Below, one piece after another: positions 1 to 57,821 of a DNA stretch of 57,821 nucleotides. The stretch is from Verrucomicrobiota bacterium. Lineage in GTDB: Bacteria; Verrucomicrobiota; Verrucomicrobiia; Limisphaerales; J093. How positions within the stretch are numbered: position 1 is the stretch's first letter; each line of letters begins with the position of its first letter. The notes beneath the pieces were generated by a model. It made no database searches and was not told the DNA's origin. It was given only the letters and a program-made list of their open reading frames with translations. Where the stretch lies: NCBI GenBank assembly GCA_022710935.1, contig JAKLFY010000042.1:1-57821 (forward strand), given 5' to 3'. The translations under genes were made by a program, and so were the position numbers.

Positions 1-2
1 CA

Positions 3-78
3 CTCGAAATGCTTGGTTCGTTGTTTGCCCTGTCTTGTAACGAACTCAGTTTCAACCAATGAACACAGGCATTTCGAG
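3..78. repeat. Nested inverted repeat
   Basis: CTCGAAATGC at 3-12 is exactly complementary to GCATTTCGAG at 69-78. Inside this stem two alternative smaller pairings exist: GTTCGTT (16-22) with AACGAAC (39-45), and TTGGTT (13-18) with AACCAA (54-59). The right arm is followed by a T-rich stretch. It could be an element end, a terminator-like fold or part of a structured RNA; the sequence alone does not decide. Confidence 0.45.
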
Positions 79-150
79 CTTTTTCTTCCTGCTCCCTCAA
101 AAAAGCGCGCTTCTTGCAGGTCTAGTGTAGTGTCTCACAAACGACTGGAG

Positions 151-516
151 TTATTTTCCCTTTGTTTTCCGCATTCTGGCGCGGGTGCAACCGGGCTTGA
201 TTCGCTCGAGCGTCTGTCGGCACCGGCTCAGTTTCTCGAGAATTGACTCCACGGTCGCCGTCCACACGAAGGGCTTGGGCTCGTTGTTCCAGGCGGCGAG
301 GAACTCCTTGATGGCCTTTTCCAGGTCCTCGACGCTGACAAACACCCCCCGGCGGATGCGTTTGCCGGTCAACTCCCCAAACCAGCGCTCCACCAGATTC
401 AACCAACTCGAACTGGTCGGGATAAAATGGGGAACGAAGCGGCGATGCCGTTTGAGCCAGCGCTGCACGCGGGGGTGCTTGTGCGTGCCATAGTTGTCCA
501 TCACCACATGCAACTG
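151..516 (-). pseudogene. IS630-family transposase, C-terminal remnant
   Basis: About 120 codons encode the end of an IS630-type DDE (DDE_3) transposase. The reading runs from the second catalytic aspartate region (VVMDNYGTHKHP) through FIPTSSSWLNLVERWFGEL, the hallmark region with the last catalytic Glu, to the C-terminal end (WNNEPKPFVW). The frame stays open upstream to 1056, but beyond about 517 the encoded residues are unrelated to transposases and are antisense to a helicase fragment, so the N-terminal two thirds are lost. The junction near 517 is abrupt. It cannot be active by itself. Confidence 0.85.
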
Positions 517-1150
517 GAGTTCGCCGACCAGATGGAGTTGGTGAAGACGGCCTACGCAGCGGAGTTGGACGAGTTGCCGGACGACCAGGTGTTCAGACGA
601 CTCCGGCTGTTGCTGAAGCGTCCGGACGGGGAACATGACCCGACGATCGCTCGTTTGTTCGGTTTGCTGTTCCGCCGGGCCTCCATTTCGTACAAGGCGG
701 AACGAAAGATGAGGCTTGCGAAAGAGTTGTCCCTCCTGCTGCTGAATGAGGGACGCAAGAAGATGATCACGTTCTTCGAGCGCATCGATTCTGCGGAAGG
801 CCTGCAATCCGACGTGGAAGCCGGCGGGCGATTGGATGTCGAGACTGCCGAGTCGCTCTCGGAGTCCATCTGCGAGGTCGGGACGAACTGGTGCAAGGTG
901 TTGCACAGCGGACTTGAGGGGGGAAGCGCGAGGCCGAGTGCTCTCGGAATTCCGCGATGCCAACGTGGCATCGCTACTGGCCTGCCGGGTCTTGGACGAG
1001 GGATTGGACGTTCCTGAGATCGACGCGGCCATGTTGGTCGCATCGACCCAGTCCAAGCGTCAACGCGTTCAGCGGATCGGACGCGCGTTGAGACGAGGTG
1101 GCGGGGGCAAGCGACCCTTGATCATCACGCTGTACGTTCCTGAAACTACC
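517..1150 (+). pseudogene. SF2 (DEAD/DEAH) helicase C-terminal fragment, frameshifted
   Basis: The first frame (to about 917) reads through LAKELSLLLLNEGRKKMITFFERIDSAEG and ends at KVLHSGLE. The motif-rich part continues in the next frame as RGRVLSEFRDANVASLLACR, then VLDEGLDVPEIDAAMLVAST (motif V region) and QRVQRIGRALR (motif VI, arginine finger region). Removing one base from the six-G run at 918-923 joins the two halves as SGLEGEARGRVLSEF. The 5' part, including Walker A and B, is cut off at the transposase junction near 517. The frame ends at 1171 after a short non-homologous tail. This is a broken gene, or one with a homopolymer error plus a truncation. Confidence 0.8.
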
Positions 1151-1169
1151 GACCGCCGCCGTCGGCGCT

Positions 1170-1535
1170 GAATTACGCGGCACCACCTCTGCGCCCTGGC
1201 GCGGCCTGGCTCCGGGCTCCCGCAAAGATGCCGGCTTCTTCTCGGCCTGTGCTGCCTCCCCCCGAGCCATCGTCCTTTGCGAATCGGCCATTGACGCCAT
1301 CAGTTGCCACGCCCTGTATCCGGCCTATCGCTGCCTGTCCACCTCCGGCGCCAGACCCGACCCCGCTTGGCTCCCCGCCTTGCTCCATTCGGCGCTGCCC
1401 CTCTTCTGCGGCTTCGACGCCGACCCCACCGGCGACGCCATGGCTCATCGTATGATCGAGCTTCATCCCGCCATCGTCCGACTTCGCCCTCCGGCCAAGG
1501 ACTGGAACGACGTCCTTCGTCTCCGCCCACGCTGA
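1170..1535 (+). pseudogene. DUF3991/Toprim-domain protein, C-terminal fragment
   Basis: The frame with codons starting at 1263 is open from before 1170 to a TGA at 1533-1535. It reads WRGLAPGSRKDAGFFSA, then VLCESAIDAISCHALYP, STSGARPDPAWLPALL, GFDADPTGDAMAHRM and PPAKDWNDVLRLRP. This order (catalytic Glu in CESAID, then the DxD-type FDADPTGD, then DWND) is that of the Toprim domain in DUF3991/Toprim proteins, which are primase- or relaxase-associated proteins of plasmids and ICEs. No start codon or N-terminal DUF3991 part is present, and the upstream boundary abuts the helicase remnant near 1150-1170. I judge it non-functional. Confidence 0.72.
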
Positions 1536-2173
1536 ACCCGCTGCCTCCGTTGTCTTCCACGCTCCGCGCTTTTCTGTTCCCTACTGGGAATCTGATCTCT
1601 CCTTGGAAAGGCAATCCCTCCGCCCGTCACCCACCTGGCTCAGTTCTCATGAGCACACCCGGGTCAATTTCCGTGAGCGGCGTCGCTGCTGGAGACCAGT
1701 GCGTTGTCCACCGCGGTCCGGTTGGTGGCAAATGGGGGAAAAACCGCGAAATGAATCCGGAGGCCGTTGCTCGCTCGACGCGGCATCGGGCGGCACGAGG
1801 TGCGCGGGGAACCAGGTTGCCGATGGCAACACCCGTAAGTTAAGTCCCTGAATGGTGTGTTGCTGCCGCTGTTTAGATGACGTGCTTGCGGACAAGTGCA
1901 CAACCGTCCGCAAGGTCGCTTCATCGACACCCCGGCTGATCCGGACCCGTCGCCCGTTCGGCCAGCAGCAAGTCGATCCCGGCGTCAAGTTGTTGGGGCT
2001 CATGTAAACGCCGAGTCCCCATTGACCCGCTCGACGCTCTATCCGGTCAGTCGGGGACAAACCGGCGAAGCGAAGGCGGAAATGCTGCGAAAAGCCGAAG
2101 AAGCTGGACAGGGGACTTCCTCCCGCTGGCGGCATAGGAGTTGGCGCAGCGGTCCCTGACGCGGCGGGTCAGC
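1536..2173. other. No intact gene; possible IS66-accessory remnant at 1866-1990 (-)
   Basis: Open frames here lack convincing start sites and homology. On the minus strand around 1875-1970 the reading WPNGRRVRISRGVDEATLRTVV resembles the C-terminal part of IS66 small accessory proteins (usual pattern: LPNG.r.r...dea.LR.l). The frame before it appears shifted (GIDLLLAER in the neighbouring frame). I regard this as a possible scrap of an IS66-type element and see nothing else supportable. Confidence 0.3.
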
Positions 2174-3253
2174 TCAGAACACCACCTTCTTGGCCTGTTC
2201 GCGGCTGTGTTCGTCGCGCAGGTGGCCGTAGGTTCGCATGGCGAGCGCGCCGCCGTCTTTGTGGCCAAGCCAACGGCTGACCGTGGGGATGTCGACTCCG
2301 GACTCGATGCAGCGCGTCGCAAACAGGTGACGGAAATCGTGATGGCTCAACGGTGCAATGTCGGCAGCTTGACACGCGTTGCGCAAAGCCCGGCGGACCT
2401 CGTGGTTCTGGATGATGTGGGCGTCAGGGTCGCGGTCAACTCGGCTTTCGAGCAACGCCTTCGTGCTGGCGAAGAGCGGGATCGTCCGGATTTCGGAGTT
2501 CTTGGTGCGATGAATCGGGTTGCCTCGGATCGTCAATCGCTCGCTGGCGAAGTCGACGTCCGACCATTTGACGTGCCTGGCTTCATCGATGCGGCAGCCG
2601 GAAAAGGTCAGGAAACGGACCAGAAAAGCGCCCCGCGGGGAATGCTGGTCAAGATAGGCGAGTAGCGACTCGAATTGTTCTGAGGTCGGCAGCTTCAGTT
2701 CCTTCTGTGAAACCCGGGCCCTCTTGATCGGCGAAGCAGGATTCTGATGGCACCATCCCCTCTTCACAGCCAGGTCGAACAGGGCTCGCAAGACGGTTAG
2801 AATTCCGTTGAAACGGGTGGCTGAGTAACGATCGGCCAATCGCTTGGCGATCTCAGCGCACGCAGCCTGCGTGACCTTGTCCGCTGGCATGGCGAACAGT
2901 TCAGGGGCCGCACGCTCCAGCATCTGCAGGCACTCCTGTCGGTATTTCTTCGTCGACGGCTTAGTCGTGTAGTCGGAATCGGAGTGCTTCAAGATTTCCT
3001 CGGCGAGTGACTTGACGGAATCCGTCGGGGCGGAGGATAGGACGGCCTGACGTTGATCCTTGACGAAATCGCCAAGGCGAAGACGGGCGACGGAAATCTT
3101 GTCGGTTTGCAGACTCTTGCGGATCAGTTTGCCGCAAACCCGCACCCGCGCGTAGAAGGTCCCTGAGGGGACGTAGCGGATCAAATTGGCGTACTGGGTC
3201 TCGCTCCAGACCTTCGGACGCTTCCTTTCCGGTGAGGTCGCTTTGGTTTTCAT
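2174..3253 (-). CDS. Tyrosine-type site-specific recombinase/integrase
   Basis: A 359-residue phage-type integrase, which catalyses site-specific recombination between attachment sites. Residues 80-170 form the SAM-like core-binding domain. The catalytic domain carries the expected set: R221 (GCRIDEARH), K251, H305-x-x-R308 (HHDFRHLFATR), H331 (WLGHKD) and the nucleophile Y342 (RTYGHLR). All are intact, so the protein may be active although the cargo beside it is broken. It is read away from tRNA-Thr, 110 bp from the tRNA 3' end, which fits integration into that tRNA. No excisionase gene is seen. Confidence 0.93.
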   Translation of the reverse strand: MKTKATSPERKRPKVWSETQYANLIRYVPSGTFYARVRVCGKLIRKSLQTDKISVARLRLGDFVKDQRQAVLSSAPTDSVKSLAEEILKHSDSDYTTKPSTKKYRQECLQMLERAAPELFAMPADKVTQAACAEIAKRLADRYSATRFNGILTVLRALFDLAVKRGWCHQNPASPIKRARVSQKELKLPTSEQFESLLAYLDQHSPRGAFLVRFLTFSGCRIDEARHVKWSDVDFASERLTIRGNPIHRTKNSEIRTIPLFASTKALLESRVDRDPDAHIIQNHEVRRALRNACQAADIAPLSHHDFRHLFATRCIESGVDIPTVSRWLGHKDGGALAMRTYGHLRDEHSREQAKKVVF

Positions 3254-3363
3254 CCCTCGGCCGAGAGGCCGTAAGGGACCCTATAGTAGCAAAACGGAGT
3301 AGTCAAACGGAGAATCGTTGGATTCGATTCGTTTCACAACTCCTTGATGATGCAGTTCTTAAG

Positions 3364-3438
3364 TGGAGCCAGTTGTCGGATTTGAACCGACGACCGACGG
3401 TTTACAAAACCGTTGCTCTACCACTGAGCTAAACTGGC
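3364..3438 (-). tRNA. tRNA-Thr (anticodon TGT), CCA encoded; probable attachment site
   Basis: Read on the minus strand, GCCAGTT (5') pairs with AACTGGC (3') as acceptor stem, followed by discriminator T and an encoded CCA at 3366-3364. The D arm is GCTCAGTGGTAGAGC, the anticodon arm has TGT in the loop TTTTGTAAA flanked by ACGG/CCGT, and the T arm is CGTCGGTTCAAATCCGACA. All four stems close. The gene stays complete on the chromosome side of the putative element, as expected if the integrase regenerates the tRNA 3' end. Confidence 0.95.
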
Positions 3439-3805
3439 CCAAGACGGCGCGCGGATTTATCGGTCATTCTCCACGGCTTGGCAAGCCTCGTCCGACAGCC
3501 TGGTTGCGCAGCCCGTTCCGACAGCCTGGTCCCAGGTTCGCTTCGATCTGCGATTCGGATGTCCGATTCGGATTGAATGCGCCCCTGGATTGGGGCAACT
3601 TGGATTCGACGGACACAGCGCGCAAGCGCCAAAACGAGAAACGGAAACAAATCGACGGTCCAATTGCCGCGGAGACAGCGCAGGCATTATGGGGAATTGA
3701 TGCCCGGCGCGGATCGAGTGGCTCGTCTGGGAGCCGGCACACGGTTGCGAAAGGCAGGGGGATGTCCTCCGCGGCAACCGTAGCTGCCGACCATGAAAGG
3801 AACGA
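3439..3805. other. Intergenic region upstream of the four-repeat secreted protein
   Basis: 367 bp without a convincing gene. It holds two small direct repeats: TCCGACAGCCTGGT at 3491-3504 and 3517-3530, and CGATTCGGAT at 3551-3560 and 3564-3573. A promoter for the secreted-protein gene downstream and one for tRNA-Thr (divergent) must lie here, but no clear -35/-10 pair can be named. AAAGG at 3796-3800 serves as the ribosome-binding site of the next gene. Confidence 0.5.
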
Positions 3806-6283
3806 ATGATGCGAAAAACAACGTGGTTCTTCCTGCGGGGCGCCCTGTGCGCCAGCTTGATGTGCGGTGCGGTCCATGCGCAGATTGTAGTCGACGATTT
3901 CGAGTACGCCACCGAGGACGACCTGTTGGCGGCATGGACACCGAGCCCCAACGCGGTGCTCTCGCTTTCGGAGGATGTCTCTTCGCAGTCGACCGGTCTG
4001 AAGGCGATGCGTGTGCAGTTCAACTTCCCGTCCACGGCGTGGGCGACGGAGACGATCAACGGACAACCATTGAGCGAACCCATTGCGATCGGCGACGCGC
4101 AGTACGTCACGCTGCGGGTCAAAGGCGACCCGGTGTTTGCGTCGGCCGATTTCCGGTACTTCTACGTTTACGCGTGGGACGTGTACGGGAACTTCGGGCG
4201 TTGGGGCGCGCCGATTCCGATGACATCCGAATGGGGAGTGTTCAACTTCAGCGCGGGCGGGATTGCGCAGCCCTGGAATTCGCCCGGCCTGCCCGATCTG
4301 ACCCAAATTGTCCAGTTCGCCTTTTATCAGTACGGGAGTCAGGCGGCCATCGACCCCTACACGGCGACCGTCGAGGTGGATGAACTGGCGATCCGGGACG
4401 AACCGTTGACCGAGCCGGTCGTGCCCAAGGAGTTTGTCGTCGAGGCCTTCGAGTACGCGGACGATGCGGCGCTGGGGGCGGCCTGGGTGCCGAGCCCGAA
4501 CACGCTCGTCAGTCTGTCGACCGCTGTGGCCCAGCTTTCGCCGGGCCAGAAGGCGCTGCGCGCCCGGTTGACGTTCCCATCGGGCGAATGGGCGACTCAA
4601 GTGATCCAGGGGCCCGACCTGGCCGCGCCGGTCTCGATCGCGTCCACTCAGTATGTCACGCTGCGGCTCAAGGGCGATTCCGCGTTTGCGGCGGCGGATT
4701 TCCGGGACTTTTATCTGTACGCGTACGACGGAAGCGGCAACTTCGGACGCTGGGGCACGCCGGCTCCCACGACCGCCGACTGGCAGGTGGTCAACTTCAG
4801 CGCCGGCAGCATCGCCAAACCGTGGGATTCCCCTGCCCTGCCCGACCTCGGGAACATCGTCCGGTTCGCGATCTTCCAGTACGGCAGCGAGGCGGCGATC
4901 CCCGAGTACACGGCGACCGTCGAAGTCGATGACATCATGGTCCGGCACACCCCGCTGATCGAGGTCGTGACCAGCGAGTACATGATCGACGATTTCGAGT
5001 ACGCGACGGAGGAGGATCTGCTTGCCGCATGGACCGCGTCGGCGAATTCGTTCGTGGCCACGTCCGATGTCGTCTCCCCCGAGTCCGCGGGCCAGAAGAG
5101 CATGAGCGCGACGTTCAACTTTCCGTCGAGTGCCTGGGTGGTGGAGAACATCCGGGGCAGCTCGTTCGCGACCCCGATCGTGATCGGACCCAAGCAGTAC
5201 GTCACGCTGCGGATCAAAGGCGATCCGGCCTTCGCGACGACTGATTTCCAGAGTTTCTTTGTCTATGCGTTCGACGCGAGCGGCAACTTCGGCCGCTGGG
5301 GTGCGCCGGCGCCCGCGACCGACGACTGGCAAATCCTGAACTTCCTGGCCGGCGACATTGCGCAGCCGTGGGATTCACCGGGCCTGCCTGACCTGGGCCG
5401 GATTGTCCGGATGTCGTTCTTCCAGTACGGCAGCCAGGCGGCGATCGAGCCTTACACGGCGACCATTCTGGTGGACGACCTGATGGTTCGGGACACCCCG
5501 CTGTTTCCCGCGCCGGCGCCTCTCCGGTCGTTGCTCGACGACTTCGAAGGGTACGCCGACACCATCGCGCTCGAGGCCTTCTACACCTATCAAAACAGCC
5601 CCGCCGAGCTCACGTCCACGGCCGCGTCTCTCCTGACACCGGCGCCGCAGGGGAACAAGGGTCTCGAGCTGGGCATCTACTTCGCCGCGGGCCAGTACCC
5701 GTGGGGCAGCGTCCGCTCAGCCATCGTCGAGCCATTCTCGTTCCCCGCCGACGGCGTGGTCACGTTGCGGTTCAAGGGCGACCCGGCGCTGGCCGGGGCG
5801 GCCGATGCAGGGACCTCCTTCTGGCTCACGTTCTACGACCAGGCAGGCGGCGCCGCGAGCTTCGTCACCGACGGCGCCCCCGTTGTCTCCGGGGAATGGA
5901 CCACGCTGGAAGCGCGTCGAAGCGATTTCAGCAACGCGTCGGCCGTGGATTTCGGCAACCTGGTCCAGTGGCGTCTGCTGGTTCAGGCGCGCGAGGGCAC
6001 GGCCGAATCCGAACCGGTCTACGCCGTGTTTTCGCTCGATGATCTGCGAATCGGGACTGAGCCCGCCGCGCCGCCGACACTGTCCGTCGGCCGCGACGGC
6101 AGCTCCATCGTCCTGACCGCGTCGGGCCTGACCGCGGGCAAGGTCTATCGGCTCTCGAGCTCGGCAAACCTGACCCAATGGACGCCTGGCGCCGAAGTCA
6201 CGGCAACGGCCACCACAGCGACCTGGACGGTCCAGCCGACCCAGAACGTCGAGTTCTTCCGCGTTGCGGAGAAAACACCGTAG
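3806..6283 (+). CDS. Secreted protein with four tandem beta-sandwich-like repeats and phylum-type C-terminal domain
   Basis: 825 residues with a signal peptide (about residues 1-25, cut after VHA). Four consecutive repeats of about 183 residues start near residues 27, 211, 394 and 578. Each opens with a DDFEYA-like motif and contains YVTLR.KGDP, FGRWG.P and QYGSQAAI..YTATVEVDD. The first three are close copies, also at DNA level; the fourth is diverged. The pattern recalls CBM11/CIA30-like jelly-roll carbohydrate-binding modules, but I do not recognise a named family. The last 65-70 residues (VYRLSSSANLTQW...EFFRVAE) match a C-terminal domain also found on the 1333-residue and protease-like exported proteins of this window. 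ATG codons at 3806 and 3809 are both possible starts. No catalytic motif is visible. Confidence 0.85.
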   Translation: MMRKTTWFFLRGALCASLMCGAVHAQIVVDDFEYATEDDLLAAWTPSPNAVLSLSEDVSSQSTGLKAMRVQFNFPSTAWATETINGQPLSEPIAIGDAQYVTLRVKGDPVFASADFRYFYVYAWDVYGNFGRWGAPIPMTSEWGVFNFSAGGIAQPWNSPGLPDLTQIVQFAFYQYGSQAAIDPYTATVEVDELAIRDEPLTEPVVPKEFVVEAFEYADDAALGAAWVPSPNTLVSLSTAVAQLSPGQKALRARLTFPSGEWATQVIQGPDLAAPVSIASTQYVTLRLKGDSAFAAADFRDFYLYAYDGSGNFGRWGTPAPTTADWQVVNFSAGSIAKPWDSPALPDLGNIVRFAIFQYGSEAAIPEYTATVEVDDIMVRHTPLIEVVTSEYMIDDFEYATEEDLLAAWTASANSFVATSDVVSPESAGQKSMSATFNFPSSAWVVENIRGSSFATPIVIGPKQYVTLRIKGDPAFATTDFQSFFVYAFDASGNFGRWGAPAPATDDWQILNFLAGDIAQPWDSPGLPDLGRIVRMSFFQYGSQAAIEPYTATILVDDLMVRDTPLFPAPAPLRSLLDDFEGYADTIALEAFYTYQNSPAELTSTAASLLTPAPQGNKGLELGIYFAAGQYPWGSVRSAIVEPFSFPADGVVTLRFKGDPALAGAADAGTSFWLTFYDQAGGAASFVTDGAPVVSGEWTTLEARRSDFSNASAVDFGNLVQWRLLVQAREGTAESEPVYAVFSLDDLRIGTEPAAPPTLSVGRDGSSIVLTASGLTAGKVYRLSSSANLTQWTPGAEVTATATTATWTVQPTQNVEFFRVAEKTP

Positions 6284-6408
6284 TCGCTGGAAGCGGGGCG
6301 CGGCGGTGGACACCGGGTCCACCGCCCCCCTGCGGCTTCACCCATCATCCGTCCCGCAAAGAGGGACATTCTCTCCCACGCGCCGAGAGGGTCGGGTCGA
6401 ATGGACTC

Positions 6409-6807
6409 ATGCAACTCGCGACTCCATCAGACGTGCGCATTGACAAGTGGCTGTGGGCGGTGCGGGTCTTCAAGACCCGCTCGCTCGCCATTGCCGCCTG
6501 CCATGCCGGTCGTGTCAAGATTGGGGACCAACGCGTCAAACCCTCCCGCTCGATTCATGTTGGCGAAGTCGTGACGGCACAGGTCGGCGAGATCAAACGG
6601 ACGGTCAGAGTCCTGGGCCGAATCGAGCGAAGGATCGGCGCCGCGGCGGTGCCGCAGTTCATGGAGGATCTGACCCCGCCGGAGGAGTACGCGAAACCCC
6701 GCGAGCAGTACCTGGAGCCGCTCTTTCACCGGCCCAAAGGGGCCGGACGCCCCACCAAACGCGACCGTCGGATGATCGAGAAGCTGGGATCCCCTCCCTG
6801 CGCTTAA
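6409..6807 (+). CDS. hslR: S4-domain RNA-binding protein, Hsp15-like
   Basis: 132 residues, the size of E. coli Hsp15, which binds stalled 50S subunits carrying a nascent chain. The S4 domain occupies about residues 8-65 (RIDKWLWAVRVFKTRSLAIA followed by G.V.IG..RVKPSR.I..GE). A basic C-terminal tail (GAGRPTKRDRRMIEKL) follows, as in the family. The start at 6409 is the first ATG in this frame that gives the normal N-terminus. The stop codon TAA (6805-6807) is part of the left end of a palindromic repeat. The next gene converges on it with its stop only 13 bp away. Confidence 0.88.
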   Translation: MQLATPSDVRIDKWLWAVRVFKTRSLAIAACHAGRVKIGDQRVKPSRSIHVGEVVTAQVGEIKRTVRVLGRIERRIGAAAVPQFMEDLTPPEEYAKPREQYLEPLFHRPKGAGRPTKRDRRMIEKLGSPPCA

Positions 6808-6875
6808 CCCGCACGGCAGTCATCTTGCGAGGTCTGACCGCCCTGGGCACTGACGGGGTGCGAACGATGCGGGTG
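6804..6875. repeat. Palindromic repeat, family 1, copy A
   Basis: Begins TTAACCCGCACGGCAGTCAT and ends ATGCGGGTG, an imperfect terminal inverted repeat with an inner stem GGCAGTCA/TGACCGCC. It aligns along its full length with copies at 40780-40853 (same orientation) and 34638-34710 (opposite orientation). It contains the stop codon of the S4 protein on one strand and the last codons and stop of the Nudix hydrolase on the other. Confidence 0.85.
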
Positions 6876-7443
6876 CGTGTCGGGGCGCGTTGGGCGCCAG
6901 GCCGCGCTGCCAGAGGTCGAAGTGGTAGAAGGCGGCGATGATGAGCGAATGGCGGATCCGGCCGGAGGCCACCAGGAGAGGCAAGGCATCGACCTTCTCG
7001 ATCATCGTCACCACGTCCTCCGTGTGGTCAAACTCGACCTCATGCCGCCGCACGCAATTCTCGATGAGAACCGTGCTGGCGATGTTGTTCTGAATCGCCG
7101 GATTCGGGGCAACGCGTCCGATCACAACCGCGTTCTCGCCCTCGAAGCCTGTCTCCTCCCGAAGCTCGCGCACCGCGGTCTCGACCGGCGATGCGTCGTC
7201 GGCATCCATCACGCCGCCGGGGACTTCGAGTTCGACCGTCTGGACCCCGTGACGATACTGCTCGACCAGGATGATGTCTCGATCGGGAGTGAGGGCAATA
7301 ATGTTGACCCAGCCGGGACATTCGAGCACGAAAAAGTTGTGCGCCTGGCCGGTGCGAGGCGAGCGCTTGAAATCCTGTCGCACCCGGAACACGCGGAAGT
7401 CGCCGAGCGTCTTGGATTCGAGTGTGGGCCACGGTTCAATCAT
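6820..7443 (-). CDS. Nudix hydrolase, ADP-ribose pyrophosphatase-like
   Basis: 207 residues from the ATG at 7443 (an upstream in-frame start at 7500 would add 19 residues without family features). The Nudix helix is VETAVRELREETGF, preceded by LEVPGGVMDADDASP. The REL-EETG core is intact, but the first Glu of GX5EX7REUXEEXGU is replaced by Ala. Flanking sequence (NIIALTPDRDIILVEQYRHG) is that of ADP-ribose/NDP-sugar pyrophosphatases. It follows the RluA-type gene by 75 bp on the same strand. Its C-terminal tail (about residues 195-207, including PGRSDLAR) is encoded by palindromic repeat copy A, so the original end of the protein was probably shorter. Confidence 0.85.
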   Translation of the reverse strand: MIEPWPTLESKTLGDFRVFRVRQDFKRSPRTGQAHNFFVLECPGWVNIIALTPDRDIILVEQYRHGVQTVELEVPGGVMDADDASPVETAVRELREETGFEGENAVVIGRVAPNPAIQNNIASTVLIENCVRRHEVEFDHTEDVVTMIEKVDALPLLVASGRIRHSLIIAAFYHFDLWQRGLAPNAPRHAPASFAPRQCPGRSDLAR

Positions 7444-7518
7444 GGGCCGAGGGTGTCGACAAACCGCCCGGCTGGCAATCCCGGTTATGTTCCAAGTCAA
7501 CCACCGTCACCAATCAGA

Positions 7519-8316
7519 TCAGGGATTCGGTGTCTTGCTCCCGCGGCTGTTTCCTCGGGGCTCGCCGGCAACCGGCAACTCGAAGCCGAAGGCGCGCAGA
7601 AAGAAGGTCCGGGGCGCATCGATTCGGACCGCCCGCCGGGTGAAGGGATCGGCATAAGCGAGGCTCACCGCCCGCAAAGCCAGCGGAAAGTCGTCCGGCA
7701 TCAAGCCGGACTGAGGCGGCCCGTAGAGGGTATCTCCCAGCACTGGCAAACCATCCGCGGCGAGGTGGACGCGGATTTGATGCGTCCGGCCGGTCACGGG
7801 ACGCGCCTCGATCAACGACCAGGTCCCCCTCTGCGCGTCGGTCTTCTGCTGCACGACGCGGAATCGGGTCTCCGCCGATTTGCCATCGCGGCGGCTGACG
7901 ATGACGCGCCCGTGTCTCCGCGGATCGGGGGCCAGAGGCAGGTTGCACACCCAAGCGTCCCGAGCGGGTCGCCCCTGCACGACGGCGAGGTAAGACTTCT
8001 GCATGAGGCGGCTCTCGAACAGCCTGCCCAGGGCATCGAGAGCGCCGCGGCTCTTCGCCAGCAGCAGCACGCCCGTCGTCTCGGCATCGAGGCGATGCGC
8101 ATAGCGCAGGAACTTCAGGTTGCGCGAGCGAACCCAATACGCGCCCGAGGCCAGGCACGAGAGCAACGCCGCCTGCAAGTTGCGTCCGGTGTTCTGCCAA
8201 CTGACGGGCACCAGCATCCAGCCGGCGGCCTTGTCGATCGCCAGCACGGCGCGGTCTTCGTGGAGAATCCGCAGACGCTCACCATTGCTCAGCTCGATGA
8301 AGTCGGTCTTCCGCAT
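7519..8316 (-). CDS. RluA-family pseudouridine synthase
   Basis: 265 residues. The catalytic-Asp motif HRLDAETTGVLLLAKS and the C-terminal motif GRTHQIRVHLAADGLPVLGD identify the RluA/RluD family, which isomerises uridines in rRNA or tRNA. The substrate cannot be told from sequence. No N-terminal S4 domain is present in the chosen frame. I use the ATG at 8316, four bases after the ligA stop and preceded at 15 nt by GGAGG. The in-frame ATG at 8358 overlaps ligA by 38 bp and has no ribosome-binding site. It is probably co-transcribed with ligA. Confidence 0.88.
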   Translation of the reverse strand: MRKTDFIELSNGERLRILHEDRAVLAIDKAAGWMLVPVSWQNTGRNLQAALLSCLASGAYWVRSRNLKFLRYAHRLDAETTGVLLLAKSRGALDALGRLFESRLMQKSYLAVVQGRPARDAWVCNLPLAPDPRRHGRVIVSRRDGKSAETRFRVVQQKTDAQRGTWSLIEARPVTGRTHQIRVHLAADGLPVLGDTLYGPPQSGLMPDDFPLALRAVSLAYADPFTRRAVRIDAPRTFFLRAFGFELPVAGEPRGNSRGSKTPNP

Positions 8317-8320
8317 CTGG

Positions 8321-11502
<3,182 letters not shown>

Positions 11503-11700
11503 GACGGCTGAAAATCACAGCAGAACCGCGCCCGCGGCGGAAGCCCGGAGTTGAACCCGCATCCCGGCATGGGACAACAAGAGCCCGCCCCGTCTCACAG
11601 GGTGGGCATGCGAGAGTCACAGACGAACCAGGAATGTAAAGTCCACCAACGAGTCAACCGGGGCTCGCCAGACAGCGTGGCGTTCGGGCAGACTCATGCC

Positions 11701-12597
11701 GTGCGCGCGCGGTCACGGGACAAATGGAAGAATCTGGCAGGGATTGTTCTGCTGCCATTACTACTCTACGCAATGTTGCGCTGGTTCGAGCACAAGCAGG
11801 TCTATCACCCGACCAGGGAATGGATCGAGACGGGGCGCGCCCTGGGGCGTCCCTGGGAAGACCTGCGCTTGCAGACTGCCGACGGCGTGGAGCTGAGCGC
11901 CTGGTTCTTTGCGGCAAATACGAACTCGCCCCGATCGCACCTGGCATCGGTGATCTGCCACGGCAACGGAGGCAACATCAGCCACCGTCTCGACCTCTGC
12001 GAGGCCCTGCTCGGCACCGGCGTCGCCGTCCTCGCCTTTGACTACCGCGGATACGGAAAGAGCGCCGGACGCCCTGGGGAGGAAGGGACTTACCTCGATG
12101 CCCAGGCCGCCCACGCCTGGTTGAGGAAACGCGGCTTCGCAGGCTCGAACATCATCGCCTTCGGCGAATCGCTCGGGGGGGCCGTTGCAGCCGAATTGGC
12201 CAGGCGCGAGCCGCTGGGTGGGCTCATCCTGCAAAGCACCTTCACGAGCATCCCCGACATCGGCGCCGAACTGTTCCCTTGGCTGCCTGTCCGCTGGATC
12301 GCATCAATCCGCTACGACACGCGCCGCAAGCTGCCCGAGTTGGGCGTTCCCCTGCTGATCATGCACAGCCGCGCGGACCGCCTGATTCCCTTTCACCACG
12401 CGGAGGCAAACTTCGCCGCCGCACGCGACCCCAAGCGCCTCTGGGAAATCGCCGGCGATCACAACGATCCCCTCGACGCCGACCACGCCGGTTTCGTGAA
12501 CGGTGTCGAGACTTTGCTGACAGAGACCTTTCCGGGCGCTGTCTTGCCCGAGCCCGGATGTCAGACTCCGCGAGGCTCTATGAAACATCCGGGCTAA
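11701..12597 (+). CDS. Membrane-anchored alpha/beta hydrolase (BEM46/ABHD-like)
   Basis: About 298 residues from the GTG at 11701. The frame is open further upstream (ATG 11608, TTG 11551), but that part has low-quality sequence and no ribosome-binding site. One N-terminal membrane segment (LAGIVLLPLLLYAML) is followed by an alpha/beta hydrolase fold: oxyanion region CHGNGGN, DYRGYGKS, nucleophile elbow GESLGG (Ser), then the acid in HSRADRLIP and the final His in AGDHNDP. The substrate is unknown. The last 24 residues or so (from FPGAVLPEPG to the end) and the stop codon are encoded by palindromic repeat copy D and are not part of the fold. Confidence 0.8.
   Translation: MRARSRDKWKNLAGIVLLPLLLYAMLRWFEHKQVYHPTREWIETGRALGRPWEDLRLQTADGVELSAWFFAANTNSPRSHLASVICHGNGGNISHRLDLCEALLGTGVAVLAFDYRGYGKSAGRPGEEGTYLDAQAAHAWLRKRGFAGSNIIAFGESLGGAVAAELARREPLGGLILQSTFTSIPDIGAELFPWLPVRWIASIRYDTRRKLPELGVPLLIMHSRADRLIPFHHAEANFAAARDPKRLWEIAGDHNDPLDADHAGFVNGVETLLTETFPGAVLPEPGCQTPRGSMKHPG
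12527..12597. repeat. Palindromic repeat, family 2, copy D
   Basis: The palindrome runs from AGCCCGGATG (12551) to CATCCGGGCT (12595) and is preceded by the arm CCTTTCCGGGCGCTGTCTTG. The same palindrome plus arm, in reverse orientation, occurs at 40614-40684. The hydrolase reading frame runs through the whole repeat and takes its TAA from the distal end (GGGCTAA). Confidence 0.85.
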
Positions 12598-12638
12598 CGC
12601 TGCTTGCCTCGCCCTTTCGGTGGTGTACAACGTTCGCC

Positions 12639-14915
12639 ATGCCAACGACCACAAATACCGAAGCGAAGGTGGATGCGCTTCTGGCGGCGAAACTCGGGCT
12701 CACGGAGGGGGAATACGCCTCGATCTGCAAACTCCTGGGGCGGAATCCGAATTTCACGGAACTCGGGCTCTTTTCCGCCATGTGGTCGGAACACTGCAGC
12801 TACAAGAACTCGCGCAAGCTCTTCCGGCTCTTCCCGACCAGGGGCAAGCAGGTGCTCGTCGGCGCCGGGGAGGAAAACACCGGCGTGGTCGATATCGGAG
12901 ACGGCTTCGGCGTCGCCTTCAAGATCGAGTCCCACAATCATCCTTCCGCGGTCGAGCCCTTCGAGGCCTCGGCCACCGGGATCGGGGGATGTCTGCGCGA
13001 CATCTTCACCATGGGCGCCCGACCCGTCGCCGTCCTGGGCTCCCTCCGCTTCGGCAGTCTGTCCAATGACAAGGTGAAGTACCTGTTCAAAGAAGTCATC
13101 CGCGGACTCGCCCATTATGCGAACCAGGCCGAGGTCAATGCCGTCGGCGGCGAGACCTGCTTCGACGAAAGCTACGAGGGCAATCCGCTCGTCAACGCGT
13201 TCGTCGTCGGGATCGTCGAGCGGAAACACATCGTGCGCGGGACCACCGCCGGCCAGGGGAAAGCGGTCTACTACATCGGCGGAGACACAGGCCGCGATGG
13301 CGTCGGGGGCGCAAGCTTCGCTTCCCAGGAAATCACCGAAGAATCCGCCTCCTCGTCGAGCGCGGTCGCCATCGGCAATCCGGCTCTGGGCCGGCGCCTC
13401 CGGGAAGCCTGCCTCGAACTGATCGAGAAGGGGCTGGTGGCCGGCATGCAGGACATGGGAGCCGCGGGCCTGATCTGCTCGACGTGTGAGACGGCCTCGC
13501 GCGGCGGCACAGGCATCGAGTTCGACGTCGCGTTGATCCCCCAACGCGAACCGAACATGACGCCCTACGAGATCCTCCTCTCCGAATCGCAGGAGCGCAT
13601 GATCGCGATCCTCAACGAAGGAAAGGAAGACGACGCGATCGCGATCCTCAAGAGATGGGACGTCCCCGTTGCGCGGATTGGGTCCGTCACCTTGGACGGC
13701 ATGGTCCGAGTCAAACACAACGGCAAGGTGGTGGCCGAGGTGCCGGCCAAGGCCCTCACCGAGAACGCGCCGCTCTACGATCGCCCGACCCAGGAACCCT
13801 CCTATCTGGGCGAGGCCCAACACCTGGCCGTCGCCGAACTCCCGGCGCCCGCCGATTGCAGTGCCGTGCTGCAAGCGCTCCTTGACTCGCCCACCATCGC
13901 CAGCAAGGAAGCCGCCTACCGCAGCTTCACCTTCCGAGAGAAAGACACCGTTCTGTTGGGCGCCGGATCGGACGCTGCGGTGATCCGGGTCCAAGGCGCC
14001 CGCAAGGCCCTGGCGATGAGCGTGGACTGCAATGGCCGCTATTGCTACCTCAACCCCTATCAGGGCGCCATGCTTGCCGTGGCTGAAGCGGCACGCAATG
14101 TCGTCTGCTCCGGCGCCCGACCGCTTGCCATCACCGACGGCCTCAACTTCGGCAACCCGATGAAGCCGGAGAACTACTGGCAGTTCCAGAAATGCATTGA
14201 AGGGCTCGCCGCGGCTTGCCGCGCTCTCGACACGCCCGTGGTCAGCGGCAATGTGAGCTTCTATAATGAGAACCCCAAAGGCCCCGTCGACCCCACACCC
14301 ATCGTCGGAATGGTGGGGTTGATCGAAGACGCCGAGACCTTCGTCACACAGGAATTCAAGGCGGACGGCAACCTCATTGTGCTGTTGGGCACACCCAAGA
14401 GTCGTCTGGACGGCAGCGAATACCTCCACCTCATCCACGGCCTCAAGAAAGGCAATCCCCAAATCGACATCGACTTCGAGAAGTCGGTCCAGAATGCCTG
14501 CCTCGAGGCTATCCAGACCGGACTGGTCCGGAGCGCCCACGACACGTCCGAAGGCGGTCTCGCCGTCTGCCTGGCCGAATCGTGCATCAGCAATCCGCAA
14601 CAGATGCGCGGCGCCCAGATCGACCTGCAAGCCCTGGGGACAGATGGCAGGCGACTCGATGAAATCCTGTTCGGCGAGAGTCCGTCGCGAATCGTCGTCA
14701 CAGTCGATCCCCAGGATCTCCCCCGACTCGAGGCGATCGCCGCCAAACACTCCGTGCCCTGTTTCAAGCTCGGTTCAGTCGGCGGAGACCGCCTTGTGAT
14801 CCAGCACAACGGCTTGAAGGCGATCGATCTCGCTGTCCAGGCCCTGAGCAACACCTGGCGCGGCTCGATCCCCGCCAAAGCCGGCATGGCGCCTCCGCCG
14901 ACCGCTCGCGCGTAG
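12639..14915 (+). CDS. purL: Phosphoribosylformylglycinamidine synthase subunit PurL
   Basis: 758 residues, the normal length of the small-type PurL that converts FGAR to FGAM in purine synthesis together with PurQ and PurS (neither is in the window). Recognisable segments are SEHCSYKNSR near the N-terminus, IESHNHPSAVEPFEASATGIGG (ATP/metal site), GMQDMGAAGL, and the second half with DTSEGGLAVCLAE. I use the ATG at 12639, which gives the family N-terminus; the frame is open further upstream inside the hydrolase gene. It stands alone, read in the same direction as the hydrolase before it and nuoA after it. Its stop is followed within a few bases by AATGCGGGCTAG, a half-site resembling family 1 repeat ends. 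Confidence 0.96.
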   Translation: MPTTTNTEAKVDALLAAKLGLTEGEYASICKLLGRNPNFTELGLFSAMWSEHCSYKNSRKLFRLFPTRGKQVLVGAGEENTGVVDIGDGFGVAFKIESHNHPSAVEPFEASATGIGGCLRDIFTMGARPVAVLGSLRFGSLSNDKVKYLFKEVIRGLAHYANQAEVNAVGGETCFDESYEGNPLVNAFVVGIVERKHIVRGTTAGQGKAVYYIGGDTGRDGVGGASFASQEITEESASSSSAVAIGNPALGRRLREACLELIEKGLVAGMQDMGAAGLICSTCETASRGGTGIEFDVALIPQREPNMTPYEILLSESQERMIAILNEGKEDDAIAILKRWDVPVARIGSVTLDGMVRVKHNGKVVAEVPAKALTENAPLYDRPTQEPSYLGEAQHLAVAELPAPADCSAVLQALLDSPTIASKEAAYRSFTFREKDTVLLGAGSDAAVIRVQGARKALAMSVDCNGRYCYLNPYQGAMLAVAEAARNVVCSGARPLAITDGLNFGNPMKPENYWQFQKCIEGLAAACRALDTPVVSGNVSFYNENPKGPVDPTPIVGMVGLIEDAETFVTQEFKADGNLIVLLGTPKSRLDGSEYLHLIHGLKKGNPQIDIDFEKSVQNACLEAIQTGLVRSAHDTSEGGLAVCLAESCISNPQQMRGAQIDLQALGTDGRRLDEILFGESPSRIVVTVDPQDLPRLEAIAAKHSVPCFKLGSVGGDRLVIQHNGLKAIDLAVQALSNTWRGSIPAKAGMAPPPTARA

Positions 14916-14940
14916 CGAATGCGGGCTAGGGCCTGCGCGT

Positions 14941-14974
14941 CCGTTTGCCCTTGTCAACGGGCGGGGGTCTTTTT
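14941..14974 (+). terminator. Possible terminator after purL
   Basis: GCCC (14947-14950) and GGGC (14959-14962), or alternatively CCGTT and AACGG just outside, can pair around a short loop. A run of G and then TCTTTTT follows. The stem is short, so this is a weak candidate. Confidence 0.35.
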
Positions 14975-14985
14975 AGCGTTGGCAC

Positions 14986-15375
14986 ATGGATTCGCAGTTG
15001 TCCCAATACCTGCCGGTCTTGATGCTGGCCGTCGTGGCTGTCGCAGCCACCGCCGGCATGATGATCTTGTCGATGGTGCTGGGCAAACTGGGGAAACGGT
15101 CCAAGGCCAAAGACACCGCCTACGAATGCGGCATGATCCCCGTGGGGAATCCGAATCCGCGGCTCTCGATGCGGTTCTATCTCGTGGCCATGCTGTTCAT
15201 CCTGTTCGATATCGAGGTGGTTTTTCTCTATCCCTGGGCGGTCGTTTACCGCCGCTTCCTCGAGCATCCGGCCACGGCGAACCTGATCCTCTTCTCGATG
15301 GTCTCCTTTCTCGGCGTGCTCCTGGTGGGATATCTCTACGCCTTGAAGAAGCGGGCGTTCGAGTGGCGGAACTGA
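14986..15375 (+). CDS. nuoA: NADH-quinone oxidoreductase subunit A
   Basis: 129 residues with three membrane segments (about 10-32, 64-86, 97-117) and the family signature between the first two: KDTAYECGMIPVGNPNPRLSMRFYLVAMLFILFDIEVVFLYPW. NuoA/NdhC is a small membrane subunit of respiratory complex I. Unusually it stands alone: nuoB and the rest of the operon do not follow, and the next gene is a convergent glycosidase-like gene 42 bp away. It may be an extra or relocated copy. Confidence 0.94.
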   Translation: MDSQLSQYLPVLMLAVVAVAATAGMMILSMVLGKLGKRSKAKDTAYECGMIPVGNPNPRLSMRFYLVAMLFILFDIEVVFLYPWAVVYRRFLEHPATANLILFSMVSFLGVLLVGYLYALKKRAFEWRN

Positions 15376-15417
15376 CGACCTGAAGTCCCCCGCACCAATC
15401 CCAACCCCGCCCTGGAT

Positions 15418-16419
15418 TCACTGCCGCGGTGCGGTCAGTTCGCGCAGGGCGGCATAAAACACCGGATCATCCGCGCCACCATCGAAGCGGAATGGGAACG
15501 TCTGGTTCTTCTTCCGCAGCATGAGGCCGTAACCGGCCCCGCATTCGATGCTCGCGCGCAAGGCCGCGACTGCCATCGAGCCGGTCTTGTCGTCCTCGTT
15601 GCACACGACGGGCTTGCCAAACCGCTTGAGATCACCGATCCGAGCCCGCACCTGTTCCACCGGGGTGTTGTTCCAATGGGGCAGCAGGAAATCCGCAGCC
15701 TCGGCGACCTCCGGGTGGACTTTGCCATCCCCGTACCCGCTCGAGGAAACCAGCAGGCCGGGCGCGGTTGCTTGTGCGAGCCGGATCAGGCCGGCCTGGC
15801 CCTTCGGATTCCGGATCACCGGGTGAACAAAGCCGCCGTGCGGGTACTCGTTGGCAATCTCGAGAACGACGTTCCTGAAACCGCGCTCCCTCACCCAACG
15901 CGCCGCATTCGACACTCCCGCGTGCACCGCGGCCTCGTCGCGCAGGATCGCCGACTGGCGCTGGTAGAAGAGGCCGAGGATGACAACCAGCCCATGACGG
16001 TCGCAGGCCCCGATGACGCGCTCGACCCGCGCCAGATAGGCTGAACGCAGACCGCCGTCCGGCTCGAACGCCGAATTGACAGCCCCTTCGTAACCGGGCA
16101 TGCCGCCCTGCAAACACAAGGTAAAGGCGTTCACGCCCTGAGCCGCGTAATCCGGTATGCGCGCGATGAACCGATCCGTGTTCGCTCGAGGATCGAACTC
16201 GGGCTTCTTGCGATCCTCGAATGTGGCATTGACCATGCGCACGTTCATCAACAGCCCCTCGGCGGCGCTGCCGGGATTGGTCGGGCGACCGTTGATCATC
16301 CAGATCCCCTCCCGCAAGCTGATCCCCGTTCGAACAAGGTCAGCCCCCCGCGCATGACTGGAAATCGCAATCACTGCCAACACCAGGCAGACCAGCGAGA
16401 CGATCGATTTCGCATTCAT
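15418..16419 (-). CDS. Secreted glycoside-hydrolase-like TIM-barrel protein
   Basis: 333 residues with an N-terminal signal peptide (SIVSLVCLVLAVIAISSHARGA). The fold pattern is that of clan GH-A cellulase-like (beta/alpha)8 barrels: LCLQGGMPG, VILGLFYQRQ, then VVLEIANEYPHGG with an N-E pair where GH-A enzymes carry the acid/base, and KPVVCNEDDKTG where the nucleophile Glu would lie. I cannot assign a GH family or substrate. It could also be a non-catalytic relative. The stop converges on nuoA. Confidence 0.72.
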   Translation of the reverse strand: MNAKSIVSLVCLVLAVIAISSHARGADLVRTGISLREGIWMINGRPTNPGSAAEGLLMNVRMVNATFEDRKKPEFDPRANTDRFIARIPDYAAQGVNAFTLCLQGGMPGYEGAVNSAFEPDGGLRSAYLARVERVIGACDRHGLVVILGLFYQRQSAILRDEAAVHAGVSNAARWVRERGFRNVVLEIANEYPHGGFVHPVIRNPKGQAGLIRLAQATAPGLLVSSSGYGDGKVHPEVAEAADFLLPHWNNTPVEQVRARIGDLKRFGKPVVCNEDDKTGSMAVAALRASIECGAGYGLMLRKKNQTFPFRFDGGADDPVFYAALRELTAPRQ

Positions 16420-16621
16420 GGTTTCCAGAGATCATAGGCAGCCAACCGTCTCCCCGCAAAGCCCCAAATCCAGAACCTCCCCACCACGTCTCACCCTTCT
16501 CGTCACCCCACGACATTCACCTGCAAATCCCGCATCGTCGCCAACTCCCCCAGCGCTGCCAAACCCCGCGGGAACAGACGTGACTTCCGGGGCGGGCGAG
16601 GCCAACATTCCGCTTTCGTTC

Positions 16622-18040
16622 ATGAGAAAGATATCGTCGACGGTGGCCCGGTCGGGCCGGTTCGCACGCGGGCCGGCGGCCGAGGTGGCCGCGTTTTCGG
16701 AATCCGTTTCGTTCGATTGGCGGCTGTGGCGGCATGACATTGCCGGGTCGATGGCGCACGCGGCGATGTTGCATCGCGCCGGGCTGCTGACCCGGACTGA
16801 ACTGAAGTCCATTCTGGGCGGCCTGACGGCGATCGGGCGCGAGATTGCCGCGGGCACATTCCGCTGGCGCCCGGAACTCGAGGATGTGCATATGAACATC
16901 GAGGCGGAGCTGACGTGCCGCGTGGCGGCGGGGGCGAAGCTGCACACCGGGCGATCGCGAAACGACCAGATCGCGCTCGATCTGCGGCTCTGGCTGCGTG
17001 ACGAGACGATCGCCGTGGGACAGGATCTGCGCACGTTGCAGAAGGCGCTTGTTGCGCTGGCCGAGGCGAATGTCGCGGTTGTCATGCCCGGCTACACTCA
17101 TCTGCAGCGGGCGCAGCCGGTCTTCTTCGCGCATCACGCGCTGGCTTACGTCGAGATGTTCGATCGGGATCATGACCGGCTGGGAGACAGTTACGACCGG
17201 CTGGGGGTGTGTCCGCTGGGGAGCGGGGCTTTGGCGGGCAGTACCCTGCCCCTCGACCGGGCATTCGTGGCCCGGCAGCTCGGATTCGTCGATGGCCGCG
17301 GGCGTCCGCGGCTCACGGAGAACTCGATGGATGCGGTGAGCGACCGCGATTTCGCGATCGAGTTCTGCGCGATTTGCGCGCTGATTGGCGTTCACTTGAG
17401 CCGGTTGGCGGAGGACATGATCCTGTGGGCGAGCGCCGAGTTTGGGTTTATCCGGATCGGCGACGCCTACACCACCGGGTCGTCGCTGATGCCCCAGAAG
17501 AAAAACCCGGATGTGGCCGAGCTGACGCGCGGGAAGAGCGGGCGGGTGATTGGAAATCTCATGTCGCTTTTGACGCTCTTGAAAGGACTGCCTTTGACGT
17601 ACAATCGGGATTTGCAGGAGGACAAGGAGCGGTTGTTCGACACGGCCGACACGGTCCGGGCCTGTCTGCGAGTGATGGCCGGGATGTTGTCGGACACCAC
17701 GATCCACGCGGGGGCGTGCCGCGCCGCGGCGGAGGATCCTCAGCTTCTGGCGACCGATTTAGCCGATGACCTGGTGCGTCAAGGCGTGCCGTTCCGCGAG
17801 GCGCATCACCTGGTGGGAGCGGCGGTGGCCCACGCGGAAAAGGCGGGCAAGCGGCTTGACGATCTGACGATCGAGGAATGGCGCCGGGTTTCGGCGAAAT
17901 TCGGATCGAAGGCCTCTGGGGTGTTCGATCTGGACCGCGCGATGCGAAGGCGCGCGCTCCCCGGCGCGCCCAGCCCGCGCGAGGTGCGGCGGCAATTGGC
18001 GCGGTGGCGTCGGGTGGTGGGCAATCCGGAGCTTCCATGA
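16622..18040 (+). CDS. argH: Argininosuccinate lyase
   Basis: 472 residues. ArgH splits argininosuccinate to arginine and fumarate. The fumarase/aspartase-superfamily signature GSSLMPQKKNPD carries the catalytic Ser loop. HTGRSRNDQIALD and MPGYTHLQRAQPVFFAHH are typical ArgH segments. The ATG at 16622 gives the usual start; the frame is open upstream to 16418, but that part is proline-rich noise. Its TGA overlaps the ATG of the NusG-like gene (ATGA), so the two are translationally coupled. Confidence 0.96.
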   Translation: MRKISSTVARSGRFARGPAAEVAAFSESVSFDWRLWRHDIAGSMAHAAMLHRAGLLTRTELKSILGGLTAIGREIAAGTFRWRPELEDVHMNIEAELTCRVAAGAKLHTGRSRNDQIALDLRLWLRDETIAVGQDLRTLQKALVALAEANVAVVMPGYTHLQRAQPVFFAHHALAYVEMFDRDHDRLGDSYDRLGVCPLGSGALAGSTLPLDRAFVARQLGFVDGRGRPRLTENSMDAVSDRDFAIEFCAICALIGVHLSRLAEDMILWASAEFGFIRIGDAYTTGSSLMPQKKNPDVAELTRGKSGRVIGNLMSLLTLLKGLPLTYNRDLQEDKERLFDTADTVRACLRVMAGMLSDTTIHAGACRAAAEDPQLLATDLADDLVRQGVPFREAHHLVGAAVAHAEKAGKRLDDLTIEEWRRVSAKFGSKASGVFDLDRAMRRRALPGAPSPREVRRQLARWRRVVGNPELP

Positions 18041-18525
18041 GCGATCCGATCTGGTTTGTGGCGCACACGCGTCCGCGGTGCGAGAAGAAGCTGGTGCAGT
18101 ATTGCGAGCGTGAGGGATTATCCACCACGCTGCCCTGTTACCGGAGCGTGAAGAAGTACCGGGGCAAGAAGGTGGTCTTTTACAAGCCGCTGTTTCCCGG
18201 CTACGTCTTCCTGCAGATCCAGCCCACCGAGCGGCAGACGGTTTACCAGAGCGATCACGTGGCCAACCTGCTCGATGTGCCGGACCAGGGAGAGTTCGCG
18301 GCGCAATTGGAGGATATTCTCCAGGCCCTCGAGACCGACGTCGAGGTGCGGTTGGCCCCGACGATCGGTCCCGGCGTGAAGGTGCGGATCAAGTCGGGTC
18401 CGCTTCAGGGGATGGCCGCCTGGGTCGAGAGCCGGTCGGGAATGACGGAGGCGCTGCTGCGTCTGGACTTCATCGGCCAGGCTGCGGCCATCAAGGTGGA
18501 TGCGACCCAACTCGAACTGATCTGA
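18037..18525 (+). CDS. NusG-like transcription antitermination factor
   Basis: 162 residues. The NGN domain covers about residues 5-105 (WFVAHTRPRCEKKLVQYCER, then PLFPGYVFLQ) and a C-terminal KOW segment starts at PGVKVRIKSGPLQGMAAWVES. Proteins of this size and order are specialised NusG paralogues (RfaH/UpxY/LoaP-like) that let RNA polymerase read through long or structured operons. Its start overlaps the argH stop. Downstream, after a 379-bp GC-rich spacer with hairpins, come an alginate-export-type barrel and a PaaK-like ligase, which are plausible targets. This is inference. It could also be the general NusG, though secE/rplK are absent. Confidence 0.85.
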   Translation: MSDPIWFVAHTRPRCEKKLVQYCEREGLSTTLPCYRSVKKYRGKKVVFYKPLFPGYVFLQIQPTERQTVYQSDHVANLLDVPDQGEFAAQLEDILQALETDVEVRLAPTIGPGVKVRIKSGPLQGMAAWVESRSGMTEALLRLDFIGQAAAIKVDATQLELI

Positions 18526-18904
18526 CGTGCATCGGTCCGTCGTTTGGAGCCGGGTTCGCGATGGTCAAGACCTTGCGGACATGCGGGCCGGGAGAGGCCG
18601 CGCGGCGGGACGACACACTGCGAGGCGCGACGCGGCTTTGGGAACACTTCGGTTGCCGGGAACACTTCTGTGCTTGCATTGGTGCGCGGTCTTTGGTGAA
18701 TTCCCCAACGTGCAACCCGCGGAGAATTGTGAGGCTTCCGCTTTGTCTGGCGGCCACGGCCTCGGGAAACACCTCTCGCCTGCTCGCGCTCGCCGCGGGC
18801 GCGCAATTCCGTCAGCCGCCCCGCGGCGGCCCGCGGCGGCGCCAAGCATCCCATGTCGATTGCGGTGCTAATCGGTTCCAATCAAACCTCAACCCACACC
18901 CCAC
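18526..18904 (+). other. Long structured spacer between the NusG-like gene and the porin gene
   Basis: 379 bp without a supportable gene. It contains GGGAACACTTC twice (about 18651 and 18669), a related GGGAAACACCTC near 18765, and a very GC-rich self-complementary run near 18815-18843 (GCCGCCCCGCGGCGGCCCGC and continuation) able to form a strong hairpin. This could be an untranslated leader or a terminator/antiterminator region for the porin gene. Confidence 0.45.
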
Positions 18905-20404
18905 ATGAATCGCTCCCTGTTCTCCTGCACGCTGGCCAGTCTGTCGCTTGCCGCCGGCGCGATCACTGCCCACGGCCAGTCCGCTGCCACGTCAGTGGCC
19001 TTGCCGCCCGCGACGCCGCCCCAGGGGACGCCGCCGCCGCTCAGTTCGACCGAGCAGTGGATCCAGGACGTCAAGAGCCCGCTGTCCTGGTTCACGTGGG
19101 GCGGCGACATGCGGATCCGCGACGAGTATTACAACAACAACGTCAGCCTCAGCGAAAAGAACCCGCTGCACGAACAGAATGTCATCCGATACCGCGGGCG
19201 CGTCTGGAGCACGATCACGCCCGTGACCGATGTCGCCTTCAACGCGCGCATGACGGCGGAGGCGCGACAGTGGACTCGCCCGGCTTTCACCAGCACATTC
19301 CGCGGCGAACAGGGCATGGAGTGGCGTTATGGGATGGTGGACAACCTCAACATCAAGTGGAGCAACGCCCTGAGCCAGCCGCTGACAATTACCGCCGGAC
19401 GGCAGGACATCATGATCGGCGATTTCTGGAACTGGTGGCTGGTCGCCGACGGCACGCCCGGCGACGGCTCATGGACCTACTTCCTCGACTCGGTCCGCGC
19501 CACCTACGATGCCAAGGAGATCAAGACCCGGTTCGACCTGATTGCGATCTCCCAGTCCGCCCGCCCCGATGATTGGTTCCCGACACTCAACGCCAACCCG
19601 AGCCCCGAGCATTCGAGCACGCCCTATTACCTGACTGAACAGAACGAGCGGGGGCTCATCGCCTATGCCTCGAACAAGTCGATCCAGAACACGACGCTCG
19701 ACGGCTTCTTCATTTACAAGCACGACGACAGGGAACTGGCGTTTGGCGACAATGCGGACATTTACACTCTGGGCGGGCGTTTGACGGGATTCCCGGGCGA
19801 CCACTGGCAGTACTCGATCGATGGCGCCTATCAGTTCGGCAAGAAGCAGGATCCCACGTTTGCCGCCGACCCGGACCGCAATCGCGATATTGACGCCTTT
19901 GGCGCCAATGCGCGGCTGAGCTACCTCTTCCGCGACTCTCTCAACAACCAACTCCACGTCGTGGGCGAGTACCTCTCCGGCGACAACGACGCGACCGACG
20001 GGAAGGATGAGATGTTCGACATCCTGTGGGGCCGCTGGCCGCGCTACAGCGAGTTGTACATCTATTCCTTCGCCGCCGAGACCGGCGGACGGATCGCCCA
20101 GCACAACAACCTGATGCGCCTGGGGGGGGGCTGGACCTTCAATCCCACCAGGAACACGCTGGCAGGCGCCTACTACAACGCCCTGTTCGCCCCGCAAGAC
20201 GATCCCACCCGCGCGGGCGGCGCCGCTCCGCTCTTCAGCTACGACGACCACTTCCGCGGGCATTACCTGCAGTGCACGCTCCAGCACACCTTCAGCAAAC
20301 ACATGAAAGGCCACCTCTGGGCGGAATTCGTCTGGCAGGGGGATTACTACGCCCGAAACGATCTCATGACCTTCCTCAGGGCCGAGGTCTCTTTCAGCTT
20401 CTAA
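18905..20404 (+). CDS. Alginate-export-type outer-membrane beta-barrel protein
   Basis: 499 residues with a signal peptide (about 1-24, THGQ/AHGQ end). The body alternates short polar turns with aromatic beta-strands (GGDMRIRDEYYNN, VIRYRGRVWSTITP, ITAGRQDIMIGDFWNWW, YHLQCTLQHTF-type) and ends with a terminal Phe (EVSFSF), as outer-membrane porins do. The pattern fits the alginate_exp (AlgE-like) family, which also contains general porins. It is read in the same direction as the NusG-like gene before it and the ligase 9 bp after it. The transported substrate is not deducible. Confidence 0.8.
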   Translation: MNRSLFSCTLASLSLAAGAITAHGQSAATSVALPPATPPQGTPPPLSSTEQWIQDVKSPLSWFTWGGDMRIRDEYYNNNVSLSEKNPLHEQNVIRYRGRVWSTITPVTDVAFNARMTAEARQWTRPAFTSTFRGEQGMEWRYGMVDNLNIKWSNALSQPLTITAGRQDIMIGDFWNWWLVADGTPGDGSWTYFLDSVRATYDAKEIKTRFDLIAISQSARPDDWFPTLNANPSPEHSSTPYYLTEQNERGLIAYASNKSIQNTTLDGFFIYKHDDRELAFGDNADIYTLGGRLTGFPGDHWQYSIDGAYQFGKKQDPTFAADPDRNRDIDAFGANARLSYLFRDSLNNQLHVVGEYLSGDNDATDGKDEMFDILWGRWPRYSELYIYSFAAETGGRIAQHNNLMRLGGGWTFNPTRNTLAGAYYNALFAPQDDPTRAGGAAPLFSYDDHFRGHYLQCTLQHTFSKHMKGHLWAEFVWQGDYYARNDLMTFLRAEVSFSF

Positions 20405-20413
20405 CTCGCTGCC

Positions 20414-21706
20414 ATGTTCTGGGATCAGCGGGTTGAGACCATGGACCGGGCGGCGCTGGCCACGCTCCAGCTCCGCCAACTGCAGGACACCGTCCGCCGG
20501 TGCTCGGAGCGCGTCGCGTTCTACCGCCAGAAATGCGCCGAGGCCGGCGTCCGGCCCGAGCAGATCCGGACGCTCGAAGATGTCCGCCGCCTGCCGTTCA
20601 CCACCAACGCCGATTTGCGCGCCCAATACCCGGACGGGCTGGTGGCTGTCGATCGCCAGGACCTGGCCAGGCTCCACACTTCGAGCGGCACCACAGGGAA
20701 ACCCAAGGCGCTCTTCTTTTCACGCGGCGATGTCGACCGCGCGGCCGAGTTGATCGCTCGATGCCTCCTGATGACGGGCGTCACGCGCGGCGACGTGCTC
20801 CAGAACATGATGACCTACGGCCTCTTCACCGGAGCGCTGGTGATGCACTATGGCGCCGAGAAGGTCGGCCTGTTGGTCATCCCGGCAGGCCCCGGCAACT
20901 CGGAGCGCCAGCTCCTCCTCATGCGGGATTTCGGCACGACGGTCTTTCATGCCACCCCGAGCTACGCCCTCTATTTCGCCGACTTCCTCGAACGAAAAGG
21001 AATCGACGCGCGCCGCGATCTTGCCTTGCGCAAGGCCTACGTCGGAGCCGAACCCCACACCGAAGAGACACGCCACAAAATCGAACAGGCGTTGGGGATC
21101 GACGCCTACAACTCCTACGGGCTCTCCGAGATGAACGGCCCGGGCGTCGCCTTCGAGTGCGAACAGAAACGCGGCATGCACCTCTGGGAGGATCATTTCC
21201 TGATGGAGATCATCGACCCGGTCTCCGGAACGCCCCGGCCGGATGGGGAACGGGGCGAGTTGGTGCTGACCAGCTTGACCCGCGAGGCCATGCCGCTCCT
21301 GCGCTACCGCACCCGCGACATCACCTCGATCATCTCAGAACCCTGCGCGTGTGGACGAACCCATCGGCGCATCGAGCGGATCACCGGGCGGTCGGACGAC
21401 ATGCTGATCCTGCGCGGGGTGAATTTCTATCCGCAGCAGATCGAACAGGTGCTCATGAAGGTGCCCGGCGTCGGCCGCAATTACCTGGTCACGCTTCGAG
21501 GGCTGGACGAGATGACGGTGCAGGTCGAGTTCACCGAGGCCGGTTTTGACGGACAGGTCGATCACCTGGTGCGTCTTCAAACCCAAATCACCGAGAAACT
21601 GCGAGCCGAGATCCTGGTCAAGCCCAAGGTGGAACTGGTGCCCCCGGGCAGCCTCCCCGTGAGCGATGGCAAGGCCAAGCGCGTTATTGACCAGCGCATG
21701 CTCTGA
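20414..21706 (+). CDS. Phenylacetate-CoA ligase-like adenylate-forming enzyme (PaaK family)
   Basis: 430 residues, the length of PaaK. The ATP-binding P-loop HTSSGTTGKPKALFF, the A5-type motif NSYGLSEMNGPG and the C-terminal DDMLILRGVNFYPQQIE are those of PaaK-type AMP-forming CoA ligases. No other paa catabolic genes are present, so the acid substrate is open. In anaerobes and Verrucomicrobia such enzymes often activate other aryl acids. It starts 9 bp after the porin gene and may be co-transcribed with it. Confidence 0.88.
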   Translation: MFWDQRVETMDRAALATLQLRQLQDTVRRCSERVAFYRQKCAEAGVRPEQIRTLEDVRRLPFTTNADLRAQYPDGLVAVDRQDLARLHTSSGTTGKPKALFFSRGDVDRAAELIARCLLMTGVTRGDVLQNMMTYGLFTGALVMHYGAEKVGLLVIPAGPGNSERQLLLMRDFGTTVFHATPSYALYFADFLERKGIDARRDLALRKAYVGAEPHTEETRHKIEQALGIDAYNSYGLSEMNGPGVAFECEQKRGMHLWEDHFLMEIIDPVSGTPRPDGERGELVLTSLTREAMPLLRYRTRDITSIISEPCACGRTHRRIERITGRSDDMLILRGVNFYPQQIEQVLMKVPGVGRNYLVTLRGLDEMTVQVEFTEAGFDGQVDHLVRLQTQITEKLRAEILVKPKVELVPPGSLPVSDGKAKRVIDQRML

Positions 21707-21973
21707 TCCCGGCAGCAGATCGAGGCGAACGACCGCGAAGCGGATGGCCCCCCCCTGATTGAAAGAGCGCGCGGCCCCCGACTGCGGTCTCCGGACTGAA
21801 GGCCCCCCGTCAGGCTGCGCAGCCCTGAGGCCGGCTCGTGCGGTCTTTTCGGCAGTACACCTGGAGGTTGTCGGGGGGAATCGGGGAATCGACAGGGCAA
21901 AATCACTTCTTGCCACGCGCCGCCGAGGACAGTATAGTTCCGACCGTTCCAACTTCAACCACAGGACTTCTCT

Positions 21974-24900
21974 GTGAAGACGCATCCATCTCCCATTGCT
22001 TCTCTTCTGTCGGCCACTCCCGGAGTGCTCGTCGTGGCACTGCTCGGGCTGGCCAGCTCCACGGGTCTTCGGGCTCAGCCCGGCGAACCGCCGAAAGCGA
22101 ACCTGCAGCTATGGCTGAAGGCCGATGCAGGGGTGACCAAGGACGCCAGTGACAACGTCACGGGTTGGGCCGACCAATCGGGCCAGAACAACCATGCCGC
22201 GCAGCCGAATGCGGCCCGTGCGCCCAAACTGATCGAGAACGTGCTCAACGGGAATCCTGTTCTCCGATTCGAGGGCGGGACGAAGTACATGGATGTCCCC
22301 AATTCGCCGAGCGTCTCCTTCGTCGGGGATCTGACGACCTTTTTCGTGGTGAAGCTGTCGGACATGAGCGGCTACCGCGCGGTATGGAGCAAGGTCCTGG
22401 GCAACAAGCCGCGGCCGACCGACTACTACTTTTTGCCTGACAGCAACGTCCCGCGGCTCTACCGCGGGAACAGCACCCAATGGCTGAGCGCCGATGGCGC
22501 CGCAGCGGTGCCGTCGGGCCAATTCGCCGTGATTGGCTTCAGCATCGAGGACACCGCGGTCGCGCACTACTTCAACGACCAGGTCAACGGCCGGGGCACG
22601 ATCAGTCTCTTGAACCCTGCCGAGGACAGCGGCCTGCCGCTGCGCATCGGATCGCGCGAGGATCTGGTCACCCAGCTCAAGGGCGACCTCGCGGAATTGC
22701 TGCTCTACGACGCCGCGTTGTCCGAGGCCGACCGGGGCATGGTGATCGATTACCTCCGGGCGAAGTACGGCCTGGCGTTCAACCAGCCACCGTCCGTGCA
22801 GATCACCAGTCCGGCCCCCGGCACCACGGTGGCAGCGTCCAGTTCGGTGGCCATGATGGTCTCGGCCCAAGACCCGGATGGCCAAGTCACACGCGTCGAT
22901 TTCCTGGCGAATGGCATCCCTGTTGCCTCCGCCACACACGCCCCTTACCAATTGAATCTCGACATGCTGACCCCCGGAAAGGCCACTCTGACCGCCATCG
23001 CTCTGGACAATGGTTCTCTGGGCGGCCTGCGGGCCACGTCAGCTCCGGTCGTCGTGAACGTCACAGGCACTTCGCCGTCGGCGCCCGTTTCGGCCGGTCT
23101 GCAGCTTTGGCTTAAGGCCGACGCCGGCGTGACCACCAACGCGAACGGTGCGGTGACCGCGTGGGCCGATCAATCCGGCCAGATGAATGACGCAACGCAG
23201 TATGACGACACGCAGTCGCCGTTCTGGGTTGGCGACGCGGTCAACGGAAAACCCGCCGTGCGCTTCACCGACGCCCCGCAGTACCTCGATGTCGCCAGTT
23301 CCCCCAGCACCGCTCTGGCGGGGGATCTCACCACGTTCGTGGTGTTGAAGGCGGACGATTTCGCGACCTGGCGGGGCATTTGGGCGAAGACGATCGGCGC
23401 GCGCGCCGCGCCGAACGACTATTATCTGAACACGGGAAACGGGGTTGCCGTCGTGTATCGCGCCGACGCAGCGACCACGCCCGCCCAGGGCGTCACCAGC
23501 ACCTTCGCCGTCCCCGCCGGCTCCTATGTGGTCGTGGGTTTCGACATCGCCGGCCAGACGGTCACGCACTATTTGAACGGCGAGGCGGACCGGCCAGGGG
23601 CCATCACGATCGTGCCGGGCGACCTCGGCATGCCGCTGCGCATCGGCTCGCGCGACGATCTGGTCACGCAGATGAAGGGGGAAATGGCTGAGCTGCTCAT
23701 CTACGACGTGGCTCTCACCGGTGCCGACCGGGCCACGGTCGTGAATTACCTGGCGGCCAAGTACGGCATCGCGTTCGTGCGCCTGGGCAACCAGTCGCCC
23801 GTGGCCACGCTCACCAGCCCGGTCGAGGGCGCCAGCTTTGCGTTGCCGGCGACGGCCAGCCTGGCCGCGACTGTGACGGACAGCGACGGCAGCGTCACCA
23901 ATGTGGATTTCGTCGTGAACGGCTCGGTGATCGCCCGCCTCACGGAGAGCCCGTACCAATTGGCGGTGGACCTCCTGTCTCCCGGGTGGGCGACGTTCAC
24001 GGCCATCGCCACCGACAACTGGGGCGCGCGCGGCACCTCGGCGCCCGTCACTGTGCAGATCACCGGCGCGGCGCCCTCGGCCCCGCCTGCGGGTGATCTG
24101 AGCCTCTGGCTCAAAGCCGATGCGGGTGTCACCACCGGCGAAGGCGACTCCGTGCTCGGCTGGAGCGATCAGTCCGGTCAGGGCAACGACGCCAGCCAAT
24201 GGGATCCGGGCGCCGCACCCGTCATCGTGCAGGCTGCGCTCAATGGAAAGCCGGTCCTCCATTTCGACGGCGCCACGCGCTATCTCGAAGTGATGGACTC
24301 GCCGACCGCGACCGTGACAGGCGACCTGACAACCTTCTACGTGGTCAAGTTCGACGATTTTGTCTCCTACCGCGCCGTATGGGCCCAAACGCTGGTCAAT
24401 CTGGCGCGCCCGTTCGATTGCTGGTTTGCACCGGGCACCGGCGTGCCCAACGCCTTTCGCGGCGGCCAGGCCGGCTTCGGGACCGTGGCGGGCGCCGCCG
24501 GCGTGCCGGCCGGAGTCTATGCGGTGGTCGGTCTGGAGGCATCGGGCACGACATTGACGCATTATCTGAACTCACAGCCCAATGGCGGCGGGAGCATCAC
24601 CGCTGTGCCGGAGGGCGCGGGCGTGCCGTTGCGCATCGGCACGCGCGATGATCTTGTCACACAGATGAAGGGCGATATCGCCGAAATCCTGCTTTACGCC
24701 CGCGCGCTGTCGGCGAGCGACCGGACCAATCTGATGACCTATCTGGCGGCCAAATACGGCATCCCTCTGCTGCGGATTGCCAACCAGGCGCCCGCCGTTG
24801 CGCTGGTGAGTCCGACGCCTGGCACGTCGGCGTCCGCGCCGGGCACTCTTGTCCTCGAGGCAACCGCAACCGATGCCGACGGCTCGATTCAACAAATCGA

Positions 24901-25975
24901 GTTCACCGCCAACGACGTCCTGATCGCGTCAGTCGCGACAACGCCCTATCGACTGCCCGTCGAACTGCGCACCCCTGGCGTCGTCGCCTTGAAAGCCATC
25001 GCGACCGACAATTGGGGCGCGCGCAGCACGTCGGCACCGGTCACCCTGACCATTACCGGCACGGGACCGGCGGCCCCGCCGATGGACGGCTTGCAGCTCT
25101 GGCTCAAAGCCGACGCCGGGGTGACCGCTTCCGGCGGGGCGGTGACCGTTTGGGCCGACCAGTCGGGCAATGGCAACGACGCCGCGCAGCCGACCGAGCC
25201 TTACGCTCCGGTCCTGGTCGAAAACGCCGTGAACGGCAAACCCGTGCTGCGTTTTGACGGGGAAACCCAATACCTCGATGTCGCCAGCGCGCCGAGCGTG
25301 GCGATTACCGCCGACATCACCTCGTTCTATGTCGCCAAGTTCGACGATTTCGCGGTCACTCGCACGATCTGGACCAAGTGCGTCGGCGCCAACCCACGCC
25401 CGCGCGATTACTCGGTTGCCGCGGGCACCGGCGTGCCGACCGTATCCCGCGGCACATCCGACGGCAATGCGCCGGTGGCCGCCGCCAGCGGATTCCCCGC
25501 TGGGCAGTACCTGGTCGCCGGCTTCCAGGTCGAGGTGGCGAACGTGATGCACTATCTCTTCGACCAGCCGATCGGCGGCGGCGTGCATGGGTACGGCGCC
25601 GTCGACGAGGGCAGTCCGCTCCGGATCGGGTCGCGCGACGACCTGACGACCTGGATGAAGGGCGACATCAGCGAGATCGTCGTCTACAACCGGGCCTTGT
25701 CCGCGGCCGACCGCGATCTGCTCGTCACCTACCTGGCAAGCAAGTACGGAATGCCCCTGATCCGCCCCGCGACGATTCAGCCGGTCTTGTCGATCGCTCT
25801 CCAGTCCGATGGATTGGTCGTCATTGCGTGGCCTGAAGATCTCTCGGAGTACGGGTTGGAAAGCGCTGACACCCTCGGCACGCCGGCCTGGACACCGGTG
25901 ACCGGCGCGGTCAACAACCGTCTGACCGTGTCGCCAGCCAGCAGCATGAAGTACTACCGCCTGCGAAAACCGTAG
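21974..25975 (+). CDS. Giant exported LamG/Ig-like repeat protein
   Basis: 1333 residues, starting at GTG 21974 with AGGA upstream, and a signal peptide ending near LRAQ. Four copies of a unit of about 333 residues follow, starting near residues 42, 375, 707 and 1038. Each has a concanavalin/LamG-like lectin domain (LQLWLKADAGVT, AWADQSGQ.NDA, PLRIGSRDDL.TQMKGD.AE.L.Y). The first three are followed by an Ig-like bacterial domain (SP..GT...... ATDADGSI..V.F..N). The last 65 residues (YGLESADTLGTPAWTP...YYRLRKP) form the C-terminal domain shared with two other exported proteins here. The likely role is binding of polysaccharides or cell-surface adhesion; no catalytic residues are seen. Confidence 0.88.
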   Translation: MKTHPSPIASLLSATPGVLVVALLGLASSTGLRAQPGEPPKANLQLWLKADAGVTKDASDNVTGWADQSGQNNHAAQPNAARAPKLIENVLNGNPVLRFEGGTKYMDVPNSPSVSFVGDLTTFFVVKLSDMSGYRAVWSKVLGNKPRPTDYYFLPDSNVPRLYRGNSTQWLSADGAAAVPSGQFAVIGFSIEDTAVAHYFNDQVNGRGTISLLNPAEDSGLPLRIGSREDLVTQLKGDLAELLLYDAALSEADRGMVIDYLRAKYGLAFNQPPSVQITSPAPGTTVAASSSVAMMVSAQDPDGQVTRVDFLANGIPVASATHAPYQLNLDMLTPGKATLTAIALDNGSLGGLRATSAPVVVNVTGTSPSAPVSAGLQLWLKADAGVTTNANGAVTAWADQSGQMNDATQYDDTQSPFWVGDAVNGKPAVRFTDAPQYLDVASSPSTALAGDLTTFVVLKADDFATWRGIWAKTIGARAAPNDYYLNTGNGVAVVYRADAATTPAQGVTSTFAVPAGSYVVVGFDIAGQTVTHYLNGEADRPGAITIVPGDLGMPLRIGSRDDLVTQMKGEMAELLIYDVALTGADRATVVNYLAAKYGIAFVRLGNQSPVATLTSPVEGASFALPATASLAATVTDSDGSVTNVDFVVNGSVIARLTESPYQLAVDLLSPGWATFTAIATDNWGARGTSAPVTVQITGAAPSAPPAGDLSLWLKADAGVTTGEGDSVLGWSDQSGQGNDASQWDPGAAPVIVQAALNGKPVLHFDGATRYLEVMDSPTATVTGDLTTFYVVKFDDFVSYRAVWAQTLVNLARPFDCWFAPGTGVPNAFRGGQAGFGTVAGAAGVPAGVYAVVGLEASGTTLTHYLNSQPNGGGSITAVPEGAGVPLRIGTRDDLVTQMKGDIAEILLYARALSASDRTNLMTYLAAKYGIPLLRIANQAPAVALVSPTPGTSASAPGTLVLEATATDADGSIQQIEFTANDVLIASVATTPYRLPVELRTPGVVALKAIATDNWGARSTSAPVTLTITGTGPAAPPMDGLQLWLKADAGVTASGGAVTVWADQSGNGNDAAQPTEPYAPVLVENAVNGKPVLRFDGETQYLDVASAPSVAITADITSFYVAKFDDFAVTRTIWTKCVGANPRPRDYSVAAGTGVPTVSRGTSDGNAPVAAASGFPAGQYLVAGFQVEVANVMHYLFDQPIGGGVHGYGAVDEGSPLRIGSRDDLTTWMKGDISEIVVYNRALSAADRDLLVTYLASKYGMPLIRPATIQPVLSIALQSDGLVVIAWPEDLSEYGLESADTLGTPAWTPVTGAVNNRLTVSPASSMKYYRLRKP

Positions 25976-26060
25976 AGCCCAGGCCAAACCCTCCGGCATT
26001 TCAGGCTCCCGAGGGAAGCGTTGCGCGGCTGGATCGCGAGTCAACCAGCCCGGATCAGGT

Positions 26061-26510
26061 TCAGCGCGGAGCCTGTGTTCGATCCGGCGTGGGGGCATCG
26101 GCGAGGGGCGCCGACGGCGCATCGGGCGAGCGCTGGTGCTCGGTCCAGGTAATGAGACCGGCCCCCAGCATGATGAGGCATACGCCGCACCAGCGCATGA
26201 CGCTGACGTGCTCCTTCAGGATCAGGTGAGCAGCCAGCGTGGTCAGCACGAAGCCCAGGGATGTCAGCGGCCACACGAAGCTGACATCGCTGCGGGACAT
26301 GAGCACAAGCAGGGAGGCGAAGAAGAGGGCCTCGAAGAACACGCCCAAAAGGATGCGCGCATTCGCGGCGCCGCGCTTGACGATCCGGACGACTTCGGGC
26401 GCGGTGACGCGGTTCAGCGGACCGATCTGTTTGAGTCCCTGGCTGAGGAGCACGACGCCGATGGCCTCAAAGACGAGACCGATCAGCAGAATGATCAGCA
26501 GTTTCACCAT
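26061..26510 (-). CDS. EamA/DMT-type small membrane protein in the hopanoid run
   Basis: 149 residues with four membrane segments (about 3-22, 47-69, 76-95, 99-119), half the size of a full DMT transporter. Like SMR/EamA half-proteins it presumably dimerises. The C-terminal tail (RSPDAPSAPLADAPTPDRTQ) is hydrophilic. The ATG at 26510 overlaps the end of hpnK, pointing to co-transcription with hpnK and hpnD. It could move a lipid or sugar precursor, but no substrate can be assigned. AGCCCGGAT, a half-site of repeat family 2, lies a few bases past its stop (26047-26055). Confidence 0.75.
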   Translation of the reverse strand: MVKLLIILLIGLVFEAIGVVLLSQGLKQIGPLNRVTAPEVVRIVKRGAANARILLGVFFEALFFASLLVLMSRSDVSFVWPLTSLGFVLTTLAAHLILKEHVSVMRWCGVCLIMLGAGLITWTEHQRSPDAPSAPLADAPTPDRTQAPR

Positions 26511-27375
26511 GGTCGAGATCCTGGTAGCGGACGAGTTGGATTCCACAGCGCCGCACAGCCTCCCGGGCCTGCGCACTGACGAGCGCGTCCAGCTCGTGCC
26601 TAAAGTCGGTCAGCGACGGATGACAGTAAAGCTCCGAATCGCCTTCTGGAAGCCGCCCGAGCAACCGGGAGAGATAATCGGTGTCCACGCGCCCGTTCTG
26701 CAGCAGGCCGAACACGGCGCGGGTGTGTCGCATCCGGGCTCGGCGCAGACGCGGGCGTGCCCATGCGCAGAGGAGAGAGAAGATGACGGCGTGGCTCAGA
26801 CGGTAGATCCAGTGCCCGCGCGCCAGACGCGCGTTGATCCAGAACGGATCCCGAGTCAGGCGGAACGTGGGAATCGTCCACGCCCCCGCCGGCGCGCACA
26901 GCAGACGCAGAACCGTCGGGTGCAGATGCATGTTGAGATGCCCGTTGACATGGTCGAGGACAAGACCGGTTTCACGGAATCGGGCGAATTGGGCGGCGAT
27001 TTCCTGCTGCAAAGCCTCGCGGAGGCTGGGTTTGAAGAAATACCGCAATCCGGCGCGAATCGCATCGTGTGCAAACCCCTGCGCCGGGTTGATCAGGCCA
27101 GGGGCCTGCTGCGGTGTGAGCGCGGCCCTGCCGCTGACAAGGGTCAAATGCAGGCCCACCGCCAGACGCGGGTGCGCCCGGGCGAGCCGGGCGGCCTCGG
27201 CGCATGCCGGTTCGTTAACCATGAGGCTGGCCGAGGTCAGAATGCCCTCGCAGTGCGCCCGGATCACCGCCTGGTTGATGGCGTCTGAACGCCCGAAATC
27301 GTCGGCATTCACGATCAGGCGTCGGGAGATCGAGCGCGCCTGAGACCGTCCGATGGTTGCGGTCGTGTGAGACAT
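26467..27375 (-). CDS. hpnK: Hopanoid biosynthesis-associated protein HpnK (YdjC/ChbG-like deacetylase fold)
   Basis: 302 residues. The start RRLIVNADDFGRSDAINQAV carries the metal-binding DD of YdjC-type carbohydrate deacetylases. GLHLTLVSGRA and LDHVNGHLNMHLHPTV supply the metal-site histidines, and the segment near SELYCHPS is typical. HpnK occurs in hopanoid loci, where its exact step is unresolved; a role in polar head-group handling is inferred. The ATG shares one base with the hpnD stop (TGATG), so the genes are coupled. The sequence around 200-245 is rich in Arg and aromatic residues. Confidence 0.88.
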   Translation of the reverse strand: MSHTTATIGRSQARSISRRLIVNADDFGRSDAINQAVIRAHCEGILTSASLMVNEPACAEAARLARAHPRLAVGLHLTLVSGRAALTPQQAPGLINPAQGFAHDAIRAGLRYFFKPSLREALQQEIAAQFARFRETGLVLDHVNGHLNMHLHPTVLRLLCAPAGAWTIPTFRLTRDPFWINARLARGHWIYRLSHAVIFSLLCAWARPRLRRARMRHTRAVFGLLQNGRVDTDYLSRLLGRLPEGDSELYCHPSLTDFRHELDALVSAQAREAVRRCGIQLVRYQDLDHGETADHSADRSRL

Positions 27376-28292
27376 CACCGGCACTCGATCGCCGGCGCGT
27401 CGGAGTTTCGAGCAGTCGGAGCGACTCCATAGTTGGGAGTTGCACTGCCGAACTTGACGCGGAGCCAGGTCCGGAGTGTCAGGAGCAGTTTCTTCGCGCG
27501 GCAGAGTCGCAGAGGCGTGGGTCCGAGCACCCGGAATTCGAGCCTTTCGAGCCTTTCGAGCAAACTCCAGTAGACGGCGGCCATCGATTCGGCGGCGATC
27601 ATGGCAGAGCGATCCTCGGGAGGCAGTGCCTGGCGGGCCTGGCTGTAATGGGCGCGGGCCCGGGCGGCGACGGCTGCGGCCAGGTGGCGGAAGCGCGGAG
27701 AGTCCTGGTGCCGGAGGATTTCCTCGGGCGTCACCCGGCAGCGGGCGAGTTCGTCGAGCGGCAGGTAAATCCGTCCGCGATCGGCATCCGCGCCCACATC
27801 GCGCAGGATATTGGTGAACTGGAGGGCCTTGCCCAGCGCAATGGCGTAGTCGCGACAGGCAGGATTGCGATAGCCGAAGATCTCGATGCTGAGCAGGCCA
27901 ACGACGGAAGCCACGCGGTAGCAGTAGAGCTCGGTTGCAGCGTAGTCCGGATACCGCTGCACATCGAGATCCATCTCGACGCCTTCGAGCAATTCCTCGA
28001 ACAGGAGGCGCGGCAGGCGGTGATGCTCGACCACCGGCGTGAGTTCGCGCATGACGGCAAAGCGCGGCTGACGCCGGGCATAGATGGCATGCAGGTCGCT
28101 TCGCCACTGCTCCAATCGAGACCGGCGCACGTCGATCGGAAGGCCCACTTCGTCGGCAATGTCATCCACCTCGCGGCAGAAGGCATAAAGAGCCGCCATC
28201 GCCCGGCGCTTCTCGCGCGGCAGCAGGATGAACGCAAGGGCCAGGTTCGAGGCGCTCTGCCGCGTGATGGTCTGGCTGACGGGTGCGCTCAT
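27375..28292 (-). CDS. hpnD: Presqualene diphosphate synthase HpnD
   Basis: 305 residues of the squalene/phytoene synthase family. Motifs are DDIADE (first Asp-rich, about residues 43-48) and NILRDVGADADRGRIYLP (second). The start SASNLALAFILLPREKRRAM is that of HpnD, which makes presqualene diphosphate from two farnesyl diphosphates. HpnC and HpnE normally complete squalene; the other synthase-family gene in this window (10468-11502) is 16 kb away and HpnE is not visible. It is followed by the overlapping hpnK. Confidence 0.88.
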   Translation of the reverse strand: MSAPVSQTITRQSASNLALAFILLPREKRRAMAALYAFCREVDDIADEVGLPIDVRRSRLEQWRSDLHAIYARRQPRFAVMRELTPVVEHHRLPRLLFEELLEGVEMDLDVQRYPDYAATELYCYRVASVVGLLSIEIFGYRNPACRDYAIALGKALQFTNILRDVGADADRGRIYLPLDELARCRVTPEEILRHQDSPRFRHLAAAVAARARAHYSQARQALPPEDRSAMIAAESMAAVYWSLLERLERLEFRVLGPTPLRLCRAKKLLLTLRTWLRVKFGSATPNYGVAPTARNSDAPAIECR

Positions 28293-28360
28293 GCCGGGGT
28301 GGGACCGCTCAATCAGCCGTCGGCGCCGCCTTGGTGACAGGCTTTCGGCATGGGCGCGAC

Positions 28361-28936
28361 TCAGGTGACGGGGGGCGGGTGGGGCTCGGAACGGGGCGGA
28401 GGCAGGCCCCCCGTTTCGGCCAGGGTCGGGTTGCGCATTCTGTGATCGCGCCGTCTCCGTTTGCGTCTGTGCCGGTGATGGTGCCTGGCGTGGTCGGAGT
28501 CGGATTCTCCGCTCTCCTCGATCTGAATGCCGCGGTGGTGCCTCGAGTGGGAGTGGGAGTGCGAATGCGGCCGCTTTCGGAGGAACAAAGCCCAGACCAA
28601 AAGCACGACCAGCAGCAGGATCCCCACCCCGAGGACCACCAGCATATCCTGCGTCAACCCCGGGACACGGCTCCAGGCGGGACCGTCACTGCTGCCGGAC
28701 GGGGGCCCCGAGTAAGTGACTTGGGCGGAGCCGGCGGCGGAGGCGACTCCGAGCACCGCGAGACCGGCCAGCCAGCGGACGACGGACCCAACCGGGGGCA
28801 ATGCAGCCCAGGCGCGCGTCGGGGCGATTTCGGGGCGGGGGGTCGGGCCAGATCGCCGGGGCGGCTGGATGGCGAGGTGGCGGCACTTCGACAGGCCGGG
28901 TTTTGCGTGACGCGGGTGAGGCGGACAAGCTGTCAT
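28361..28936 (-). CDS. Single-span membrane protein with His/Arg-rich cytoplasmic tail
   Basis: Up to 191 residues. A first hydrophobic segment (WLAGLAVLGVASAAG, around 55-69) looks like a signal peptide or anchor. A second (MLVVLGVGILLLVVLLVWALFL, about 98-119) is followed by SHSHSHSRHHRG and HARHHHRHRRKRRRR, a strongly histidine- and arginine-rich tail. The gene begins 7 bp after the sigma54 activator gene. The true start could be internal (TTG near residue 46) because residues 1-45 look non-globular. I do not recognise the family; the tail could bind metal ions or nucleic acid. Confidence 0.55.
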   Translation of the reverse strand: MTACPPHPRHAKPGLSKCRHLAIQPPRRSGPTPRPEIAPTRAWAALPPVGSVVRWLAGLAVLGVASAAGSAQVTYSGPPSGSSDGPAWSRVPGLTQDMLVVLGVGILLLVVLLVWALFLRKRPHSHSHSHSRHHRGIQIEESGESDSDHARHHHRHRRKRRRRDHRMRNPTLAETGGLPPPRSEPHPPPVT

Positions 28937-28943
28937 GGCACGT

Positions 28944-30383
28944 TTATGCGGCTGGACGTTTCCGACTTGCGGATCCCGTGCCGTCTTCGGCTGTGGGGTC
29001 GTCAGCGTTGATGTTCAAGCGCTGCATGCGGGTGCGGAGGGCGGTTCGACTGATGCGCAGCGCCTCGGCCGTGCGGTTGAGATCGAAGCCCTCGCGTTCG
29101 AGGAGATTGACGATGAGATCGCGTTCATACCCGGCCAGGTGATCGTCCAGAGAGGCTTCGCCCACGGGCGGAGAGCCGCTCTTCCGAAGCCGGTTCTCAA
29201 CCTGCGAATCGGGCAGGCTCTCGGCTTGAAGTTCCTCGCGGGTCTCGAGAATCACCGCGCGCTCGATGGCGTTGCGCAGCTCCCGGACGTTGCCTGGCCA
29301 GTGATGGGCCAGCAGCTTTTGCTGCGCCGGCGCGCTGATGCCGCGGATGTTCTTGCTCATGGCCGCCGCGAAATGACGGAGGAAATGCTCGGCCAGCAGA
29401 AGCACGTCCTGACCCCGTTCGCGCAGGGGCGGGGGCATGAATTGAACCACGTTGAGCCGGTGAAACAGGTCTTCGCGGAAATGATTCTCGCGGATTGCGC
29501 GGATGATGTCGCGGTTGGTGGCCGCAATCAACCGCACATCCACGCGCAGTTCCTGATTGCCCCCGACGCGCGTGAACGTGCCGTCCTCCAGAAAGCGGAG
29601 CAGCTTGGCCTGGAGCGGGCGGCTCATGTCGCCAATCTCGTCCAGGAAGATCGTGCCGCCGTCCGCCTCTTCGACCCGTCCCGACTTCTGGCGCAGCGCG
29701 CCGGTGAACGAGCCTTTCTCGTGGCCGAACAGCTCGCTTTCGAGCAGGGCCTCGGGGATGGCGGCGCAGTTGATGCGGATGTAGTTCCTCTCGCGCCGGT
29801 GGCTGAGGCTGTGCAGCGCCCCCGCCACCAACTCCTTGCCGGTCCCGCTCTCGCCAAGGATCAGGACCGTGGCGTTGGTCGGCGCAACGGTCTGAATCAA
29901 CTGCCGCAAGGCGACCATTTTCGGCGATTCGCCGATGATATGTTCGAGGCGGTAGATCTCGCCCGAGCGCGCGCGCAGCGAGGCGTTCTCCTTGCGGAGG
30001 CGATAGACTTCGGCGCTTCGGGTGATGGCCTGGCGAAGGGCCTCGGGTTCATACGGCTTGGCGAGGTAGTCGTAGGCCCCGGCCTTGATCGCATCGACCG
30101 CCTGTCGAGGCGTGGCGTAGGCCGTGATGACCAGGACGGGGGTGTCCGGCCAGCGGGCGCGCGCTCGGCGCAGGAGATCGTGGCCGCTCATGCCGCCCAG
30201 CCGAACATCCGTCACCACCATGAAATACTCGCCCTGCTCCAGCAGCTTCAGAGCCTGCTCCGCCGAGTCGGCGGTGACCACGCTCACATCGTCAAACCCC
30301 ATCGCCGCAACCATGTCCGGAAACTGGATGCGCGCGTTCTTTTCGTCGTCGACGAAAAGCAGCGGTGGCAGCGGCAGACTCAT
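28944..30383 (-). CDS. Sigma54-dependent response regulator (NtrC/AtoC type)
   Basis: 479 residues. The receiver domain (1-125) has phospho-acceptor D59 in VVTDVRL and K109 in LAKP. The AAA+ domain has Walker A GESGTGKE (177-184), the sigma54 contact loop as GSFTGA (224-229, Ser for the usual Ala), Walker [11 protein letters not shown] and the arginine region [12 protein letters not shown]. The C-terminus is a Fis-type helix-turn-helix ([22 protein letters not shown]). It activates sigma54 promoters when phosphorylated, presumably by the overlapping histidine kinase (ATGA overlap at 30380-30383). Target genes are unknown. Confidence 0.95.
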
Positions 30384-31747
30384 TTACGCAGTTTCATGAG
30401 CGTTCGGGCGGGGAAGTTTAGGACGAAGCGCGCGCCTTTTCCAAGCTCAGATTCGACTGTGATTTGGCCCCCGTACATCTCGGTGTTGTGCTTCACGATC
30501 GCCAGGCCGAGGCCCGTCCCCTTTTCGCGTGTGGTGAAATAGGGCGCAAAGATGCGCTCGATGTTCTCAGGGGCAATCCCGGGGCCATCGTCGGCGATGC
30601 TGATTCGGATCGAGTAGTTCTCGCTCGGCGAGGTCTGGATCCAGATGTTGCCGTGTCCGTCGAGGGCCTCGCGCGTGTTTTGGAGCAGGTTGACAAAAGT
30701 CTCGGACAAATGGTTGCGCTGGACCAGGAGCAGCGGCAGGCCGGGGGCATAATCGCGGTGGATCTTGACGTCGTACTCGACTGCCGGCGGAAACACCTGA
30801 AGCACCGCCCGTTCGATCTCCTCTTTCACGTCCAGTTTCTCGACACGTCCCTCGGCCAGTTGCGCGTACCCCATCAGCTCCGTGATCAGGCGGTCCGACT
30901 TCTCGACCTCCTCCCGAATAATGCGAATCTGCTGAGTGATGGTCTTCCCCTCTTTCACGGTTCGCTGGAGTGTGTAGGAGGCGTTGTTGATGATCGAGAG
31001 CGGATTCTTGAGCTGGTGCGCGATCTCGGCGGCCAGCCGTCCGGCGGCTTCGAGTTGCTGGCGGCGCAAAGCCAGTTCCTGCTGTTCGTCCTGGCGTTGC
31101 CGCTGGCGGTCGAACAGGATCTGCAAGCCCCAGGACCATGCCGCCACGGCCATCAGCAGGGCCAGACGCCAAACGAACCCGCCAGCCAGGGGGGACACAG
31201 CCACCGCTGCAGCCTCCTCCTCGTCCTCCAGCGCAATCGTGTCCATGGCGCCGATCGTGGCATCAAGCAGAACACCGCCCGTGTAGAAGAGCAGCATCAG
31301 CAGGTTCAGGATCACCTGGGGGCCGGTGGCTTTGAAGCTCAGACAGTTGCGAACGATGAGGACCGGATAAAGCCAATACAACGCGCTCCCGATGCCGCCG
31401 GTTACCGCCACCAACGCGCCGAGAAACAAGCCGTCCACCAGCGCCACCGTGAAGACCGTCCATTGGAGCAATGGAAAAGCCACCTGCCGGTTCCCCAGCA
31501 GGATGAAAGCGACGCCGAAATTGAACGCCAGGTAGAGCAGGAACACATACTGCACGGCCTGCTGGGCGAACATCCAGGTCACCTTGTCCAACACCACGTT
31601 CGGGTTGGCCGGCGAATCGACCACCCACGATGACCAATAGAGAAACCAAAACAGAATGGCCAGCACCACCGCCTTGACCGCCAGACCCAGGTCGCGCTCG
31701 ATCAGCCGAATGCGCTCCGTCTGCTGCGCCGGATCCGTCGACGACAT
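30380..31747 (-). CDS. Membrane histidine kinase (AtoS/NtrB-type)
   Basis: 455 residues from the ATG at 31747 (a longer frame to 31843 has no family features). The first 210 residues carry six hydrophobic spans, with an acidic loop (EDEEEAAA) before the last. The DHp helix has the phospho-acceptor His near residue 244 in EIAHQLKNPLSIINNAS. The ATPase part has N box NLLQNTREAL, G1 IADDGPGIAPENIERIF and G2 TTREKGTGLGLAIVKHNTE. It has no PAS domain, so the signal is probably sensed in or through the membrane. It overlaps the response regulator downstream. Confidence 0.93.
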   Translation of the reverse strand: MSSTDPAQQTERIRLIERDLGLAVKAVVLAILFWFLYWSSWVVDSPANPNVVLDKVTWMFAQQAVQYVFLLYLAFNFGVAFILLGNRQVAFPLLQWTVFTVALVDGLFLGALVAVTGGIGSALYWLYPVLIVRNCLSFKATGPQVILNLLMLLFYTGGVLLDATIGAMDTIALEDEEEAAAVAVSPLAGGFVWRLALLMAVAAWSWGLQILFDRQRQRQDEQQELALRRQQLEAAGRLAAEIAHQLKNPLSIINNASYTLQRTVKEGKTITQQIRIIREEVEKSDRLITELMGYAQLAEGRVEKLDVKEEIERAVLQVFPPAVEYDVKIHRDYAPGLPLLLVQRNHLSETFVNLLQNTREALDGHGNIWIQTSPSENYSIRISIADDGPGIAPENIERIFAPYFTTREKGTGLGLAIVKHNTEMYGGQITVESELGKGARFVLNFPARTLMKLRK

Positions 31748-31873
31748 GGTCACCACCCGGCCCAGGGAGCGGAGCGACTGCAAGGGACGGGGAGAAGCGC
31801 TCCAGAGCGTCCGAAACCACGTTGCCACAGGGGACAATTGCACAGTCAGAGGGATTGCATGTTCCGTGCCGGA

Positions 31874-32491
31874 TCAGGCCTCGCCACCCGGAGATCTCCC
31901 CACACCGGCGCTGTGCCCGGCAGGCTGCCCGGTTGCCGACGCCAGCAGTTCGAGCGCACGCGCCACAATCTCGTTCACCTCGGCCATCCGTCCCACGCCT
32001 TCGTATCCGCATGCCAGCGCCCCGGCATCCGGTCCAATGAACTCGACGCCTCGGCTGCGCAGCAGGGCGACATTCGCCTGCGTGGCCGGATGCAGCCACA
32101 TTTTGCCGTTCATTGCGGGCGCAACCAGGATCCGCGCTGCCGGGTTGAGCGCCAGCGCCATGCAATGGAGGGCGTCATCGGCAAGTCCATGAGCCAACTT
32201 GGCCAGAAAGAGCGCTGTGGCGGGCGCAACCAGCAGGAGGCGGGCCTGGTCGGCCAGTTCGATATGCGGCGGCTGCCAGCCGGTTGGGTTGGACCAGAGA
32301 CTGGTGATCACCGAATGGCGCGACAGCGTCTTGAAAGGCAGCGGCTGGACAAAACGCTGGGCGTTCTCCGTCATCACCACGTGCACCGAACAGCCCCGCT
32401 TGACCAGCAGGCTGGCGAGATCGACCGCGCGGTGGGCGGCGATCGATCCGGTCACGCCCAGGAGAACCATCGGCTCGGCATTTGCGTTCAT
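31874..32491 (-). CDS. coaC: Phosphopantothenoylcysteine decarboxylase (flavoprotein)
   Basis: 205 residues, only the CoaC half of the usual CoaBC fusion. It decarboxylates phosphopantothenoylcysteine in coenzyme A synthesis using FMN. The family marks are GVTGSIAAHRAVDL (catalytic His), VAPATALFLAKLAHGLADD and the substrate clamp PAMNGKMW. The ATG at 32491 is preferred over 32509 because it gives the normal N-terminus. The separate synthetase CoaB is not in the window. The C-terminal tail (GQPAGHSAGVGRSPGGEA) is low-complexity. Confidence 0.9.
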   Translation of the reverse strand: MNANAEPMVLLGVTGSIAAHRAVDLASLLVKRGCSVHVVMTENAQRFVQPLPFKTLSRHSVITSLWSNPTGWQPPHIELADQARLLLVAPATALFLAKLAHGLADDALHCMALALNPAARILVAPAMNGKMWLHPATQANVALLRSRGVEFIGPDAGALACGYEGVGRMAEVNEIVARALELLASATGQPAGHSAGVGRSPGGEA

Positions 32492-32706
32492 GCGCCGGCA
32501 GTCTAACACCGGGACAGGCGCGGTTCCACATCGGAGAACAACCTGCCAGACGCCAAGAATAGGCTTGCGGACCGGACTCGAACGTCCGATTCATGGGCCG
32601 TGCACCGTAAGAGCCGGGATGATCCGACCGTAAAGCGCGCCTCGGGAAGGGCCGCACGGCCCTGCTGGGAGGTGGCCGGCGCGTCGGTTGCGCGGACTGC
32701 AGGCTT

Positions 32707-33309
32707 ATGACACGAGACGAAGCTTGGCGGCTGCTCACGGAATTCACCGCGTCCGAATCCCTGCGCAAACACGCGCTGGCCGTCGAGGCCGCAATGCGAC
32801 ACTACGCGGCGCACTTCAACGAGGACGTCCCGCTCTGGGGTCTGGTGGGTCTCGTGCACGACTTCGACTACGAACGGTGGCCCGAGCCGCCCGCCCACAC
32901 GCGTGAAGGCGCCCGCCTCCTGCGGGAGCGCGGAGTCGACGAAGAGATCGTGGGCGCATTGCTCTCCCACGCGGATTGGAATCAGGCGGATTACCCGTTG
33001 GACCGGCCCCTGCGTAAGGCCCTGTTCGCCGTGGATGAAATGTGCGGCTTCGTGATGGCCGTGGCCTATGTGCGTCCGGAACGCTTGAACGGGATGGCCT
33101 CGAGCAGCGTGCGAAAGAAAATGAAGCAGAAGTCCTTTGCGGCGGCGGTGAGGCGCGAGGACCTCGAGCGCGGCGCCGCCCTGCTGGGAATTCCCCTCGA
33201 CGACCATATCAACCATGTCATCCAGGCACTGCAAGGCGTCGCACCCGCACTCGGGTTGACCGTGCCGAACCCGGAATCATCGGCTTCGTCCGACCAAGCG
33301 ACCGCCTGA
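32707..33309 (+). CDS. HD-domain hydrolase
   Basis: 200 residues. The HD metal-binding set is visible: KHALAVEAAM (first His), GLVHDFDYERWP (HD), and LLSHADW (third His), followed by an Asp in AVDEMCG. This is the short single-domain form found across Bacteria, with probable phosphohydrolase activity on nucleotides or similar. The segment MASSSVRKKMKQKSFAAAV is typical of this subgroup. It is divergent from coaC and co-oriented with sppA, which begins 94 bp later. Substrate unknown. Confidence 0.88.
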   Translation: MTRDEAWRLLTEFTASESLRKHALAVEAAMRHYAAHFNEDVPLWGLVGLVHDFDYERWPEPPAHTREGARLLRERGVDEEIVGALLSHADWNQADYPLDRPLRKALFAVDEMCGFVMAVAYVRPERLNGMASSSVRKKMKQKSFAAAVRREDLERGAALLGIPLDDHINHVIQALQGVAPALGLTVPNPESSASSDQATA

Positions 33310-33402
33310 ACGGCCTCGCCGTTGAGGCCCTGCGCACGCAAGCCCGCGGCAACCCCGCGGCTTGCATTGGTGGCGGGTTCGTCTCAATGTGCCGGGCATC
33401 CT

Positions 33403-34641
33403 ATGGATAACACAACGCACCCTGCACACGACCAGACGCCCCAGACGCCTCGAGATGGGCAGACCGTCGCCGGCCAGACCGGAGATTCCCCGGCTGTTCC
33501 CCCTCCCGCCGCGCCGGCTTCGCATGACCGTCCGCAAGGGCAGCCGGCCCCTCCGGTCCTGGGCGCGGTCCCACCCAGGGCGGCTTCGCCCCGACCCCCG
33601 GCGGGCGGGTGGGGTTGGAAGGTGCTGTCGTTGGTACTCCTGTTAGTTCTGCTGTCCATCGCCGTGGCAAGCGTGGGGGGGTGGGTGATCGGATTGATGC
33701 GATCGACCGGCGGGCCGACGCGCGACACAGCGGTCCGGCTCGAGGAGGCTGTGATGGATGATCAAGGAGGGCGGGACAAGGTGGCGGTGATCGACATCGA
33801 GGGGATTATCTTCGGGAGCCTGCTCGGGGGAGGGTCTTCTGGCCCTGTCGAGATGGTGCGCGAGCAACTCAAGCGGGCCGAATCCGACGATGCCGTCAAG
33901 GCGGTCGTGCTCCGCATCGATTCGCCCGGGGGTGAAGTGCTCGCGTCGGACGAGATCAACCGGAGTCTCGCCGAGTTCCAGCAGCGCTCGGGCAAACCGG
34001 TCGTCGCCTCGATGGGGAGCGTGGCGGCCTCGGGAGGTTACTACGTCGCCGCGCCGTGCCGCTGGATTGTTGCCAACCCCCTCACGATCACCGGCAGCAT
34101 TGGCGTCATTATGCACGGCTACAATTACCGCGGCCTGATGAACAAACTCGGCGTGCGGCCTGAGGTCTACAAGAGCGGGCGCTTCAAGGACATGCTCAGT
34201 GGCGACAAGGCGGAGGAGGAGATCCTGCCCGAGGAGCGCGAGATGGTTCAGTCGCTGGTGGACACGACGTTTCGCAGGTTCAAAGAGGTGGTGGCGGAGG
34301 GGCGCCAGAGCCCGTACCGCCTCAGCGAGGACGGCGGGCGCGGGTTGGTCGACAATTGGGAGGATTATGTGGACGGGCGGGTATTCTCGGGCCGGCAGGC
34401 CCATGACTGGGGATTCGTGGATGAACTCGGCAACTTCAAGACGGCCCTGGACCGGGCCAAAACGCTGGCGCAGATCGACCGCGCCAGGATCATCCGCTAC
34501 GAGCAGCCTTTCGAACTGGGCAGTTTGTTTCGGCTGTTTGTCCGCACCGAGACGCCCGCCATCCAGGTCGACCTGGGCATCGAGTTCCCGCCCATCCAGG
34601 CCGGACGCTTGTACTTCCTGTTTCTTCCCGGAACTCCCTAA
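33403..34641 (+). CDS. sppA: Signal peptide peptidase SppA (short, SppA36 type)
   Basis: 412 residues. A long Pro/Gln/Ala-rich cytoplasmic N-terminus (1-70) precedes one membrane anchor (about 73-97) and a ClpP-like serine protease domain. The nucleophile is S210 in SVAASGGYYVAAP and the general base is K257 in EVYKSGRFKD. VVLRIDSPGGEV is the conserved strand-turn. It degrades leftover signal peptides in the membrane. The ATG at 33403 is the first that avoids an Arg/Cys-rich leader. Its stop TAA (34639-34641) is formed by the left end of palindromic repeat copy C. Confidence 0.92.
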   Translation: MDNTTHPAHDQTPQTPRDGQTVAGQTGDSPAVPPPAAPASHDRPQGQPAPPVLGAVPPRAASPRPPAGGWGWKVLSLVLLLVLLSIAVASVGGWVIGLMRSTGGPTRDTAVRLEEAVMDDQGGRDKVAVIDIEGIIFGSLLGGGSSGPVEMVREQLKRAESDDAVKAVVLRIDSPGGEVLASDEINRSLAEFQQRSGKPVVASMGSVAASGGYYVAAPCRWIVANPLTITGSIGVIMHGYNYRGLMNKLGVRPEVYKSGRFKDMLSGDKAEEEILPEEREMVQSLVDTTFRRFKEVVAEGRQSPYRLSEDGGRGLVDNWEDYVDGRVFSGRQAHDWGFVDELGNFKTALDRAKTLAQIDRARIIRYEQPFELGSLFRLFVRTETPAIQVDLGIEFPPIQAGRLYFLFLPGTP

Positions 34642-34710
34642 CCCGCATATTGACACCCCGTCGGTGCACGGGACGGTCCGACCTCGCAGGATGACTGCTA
34701 TGCGGGTTAG
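34638..34710. repeat. Palindromic repeat, family 1, copy C
   Basis: Perfect 11-bp ends: CTAACCCGCAT (34638-34648) and ATGCGGGTTAG (34700-34710). The reverse complement aligns without large gaps to copies A and B. It supplies the sppA stop codon and shares its last two bases with family 2 copy G. Confidence 0.92.
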
Positions 34711-34752
34711 CCCGGTTACGGTTCCTGGCGCCGCCTAAGAAACAACCGGGCT
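34709..34752. repeat. Palindromic repeat, family 2, copy G (variant)
   Basis: AGCCCGGTT (34709-34717) and AACCGGGCT (34744-34752) are perfect inverted ends around a 26-bp centre. The right end contains the stop codon (TAG on the minus strand, 34751-34753) of the convergent methyltransferase. It lies head-to-tail with copy C, so the whole sppA/methyltransferase spacer is repeat. Confidence 0.8.
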
Positions 34753-35467
34753 AATCCCTGCGCGCGACAAGTGCCGCGCAGTTCCACGCCAAAACCTCGC
34801 GCAACACCGGGATCTTCATCAGAGGCCACAGCTCCGTGTAGTAACGGGGAGCCACGGCCACCACATCGAGATGCCGTTGAGCCCGCAGAAGTCGCAGAGT
34901 GCGTCCGATGTGGGTCACGAAGAGATTCTCGAACGGCTTGAGCGCGCGCGGCTTGCCGACCAGTCGGTCGAAGAGCCGCGGACCGAGCCGCGGACCCAGG
35001 TAGTGCCAGGGCGAGAAATCATGTCCCCCCCAGGGTGAAAGCCAGTTGGTCCAGCTCAAATAGAGATGTCCCCCGGGCATCAGCAGGGCTGGAAAGGACC
35101 GGATCAGCCGCTCGGACTCGCGCAGATGCTCGAGGACATTCGAGCAAATCACCAGATCGTGGCGGCCCAGCGAATCAAGCGATTCCGTATCGAGGTTGAG
35201 CCTCCGAAAGGACGTCCGCGGAATCTCCGCAGGCAGCCAATCGCTTTCGTCGGCAAAGGTGACCTTGCATCCCATTTCGAGCAGTCGCTGACCGAACGTG
35301 CCGGAGCCGCACCCCAGATCAAGCGCCGTCGTGCCCTGGCCCATCGCAACGCCGCGGTCCCTGAGCCACCGGATCGCGTCGTCCACCTGCATCCGCGAGA
35401 ACGCATGGTCATATCCGTGTTTGGCGTGATGCACGATGAGCTTGTGCAGAATCATCGGCGCAGACAT
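34751..35467 (-). CDS. Class I SAM-dependent methyltransferase
   Basis: 238 residues from the ATG at 35467 (a GTG one codon upstream is also possible). Motif I is ALDLGCGSGTFGQRLL and the post-I acidic residue follows in VTFADESDW. VICSNVLEHLRESERLIRSF and LLMPGGHLYLSWTNW are the motif II/III region of UbiE/Methyltransf_11-type enzymes. The Trp-rich stretch WLSPWGGHDFSPWHYLGPRLG is often seen in methyltransferases that act on glycolipids or other membrane-near substrates. The substrate is not deducible. It converges on sppA. Confidence 0.85.
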   Translation of the reverse strand: MSAPMILHKLIVHHAKHGYDHAFSRMQVDDAIRWLRDRGVAMGQGTTALDLGCGSGTFGQRLLEMGCKVTFADESDWLPAEIPRTSFRRLNLDTESLDSLGRHDLVICSNVLEHLRESERLIRSFPALLMPGGHLYLSWTNWLSPWGGHDFSPWHYLGPRLGPRLFDRLVGKPRALKPFENLFVTHIGRTLRLLRAQRHLDVVAVAPRYYTELWPLMKIPVLREVLAWNCAALVARRD

Positions 35468-35546
35468 CACCAGAAAGTGCCCTCATCGCCAATCCCAATT
35501 CTCTCCGGGCTTGGCGAGGGCCGGATCCGGCATTACACTCAACCGC

Positions 35547-37757
35547 ATGGCCAACAAGTCCCTGTCTTGCGCCCGGTTGTTTGCCGGCTGCGCTGCCTGT
35601 TTCGCGTTCGCTGTTGCCGCGGACTCCGCGGCTCCGCGCGCCCTGCCGCCGGGGCAGCTTCCCCGCGACGTGCGGCTCGAACCGCTGAAAGATCTGGACG
35701 GTTATTTCCCCTTTGCCACTCCTACGAACCGCGCCGCCTGGGATGCGCGCGCGGAGAGGGTTCGGCGCCAATTGCTCGTGACGCTCGGTCTGTGGCCCGC
35801 ACCAACCCGAACGCCCCTCAACGCGGTCGTCCACGGGCGGATCGAGTGCGACGATTATACGGTCGAACGGGTCTACTTCGAAAGCCTCCCGGGCTTCTAT
35901 GTCACCGGCAGCCTCTATCGGCCCAAAAGCCCGGGCCAGGCCAAACGCCCCGCGGTGCTCTGCCCGCATGGGCATTGGGCGAATGGACGTTTCTTGGACA
36001 CCGGAGCCGATGATGCGCGGCGGGAGATTGCGGCGGGAGCGGAGCGATTCGAGGAAGCGGGGCGCAGCCCGCTTCAGGCGCGCTGTGTCGGGCTGGCGCG
36101 GATGGGATGCGTGGTCTTCCACTACGACATGATCGGGTACGCGGACAGCGTGCAGATCACGCAGGCGCTGGCGCACGGGTTCGCAAAGCAGAGACCCGAG
36201 ATGAACAAATCCGATAACTGGGGCCTGTTCAGTCCCCAGGCCGAGGCGCACCTCCAAAGCGTCATGGGCCTGCAAACCTGGAACTCGATCCGCGCCCTCG
36301 ACTTCCTGACCGGCTTGCCCGACGTGGACGCGGGCCGGATTGCCGTCACCGGCGCGAGCGGAGGGGGAACGCAGACGTTCATCCTGTGCGCGATCGATCC
36401 GCGCCCCGCGGTCGCGTTTCCCGCCGTGATGGTCTCGACGGCCATGCAGGGGGGCTGCACCTGTGAGAACGCCTGCGGCCTGCGGGTCGGGACGGGCAAC
36501 GTCGAGTTCGCCGCCCTCTTTGCCCCGAAGCCGCAGGGAATGACCGCGGCGGACGACTGGACCAAGGAGATGGGCACCAAGGGCTTTCCGGAGCTCAGGC
36601 GTCACTACGCTCTGCTGGGGATGCCCGACAACGTCCTGCTCAAGGAGGCTCTGCACTTCGGCCACAATTACAACAGCGTCAGCCGAATGGCGATGTACGG
36701 CTGGGTGAACCGCCACCTCCGCCTCGGCCAAAAGGAGCCAATCATCGAGCGCGACTTCAAAAGGCTCTCGACAGCCGAGCTCACGGTCTGGAACGACCAG
36801 CATCCCAAGCCCGAGGGCGGACCGGAGTTCGAGCGCAATTTGCTGCGCTGGCTGACCGAGGATGCCGCCAGGCAACTGGCCGAAACGGCCGGGTCGCGCG
36901 ACCAGTTCGAGCGCGTCTACGGGGGAGGCATCGATGTTGTGATCGGGCGGGGTTTGAAGGATGTCGGCGAGGTCGTCTGGGAATCGAGTGCCCAGGCCGA
37001 CCTCGGCGCCTGTCACCAGACAACCGGGCAACTGCGCAACCTCACTCACGGCGAGGAGCTGCCCGCGATCCGGCTCGAACCGCGGCAACACAAAGCCGGA
37101 GTCGTCATCTGGGTCAGCGGCTCCGGCAAAGGCGGCCTCTACACCAGCGCGGGAGAGGTGCGATCCGAACTCCGGCTTCTGCTCGAACAAGGGTGGACGG
37201 TGCTCGGTCTGGATCTGCTGTTCCAAGGGGAGTTCCTGGCCGATGGCAGGCCGGCGACCCAGACCCGGCGTGTCAAAAACCCACGCGAGGCAGCCGCCTA
37301 CACGTTCGGATACAATCACAGTCTGTTTGCGCAACGCGTCCATGACGTTCTCACAGCCATCGCCTATGCGAAAGGGCAGTGGGGCGGCACCGGGCGGCTG
37401 GTTTTGGCGGGGCTCGAAGGAGGCGGACCGTGGGTTGCCGGCGCCTGCGCCCAGGCACGGGGCGCACTCGATGCGGTCGCTCTCGATACGGAAGGTCTGA
37501 GGTTCGGCAAGGTCCTCGATTTGCACAGCCCCGACTTCCTTCCGGGCGGCGCGCTTTACGGGGATCTCCCCGGAATGATCGCGCTGGGCAAGCCGCGCAG
37601 GCTCTGGCTGGCGGGTGAGGGCGATCGCCCGCCCGTGTTGGCAAAGGCCGCGTATGACGCGGACGGTGAAGCGCAGGCCATCACATTGTACAGCGGGGCG
37701 GCTGCGGAGACCTCCGCCGAGTTTTCGCGCTGGCTGCTGACGATCGCCTGGCCTTGA
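35547..37757 (+). CDS. Exported alpha/beta hydrolase, acetyl-xylan-esterase-like
   Basis: 736 residues with a signal peptide (about 1-25). In the first half, [34 protein letters not shown] and the nucleophile elbow [11 protein letters not shown] (S271) mark an AXE1/Abhydrolase_7-like catalytic domain; the matching His is probably in ALHFGHNYN. The second half (after about residue 460) repeats a hydrolase-like core ([24 protein letters not shown]) without a clear catalytic Ser, so it may be a degenerate duplicate. Members of this group act on acetylated plant polysaccharides. It is divergent from the methyltransferase and followed 4 bp later by pcm. Confidence 0.78.
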
Positions 37758-37761
37758 GATC

Positions 37762-38523
37762 ATGGCTCCCGGGATTCCACCTGGATTGCACGCGCTCGCC
37801 GTCCTGCTGCTGGCGGCGCTCGCCGGGTGCGGCCCGCGGCCCAACCACCCGAGCGCTATGGATCAGCAGACGGCCCCTGACTCGAACCGTGTGTCCGAAC
37901 GGCATCGAATGGTCCAGGAACAAATCGCAGGCCGCGGTCGCGATGTTCGGAATCCGCGGGTTCTTGACGCGATGCGGACGGTGCCTCGGCACGCGTTCGT
38001 GCCAGAGGATGTCGCCCAGCGTGCGTACGAGGATTATCCGCTGCCCATTGGGCATGGCCAGACCATCTCGCAGCCGTACATCGTCGCGTTCATGACCGAG
38101 CAACTCGATCCCCAGCCCGCGGACCGCGTGCTCGAGGTCGGCACCGGCTCCGGCTATCAGGCCGCTGTTCTCTCCCGCCTGGTCGCCGAGGTCTACACAA
38201 TCGAGATCGTGGAACCGCTCGCTGCGCAGGCCGCGCGGGATCTCGAGCGACTCGGGTATACCAACGTCTTCGCCCGGGCGGGAGATGGTTACGCCGGCTG
38301 GCCCGAGAAGGCGCCCTTCGACGCCATTATCGTCACATGCGCGCCCGACCATGTGCCGCAGCCTTTAGTCGAACAACTCAAGGAGGGCGGACGCATGATC
38401 ATCCCGGTCGGCGAGTTTGGCGATCAGAACCTGGTTCTGATCGAGAAGCGGGGCGGCCAGATCGCGCGCCGCGCCGTTTTGCCCGTGCGGTTCGTCCCGA
38501 TGACTGGTCTGCGCGCGCGCTGA
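37762..38523 (+). CDS. pcm: Protein-L-isoaspartate O-methyltransferase with lipoprotein signal
   Basis: 253 residues. The PCMT core starts near residue 46 ([26 protein letters not shown]). It has [20 protein letters not shown] motif [19 protein letters not shown], and the later [28 protein letters not shown] repairs isoaspartyl damage in proteins using SAM. Unlike the usual cytosolic enzyme, this one begins with [15 protein letters not shown], a lipoprotein signal with lipobox LAGC (Cys23), so it should be an envelope lipoprotein. It starts 4 bp after the esterase gene, so the two exported proteins are probably co-expressed. Confidence 0.9.
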
Positions 38524-38593
38524 ATTCCGGGCGGAGTTCCGCCAGAGCCCGGCTGTGAGACTCGGCGAAGCGTCGCCGAGAATCCGGGGTTAG
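38524..38593. repeat. Palindromic repeat, family 2, copy F (diverged)
   Basis: Read in reverse it runs CTAACCCCGGATTCTC, GCTTCGCCGAGTCTCA, CCGGGCT, then CCGCCCGGAA, the same order of blocks as copy E (palindrome plus arm). It fills the space between convergent pcm and the membrane-protein gene. The membrane protein takes its TAA (38590-38592) from the repeat end. Confidence 0.7.
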
Positions 38594-39159
38594 GGAATCG
38601 CGGCCTGGAGCTCCGAGTGCCGTATGGCGGTCAGGCCCAGCAGCAGGACGAGAAGTCCGAAAGCCAGCCGGGCCGCGCTCCCCATCCTGATCCGTTGCTC
38701 ACTGGCTGTCAGGAAACCGATGAGATCGCGCATGCGCCAGGGGGAGATCGTGAACCAGAGCGCGAGCACAATCCAGAGATAAGCCCAGACCACGATCACC
38801 AGCCGCCACGACGTGTCGACACAGCGCGCGGTGTCGAGGGTGAACTTGGCAAGGAGCAGCACCACGACCGCCCATCCCCGAACGGCCAGGAAATCGCGCA
38901 CGAAGACGCACGCCCCGAATCCCACCACGGCGAAGCCGATGAACATAATCGGCTTGAATGCGGCAAAATCGGCGATGTCATCGGTCTTGAGGTTCCAGAG
39001 GAACCAGACCGTGCCCAGTGGCATCAGGATGAGCCCCCACGCCTCTGAGCGCGGAAACTTGCGCAGGGCGTCCGCGAACGCGCCGGGCTTGAGCAGACCG
39101 TAGATTTGGGGAACGGCCATAGCCAGGCCGAGCAAGGTTGCGAGATGCCAGAGTTTCAT
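38590..39159 (-). CDS. Integral membrane protein of unknown function
   Basis: 189 residues with six hydrophobic segments (about 5-24, 40-56, 68-88, 92-110, 118-140, 160-178). Short charged loops separate them, such as RKFPRSEAW after the first span. I do not recognise the family. It begins 3 bp after the miaB stop, so it is probably co-transcribed with miaB, a housekeeping tRNA-modification gene; no functional link follows from that. The stop codon lies inside palindromic repeat copy F. Confidence 0.72.
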   Translation of the reverse strand: MKLWHLATLLGLAMAVPQIYGLLKPGAFADALRKFPRSEAWGLILMPLGTVWFLWNLKTDDIADFAAFKPIMFIGFAVVGFGACVFVRDFLAVRGWAVVVLLLAKFTLDTARCVDTSWRLVIVVWAYLWIVLALWFTISPWRMRDLIGFLTASEQRIRMGSAARLAFGLLVLLLGLTAIRHSELQAAIP

Positions 39160-39162
39160 GGA

Positions 39163-40521
39163 TCAGTTGGGATTCGGGATGGGTGGATCGGCGTACAGGG
39201 TGAATGCCGAGGCGCGATTGATTCGAACATCCAGCAGTTGGCCGATCAGCCGCAGTGGGCCGTCAAAGACGGTGATCTGGTTTCCGCGCGTGCGTCCTTC
39301 GAGCCGCTCCTTGTTCCTGCGGCTCAGTCCCTCGACGAGGATCTGCACCCGGCGGTTCACCATGCCCTGGAGCTTCCGCGCCGCGATCGCGTTGATCGCT
39401 TCGAGCAATCGGGCCAACCGCTCTTCACGCACCTGTTGGGGGACCTGATCGGGCCGTGTCGCCGCCGGCGTATCTCTCCGGGGCGAGTACTTGAACAGAA
39501 AGGCATTGTCGAACTCGACGTCCCGCGCCAACGCCATCGTGTCTTCGAAATCCTCCTCGGTCTCCCCAGGGAAACCGACGATCAGGTCCGTCGTGATGCT
39601 GATCTCCGGACGGACGCGGCGGAGCCGGTCAACAAGGTCGAGGTAGCGCCCGCGGGTGTAGCCGCGGCGCATCGTCCGGAGCACGCGATCACTGCCGCTT
39701 TGGGCCGGCAGATGGGCGTTCTCGCACAGTTTCTCGAGCCGCCCATAGGCCTGCACCAGATCGTCGCCGTACCCTTTGGGGTGGGGCGATGTGAACCGGA
39801 TGCGCTCAAGGCCGTCAACGGCGTTCACCGCCTCGAGCAACTGCACGAAGGGTGTGACACCGTTCCGCACCGGGATCTCCCGTCTGCCGTAACTGGTGAC
39901 GATCTGGCCGAGCAGGGTAACCTCTCTCACCCCTCGAACCGTCAGGTCGCGGCACTCGGCCACGATATCGTCGATCGTCCGGCTTCGCTCTGCGCCCCGT
40001 GTGTGCGGGACAATGCAGAAGCTGCAGTGTTGATTGCAGCCCTGCATGATGCTGACAAACGCCTTTGGAGATGCTGCCGCGGTGCCCGGCGAAAAGACGT
40101 GGTCGCGAAGAACCGCCTGGCTGCCACAATCCGAGGCCGTGTCGCAAACGCTCTGGCAGCGGCCGGCCAGCAGGTCATCAACGCACTCCGGTGCGCGGTG
40201 GAGTTTCTGGGTGCCAAGGACAAGGGTCACGCCCTGGTTGCGATCGAGCAGTTGTTCGCCGCGACTCTGAGCCATGCAGCCCAGGTAGCCCAGCAGGACG
40301 CGCGGACGCTCCCTGCGCACGGTGCCAGCCAGGGCGGCCATCTTGCCCAGCGCCTTCTGCTCCGCCGCGTCTCGAACACTGCACGTGTTGAGCAGGATCA
40401 CGTCGGCCGTCGCCTCCGAGGGGGCGAGGGTGTAGCCGTGCGCGACGAACCGGGCGGCGACTGCTTCCGAGTCGCGCTCGTTCATCTGGCATCCGTAGGT
40501 CTTGATGAATACGCTGGGCAT
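39163..40521 (-). CDS. miaB: tRNA-2-methylthio-N6-dimethylallyladenosine synthase MiaB
   Basis: 452 residues. The order is the UPF0004 domain (FIKTYGCQMNERDSE, NTCSVRDAAEQKALG, LGYLGCMAQSRG, with the three Cys of the auxiliary cluster), the radical-SAM domain (MQGCNQHCSFCIVPHTRG, CxxxCxxC), and a C-terminal TRAM domain (RRVQILVEGLSRRNKERLEGRT). HLPAQSGSDRVLRTMRRGYTR is typical. MiaB adds methylthio to i6A37 in tRNAs reading UNN codons. Residues just after the first domain (CDTASDCGSQAV) differ from the usual spacing but look tolerable. Confidence 0.95.
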   Translation of the reverse strand: MPSVFIKTYGCQMNERDSEAVAARFVAHGYTLAPSEATADVILLNTCSVRDAAEQKALGKMAALAGTVRRERPRVLLGYLGCMAQSRGEQLLDRNQGVTLVLGTQKLHRAPECVDDLLAGRCQSVCDTASDCGSQAVLRDHVFSPGTAAASPKAFVSIMQGCNQHCSFCIVPHTRGAERSRTIDDIVAECRDLTVRGVREVTLLGQIVTSYGRREIPVRNGVTPFVQLLEAVNAVDGLERIRFTSPHPKGYGDDLVQAYGRLEKLCENAHLPAQSGSDRVLRTMRRGYTRGRYLDLVDRLRRVRPEISITTDLIVGFPGETEEDFEDTMALARDVEFDNAFLFKYSPRRDTPAATRPDQVPQQVREERLARLLEAINAIAARKLQGMVNRRVQILVEGLSRRNKERLEGRTRGNQITVFDGPLRLIGQLLDVRINRASAFTLYADPPIPNPN

Positions 40522-40849
40522 CGAGTCAAGGCGGGCCGCACCGTACGGCAGTCCACCGGCGATGAAAAGCGGGAAGTCGCAGCCCTGGCAGTTCTCACTT
40601 TGCGTGCAGGGCCTTAGCCCGGATATTTCATAAGGCTTCGCAGAGTTTCATATCCGGGCTGTGGCAAAACCGCGCCCGGAAAGGAAATCAAGAGCATTCT
40701 GTCAGTCGTGAAGGCATTCTGCCATCGGAACAGTATGGTGCGTCTCTCTGACTCTCGGACCCGGCGCGGTTCTGCTTTTCTAACCCGCATAGCAGTCACC
40801 TTGCGAAGTCTGACTGCGATGTGCACAGACGGGGCGTGAAATATGCGGG
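40522..40849. other. Spacer made largely of palindromic repeats
   Basis: The 328 bp between miaB and the Gfo/Idh gene contain family 2 copy E (40614-40684) and family 1 copy B (40780-40853). The two are bridged by a further inverted pair, AACCGCGCC (about 40669) and GGCGCGGTT (about 40763). Minus-strand codons across copy E read FPGAVLPQPGYETLRSLMKY, nearly the same peptide as the tail of the alpha/beta hydrolase at 12.5 kb. This is a repeat translation and not a gene. The remaining 90 bp next to miaB presumably hold its promoter. Confidence 0.65.
40614..40684. repeat. Palindromic repeat, family 2, copy E
   Basis: AGCCCGGAT (40616-40624) and ATCCGGGCT (40652-40660) flank a centre with TTCATAAGGCTTCGCAGAGT, followed by the arm CAAAACCGCGCCCGGAAAGG. 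It is the reverse-complement partner of copy D (12527-12597). Confidence 0.88.
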
Positions 40850-40853
40850 TTAG
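40780..40853. repeat. Palindromic repeat, family 1, copy B
   Basis: Perfect 11-bp ends CTAACCCGCAT (40780-40790) and ATGCGGGTTAG (40843-40853), with an inner perfect stem GCAGTCA/TGACTGC around a 12-nt loop, so it can fold as a cruciform or a compound hairpin. Its right end provides the TAA stop (40850-40852) of the minus-strand Gfo/Idh gene. Confidence 0.92.
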
Positions 40854-42202
40854 CCAAGGCGCCAGCCCTCGCGGTACTCGCGATGTGTGAGTTGCTGGGC
40901 GCGGTCGTTGTTCAGGATGCGTCCGGAGACGATGTCGTAATCGAGTGGGCCCTCGACGAGGGTGGCGAGATTGGCCAGTTGCATAAGTTCGGTCATCGGA
41001 CCGCCGATCTCGAACGGCGAGAAGGGTGTGCCCTCTCCTTTGCAGGCCTGGACCCATTCCCGGTGATGGCCGGTGGGCTTGGGCAGGACCTGGGGCGGCC
41101 CGGCTTTCACATCCGTGAATCGGTTTTCAGGCAACAGGGTGAACCGCGTATTCCACGGACACTCGGAGTAAATCGAACCCTTGGCGCCGACCAGGAGATC
41201 GCCCCAACCCTGCTGCGGATACCCCAGCATCAAGTCGACCGGCGGTTTCTCCTTGGCCCACATCGTCAGTTTGACCGGAGGCAGCTCCCCGCGAGCCGGC
41301 AGGTCGAGGGTGATGCGGGAAGAGCTCGGGTAGCCTTCGACGTTCCGCTCCGAGGGATGGGCCTCGACGCGCACGATCAGAGGCGCGGGGGACGCCGAGC
41401 GTGGCGCATTCCATAGGTCATTCAGACGCAGGGCGCGGAACATGAGGTTGGCCGTATGACAGCCGAAGTCGCCCACGATGCCGCTGCCGAAAGCGCGCCA
41501 ACCGCGCCAGCTCCCGGGCAGGTAACTGGGATGATAGGGGCGGGCCTCGGCCGGGCCGAGCCAGAGATCCCAACTCAACGTGGCCGGGACGGGCGGCGTG
41601 TCGGCAGGACGTTCGAGCGGGCCGTTGCCGCCATCGAACCAGACATGCGCCTCGCGGACCTCGCCGATGGCGCCGCCCAGGACCAGTTCGGCGCCGCGTC
41701 GCAAGCCGTCGCTTGCCGAGCCTTGGTTCCCCATCTGGGTGGCCACTTTCATCGCGAGCGCGGTTTCGCGCATGACCCTCGCTTCGCGGACGGTGCGAGT
41801 CAGCGGCTTCTCGCAATAGACATGCTTCTTTCGCAGCATGGCGTCGACGGCGGCAACCGCATGGGTGTGGTCGGGCGTCGCGACCATGACGGCATCGATG
41901 TCCGCATCAGCCTCATCGAGCATGCGGCGGTAGTCGGTGAAGCGCCGCGCCTTCGGATGCTTCTGGTAGATGTCTCCGGCGCGGACCTGATCGACGTCGC
42001 ACAGGGCCACGAGATTCTCGCCCAGGCCGGCGAGAGCGTCGAGATTGCCCCGTCCCTGGCCGCCGACGCCGATGCCTGCAATGTGAAGTTTGCTGTTGGC
42101 TGTCGTGCCAAAGGCCAGCTTGGGATTGGACAGGATCAAGAGACCGGTTCCACCCAAGAACGAGGAGCGCAGAAAGGCGCGTCGGGACCCAGCGTGTGTC
42201 AT
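40850..42202 (-). CDS. Tat-exported Gfo/Idh/MocA-family oxidoreductase
   Basis: 450 residues from the ATG at 42202. A twin-arginine signal (SRRAFLRSSFLGGTGLLILS) leads into a Rossmann NAD(P)-binding domain with GIGVGGQGRGNLDAL. VMVATPDHTHAVAAVDAML and KHVYCEKPLTRTVREARVM, with the catalytic-type EKP, are typical. The C-terminal part holds WDLWLGPAEARPYHP and GSGIVGDFGCHTANLMFRAL. Exported Gfo/Idh proteins are abundant in Verrucomicrobia and Planctomycetes and are thought to act on sugars or their derivatives in the periplasm. The substrate is unknown. Its stop codon lies in repeat copy B. Confidence 0.92.
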   Translation of the reverse strand: MTHAGSRRAFLRSSFLGGTGLLILSNPKLAFGTTANSKLHIAGIGVGGQGRGNLDALAGLGENLVALCDVDQVRAGDIYQKHPKARRFTDYRRMLDEADADIDAVMVATPDHTHAVAAVDAMLRKKHVYCEKPLTRTVREARVMRETALAMKVATQMGNQGSASDGLRRGAELVLGGAIGEVREAHVWFDGGNGPLERPADTPPVPATLSWDLWLGPAEARPYHPSYLPGSWRGWRAFGSGIVGDFGCHTANLMFRALRLNDLWNAPRSASPAPLIVRVEAHPSERNVEGYPSSSRITLDLPARGELPPVKLTMWAKEKPPVDLMLGYPQQGWGDLLVGAKGSIYSECPWNTRFTLLPENRFTDVKAGPPQVLPKPTGHHREWVQACKGEGTPFSPFEIGGPMTELMQLANLATLVEGPLDYDIVSGRILNNDRAQQLTHREYREGWRLG

Positions 42203-42502
42203 AGGCGGACCAGTGAACTGGAACCACACACGGCGTCAATGTCGAATGTGCCCATCGAATTCGTAATTCGCGTCCATGAACTGGCGCTCGTCTGGTCATT
42301 TGCCCTTGACTTTTCATCGCCAGGATGTAGCTGTTCCACAACGTCTTTTTCCCAAGGAGTCCAGCATGCGACACCATGCGGATGCCACCATTGGTCAGCA
42401 GAGTCTGATCCACCGCCAGGCGCGTCCTTCCGGGGCAGTGGAACGGGGCAGGCGGCCAACCTGGCATCTTTGCGGGCGCGCACCATCACCACAGGCCGTC
42501 CC
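42203..42502. other. Divergent promoter region
   Basis: 300 bp between the divergent Gfo/Idh and protease-like genes. Small frames here carry no recognisable protein. Promoters for both genes must lie in it, but I cannot name boxes with confidence. The first usable start of the plus-strand gene is the ATG at 42503. Confidence 0.5.
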
Positions 42503-44164
42503 ATGAAGACATCGATTGTGATTCACACCTTGATAGCGGGCGCGCTCGTCTGCGCCGCCCCTCGATCGGTTGGTCAACCGTGGATGAAGGTCACGCCGCC
42601 GCCGGACGTGGATAAGACGTATCCAACGAGTCCTGACAATTCATGTTCGCTTGCGACAGCCGCCAACATGTTGGCGGGCGCAGGCTACGGCAACGGCCCG
42701 ACCATCCAGGCCCGCGCCGAGGACATCTACGGCAATCTGACAGACCATTTCGGCACGCTCAGAGGAAGGTGGGTTGACACGTGCCTGAACTGGTGGCTCG
42801 GGTCCTCGCACAACATGCAGTGTGCTGCCAATGACTACCAGGTGGTGACCGTTCATGGCGGAACCGACTGCACCGTGCCATTGGCCAACCCGGATCTCCC
42901 GCGCGATGTCGGGAACGCACTTCGCCAATGCAGTTATGTGGGGTATGTCATCTGGTGGCCACTCTGCGACTGCACCCCGTCGCCCTGTTGCAGGGGCGGA
43001 CACTCGGTGACCGTCTGGGGCGACCACGGCGAGGCGGGCACGCTGACAGGCAACCCGGCGACCGTTGTCATTGCCGATTCCGACGCCGATGTGGGCGGGG
43101 ACGTCAGCGTCTACTTCTGGGACGCGTATCACGATCCGGCCGCCGTCTGCAGATTCGGCGACGGATGGCACATTCCGTATTACAGCGACCGTCTTGACCC
43201 CTATGTCATCCAGTGGGTCGAGTTGAGCGCGACGGACGAACCGACCCACTGCACCAACAGCACGCAGACGGTGGTCCATTCGAAACAGGTGCACCAGAAC
43301 GACCTCGACGAAAGATCCGCCTCGGACTTGCACTTCACGGTTGGCAGCGACGTGCCACTGTTGTCGTATCGCGTCCAGGTCGACTTCGCGACAAACACCA
43401 CACCCGCGATCGAGGAAATCTGGACTGAAGGGGAACGCCGGGCGATCGATGTGGACGTCGCGTTCGATCCGCCCGTGCCCTACTGCACCTGGGTGACCAT
43501 CACCGCCACGTTCGTCGAGCCGGATTGGAACAGCATCACGTACTCGAATCTGCACTTCACCTTTACGGATGGAGGGCCGGGCGCAGCGCAACCGGCTCTC
43601 AAGTGGAAGATCGAGACGCCTCCGCAGCCCGAGCCAGCCTCCAACCAGACGGGAGGATATGTGGTCGGCTCGTTCACGGTCTGGAGCCTGGATGGCGAGC
43701 AATTGAGCAACGACCGCATTCAGCACGAGTACGAGTGGGACCAGGATCCCGAGGCCCATACCGTGGTGTTTGAGAATCATGCTACCGAGGGCTGCATTGT
43801 ACGGAATCTGAGATTTGGACACAGCTACGGATTGCTCGACCAGGGGGATCTGTGGACATTCAACACCTGGATGACCGTCGTGGAGAGTGAATATGTGCTT
43901 ATGCCCGGCGAGCCGATCACCTTGGATCTCGATTGGGAAGGGCGGCTCCCGTATCCGCCCGCCCCTGGCCCGTTCCCGAAGGTGACAATGCTCTCGATCC
44001 AACGCGGCGCCGCGGGCACTGTCGAGATCTCCTGGAAAGGGCCGGGCACGTTGCAGGAGGCGAGCGGCATAACCGGGACGTGGGCCGACACGGCATTGCA
44101 GCAAAATCCGCAAGCCGTTTCGGCGAGCGGAGAGACCCGGTTCTTTCGCATCCTGGCCCGTTGA
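42503..44164 (+). CDS. Exported papain-fold cysteine protease-like protein (C39/IdeS-like)
   Basis: 553 residues with a signal peptide (about 1-25, SVGQ). The N-terminal domain (30-230) has NSCSLATAANML with a candidate catalytic C48, then CRGGHSVTVWGDHG with H167 and ATVVIADSDAD with an acidic residue. This Cys-His-Asp order and the GGHSVTVWG pattern resemble C39-like and IdeS-type papain-fold proteases. Several extra cysteines (CDCTPSPCC) suggest disulfides. Residues about 250-490 are beta-rich and unassigned. The last 64 residues (LQEASGITGTWAD...TRFFRILAR) are the shared C-terminal domain. The substrate is unknown; an immunoglobulin target is not implied. Confidence 0.7.
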   Translation: MKTSIVIHTLIAGALVCAAPRSVGQPWMKVTPPPDVDKTYPTSPDNSCSLATAANMLAGAGYGNGPTIQARAEDIYGNLTDHFGTLRGRWVDTCLNWWLGSSHNMQCAANDYQVVTVHGGTDCTVPLANPDLPRDVGNALRQCSYVGYVIWWPLCDCTPSPCCRGGHSVTVWGDHGEAGTLTGNPATVVIADSDADVGGDVSVYFWDAYHDPAAVCRFGDGWHIPYYSDRLDPYVIQWVELSATDEPTHCTNSTQTVVHSKQVHQNDLDERSASDLHFTVGSDVPLLSYRVQVDFATNTTPAIEEIWTEGERRAIDVDVAFDPPVPYCTWVTITATFVEPDWNSITYSNLHFTFTDGGPGAAQPALKWKIETPPQPEPASNQTGGYVVGSFTVWSLDGEQLSNDRIQHEYEWDQDPEAHTVVFENHATEGCIVRNLRFGHSYGLLDQGDLWTFNTWMTVVESEYVLMPGEPITLDLDWEGRLPYPPAPGPFPKVTMLSIQRGAAGTVEISWKGPGTLQEASGITGTWADTALQQNPQAVSASGETRFFRILAR

Positions 44165-44241
44165 CGGGTGGCGCGAACACGATGGGATCATCGAGAATCG
44201 GCTGTTCTTCTTATGGAGGCATTGGGCCCATGAACCAGACA

Positions 44242-44292
44242 CGTTCAACGCTCAACGTTCAACGCTCAACGTCCAACGCTCAACGTTCAACC
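44242..44292. repeat. 14-bp tandem repeat
   Basis: The unit CGTTCAACGCTCAA occurs at 44242 and 44256, then with one change (CGTCCAACGCTCAA) at 44270, then a partial CGTTCAACC at 44284-44292. It lies between two convergent genes. There are no spacers, so it is not a CRISPR. Confidence 0.9.
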
Positions 44293-44320
44293 AGAAGACT
44301 CGCCGGGAAGCAGAGCCTCC

Positions 44321-47300
44321 TTACAGCGTGGAGGGCCCGGTCCTGATCTCGGCGAGCTCCTTGCGCAAAGCCTCGGCCTGGGCACGTCGTCCGGCCTTCT
44401 CGTGGCAGATGGCGAGATTCTCGATGGACTCGAGTGTGCCTGCGTCGCCCGGGGGGAGGTGGAGGCGTTTGAGTGCGAGGGCTTTTTCCTCCAAAGCCAC
44501 TGCGTCATCGAGCCGATTGGCGACCTGATAGGAGATCGCCAATTCGGTCATGGCGTTGAGAGTGTCCGGGTGTTCCGGGCCGGCGATCTTGCGAAAGAGC
44601 CCGAGGCCGGATTCACCCAGCTTGATCGCCTGGTCGAATTGGCCGTTTTCCCGATAGCCGGACGCAAGACCAATCATGACCCAGAGCGTGCCGAGATCTT
44701 CGGGGCCGCGGACTTCGGGACTGAGCGCCAGCACCTGTTCCTGCAGCCTGAGCGCGTCGTCCCTGCGTCCGGCGTGGGCCAGGGCGAATCCGAGCGCGTT
44801 CATGGCTTTGAGTGTCTCGGGGGCCTTCGAACCCATCTTCTTTTCGAGTGTCTTCAGCAGTTCGCGTCGGACCTCGAGCGCCTGGTCCGTGTGACCGAGT
44901 TGAGTGTGGACGGAGGCCAACATATCCATTGCGCTGAGCGTATCGTCGTGCTCTGAGCCGAGGACCTCGCGGCGGAGGGTCACGACCTCCTCTTCGAGTT
45001 TGAGGGCCTCGGCGGCGCGGCCAGCATCGAAGTAGAAACCGGCCAGGTTGTTCATATAGCCGAGGGCCACGGTGTGTTTGGGGCCGAGAACCGTGCCCGC
45101 GAGCGCCACGACCCTCTCCCACAGCTCGCTGGCCTCCTTCTTGCGACCGGCTTCGAAGTAAAATGCCGCCAGGTTGTTCATGGCCCAGAGGGTGTCGGGA
45201 TGTTCCAACTTGTTCACTTGGACCTCCAGTTTCAGGACCTCTTCCAGGAGATCGAGCGCCTCATCGCGCCGCCCGGCGTCCGCGTACGAGGCGGCCAGGT
45301 TGCCCATCAGCCGCAGCGTGGCAGGATGGTTCGCGCGCACCTTGCGGAGGAGTGTCAGCGCTTGCTCCCGCAGTTGGAGCGCTTCGGACCGATGTCCTGC
45401 TTCGAAGAAGGAGATCGCCAGGTTGCTCATTGCCGCCGCGGTGTCGGGGTGTTCCGGGCCGTTGACCTTGCGACGGACCTCGAGCACCTTCCGCCGCAGT
45501 TCGAGCGCTTCGCCCCGGCGCTCGACGGCGTCGTAAGAGGTGGCCAGGTTGTGCATCGTCCGAAGCGTTTCAGAGTGATCCGGTCCGAAGGTGGCCAGGT
45601 AGTAGTCTCGGGCCTTTTCCAGCAGCGGGATCGCTGGCTGGTCGAGGCCCAGGGCGTGGTAGGTCCAGCCCAGTGTCGACTGGAAACTCGCCCGCCGGGC
45701 CGGCTGACCGGCCAGTTTCTTGTCGAGCCCCCCCGCGGCGCGATCGAGCACTTCCGCCACGGTGATCGTTCGTCCGTCGCGACCCGGATCCGGGCTTTCG
45801 AACACCTCGGTGAGGAATGCCGAGAGCGCCTCGGCGTCCCGACGCGCGGCCGTGGCCCGGATTGCCTGATTCCAGGCGGTGAACGCCAGCCCGGACACCG
45901 CGGTGACGATCAGTGCGGACAGGATCGCCGTCAGGATCACGCCGCGTTGGTAGGCGGCTTTTTCACGGGCAGCCAACTCGGCCTGTTGGCGGGCCAGAGC
46001 GGTGCGTCGTTCAGGCAACGCGCGCAGGTGTTTTGCCAGTTCGATCGCGCCTCCGAACCGCTGGGTCGGATTGCCGGCGAAGCAATGGCTCAGGTCTTCG
46101 CGCAGCAGAGGATCTTCAACCGTCTCCATCCAGTCGATTGTGACCGGACGCGTGAAGTCTCCCAGGATCATCTGGTAGAGCACGACGCCCAACGAATAGA
46201 TGTCCGAACGGATTGTCGCCGGCTTTCCCGCCAACAACTCGGGCGCCATGTAAAGGTAGGTCCCGGTCTGGGCTGAGCCGCCCTGGCCCGCCATCGTTTG
46301 TGTGAACCCCGCTTTGGTCAGCGAGTCGAGCAACTCCTTGTGCGTCACCTGGCCGATGCCAAAATCGGTGAGTTTCACCAACGGCTTCGAGGCGGGGGGC
46401 GCGGGGTGGGAGAGACCGCCCGCGGGTCTGTGTTGTTCGTGTTCCTGTTTGTGCTCCGAGATCAGAATGTTGCCCGGCTTGAGATCGCGGTGGATCACGC
46501 CGGCGTCATGCGCCGCCTGCAAGACATCCGCCGCCTGGGCCGCCAGGTCGAGCCGAGTCTCCATCGGCACCTTCGCCGCGCCTCCCCGAGCTTCGCACCA
46601 CGTCCGCAGGTCCTGCCCCTCGGCGTAGTCCATCACAATGTAATAGGGCGCTTCCTCGAAGAACACCTCCCGCACCGGGACAATCTGGGGATGCTCGCCA
46701 AGCTGTTCCTTGAGCAGCCGGAACAGGGTCACTTCACGTTTCAAGGCGCGGACCTGCTCGGCGCGGAAACAGAACTTGAACACCCGCCGTTCCTTGAGCG
46801 TCTGGTGCTGTCCCAGCCACACCTCGCCAAAGCCGCCGGTCCCCAGTTGCCGTTCGAGGACCCACTGCGTCTTGGGCACCTGCTGGTTCAGCGCCGGGCG
46901 CCATCCCAACACCAACTCCCCCTCCCCGGCCGGGTGCGGACGAGACTTTGCGGAAGCGGGCGGCTGCGTGAAGGACTGGATGGATGCTTCGCCCACTTCG
47001 CAGATCTCCACCGGCTCCTCGATTCCCTTGAGCACATACGCCCCATGGCTGACCCACCCCAATGCCCCCACCCCCTCGAGGTCCTCGTCTTTCAGGACCT
47101 GCCGCGCGCTGTCGAACACCGGACGCGTGACCAGCACCTGCCCGCCGCACGCCATGTCCATGACGCGGGACGCGATGTCGATCTGCACGCTGTGCATGTC
47201 GTCGGGTATGTGGCCGGCCTCGCTCTCGGACAGGATCAGTTCGCCGAGATGGATGCCGATCCGATCCTGGATCCGCTCGCCCACTGTGTGCGAGAGAGCG

Positions 47301-47599
47301 CGCATGCGTGCCTGAAGCAGGAGGGCGAATGCGACGGCCTCCGAAGGCACCGCGAAGAGCAGGAAGAACGAATCGCCCGCAGTCCCGATCTCATGAGCGG
47401 CGGGAAACTGACGCAGGCAATCGCGCAGGCTCTGATGATGACGGTCGAACAGCTCCTTGCCACGGTGTTCGCCCAGACGCTGCTTGAGAGCAACGGAGTC
47501 AACCATGTCAGTGAACAGGAGCGTGACCAGGCGGGTGGCGTGCTTCTGACCGAAGGCCAGGAGTTCGTCTGCCGGAGTCGATGTTGCACTCGCCTGCAT
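44321..47599 (-). CDS. Fusion of class III cyclase-homology domain, Ser/Thr kinase and TPR repeats
   Basis: 1092 residues. At 20-190 is a class III nucleotidyl-cyclase homology domain: metal Asp D31 in LLFTDMVDS and D76 in GTAGDSFF are kept, but the purine-selecting Lys position is Gly72, so activity is doubtful. At 245-530 is a Hanks-type kinase with P-loop GTGGFGEV (253-260), K275, HRDLKPGN (370-377) and DFG (412-414), all intact. A membrane span (about 553-575) follows. At 640-1085 are about ten kinesin-light-chain-like TPR units with GPEHPDTL-type signatures. The kinase faces the cytoplasm together with the cyclase part, and the TPR part lies across the membrane if the single span is real. 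No partner gene is adjacent. Confidence 0.9.
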   Translation of the reverse strand: MQASATSTPADELLAFGQKHATRLVTLLFTDMVDSVALKQRLGEHRGKELFDRHHQSLRDCLRQFPAAHEIGTAGDSFFLLFAVPSEAVAFALLLQARMRALSHTVGERIQDRIGIHLGELILSESEAGHIPDDMHSVQIDIASRVMDMACGGQVLVTRPVFDSARQVLKDEDLEGVGALGWVSHGAYVLKGIEEPVEICEVGEASIQSFTQPPASAKSRPHPAGEGELVLGWRPALNQQVPKTQWVLERQLGTGGFGEVWLGQHQTLKERRVFKFCFRAEQVRALKREVTLFRLLKEQLGEHPQIVPVREVFFEEAPYYIVMDYAEGQDLRTWCEARGGAAKVPMETRLDLAAQAADVLQAAHDAGVIHRDLKPGNILISEHKQEHEQHRPAGGLSHPAPPASKPLVKLTDFGIGQVTHKELLDSLTKAGFTQTMAGQGGSAQTGTYLYMAPELLAGKPATIRSDIYSLGVVLYQMILGDFTRPVTIDWMETVEDPLLREDLSHCFAGNPTQRFGGAIELAKHLRALPERRTALARQQAELAAREKAAYQRGVILTAILSALIVTAVSGLAFTAWNQAIRATAARRDAEALSAFLTEVFESPDPGRDGRTITVAEVLDRAAGGLDKKLAGQPARRASFQSTLGWTYHALGLDQPAIPLLEKARDYYLATFGPDHSETLRTMHNLATSYDAVERRGEALELRRKVLEVRRKVNGPEHPDTAAAMSNLAISFFEAGHRSEALQLREQALTLLRKVRANHPATLRLMGNLAASYADAGRRDEALDLLEEVLKLEVQVNKLEHPDTLWAMNNLAAFYFEAGRKKEASELWERVVALAGTVLGPKHTVALGYMNNLAGFYFDAGRAAEALKLEEEVVTLRREVLGSEHDDTLSAMDMLASVHTQLGHTDQALEVRRELLKTLEKKMGSKAPETLKAMNALGFALAHAGRRDDALRLQEQVLALSPEVRGPEDLGTLWVMIGLASGYRENGQFDQAIKLGESGLGLFRKIAGPEHPDTLNAMTELAISYQVANRLDDAVALEEKALALKRLHLPPGDAGTLESIENLAICHEKAGRRAQAEALRKELAEIRTGPSTL

Positions 47600-47745
47600 G
47601 GCTCGATGCTGAACGGCCGGGCAGCCTGATTGAGGATGTCCACACCGTACGCGCCGCAGTGCAGCCGTGGCAAGGCCAATCGTGGCCAGTCAATCGTGGC
47701 CAATGGTGGCGCGGCAGCGCATTTGGATGGCGTCGGTGTTCTGTC

Positions 47746-47813
47746 GCCCGGTGAGGGCACCGGGCCGACACCGGATGGATACTCCCGGTGTAGGCCGCGT
47801 GCCCCCACGCGGC
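47746..47813. repeat. Three consecutive perfect stem-loops
   Basis: GCCCGGTG-AGGG-CACCGGGC (47746-47765), ACACCGG with CCGGTGT (47768-47791) and GCCGCGTG-CCCC-CACGCGGC (47794-47813) follow each other with 2-bp gaps. They lie in the 271-bp spacer between the start of the cyclase-kinase gene and the end of the egtD-like gene. The spacer also has short repeats of CAATCGTGGCCA (near 47678-47701) and no gene. Confidence 0.85.
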
Positions 47814-47861
47814 GCAAACGCCATTCCGACTGACAAGCTACAGATGCACCGATGGCGCGGG

Positions 47862-47873
47862 AAATCCGGGCTA
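47862..47873. repeat. Half-site of repeat family 2 at a stop codon (copy H)
   Basis: AAATCCGGGCTA on the plus strand; on the minus strand the egtD-like stop codon reads into TAGCCCGGATTT, the same string that begins copy E. No second arm is found close by, so this is a half-site or eroded copy. Confidence 0.5.
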
Positions 47874-48851
47874 CGGACGCCGCGCAAGGAAGAGACCTTC
47901 CTCGCCGCAGGGCGAGATCCACTGTGCCGAGACTGGCAGGCCATGAGCGGCGAGCAGACGTTCCACCAATTCGGGCGTATGCCGGTACGAGAAGAAGAGA
48001 CGCAACACGTCCGTCGGGTGGAAGCTGAATGTGTGCGAGTCGATGCGGATGCCGGTGCGCCGCAGGAACTGGAACAAGGCGGCGATGCGCAGGAGCCCCG
48101 ATCCGGGAGGATGCTCTTCGATCCGGAAGGTTGTCGTTCCGTCGCGTGGGTCGACACCCAGGTCCGACAGGAACATCAGGAGCCACTCTCGCGTCAGCGC
48201 GTTGTCGTAGAGCGGCAGCACCCGAGCCACCCCCTCTGGGTAGTTGGAGCCCGGCGCGAGATTGGCGCTGCAGAGCAGGAGATCGCCAGGCCGGACCAAG
48301 GCCTCGAGCCTGGGGAGAATCGTCTCGGGCTCGAAATTCGGCAACATGCCGAAGAAGGTGACAAGGCGCGTGGCGCTGGGGATGGGCTGTGCATCGAGGA
48401 TGGACGGCAGATCGTCCGCTTTCGCGAGGTCGCACACGAGGGGAAAGCAGCGTTCAGGCGGGATGATGGAGCGGGCGGCCTGGCAGGATGTGAGGACCAG
48501 AGCGGTGCTGACGTCGATCGGCGTGTAAGACGGTGCGCTTCCTTGAATGCGGCTGAGCAGGGCGCAGTCCTTCGCACCGCCGCCACAACCCAGGCCAATC
48601 AGGTGCACCGTTCCGGGGCTGACGATTCTCGAAGTCTGCTCGAAAGCACGGTGGTAGGTGGCGGCGACTTCGGGGCGTGTGCGCGCCGGCGAGCAGGCGT
48701 CGTGCAGCGCCAGCCATTTCTGGGCCTGCTTGATGCTGTCGTAATGGAACTTGTGGTTGATGGCGCCTTGGCGCAGGGAGTCCAGGAGGTCACCGCGCAC
48801 CGCATCCGGGAATTGGCTGGGATGGATGGTGACTTGAACGGTTGCGGTCAT
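47871..48851 (-). CDS. egtD: EgtD-like histidine-specific SAM methyltransferase
   Basis: 326 residues of the Methyltransf_33/EgtD group, whose best-known member trimethylates histidine to hercynine for ergothioneine. The SAM loop is HLIGLGCGGGAKDCALL. TPIDVSTALVLTSCQ, TFFGMLPNFEPETILPRLEAL and LLLCSANLAPG follow in the family order. No EgtB sulfoxide synthase is next to it, so the substrate assignment rests on the fold family only and a different small-molecule substrate is possible. The stop codon lies in a half-site of repeat family 2. Confidence 0.7.
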   Translation of the reverse strand: MTATVQVTIHPSQFPDAVRGDLLDSLRQGAINHKFHYDSIKQAQKWLALHDACSPARTRPEVAATYHRAFEQTSRIVSPGTVHLIGLGCGGGAKDCALLSRIQGSAPSYTPIDVSTALVLTSCQAARSIIPPERCFPLVCDLAKADDLPSILDAQPIPSATRLVTFFGMLPNFEPETILPRLEALVRPGDLLLCSANLAPGSNYPEGVARVLPLYDNALTREWLLMFLSDLGVDPRDGTTTFRIEEHPPGSGLLRIAALFQFLRRTGIRIDSHTFSFHPTDVLRLFFSYRHTPELVERLLAAHGLPVSAQWISPCGEEGLFLARRP

Positions 48852-48966
48852 AGAGATGGTTGGAGATACAGGTTTCCGGGTGGGGGCGTCCAGCGATTAT
48901 CGGCTGTCCAGACCGCTGCGAAGGAGGCTCGACGGTTGGGGGGCGGTCCTGTAGGCTATTCCAACC

Positions 48967-50973
48967 ATGACTCCAAAGAGCATCCCTTCGCGGGGGCAAC
49001 GCCGGGGGCTGTTGCGTCTTTGTCTTGCGGCCGCGGCGGCGTTTGGCCTGGCCGGGGAGACGAGTCGAGCCCAGGAGGCGGTGAATCCGCTCAAACCACC
49101 CGATCGATCGAGTCCGCGCGCGGCTTTGCGGACGTTTCTCGAGTCGATTGATGCTGTCGGATTGTTCCTGGCCAAGGAATACATGGAGTCGCCGTCGCGC
49201 GCGGGATTTCAGCGGCTGTTCGCATTGTCGGAGGTTGCCGCCGGCGGTTTGGATTTGAGCGGGATGCCGCCGGCGGCTCGCGCCAAGAGCGGACGGGCGG
49301 CGACCTTCGCCCTTTACGCCACATTGAGCCGGATTCCCCTTCCGCCCTACGACCAGGTTCCCGACAGTGCCGAGGGGCTTTCGACGATCGGAACCAACGT
49401 CGTCTATTGGGTCATTCCGAACACCGAGATTGTGCTCGAGCGGATGTCGACCGGACGCCGCCGCGGCGAGTTCCTGTTCAGTGCCGACACGGTGGACCGG
49501 GCTGGCGAGTTTTATGATCGAGTGCGGGGATTGGCCTACACGCGTCCGGTTCCCATTGAGAACCTGCAGGAGTTGGTGACCACGGGCGGTGGCTGGATGG
49601 TGCCACATGCCTGGATTCGGGGACTGCCCTCATGGCTGCGGGCCCCGCTCGGCGGCCAGGCGCTCTGGAAGTGGATCGGTCTGGCGCTGCTGTTGGCTGG
49701 AGTCGGCCTGTTGCTGCGCCTGGTGTTCAGGCTCTTGCGCCGGGGCAGCCCCCAACACCCGTTCTGGCAGGCGCTGGCGCAAACAGCTTTGCCGGCGTTC
49801 TTGCTCCTGGCCACTCCCGTTGTGGCGTACCTGGCGTTGGTGCAGTTGAACCTGCGCGGTGGAGTGGGAAGCGCCATCGAGTCGCTGGCGACGGGCATCA
49901 TGTTCATCGCCGGCGCCTGGATTGCCTGGCGCCTCGCTCACCTGGTGGCGGAGGCGATCATTGCGTCGCCGCGCATTGCGCCCGAGAGCATTGACGCCCA
50001 CCTCATCCGCATATGCACCCGTCTGCTGGGGATTATGGCCGGGGCCGGGCTTCTGGCGATGGGCGCCGACCGGCTGGGATTGCCGCTCTACGGGATTGTC
50101 GCCGGACTGGGTGTGGGCGGCTTGGCCATCGCTTTGGCGGCCCAACCGACGATCGAGAACCTGATCGGCGGCCTGAGCCTGTTCGCCGATAAGCCGATTC
50201 GCGTCGGCGACCTCTGCCAATACGGATCCGATCTCGGGAGAGTCGAGAGCATCGGGATCCGGTCGACGCGGATTCGCGGTGTGGATCGGACATTGACGAC
50301 GATTCCCAATGCCGCGCTCTCGCGAATGCCAGTGGTCAACCTGAGCCAGCGCGACCGGATGTTGATCAAGTGCGTCTTTGGCGTCCGCTACGAAACGAGC
50401 CCCGAGCAACTGCGCTGCCTGTTGGCACGGACGCGCGAAATCCTGCTCAGTCATCCGCGGATCAGCCCGGAGGGGACGCGGGCGCGATTTGTCGGTTTTG
50501 GGGCGTCGTCCCTGGACATCGAGGTGTTTGCTTACGCGACGACTCGGGACTGGCCGGAGTTTCTCGGCATACGGGAAGACGTGTTCCTGCGGATCATGGA
50601 CGTGGTGAAGGAGAGCGGCACCGGTTTCGCTTTCCCGTCGCAGACTCTCTACTTCGCTCGCGACAACGGCCTCGATGTCGCACAGGCCCGGGCGGCTGAG
50701 GCCCGCGTGCGCCAGTGGCGCGAGCAGGGTTGCCTGCCGTTTCCCGACTTCGCGCCCGAGCAGGAACGGCGGATGCAGGGGTCCCTTGTGTTCCCGCCGC
50801 CTGGTTCGCCCGCTTCGCCCCGTGGACGAGCCGCCTCCGAGGCGCTTTCCTCACCTCCTTCCGACGCCCGGGAGGCGAAGGCGGGGACCGAACCGGGCAC
50901 AGCCAACCCAAATACCCCATCGTCCTGTGCGAGCGCCGCTTCGGTCGCCGGGGCAGAACCGAAGACCGAGTGA
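48967..50973 (+). CDS. MscS-family mechanosensitive channel with periplasmic N-terminal domain
   Basis: 668 residues. A signal peptide (about 1-35) and an exported N-terminal domain (40-225) are followed by several membrane spans (235-260, 280-300, 312-330, 360-380). The pore helix and beta domain carry GIVAGLGVGGLAIALAAQPT, ENLIGGLSLFADKPIRVGD and STRIRGVDRTLTTIPNA, the MscS signature. The tail (from about 595) is a disordered Pro/Ala/Ser-rich extension. MscS channels release solutes at hypo-osmotic shock. Its stop overlaps the GTG start of the ECF sigma gene (GTGA), so channel and sigma factor are translationally coupled. Confidence 0.93.
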   Translation: MTPKSIPSRGQRRGLLRLCLAAAAAFGLAGETSRAQEAVNPLKPPDRSSPRAALRTFLESIDAVGLFLAKEYMESPSRAGFQRLFALSEVAAGGLDLSGMPPAARAKSGRAATFALYATLSRIPLPPYDQVPDSAEGLSTIGTNVVYWVIPNTEIVLERMSTGRRRGEFLFSADTVDRAGEFYDRVRGLAYTRPVPIENLQELVTTGGGWMVPHAWIRGLPSWLRAPLGGQALWKWIGLALLLAGVGLLLRLVFRLLRRGSPQHPFWQALAQTALPAFLLLATPVVAYLALVQLNLRGGVGSAIESLATGIMFIAGAWIAWRLAHLVAEAIIASPRIAPESIDAHLIRICTRLLGIMAGAGLLAMGADRLGLPLYGIVAGLGVGGLAIALAAQPTIENLIGGLSLFADKPIRVGDLCQYGSDLGRVESIGIRSTRIRGVDRTLTTIPNAALSRMPVVNLSQRDRMLIKCVFGVRYETSPEQLRCLLARTREILLSHPRISPEGTRARFVGFGASSLDIEVFAYATTRDWPEFLGIREDVFLRIMDVVKESGTGFAFPSQTLYFARDNGLDVAQARAAEARVRQWREQGCLPFPDFAPEQERRMQGSLVFPPPGSPASPRGRAASEALSSPPSDAREAKAGTEPGTANPNTPSSCASAASVAGAEPKTE

Positions 50974-51746
50974 GCGCGTCGCCTCAAGCTGACACTCCGG
51001 ACACCGCTCCAACCAGGAGGGAGACCGCGCCCCGAGCGGCCTTCGTTACGACGCATTGGTCGGTGGTGGTCGCGGCGGGCTGCAACGAGACTGCCGAGTC
51101 GCGCAATGCGCTCGAACAGCTCTGCCGGGTCTATTGGTATCCCCTCTATGCCCATGTCCGCCGACGCGGTCATTCGCCCGAGGACGCGCAGGATCTGACG
51201 CAGGAGTTTTTCGCGCGGTTGCTCGAGCGCCAATGGCTCGCACGGGCGGATCGGACGTGCGGACGTTTCCGCACCTTCCTGCTTGTGGCGCTCGATCGTT
51301 TTCTGGCCAACGCATGGGACAAGGTGCGCGCCCAGAAACGGGGCGGTGGAGCGCCGACCCTCCCGCTGCGGTGGGACACGGCCGAGACGCGCTACGGCCT
51401 CGAACCGGCGGATCCGCGGACGCCCGAGCAGGCCTTCGAACGCCGCTGGGCCATCGCGCTGCTCGACGAGGTGTTGCGGCGGCTCGAAGCCGAGCAGCAG
51501 ACCGAGGGAAAGGCCGCTCTCTTCACCAGGCTCAAGCCGTGCCTGGCGGGCGAAAGCGCGTCGCTCCCCTATGCGCGGATCGCGGACGCGACCGGCCTGA
51601 GCGAAGGCGCGGTCAAGGTGGCGGTGCACCGCCTGCGGCAGCGGTATCGCGAGCTGCTGCGCGCTGAAATCGCCCAGACCGTCGCCTCGACCGAGGACGT
51701 GGATGCCGAGATGCGGCATTTGTTTCATGTCCTGGCCGGGAGATGA
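50970..51746 (+). CDS. ECF-type RNA polymerase sigma factor
   Basis: 258 residues from the GTG at 50970. Region 2 reads LEQLCRVYWYPLYAHVRRRG, then HSPEDAQDLTQEFFARLLER, and region 4 reads LPYARIADATGLSEGAVKVAVHRLRQRYRELLR with a clear helix-turn-helix. The insert between regions 2 and 4 is long, as in the ECF sigmas of Planctomycetes and Verrucomicrobia that sit beside Ser/Thr kinases. No anti-sigma gene is adjacent. The zinc-ribbon kinase gene begins 94 bp downstream, which suggests control by phosphorylation (inference). Confidence 0.93.
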   Translation: MSASPQADTPDTAPTRRETAPRAAFVTTHWSVVVAAGCNETAESRNALEQLCRVYWYPLYAHVRRRGHSPEDAQDLTQEFFARLLERQWLARADRTCGRFRTFLLVALDRFLANAWDKVRAQKRGGGAPTLPLRWDTAETRYGLEPADPRTPEQAFERRWAIALLDEVLRRLEAEQQTEGKAALFTRLKPCLAGESASLPYARIADATGLSEGAVKVAVHRLRQRYRELLRAEIAQTVASTEDVDAEMRHLFHVLAGR

Positions 51747-51840
51747 GGAGGTCGTTGAAGACAGGGCCTCGGACGAGCGAAAGCATCGGATGCTGTAACC
51801 TGACGCCGCGCTTTCTTAAGAAAGAGGTGGAAACAAAGCT

Positions 51841-53985
51841 ATGAACACCCAATGCACCTGTCCCAATTGTGGCCGTCCCCTCGCGCCGGATTCGCCGCAC
51901 GGATTGTGTCCCGAGTGCCTGATGCGCTCCGGGTTTGGCACGGGCGTCGCGCCCGAGCCGGGCGAGAAGACTCGCCAGCCCGCCTTCACGCCGCCGTCGC
52001 TCGAGGAGATGGCGAAGCTGTTTCCGCAATTCGAGATCGTGGAGTTGCTGGGCCAGGGAGGAATGGGAGCGGTCTACAAGGCGCGTCAGCCGGCCCTGGA
52101 TCGCTGGGTGGCACTGAAGATCCTGCCGCCGCAAGCCACCGGGCAAGCCGGATTCGCCCACCGGTTCAACCGCGAGGCCCGCGCCCTGGCCCGGCTGAAC
52201 CACGCCAACATTGTGGCGGTCTACGAGTTCGGGCAGGCGGGCGGGATGCCCTTTTTTGTGATGGAATACGTCGAGGGCGTCACGCTGCGGCGGTTGGTGC
52301 GGGAGCGGCGGTTGCCGCCGCGCGATGCGCTGCGGATCGTGCCGCAGATCTGCGAGGCGCTCCAGTTCGCCCACGACGAGGGGGTCGTGCACCGCGACAT
52401 CAAGCCGGAGAACATCCTGCTCGACAAGAAGGGCCGGGTGAAGATCGCCGATTTCGGCATTGCGAAGATCGTTGGCGAAGCCGGCCAGGCGGACGCCGCT
52501 CAGACAGGTCGGTCGGCTCAGGCCAAAGAGGGTGGACCGGCCGCGGACTCGATCCAGACGGCCGTGTCGCTCACCCAGGACCAAATCCTGGGCACGCCGC
52601 ACTACATGGCGCCGGAACAGGTGGAACATCCGCAAGCGGTCGATCATCGCGCGGACATCTACTCGCTGGGCGTGGTGTTCTACGAGATGCTCACGGGCGA
52701 GCTGCCGCTGGGCAAGTTCCAGCCGCCGTCGAAGAGGGCCCAACTGGACGTGCGCTTGGATGAGGTGGTCCTGCACACGCTCGAGAAGGAACCCGAACGC
52801 CGCTACCAGCACGCCAGCGAGGTGAAAACAGATCTGGAAGCGATTGCCCGCACGCCGGGCGGCGGGGCTGCGGCAGTCGATGCATCCACCGCGTCCAGTG
52901 CCCTCGATGACGTCAGGAACCCAGCCAGTTGGCTGCTGGCCACGGGCATTCTGAACTGGATCGCGATCCCCATGATCGTCATGACAATCGCCTGGGCCAG
53001 GAGTCACAGTGGACAGCCGACCGCGCCACTGCTGCTCTCGTTGCTGGCCGCGCTCGGACTGAGCAGTTTCATCATATTTGCGGCGTTAAAGATGCGGCGG
53101 CTCGAAGCCTACAGCACCGCCGTGATCGGCAGCATTCTCGCGATCCTGATCACCCCGGGGAACATCATCGGCCTCCCGGTCGGCATCTGGTCGCTTGTGG
53201 TGCTCAGCCGTCGTGAGGTGCGCCAGGCATTTGGCCGGGGCTCTCGGCTCGAGGGCGCCGCAAACGCCGGTGTCGCCCCGCCGACGCCGGCCCCGGACCG
53301 GTTCTGGCGGCGCTTTGCGGTGGCGGTGGCTCTCGTGTTGCTGGCGCTGATCCTGATTCCTGCCGGCCTCACGGTCCTGAGCATCGCGCTGCCGACGCTC
53401 GCACGGGCCAAGCTCAAGGCCCAGCAGGCCGCCACGACCAACCTCGTCGAAAGTGTCTCCGCCAACCCGAGCGCCGGCGCGCCTCCAGAGGACGCTGGCG
53501 CCATGGCCTTCGGGCCGGTGATCGAGCGTGTGCTCCATTCCGTGGCGGTGCAGAGACCGATCAGGGGCGAGGACCTCGACAACGGTCGGGAACTCGAGGT
53601 GCCCGCCAATATCGAGAAAGCGGGTGAAGAACCATTCTTTCACTGGCTCGCCGCGCAGGGGGTCGATCTGCTCGCTTTCGACCACAAACAATCGTGGGAT
53701 TTGTGGGTTGCGCCCAAACTGAGCTCTGTGCCATTTGCGGTGTGGGAACGGCCAGTCGAGGCGGAGTTGATGGCCGCTCTCGAGTCAGGCGCCGTGGGGT
53801 TGACGCGCGCCGAGCCGGATGAGAAGTCGGGATTCGTTTCGTACAGTCTCGGGAAGGAGGTTGTTCTTCCTTTGACGTTCGCACTCCAAACCCAGGCGGG
53901 TGGCGTTGGGTTGCTGCAACTCGTCGAGTTCACCGACAGCCCTCGCGGGATCAGGATCCGCTATAAGATGGGGGAGTCGCAGTGA
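51841..53985 (+). CDS. Membrane Ser/Thr protein kinase with N-terminal zinc ribbon
   Basis: 714 residues. Residues 7-26 are a zinc-ribbon (CPNC...CPEC). The kinase domain (64-335) has GQGGMGAVYK (71-80), K93, HRDIKPEN (184-191), DFG (204-206) and APEQ, all intact. Four hydrophobic segments follow (about 366-386, 394-413, 420-447, 493-516). The last has ALPTLARAKLKAQQAATTNL, reminiscent of pseudopilin-like ends. A C-terminal exported domain (530-714) is unrecognised and could be the sensor. RBS AGAGGTGG precedes the ATG. It sits directly behind the ECF sigma gene, a kinase-sigma pair typical of this phylum. Confidence 0.92.
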   Translation: MNTQCTCPNCGRPLAPDSPHGLCPECLMRSGFGTGVAPEPGEKTRQPAFTPPSLEEMAKLFPQFEIVELLGQGGMGAVYKARQPALDRWVALKILPPQATGQAGFAHRFNREARALARLNHANIVAVYEFGQAGGMPFFVMEYVEGVTLRRLVRERRLPPRDALRIVPQICEALQFAHDEGVVHRDIKPENILLDKKGRVKIADFGIAKIVGEAGQADAAQTGRSAQAKEGGPAADSIQTAVSLTQDQILGTPHYMAPEQVEHPQAVDHRADIYSLGVVFYEMLTGELPLGKFQPPSKRAQLDVRLDEVVLHTLEKEPERRYQHASEVKTDLEAIARTPGGGAAAVDASTASSALDDVRNPASWLLATGILNWIAIPMIVMTIAWARSHSGQPTAPLLLSLLAALGLSSFIIFAALKMRRLEAYSTAVIGSILAILITPGNIIGLPVGIWSLVVLSRREVRQAFGRGSRLEGAANAGVAPPTPAPDRFWRRFAVAVALVLLALILIPAGLTVLSIALPTLARAKLKAQQAATTNLVESVSANPSAGAPPEDAGAMAFGPVIERVLHSVAVQRPIRGEDLDNGRELEVPANIEKAGEEPFFHWLAAQGVDLLAFDHKQSWDLWVAPKLSSVPFAVWERPVEAELMAALESGAVGLTRAEPDEKSGFVSYSLGKEVVLPLTFALQTQAGGVGLLQLVEFTDSPRGIRIRYKMGESQ

Positions 53986-54289
53986 CGTCGAGGTTTCCGC
54001 AATCGTTCAGGAAATCGACAGCCAAAGCCGGGCTTCCGCGCACCTGGCATGCTTTGCGGACCCACCAGATGCAGTCAACGATCGGGAGGCCGTCGCCTCT
54101 CAACTTCGAACAACAGTCTTCATCTCGAAGGGAGGGGTCATTCATGGCGCCTGGCCCGCATGTCTCATGGACTTGTCCCCACGGCAAAGCCGAAAACTCC
54201 CAATTGCAGACCGCCGCGGGCCAGCATGCATGCTGACTTCTCTTGTGAACTCCCGCTTCGCGGTGGCAAAGCGTGGTGAGAAATGCAGG
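53986..54289. other. Spacer between convergent kinase and rhamnosidase genes, with degenerate repeat
   Basis: 304 bp without a supportable gene. Its right part (54221-54293) looks like a degenerate family 1 repeat: on the minus strand the rhamnosidase stop reads into CTAGCCTGCATTTCTCACC, compared with CTAACCCGCATATTTCACG at the equivalent end of copy B, and the far end has the palindrome AGCATGCATGCT (54223-54234). The left part shows nothing further. Confidence 0.45.
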
Positions 54290-57200
54290 CTAGAAGGGCG
54301 ACACGAATCTGTAGGTGCCTGACCCGACCTCGAACAAGGCGGCGTTGTCGTCGACACGACTCGGCTGTGCGCTCTGTCCACTCTCCGTGATCTTCGACGC
54401 GTCGGACGTGGGCACCCGAATAGTGGCCGTTGTGTTGGGCGGCACAGTCGCCTGGAGCCTGAAGTGACCGTTCTCGATCGTCCAGTGGGAGGCGATGCGT
54501 CCGCGAATCGAGTCGTAATGGCCGCGCGCCCACGTGACGCCGCCACCGGGCCGGGGTGCGATGAGGAAGTGTTTCCATCCGGGGCGTGCGGTGTCGGGGT
54601 TGAGTCCGGCGACGTGGCGCCAGATCCATTCGCCAACGGCGCCGAAGGCCCAGTGGTTAAAGGAGTTCATGCCGGCATCCTGGAAGCCGCGGCCTTTGAC
54701 GTAGCCGTCCCAGCGTTCCCAGACCGTGGTGGCGCCATTGTCAATCATGTAGAGCCAGGATGGGAAGGTCCGGTTGGTCAGAAGTTGCCACCCCAGGTCG
54801 GCATGACCGTGCCGGGTCAATTCGAGCATGGCGCGATGGGTCGTCTGGATTCCAGTCGAGAGGTGGACCTGGTAGCGTCGGATCTCGTCTACCAGATTCT
54901 GGGCGGCTTTCGGGCGGAGTGACTCGGGCAGGAGGTCGAAGTTGAGGGCAAGGGCGTAACCGGCCTGGGTGCCGCCCTCGATATGACCGTCGGGCGTCAC
55001 GAACCATCGGTTGAACGCGGCCCGGATCTGTTCGAAAAGCTCATGGTACTGCCGCGCCTGGTCGGGTCGTCCGATTTGGGTCGCCATTCGGGCGACGATC
55101 TCCGTCGAGTGCGCGAAGAAGGCGGTGGCGAACACCTCCTTGGGCATGGCCCCGCCCTTGTTCGGCCAGTTCGCCTGGCGTATCCAGTCGCCATTTAACC
55201 AGTCGTTGTAGTCGTTGTGTCGCCCCTTGGCCCAGATCAGGTCCGGGTTCTGTCCGCGAATCCAATCCACCCACCGGCATGCGGACTCGAAGTGCTCTTC
55301 GAGCAACCGCGTGTCGGCGTAGTTCTCGAAGACGCGCCACGGGACGACCGTGCCTGCGTCACCCCACGCCGGCACTCCGGAGAAACTCAGGTTTGGATCG
55401 CCCGGATGCGGCGCGAAGTCGGGATAGCGTCCGTCGTCGGCCTGATCGTCGCGGATATCCTGGGCGAGCTTGGTGAGGAACGCGGCGAGGTCCATGTTGA
55501 AGATGCCTGTTTGAGAAAAGGCCTGGATGTCGCCCATCCAACCGAACCGCTCGTCGCGCTGCGGACAATCGTTGGGCGAGCTCATCAGATTGGCGCGTTG
55601 CGTCCAGACGATGTTGCGCATGAGTTGGTTGAGGGAGACATCCGAACACTCGAAGCCGCCGGTCTCGGGTGATGTCGAGTGAAAGACACGCCCACGGACC
55701 GCGCCTCGTGTCGGGGGCTCATCGAGTCCGGTCAGCTCGACGTATCGGAAGCCGTGGTAGGTGAAGCGCGGCTCGTAGATCACGTCGCCGTCGGCCCGCG
55801 GGATGTAACGATCGATCTGCGGGGCGCCGCGCAGGTTCGCCGTATAAAGCGTGCCGTCGTCGTTGAGCATCTCGGCATGGCGGATAGTGATGGCCTGGCC
55901 GGCCGAACCGTGGACGGCGATGCGGCACCAGCCGACCATGTTCTGGCCGAGGTCGAACACATGGACCTTGGGACGAGGCTCGGTCTGAGCGATCGGCTGC
56001 AACTCCCGCACGACGCGGATCGGTTCGTTGCGTTGCCAGACAAGTTGCACATCGCCCAGGCCAAAGGCTCTCACCGGGCGCCAATCACTGTCGTTGAAAC
56101 CGGACTTGTCCCAGCCGTCCGGCTCTTTGCGGGCGTCGTAGACCTCGCCGTCGTAGATGCCGGCCGAGCGGATGGGGCCATCGGTCGTGCTGCGCCAGGA
56201 CTCATCGGTCACGATTCGTTGCGTGCTGCCGTCGGTCAGCTCGATTTCAAGTTGCAGGAGCAATCGCGGGTGCGATCCATACGCGTTGCGGCCCACGGCC
56301 ATGAGGCGCCCGGCGTACCAGCCCTCGGCCAGCGCGGCGGCCAGGGCGTTGGCACCCGGGCGCAACAGATCCGTGACGTCGAAGACCTGGTACTGCATGC
56401 GCTTGCGGTAACTGGTCCATTCGGGCATCAGCAACTGGTCGCCGACGCGCCCGCCGTTCAGGCGCAGTTCATAGAGGCCGCAGGCGGTCGCATAGGCGGT
56501 CGCGCGTTTGACGGCGCCTTCGATCTGGAACGACTTGCGGACCAGTGTGGCAGGCAGCGCGCCAGGGTCATCGCCTGGCTTCAAGGTCACCGTCGCCCCG
56601 TCTGTAAGGTTGGCCTTGGCCCAAGCCCCCGTCTCAATCGAGTCGAGGGCCGTGACGGACGCTCGTGCGGCAAGGTTCTCCTGGCCGCGCAAGACCTCGA
56701 GTTCCGCCAGGGCCAGACCGTACTGGCCGGCACCCCGCTCGCGCAGGCGGGTGGCGGTCAGCCGGACATGGCGCGCCGCCGTCGCGGGGAAGCGGACGAT
56801 CGCGGGGCTGGCACCAGGGTTGGGCTCGTCGAGTCCGGTGCGGTCAAGGAGAAGGCGAGCATCCGAGAAGTCGGCCTCCTGAGCCGCTTCGAGGCGCCAG
56901 CGCAGCGGGAACAGGAAGCCTGGGGTGTCGGGCTGCCAATCGTACGGTCGGGCGGGGAACAAGGCGATGGCGTCGAACTCGACGGGGTGGCCGAGATCGA
57001 GGGCGATCCATTTAGTCGTGCTGGCATTGGTGGCGAGTTGGCTGTGGTAGCCATTGCGGGGGCCGCTCAACAGAATGTTCGTTACGCTCACGGGATCGGC
57101 GATCCAGCGGGCTTGCCATTCAGCCTTCTCGAGCAGGCCCATCGTCCAGGTGGATGTCGGGCTCCACCCGGAGGGCCGGCCCGCACTGTCCCAGACCTCG

Positions 57201-57571
57201 AGCTTCCACCAGACGCGCATGCGCGAGCGAAGGGGCTTCCCATCGTAGGCGACGTGCAACGTACGATCCGAATCGACCCGGCCGCTGTCCCACAGATCGC
57301 CTTCGTCCCTCGACAGAATCTCCGGCGCCGAGGCGGCAAGGATGCGGTAGGCGGTCTGCTTCTGACCGCGCTCCTCGGAAACCAGAGTCCAGCTCAGGCG
57401 CGGCGACGCGATGTCCAGGCCGACCGGGTTCACGCGATACTCACAGCGCAGTCCGCCCACGGCCAAGGTGGCGCTCCAGAGGCTTGCCGCGGACAGCGCG
57501 CCCAGCGCGGCGATGGCGGCGAAGAGCCGAGTGAGCGGGCGTGTTCCGTCCAGCAACTTGTGTCGTTTCAT
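54290..57571 (-). CDS. Exported GH78 alpha-L-rhamnosidase with discoidin-like insert
   Basis: 1093 residues with an N-terminal signal/anchor (LFAAIAALGALSAASLWSA). The GH78 core is clear: AVGGLRCEYRVNPVGLDIASPRL at the start, then VFDLGQNMVGW and FTYHGFRYVE. Catalytic region one is MSSPNDCPQRDERFGWMGD (acidic residues), and TTVWERWDG provides the partner Glu. A C-terminal beta-sandwich follows. An F5/8-type (discoidin) domain of about 150 residues is inserted near 165-315 (ATNASTTKWIALDLGHPVEF). The enzyme removes terminal rhamnose from plant or microbial polysaccharides or glycosides. The stop lies in a degenerate palindromic repeat. Confidence 0.93.
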   Translation of the reverse strand: MKRHKLLDGTRPLTRLFAAIAALGALSAASLWSATLAVGGLRCEYRVNPVGLDIASPRLSWTLVSEERGQKQTAYRILAASAPEILSRDEGDLWDSGRVDSDRTLHVAYDGKPLRSRMRVWWKLEVWDSAGRPSGWSPTSTWTMGLLEKAEWQARWIADPVSVTNILLSGPRNGYHSQLATNASTTKWIALDLGHPVEFDAIALFPARPYDWQPDTPGFLFPLRWRLEAAQEADFSDARLLLDRTGLDEPNPGASPAIVRFPATAARHVRLTATRLRERGAGQYGLALAELEVLRGQENLAARASVTALDSIETGAWAKANLTDGATVTLKPGDDPGALPATLVRKSFQIEGAVKRATAYATACGLYELRLNGGRVGDQLLMPEWTSYRKRMQYQVFDVTDLLRPGANALAAALAEGWYAGRLMAVGRNAYGSHPRLLLQLEIELTDGSTQRIVTDESWRSTTDGPIRSAGIYDGEVYDARKEPDGWDKSGFNDSDWRPVRAFGLGDVQLVWQRNEPIRVVRELQPIAQTEPRPKVHVFDLGQNMVGWCRIAVHGSAGQAITIRHAEMLNDDGTLYTANLRGAPQIDRYIPRADGDVIYEPRFTYHGFRYVELTGLDEPPTRGAVRGRVFHSTSPETGGFECSDVSLNQLMRNIVWTQRANLMSSPNDCPQRDERFGWMGDIQAFSQTGIFNMDLAAFLTKLAQDIRDDQADDGRYPDFAPHPGDPNLSFSGVPAWGDAGTVVPWRVFENYADTRLLEEHFESACRWVDWIRGQNPDLIWAKGRHNDYNDWLNGDWIRQANWPNKGGAMPKEVFATAFFAHSTEIVARMATQIGRPDQARQYHELFEQIRAAFNRWFVTPDGHIEGGTQAGYALALNFDLLPESLRPKAAQNLVDEIRRYQVHLSTGIQTTHRAMLELTRHGHADLGWQLLTNRTFPSWLYMIDNGATTVWERWDGYVKGRGFQDAGMNSFNHWAFGAVGEWIWRHVAGLNPDTARPGWKHFLIAPRPGGGVTWARGHYDSIRGRIASHWTIENGHFRLQATVPPNTTATIRVPTSDASKITESGQSAQPSRVDDNAALFEVGSGTYRFVSPF

Positions 57572-57657
57572 CTAGTCAGGGCGGCTCGCCGGCAAGCGGT
57601 CGTAGCCGTCTCATGTTTACGGTCGAGATTCGGTGAGAATGATAACCGGGGGCGAAC

Positions 57658-57671
57658 GCCTTGATCAAGGC
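57658..57671. repeat. 14-bp perfect palindrome upstream of the rhamnosidase
   Basis: GCCTTGATCAAGGC is self-complementary and lies about 90 bp upstream of the GH78 start, between it and the stop of the next minus-strand gene. It could be an operator for a dimeric regulator or a short hairpin. Confidence 0.4.
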
Positions 57672-57719
57672 CTTCGAGACCTTGCCTGACCTGACGGGTG
57701 CCGGACAAGATAGTCACCA

Positions 57720-57821
57720 TTAGGCGACGAGCCGGATACGCAACTGATCGGTTTGGTTGCGCCGGTCCCAATACTGGTCGAAGCGATCGTCGAGCAGTGC
57801 GCAGCGCAGGATCGCCACGTT
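57720..57821 (-). CDS. 3' end of an unidentified gene (runs off the window)
   Basis: On the minus strand the frame is open from the window edge to a TAA at 57722-57720 and encodes 33 residues including LRCALLDDRFDQYWDRRNQT. Codon use is like the neighbouring genes, so it is probably the end of a real gene. The family cannot be recognised from this tail. It would lie upstream of, and in the same direction as, the rhamnosidase. Confidence 0.5.
   Translation of the reverse strand, partial: NVAILRCALLDDRFDQYWDRRNQTDQLRIRLVA

Follow-up and report, generated by a model that had tools for sequence, protein, structure and literature searches.

The terminal tetranucleotide of REPs is GTAG, with GYAG and GTGG known as variants. 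REPs are short imperfect palindromes that occur in tens to hundreds of copies per genome, mostly between genes, and are associated with a Y1/HUH transposase gene (RAYT); BIMEs consist of REPs in alternating orientation with conserved spacers, and MITEs of 70-300 bp carry terminal inverted repeats (TIRs), have no coding capacity and come with target-site duplications. GTAG REPs are abundant in the verrucomicrobium O. terrae (PMC3733652), and a REP of Pseudomonas mendocina reads GTAGCCCGGATGCAATCCGGG (PMC2817692). In E. coli, TnpAREP cleaves at CT beside REPs and requires the GTAG motif (PMC8266576). In Coxiella burnetii, an indel links enhC to the QMITE2 copy behind it, providing a 33-residue repeat-encoded tail and the stop (PMC5896051). 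Both halves of the case described here, i.e., tails of the enhC/QMITE2 type and REP ends supplying TAG stops, are already published in other bacteria.

The gene analyzed here lies in a window of 57,821 nucleotides, the whole stretch of DNA under study, which is contig C197 of a Verrucomicrobiota genome (order Limisphaerales) of 7.5 Mb in 259 contigs (labeled G000). The ORF 11551-12597 (+) encodes an alpha/beta hydrolase (Pfam Hydrolase_4, 1.4e-17; Abhydrolase_1, 2.5e-12); it opens at TTG 11551, orthologues align only from about position 11722, and its C-terminus reads ...ETFPGAVLPEPGCQTPRGSMKHPG or, as a longer stretch, ...VETLLTETFPGAVLPEPGCQTPRGSMKHPG before the stop. Copy D of a dispersed repeat (12527-12597) encodes the last residues, FPGAVLPEPGCQTPRGSMKHPG, together with the TAA stop. 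It is well supported that the tail (about the last 22 codons) and the stop of the hydrolase are repeat DNA. A sequence-only reading of the window had regarded the terminal residues (FPGAVLPEPGCQTPR) as the translation of this copy, which held. The span it had assigned to the repeat, 12520-12597, was right at its right end, and the left end had to be moved to 12527.

The predicted fold of the hydrolase stops exactly at the left boundary of the repeat. In an AlphaFold2 model of the residues from 11722 (25 aligned sequences, mean pLDDT of 92.6), the pLDDT was 97 for residues 261-270 and then 73, 63 and 65, and the residues past 269 were modeled as low-confidence coil. Upstream of the repeat lie, in the orthologue alignment, both the GESLGG nucleophile motif and the conserved residues D219 and H247. 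Across the final 60 nt of the gene, codon usage was non-coding-like according to the codon-usage score. The coordinates of the features are given in Table 1.

Table 1. Features of the hydrolase-purL locus and of repeat copies D and E in the window.
Feature	Position	Strand	Basis
Alpha/beta hydrolase, conserved part to repeat-borne stop	11722-12597	+	Pfam; orthologue alignment from ~11722
Fold end, with model residue 269 closing the last predicted helix	codon 12526-12528	+	AlphaFold2
Right-end remnant of the 112-bp inverted-repeat (MITE-like) module, CCTTTCCGGGCGCTGTCTTGCCC	12527-12549	+	register with full-length copies
REP-like hairpin (hairpin B) of copy D, encoding EPGCQTPRGSMKHPG and stop in the hydrolase frame	12550-12597	+	covariance model, 72 bits, E 7.8e-16
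Left stem arm of copy D hairpin B, AGCCCGGATGT	12551-12561	+	sequence, fold
Right stem arm of copy D hairpin B, ACATCCGGGCT	12585-12595	+	sequence, fold
Hydrolase stop codon TAA, the final three repeat bases	12595-12597	+	
purL (phosphoribosylformylglycinamidine synthase), right-hand gene in both species	12639-14915	+	AIRS, AIRS_C and FGAR-AT_linker domains
Copy E hairpin B (intergenic)	40614-40661	-	covariance model, 69.9 bits
112-bp module of copy E with 13-bp TIRs, GCARAACCGCGCC	40664-40775	-	TIR matches 40664-40676 and 40763-40775
Copy E hairpin A, whose first TAA serves as stop of gene 40850-42229 (-)	40780-40852	-	sequence, gene call

A whole-genome search with window 12500-12620 as query yielded 34 further sites with E < 1e-3, the best of which were 86-89% alike over 66-71 nt. 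Nearly all long matches begin at query base 28 (12527) and end at bases 96-98 (12597); since they share start and end points, the repeat boundaries are not due to chance. Alignment of the copies in a common orientation revealed a shared 48-nt hairpin, (C/G)AGCCCGGATGTGAGACTCCGCGAAGCTTTATGAAACATCCGGGCTAA, termed hairpin B. RNA folding of 12527-12600 gave -32.6 kcal/mol (z of -2.9), and this segment forms an inverted pair with 40611-40684 (-), 82% alike over 74 nt. The latter belongs to copy E (40611-40852, minus strand), which is a complete element, whereas copy D keeps just the right 23 nt of the module and hairpin B. As the sequence-only reading had noticed, a similar peptide can be read from copy E: translated in the same frame it gives FPGAVLPQPGYETLRSLMKYPG and a stop, in a gene-free spacer flanked by two minus-strand gene calls, 39163-40521 and 40850-42229. 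A search of Rfam returned no match at the repeat.

The longer copies consist of a second hairpin (e.g., hairpin A, TAACCCGCATA...TATGCGGGTTAG), followed by a 112-bp module and hairpin B. The module is bounded by the terminal inverted repeats GCAAAACCGCGCC / GGCGCGGTTTTGC, a pattern with 138 matches as compared to 8 with the reversed control, and a few of 38 copies deviate from 112 bp, ranging from 109 to 123 bp. Its interior splits into at least two unlike groups, while its ends and near-fixed length are conserved (G000, e.g., L161-L182), and hairpin types are swapped between copies. Thus, the element is built as a BIME-type mosaic. Hairpin A, module and hairpin B follow one another in many copies, as in BIMEs, and by its 13-bp TIRs, size and lack of coding capacity the module is MITE-like. 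Opposite-orientation hairpins, a fixed spacer and mosaic module exchange are shared with BIME/REPIN composites, but the spacer here is a 112-bp segment with its own terminal inverted repeats. A single match to the module inverted repeat (GCAGAACCGCGCC) was also seen at window 11520-11532, between the hydrolase ORF and the divergent gene. The window further contains long genes at 3806-6283 and 21974-25975 that repeat internally with periods of about 549 bp and about 995 bp (direct-repeat families D1-D6).

With a covariance model, 106 copies of hairpin B were detected in G000 and 74 in the genome of a sister species, G001 (E <= 0.1 each), but at E <= 0.001, among 116 sampled genomes of the order, no more than 3 contained it. 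Given the many copies in these two genomes and the few genomes of the order that contain any, hairpin B is a genus-restricted dispersed repeat. Most of the 89 sampled copies lie outside called genes or at gene ends, so that hairpin B agrees with REPs in length, palindromic structure, copy number and location. It usually ends in TTAG, with CTAG or TCAG as less frequent motifs; the TAG core is common with GTAG, and the first base differs. No Y1_Tnp gene was found within about 100 bp of hairpin B among 12 Y1_Tnp matches in G000, the nearest being about 1 kb away (L068), and movement of hairpin B by a nearby RAYT received no support. Since the first base of the tetranucleotide differs and no adjoining RAYT gene was found, the hairpins are named REP-like. 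One Y1_Tnp gene (RAYT-like, L062) has different palindromes of its own, GGTAGCCGGTGGTCGG...CCGACCACCGG, on its 5' side.

Like GTAG-tagged REPs, including those of O. terrae, these hairpins are short palindromes whose terminal tetranucleotide includes TAG (PMC3733652); unlike them, they end in TTAG or CTAG, have a longer loop and are tied to the 112-bp inverted-repeat module. The stem, TAGCCCGGATG...CATCCGGG, is nearly the same as that of the P. mendocina REP, but the loop is much longer here, and no REP-associated transposase gene was found adjoining the repeat. Rickettsia palindromic elements (RPE) are likewise dispersed palindromes that end up translated in proteins; however, RPEs lie in frame inside proteins, while the hairpins here are mostly at or behind the stop. 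By analogy, cleavage by TnpAREP is a plausible model for how the hairpins here move, and they most likely spread as REP/BIME-type elements via an HUH (Y1) transposase.

The origin of the hydrolase tail was addressed by comparison of orthologues. Among about 35 orthologues from outside the genus, some of their genomes being represented twice, none has the FPGAVLP peptide. Conservation in them extends to the position of ETLLTE, beyond which come short, variable and often P/A/T-rich tails. Hence, repeat-free orthologues sharing the tail, which would have marked it as native to the protein, were not found outside the genus. G001 was the only genome of the same genus compared with G000. The upstream neighbor, the hydrolase and purL have the same order in both genomes, purL being syntenic at 94% identity. 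The hydrolase orthologue of G001 shows 88.6% protein identity and ends in ETFP-VQATRPGREDGTGPAPSVTTP before its own TGA stop. Hairpin B is also present in G001, 60 nt past this stop (G001:C73:15842-15889, E 8.5e-13), and is followed by purL. Between the hydrolase-purL spacers of the two genomes, 40 of 48 hairpin positions are identical, as are 39 of the 44 positions of the right flank, from the hairpin to the purL ATG. From GAGACC, the codons for ET, to the hairpin, the distance is 27 nt in G000 versus 138 nt in G001, i.e., a difference of 111 nt.

In view of the common right junction, a single insertion of the hairpin into the spacer most likely preceded the split of the two lineages. The positions of gene, stop and repeat in the two genomes suggest that in the lineage of the window a deletion onto the pre-existing repeat probably fused the hydrolase to the hairpin. 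The ancestor would have had the hydrolase with a native tail of about 21 residues, its stop, the repeat (module end and hairpin B) and purL. A deletion from the gene end to the right end of the module, net 111 nt relative to G001, would then have occurred in the window's lineage, likely guided by microhomology between CCTTTCC at the module end and the near-identical CCTTCCC of the G001 gene. Of the forward frames of the hairpin only one is fully open; translation would now follow it and stop at the repeat-terminal TAA. Most likely, the protein tolerates the new tail as a disordered appendage, predicted to be without specific function.

The comparison also bears on how the stop was replaced. 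According to the sequence-only reading, an inserted repeat had extended the protein and replaced its stop. However, 20 residues follow ETFP in G000 and 21 in G001; probably, a native 21-residue tail was swapped for one of 20 residues and the protein was not lengthened. Insertion as the route of stop replacement likewise disagrees with the repeat of G001, which has the same right junction and lies beyond the native TGA. An ancestral stop had been proposed near 12520; it would instead have been located about 20 codons further on. As for enhC and QMITE2, a repeat behind the gene is common to two strains or species, and an indel in one of them would have fused gene and repeat; the tail and stop are in repeat DNA here, and the native stop is kept in G001. 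The locus differs from enhC/QMITE2 in repeat family and phylum, and here the new tail, of 20 residues, would have taken the place of an equally long native one. The hydrolase-purL pair was not found within the 1.5-4 kb of flank at orthologue loci from outside the genus, so no outgroup polarises the deletion; its direction is read from the nature of the tails in two genomes, G000 and G001. A separate observation concerns purL, whose frame is open upstream through the repeat to TTG 12279 (window 12279-12638); a gene caller could assign PurL a false, partly repeat-encoded N-terminal extension.

Several other histories of the junction were weighed against the deletion. That the repeat jumped directly into the 3' end of the hydrolase in the window's lineage and replaced the stop would match filled and empty sites of this kind elsewhere in G000, e.g., in the MetH-like gene described below, but it is unlikely, as G001 has the same hairpin and right junction before purL and an independent insertion there would be a coincidence. 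Alternatively, the fused form may be ancestral, with G001 having later gained about 111 nt together with a new tail and stop. Something was indeed gained in the G001 spacer, since L032:2383-2429, between the hydrolase stop and the hairpin, belongs to a further dispersed repeat (GGGCCGGGTGCCCTCACCCGGGGGCGAGG) found in both genomes. This repeat-like piece sits behind the stop, though, and for the 63 nt encoding the G001 tail no repeat match reached a convincing score; moreover, this tail is P/A/T-rich and ends in P, as in the family members G003, G012 and G002, which renders an ancestral fusion improbable. The history of the G001 spacer itself is not simple, given the other repeat, of which it holds a piece, and the lack of a recognisable 112-bp module; the idea that it represents a decayed module received no support from profile tests.

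The tail could also have been retained for some benefit, acting as a degradation tag or solubility tail or, through the hairpin, slowing ribosomes at the message end. REPs within 15 nt of a stop were reported to stall E. coli ribosomes (discussed in PMC12306157), and the hairpin of copy D is stable, as judged by its z value. With tails unconserved across orthologues, non-coding-like codon use in the segment and its prediction as low-confidence coil, a retained benefit is nevertheless very unlikely. Finally, the assembly of this metagenome-assembled genome might have joined unrelated pieces at the repeat, since repeats are common misassembly points and the estimated contamination is 4.3%. Such an artefact appears extremely unlikely in light of the gene order, which is the same in G001 on either side of the junction, and of the length of the repeat, which at 71 nt is shorter than ordinary reads. 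Thus, the deletion onto a pre-existing repeat is the preferred explanation of the hydrolase tail.

Other protein ends encoded by the repeats were found by comparing the two genomes; gene calls in this hairpin survey were made with a simple codon-usage score trained on the window and no standard gene finder. A MetH-like protein, named from its sequence by eye without a family search, ends in LNYE-SPDARLREA in G000 versus LNYE-AA in G001 (L019/L263). Its gene end carries a hairpin inserted into an otherwise aligned site, filled in G000 and empty in G001, so that the insertion mechanism proposed for the hydrolase in the sequence-only reading is seen directly at another gene of the same genome. 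A second protein ends in RYRIES-PRHQMTRSGVKCPG in G000 versus RYRIES-G in G001 (L259/L265), with the hairpin in the same frame as in the hydrolase. One orthologue pair ends in GPDVS from the hairpin reverse strand in both species. In an RNase PH-like protein (named by eye; L254/L270), the TAG of the hairpin lies a few codons before the G001 stop position, and the protein end is both shortened and changed.

The consensus of hairpin B stops translation in all three forward and two of three reverse frames. In 12 of 89 distinct sampled copies, the stop of a convergent gene falls exactly on the terminal TTAG, which is by far the commonest single offset. Most of these genes end at the same codon in the other species, mostly TAG, and there the sites either have no hairpin or have a different hairpin-type sequence on the same TAG. 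One clean example of an empty site is the end of a permease-like gene (L255/L264). The finding of different hairpin families at one TAG in two species fits the stop codon as a target of Y1/HUH transposition, and the repeats may settle beside TAG stops, their terminal TTAG containing one.

The association was quantified in 400 kb per genome (L321-L360), chosen regardless of repeats, by counting the repeat-type starts CCCG, CGCG, CGAG and CCTG directly after stop codons. In G000, such starts followed 16 of 51 TAG stops (31%) versus 4 of 131 TGA stops (3%; Fisher P = 4e-7), and in G001 14 of 69 versus 6 of 120 (P = 0.0014), P values that are optimistic because the four tetranucleotides were picked after the hairpin families and TAG flanks had been seen. 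For CCCG alone, the start of hairpin B, the counts were 9/51 versus 1/131 in G000 (P = 5e-5) and 7/69 versus 4/120 in G001 (P = 0.06). Tentatively, and with some doubt, it may be that in this genus several families of REP-like hairpins land on TAG stops, that about a third of TAG-ended genes border a repeat and that C-termini have been rewritten repeatedly. In the window itself, two different back-to-back hairpins lie between convergent genes at 34639-34755, and this one array supplies both stops: gene 33322-34641 (+) stops at the TAA that comes first in the left hairpin, and gene 34751-35470 (-) takes its TAG stop from the TTAG with which the right hairpin ends. A literature search returned nothing direct on stop codons as targets of Y1 transposases.

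The hydrolase itself is an ordinary enzyme. Its locus offers a clean comparative case of small repeats rewriting bacterial protein ends, in which the likely intermediate, a repeat behind the native stop, is still present in the sister species. What most deserves following up is the connection of hairpins with TAG stops: hairpins that abut these stops, from different families in each species, provide a concrete test of the stop codon as a target of REP movement.
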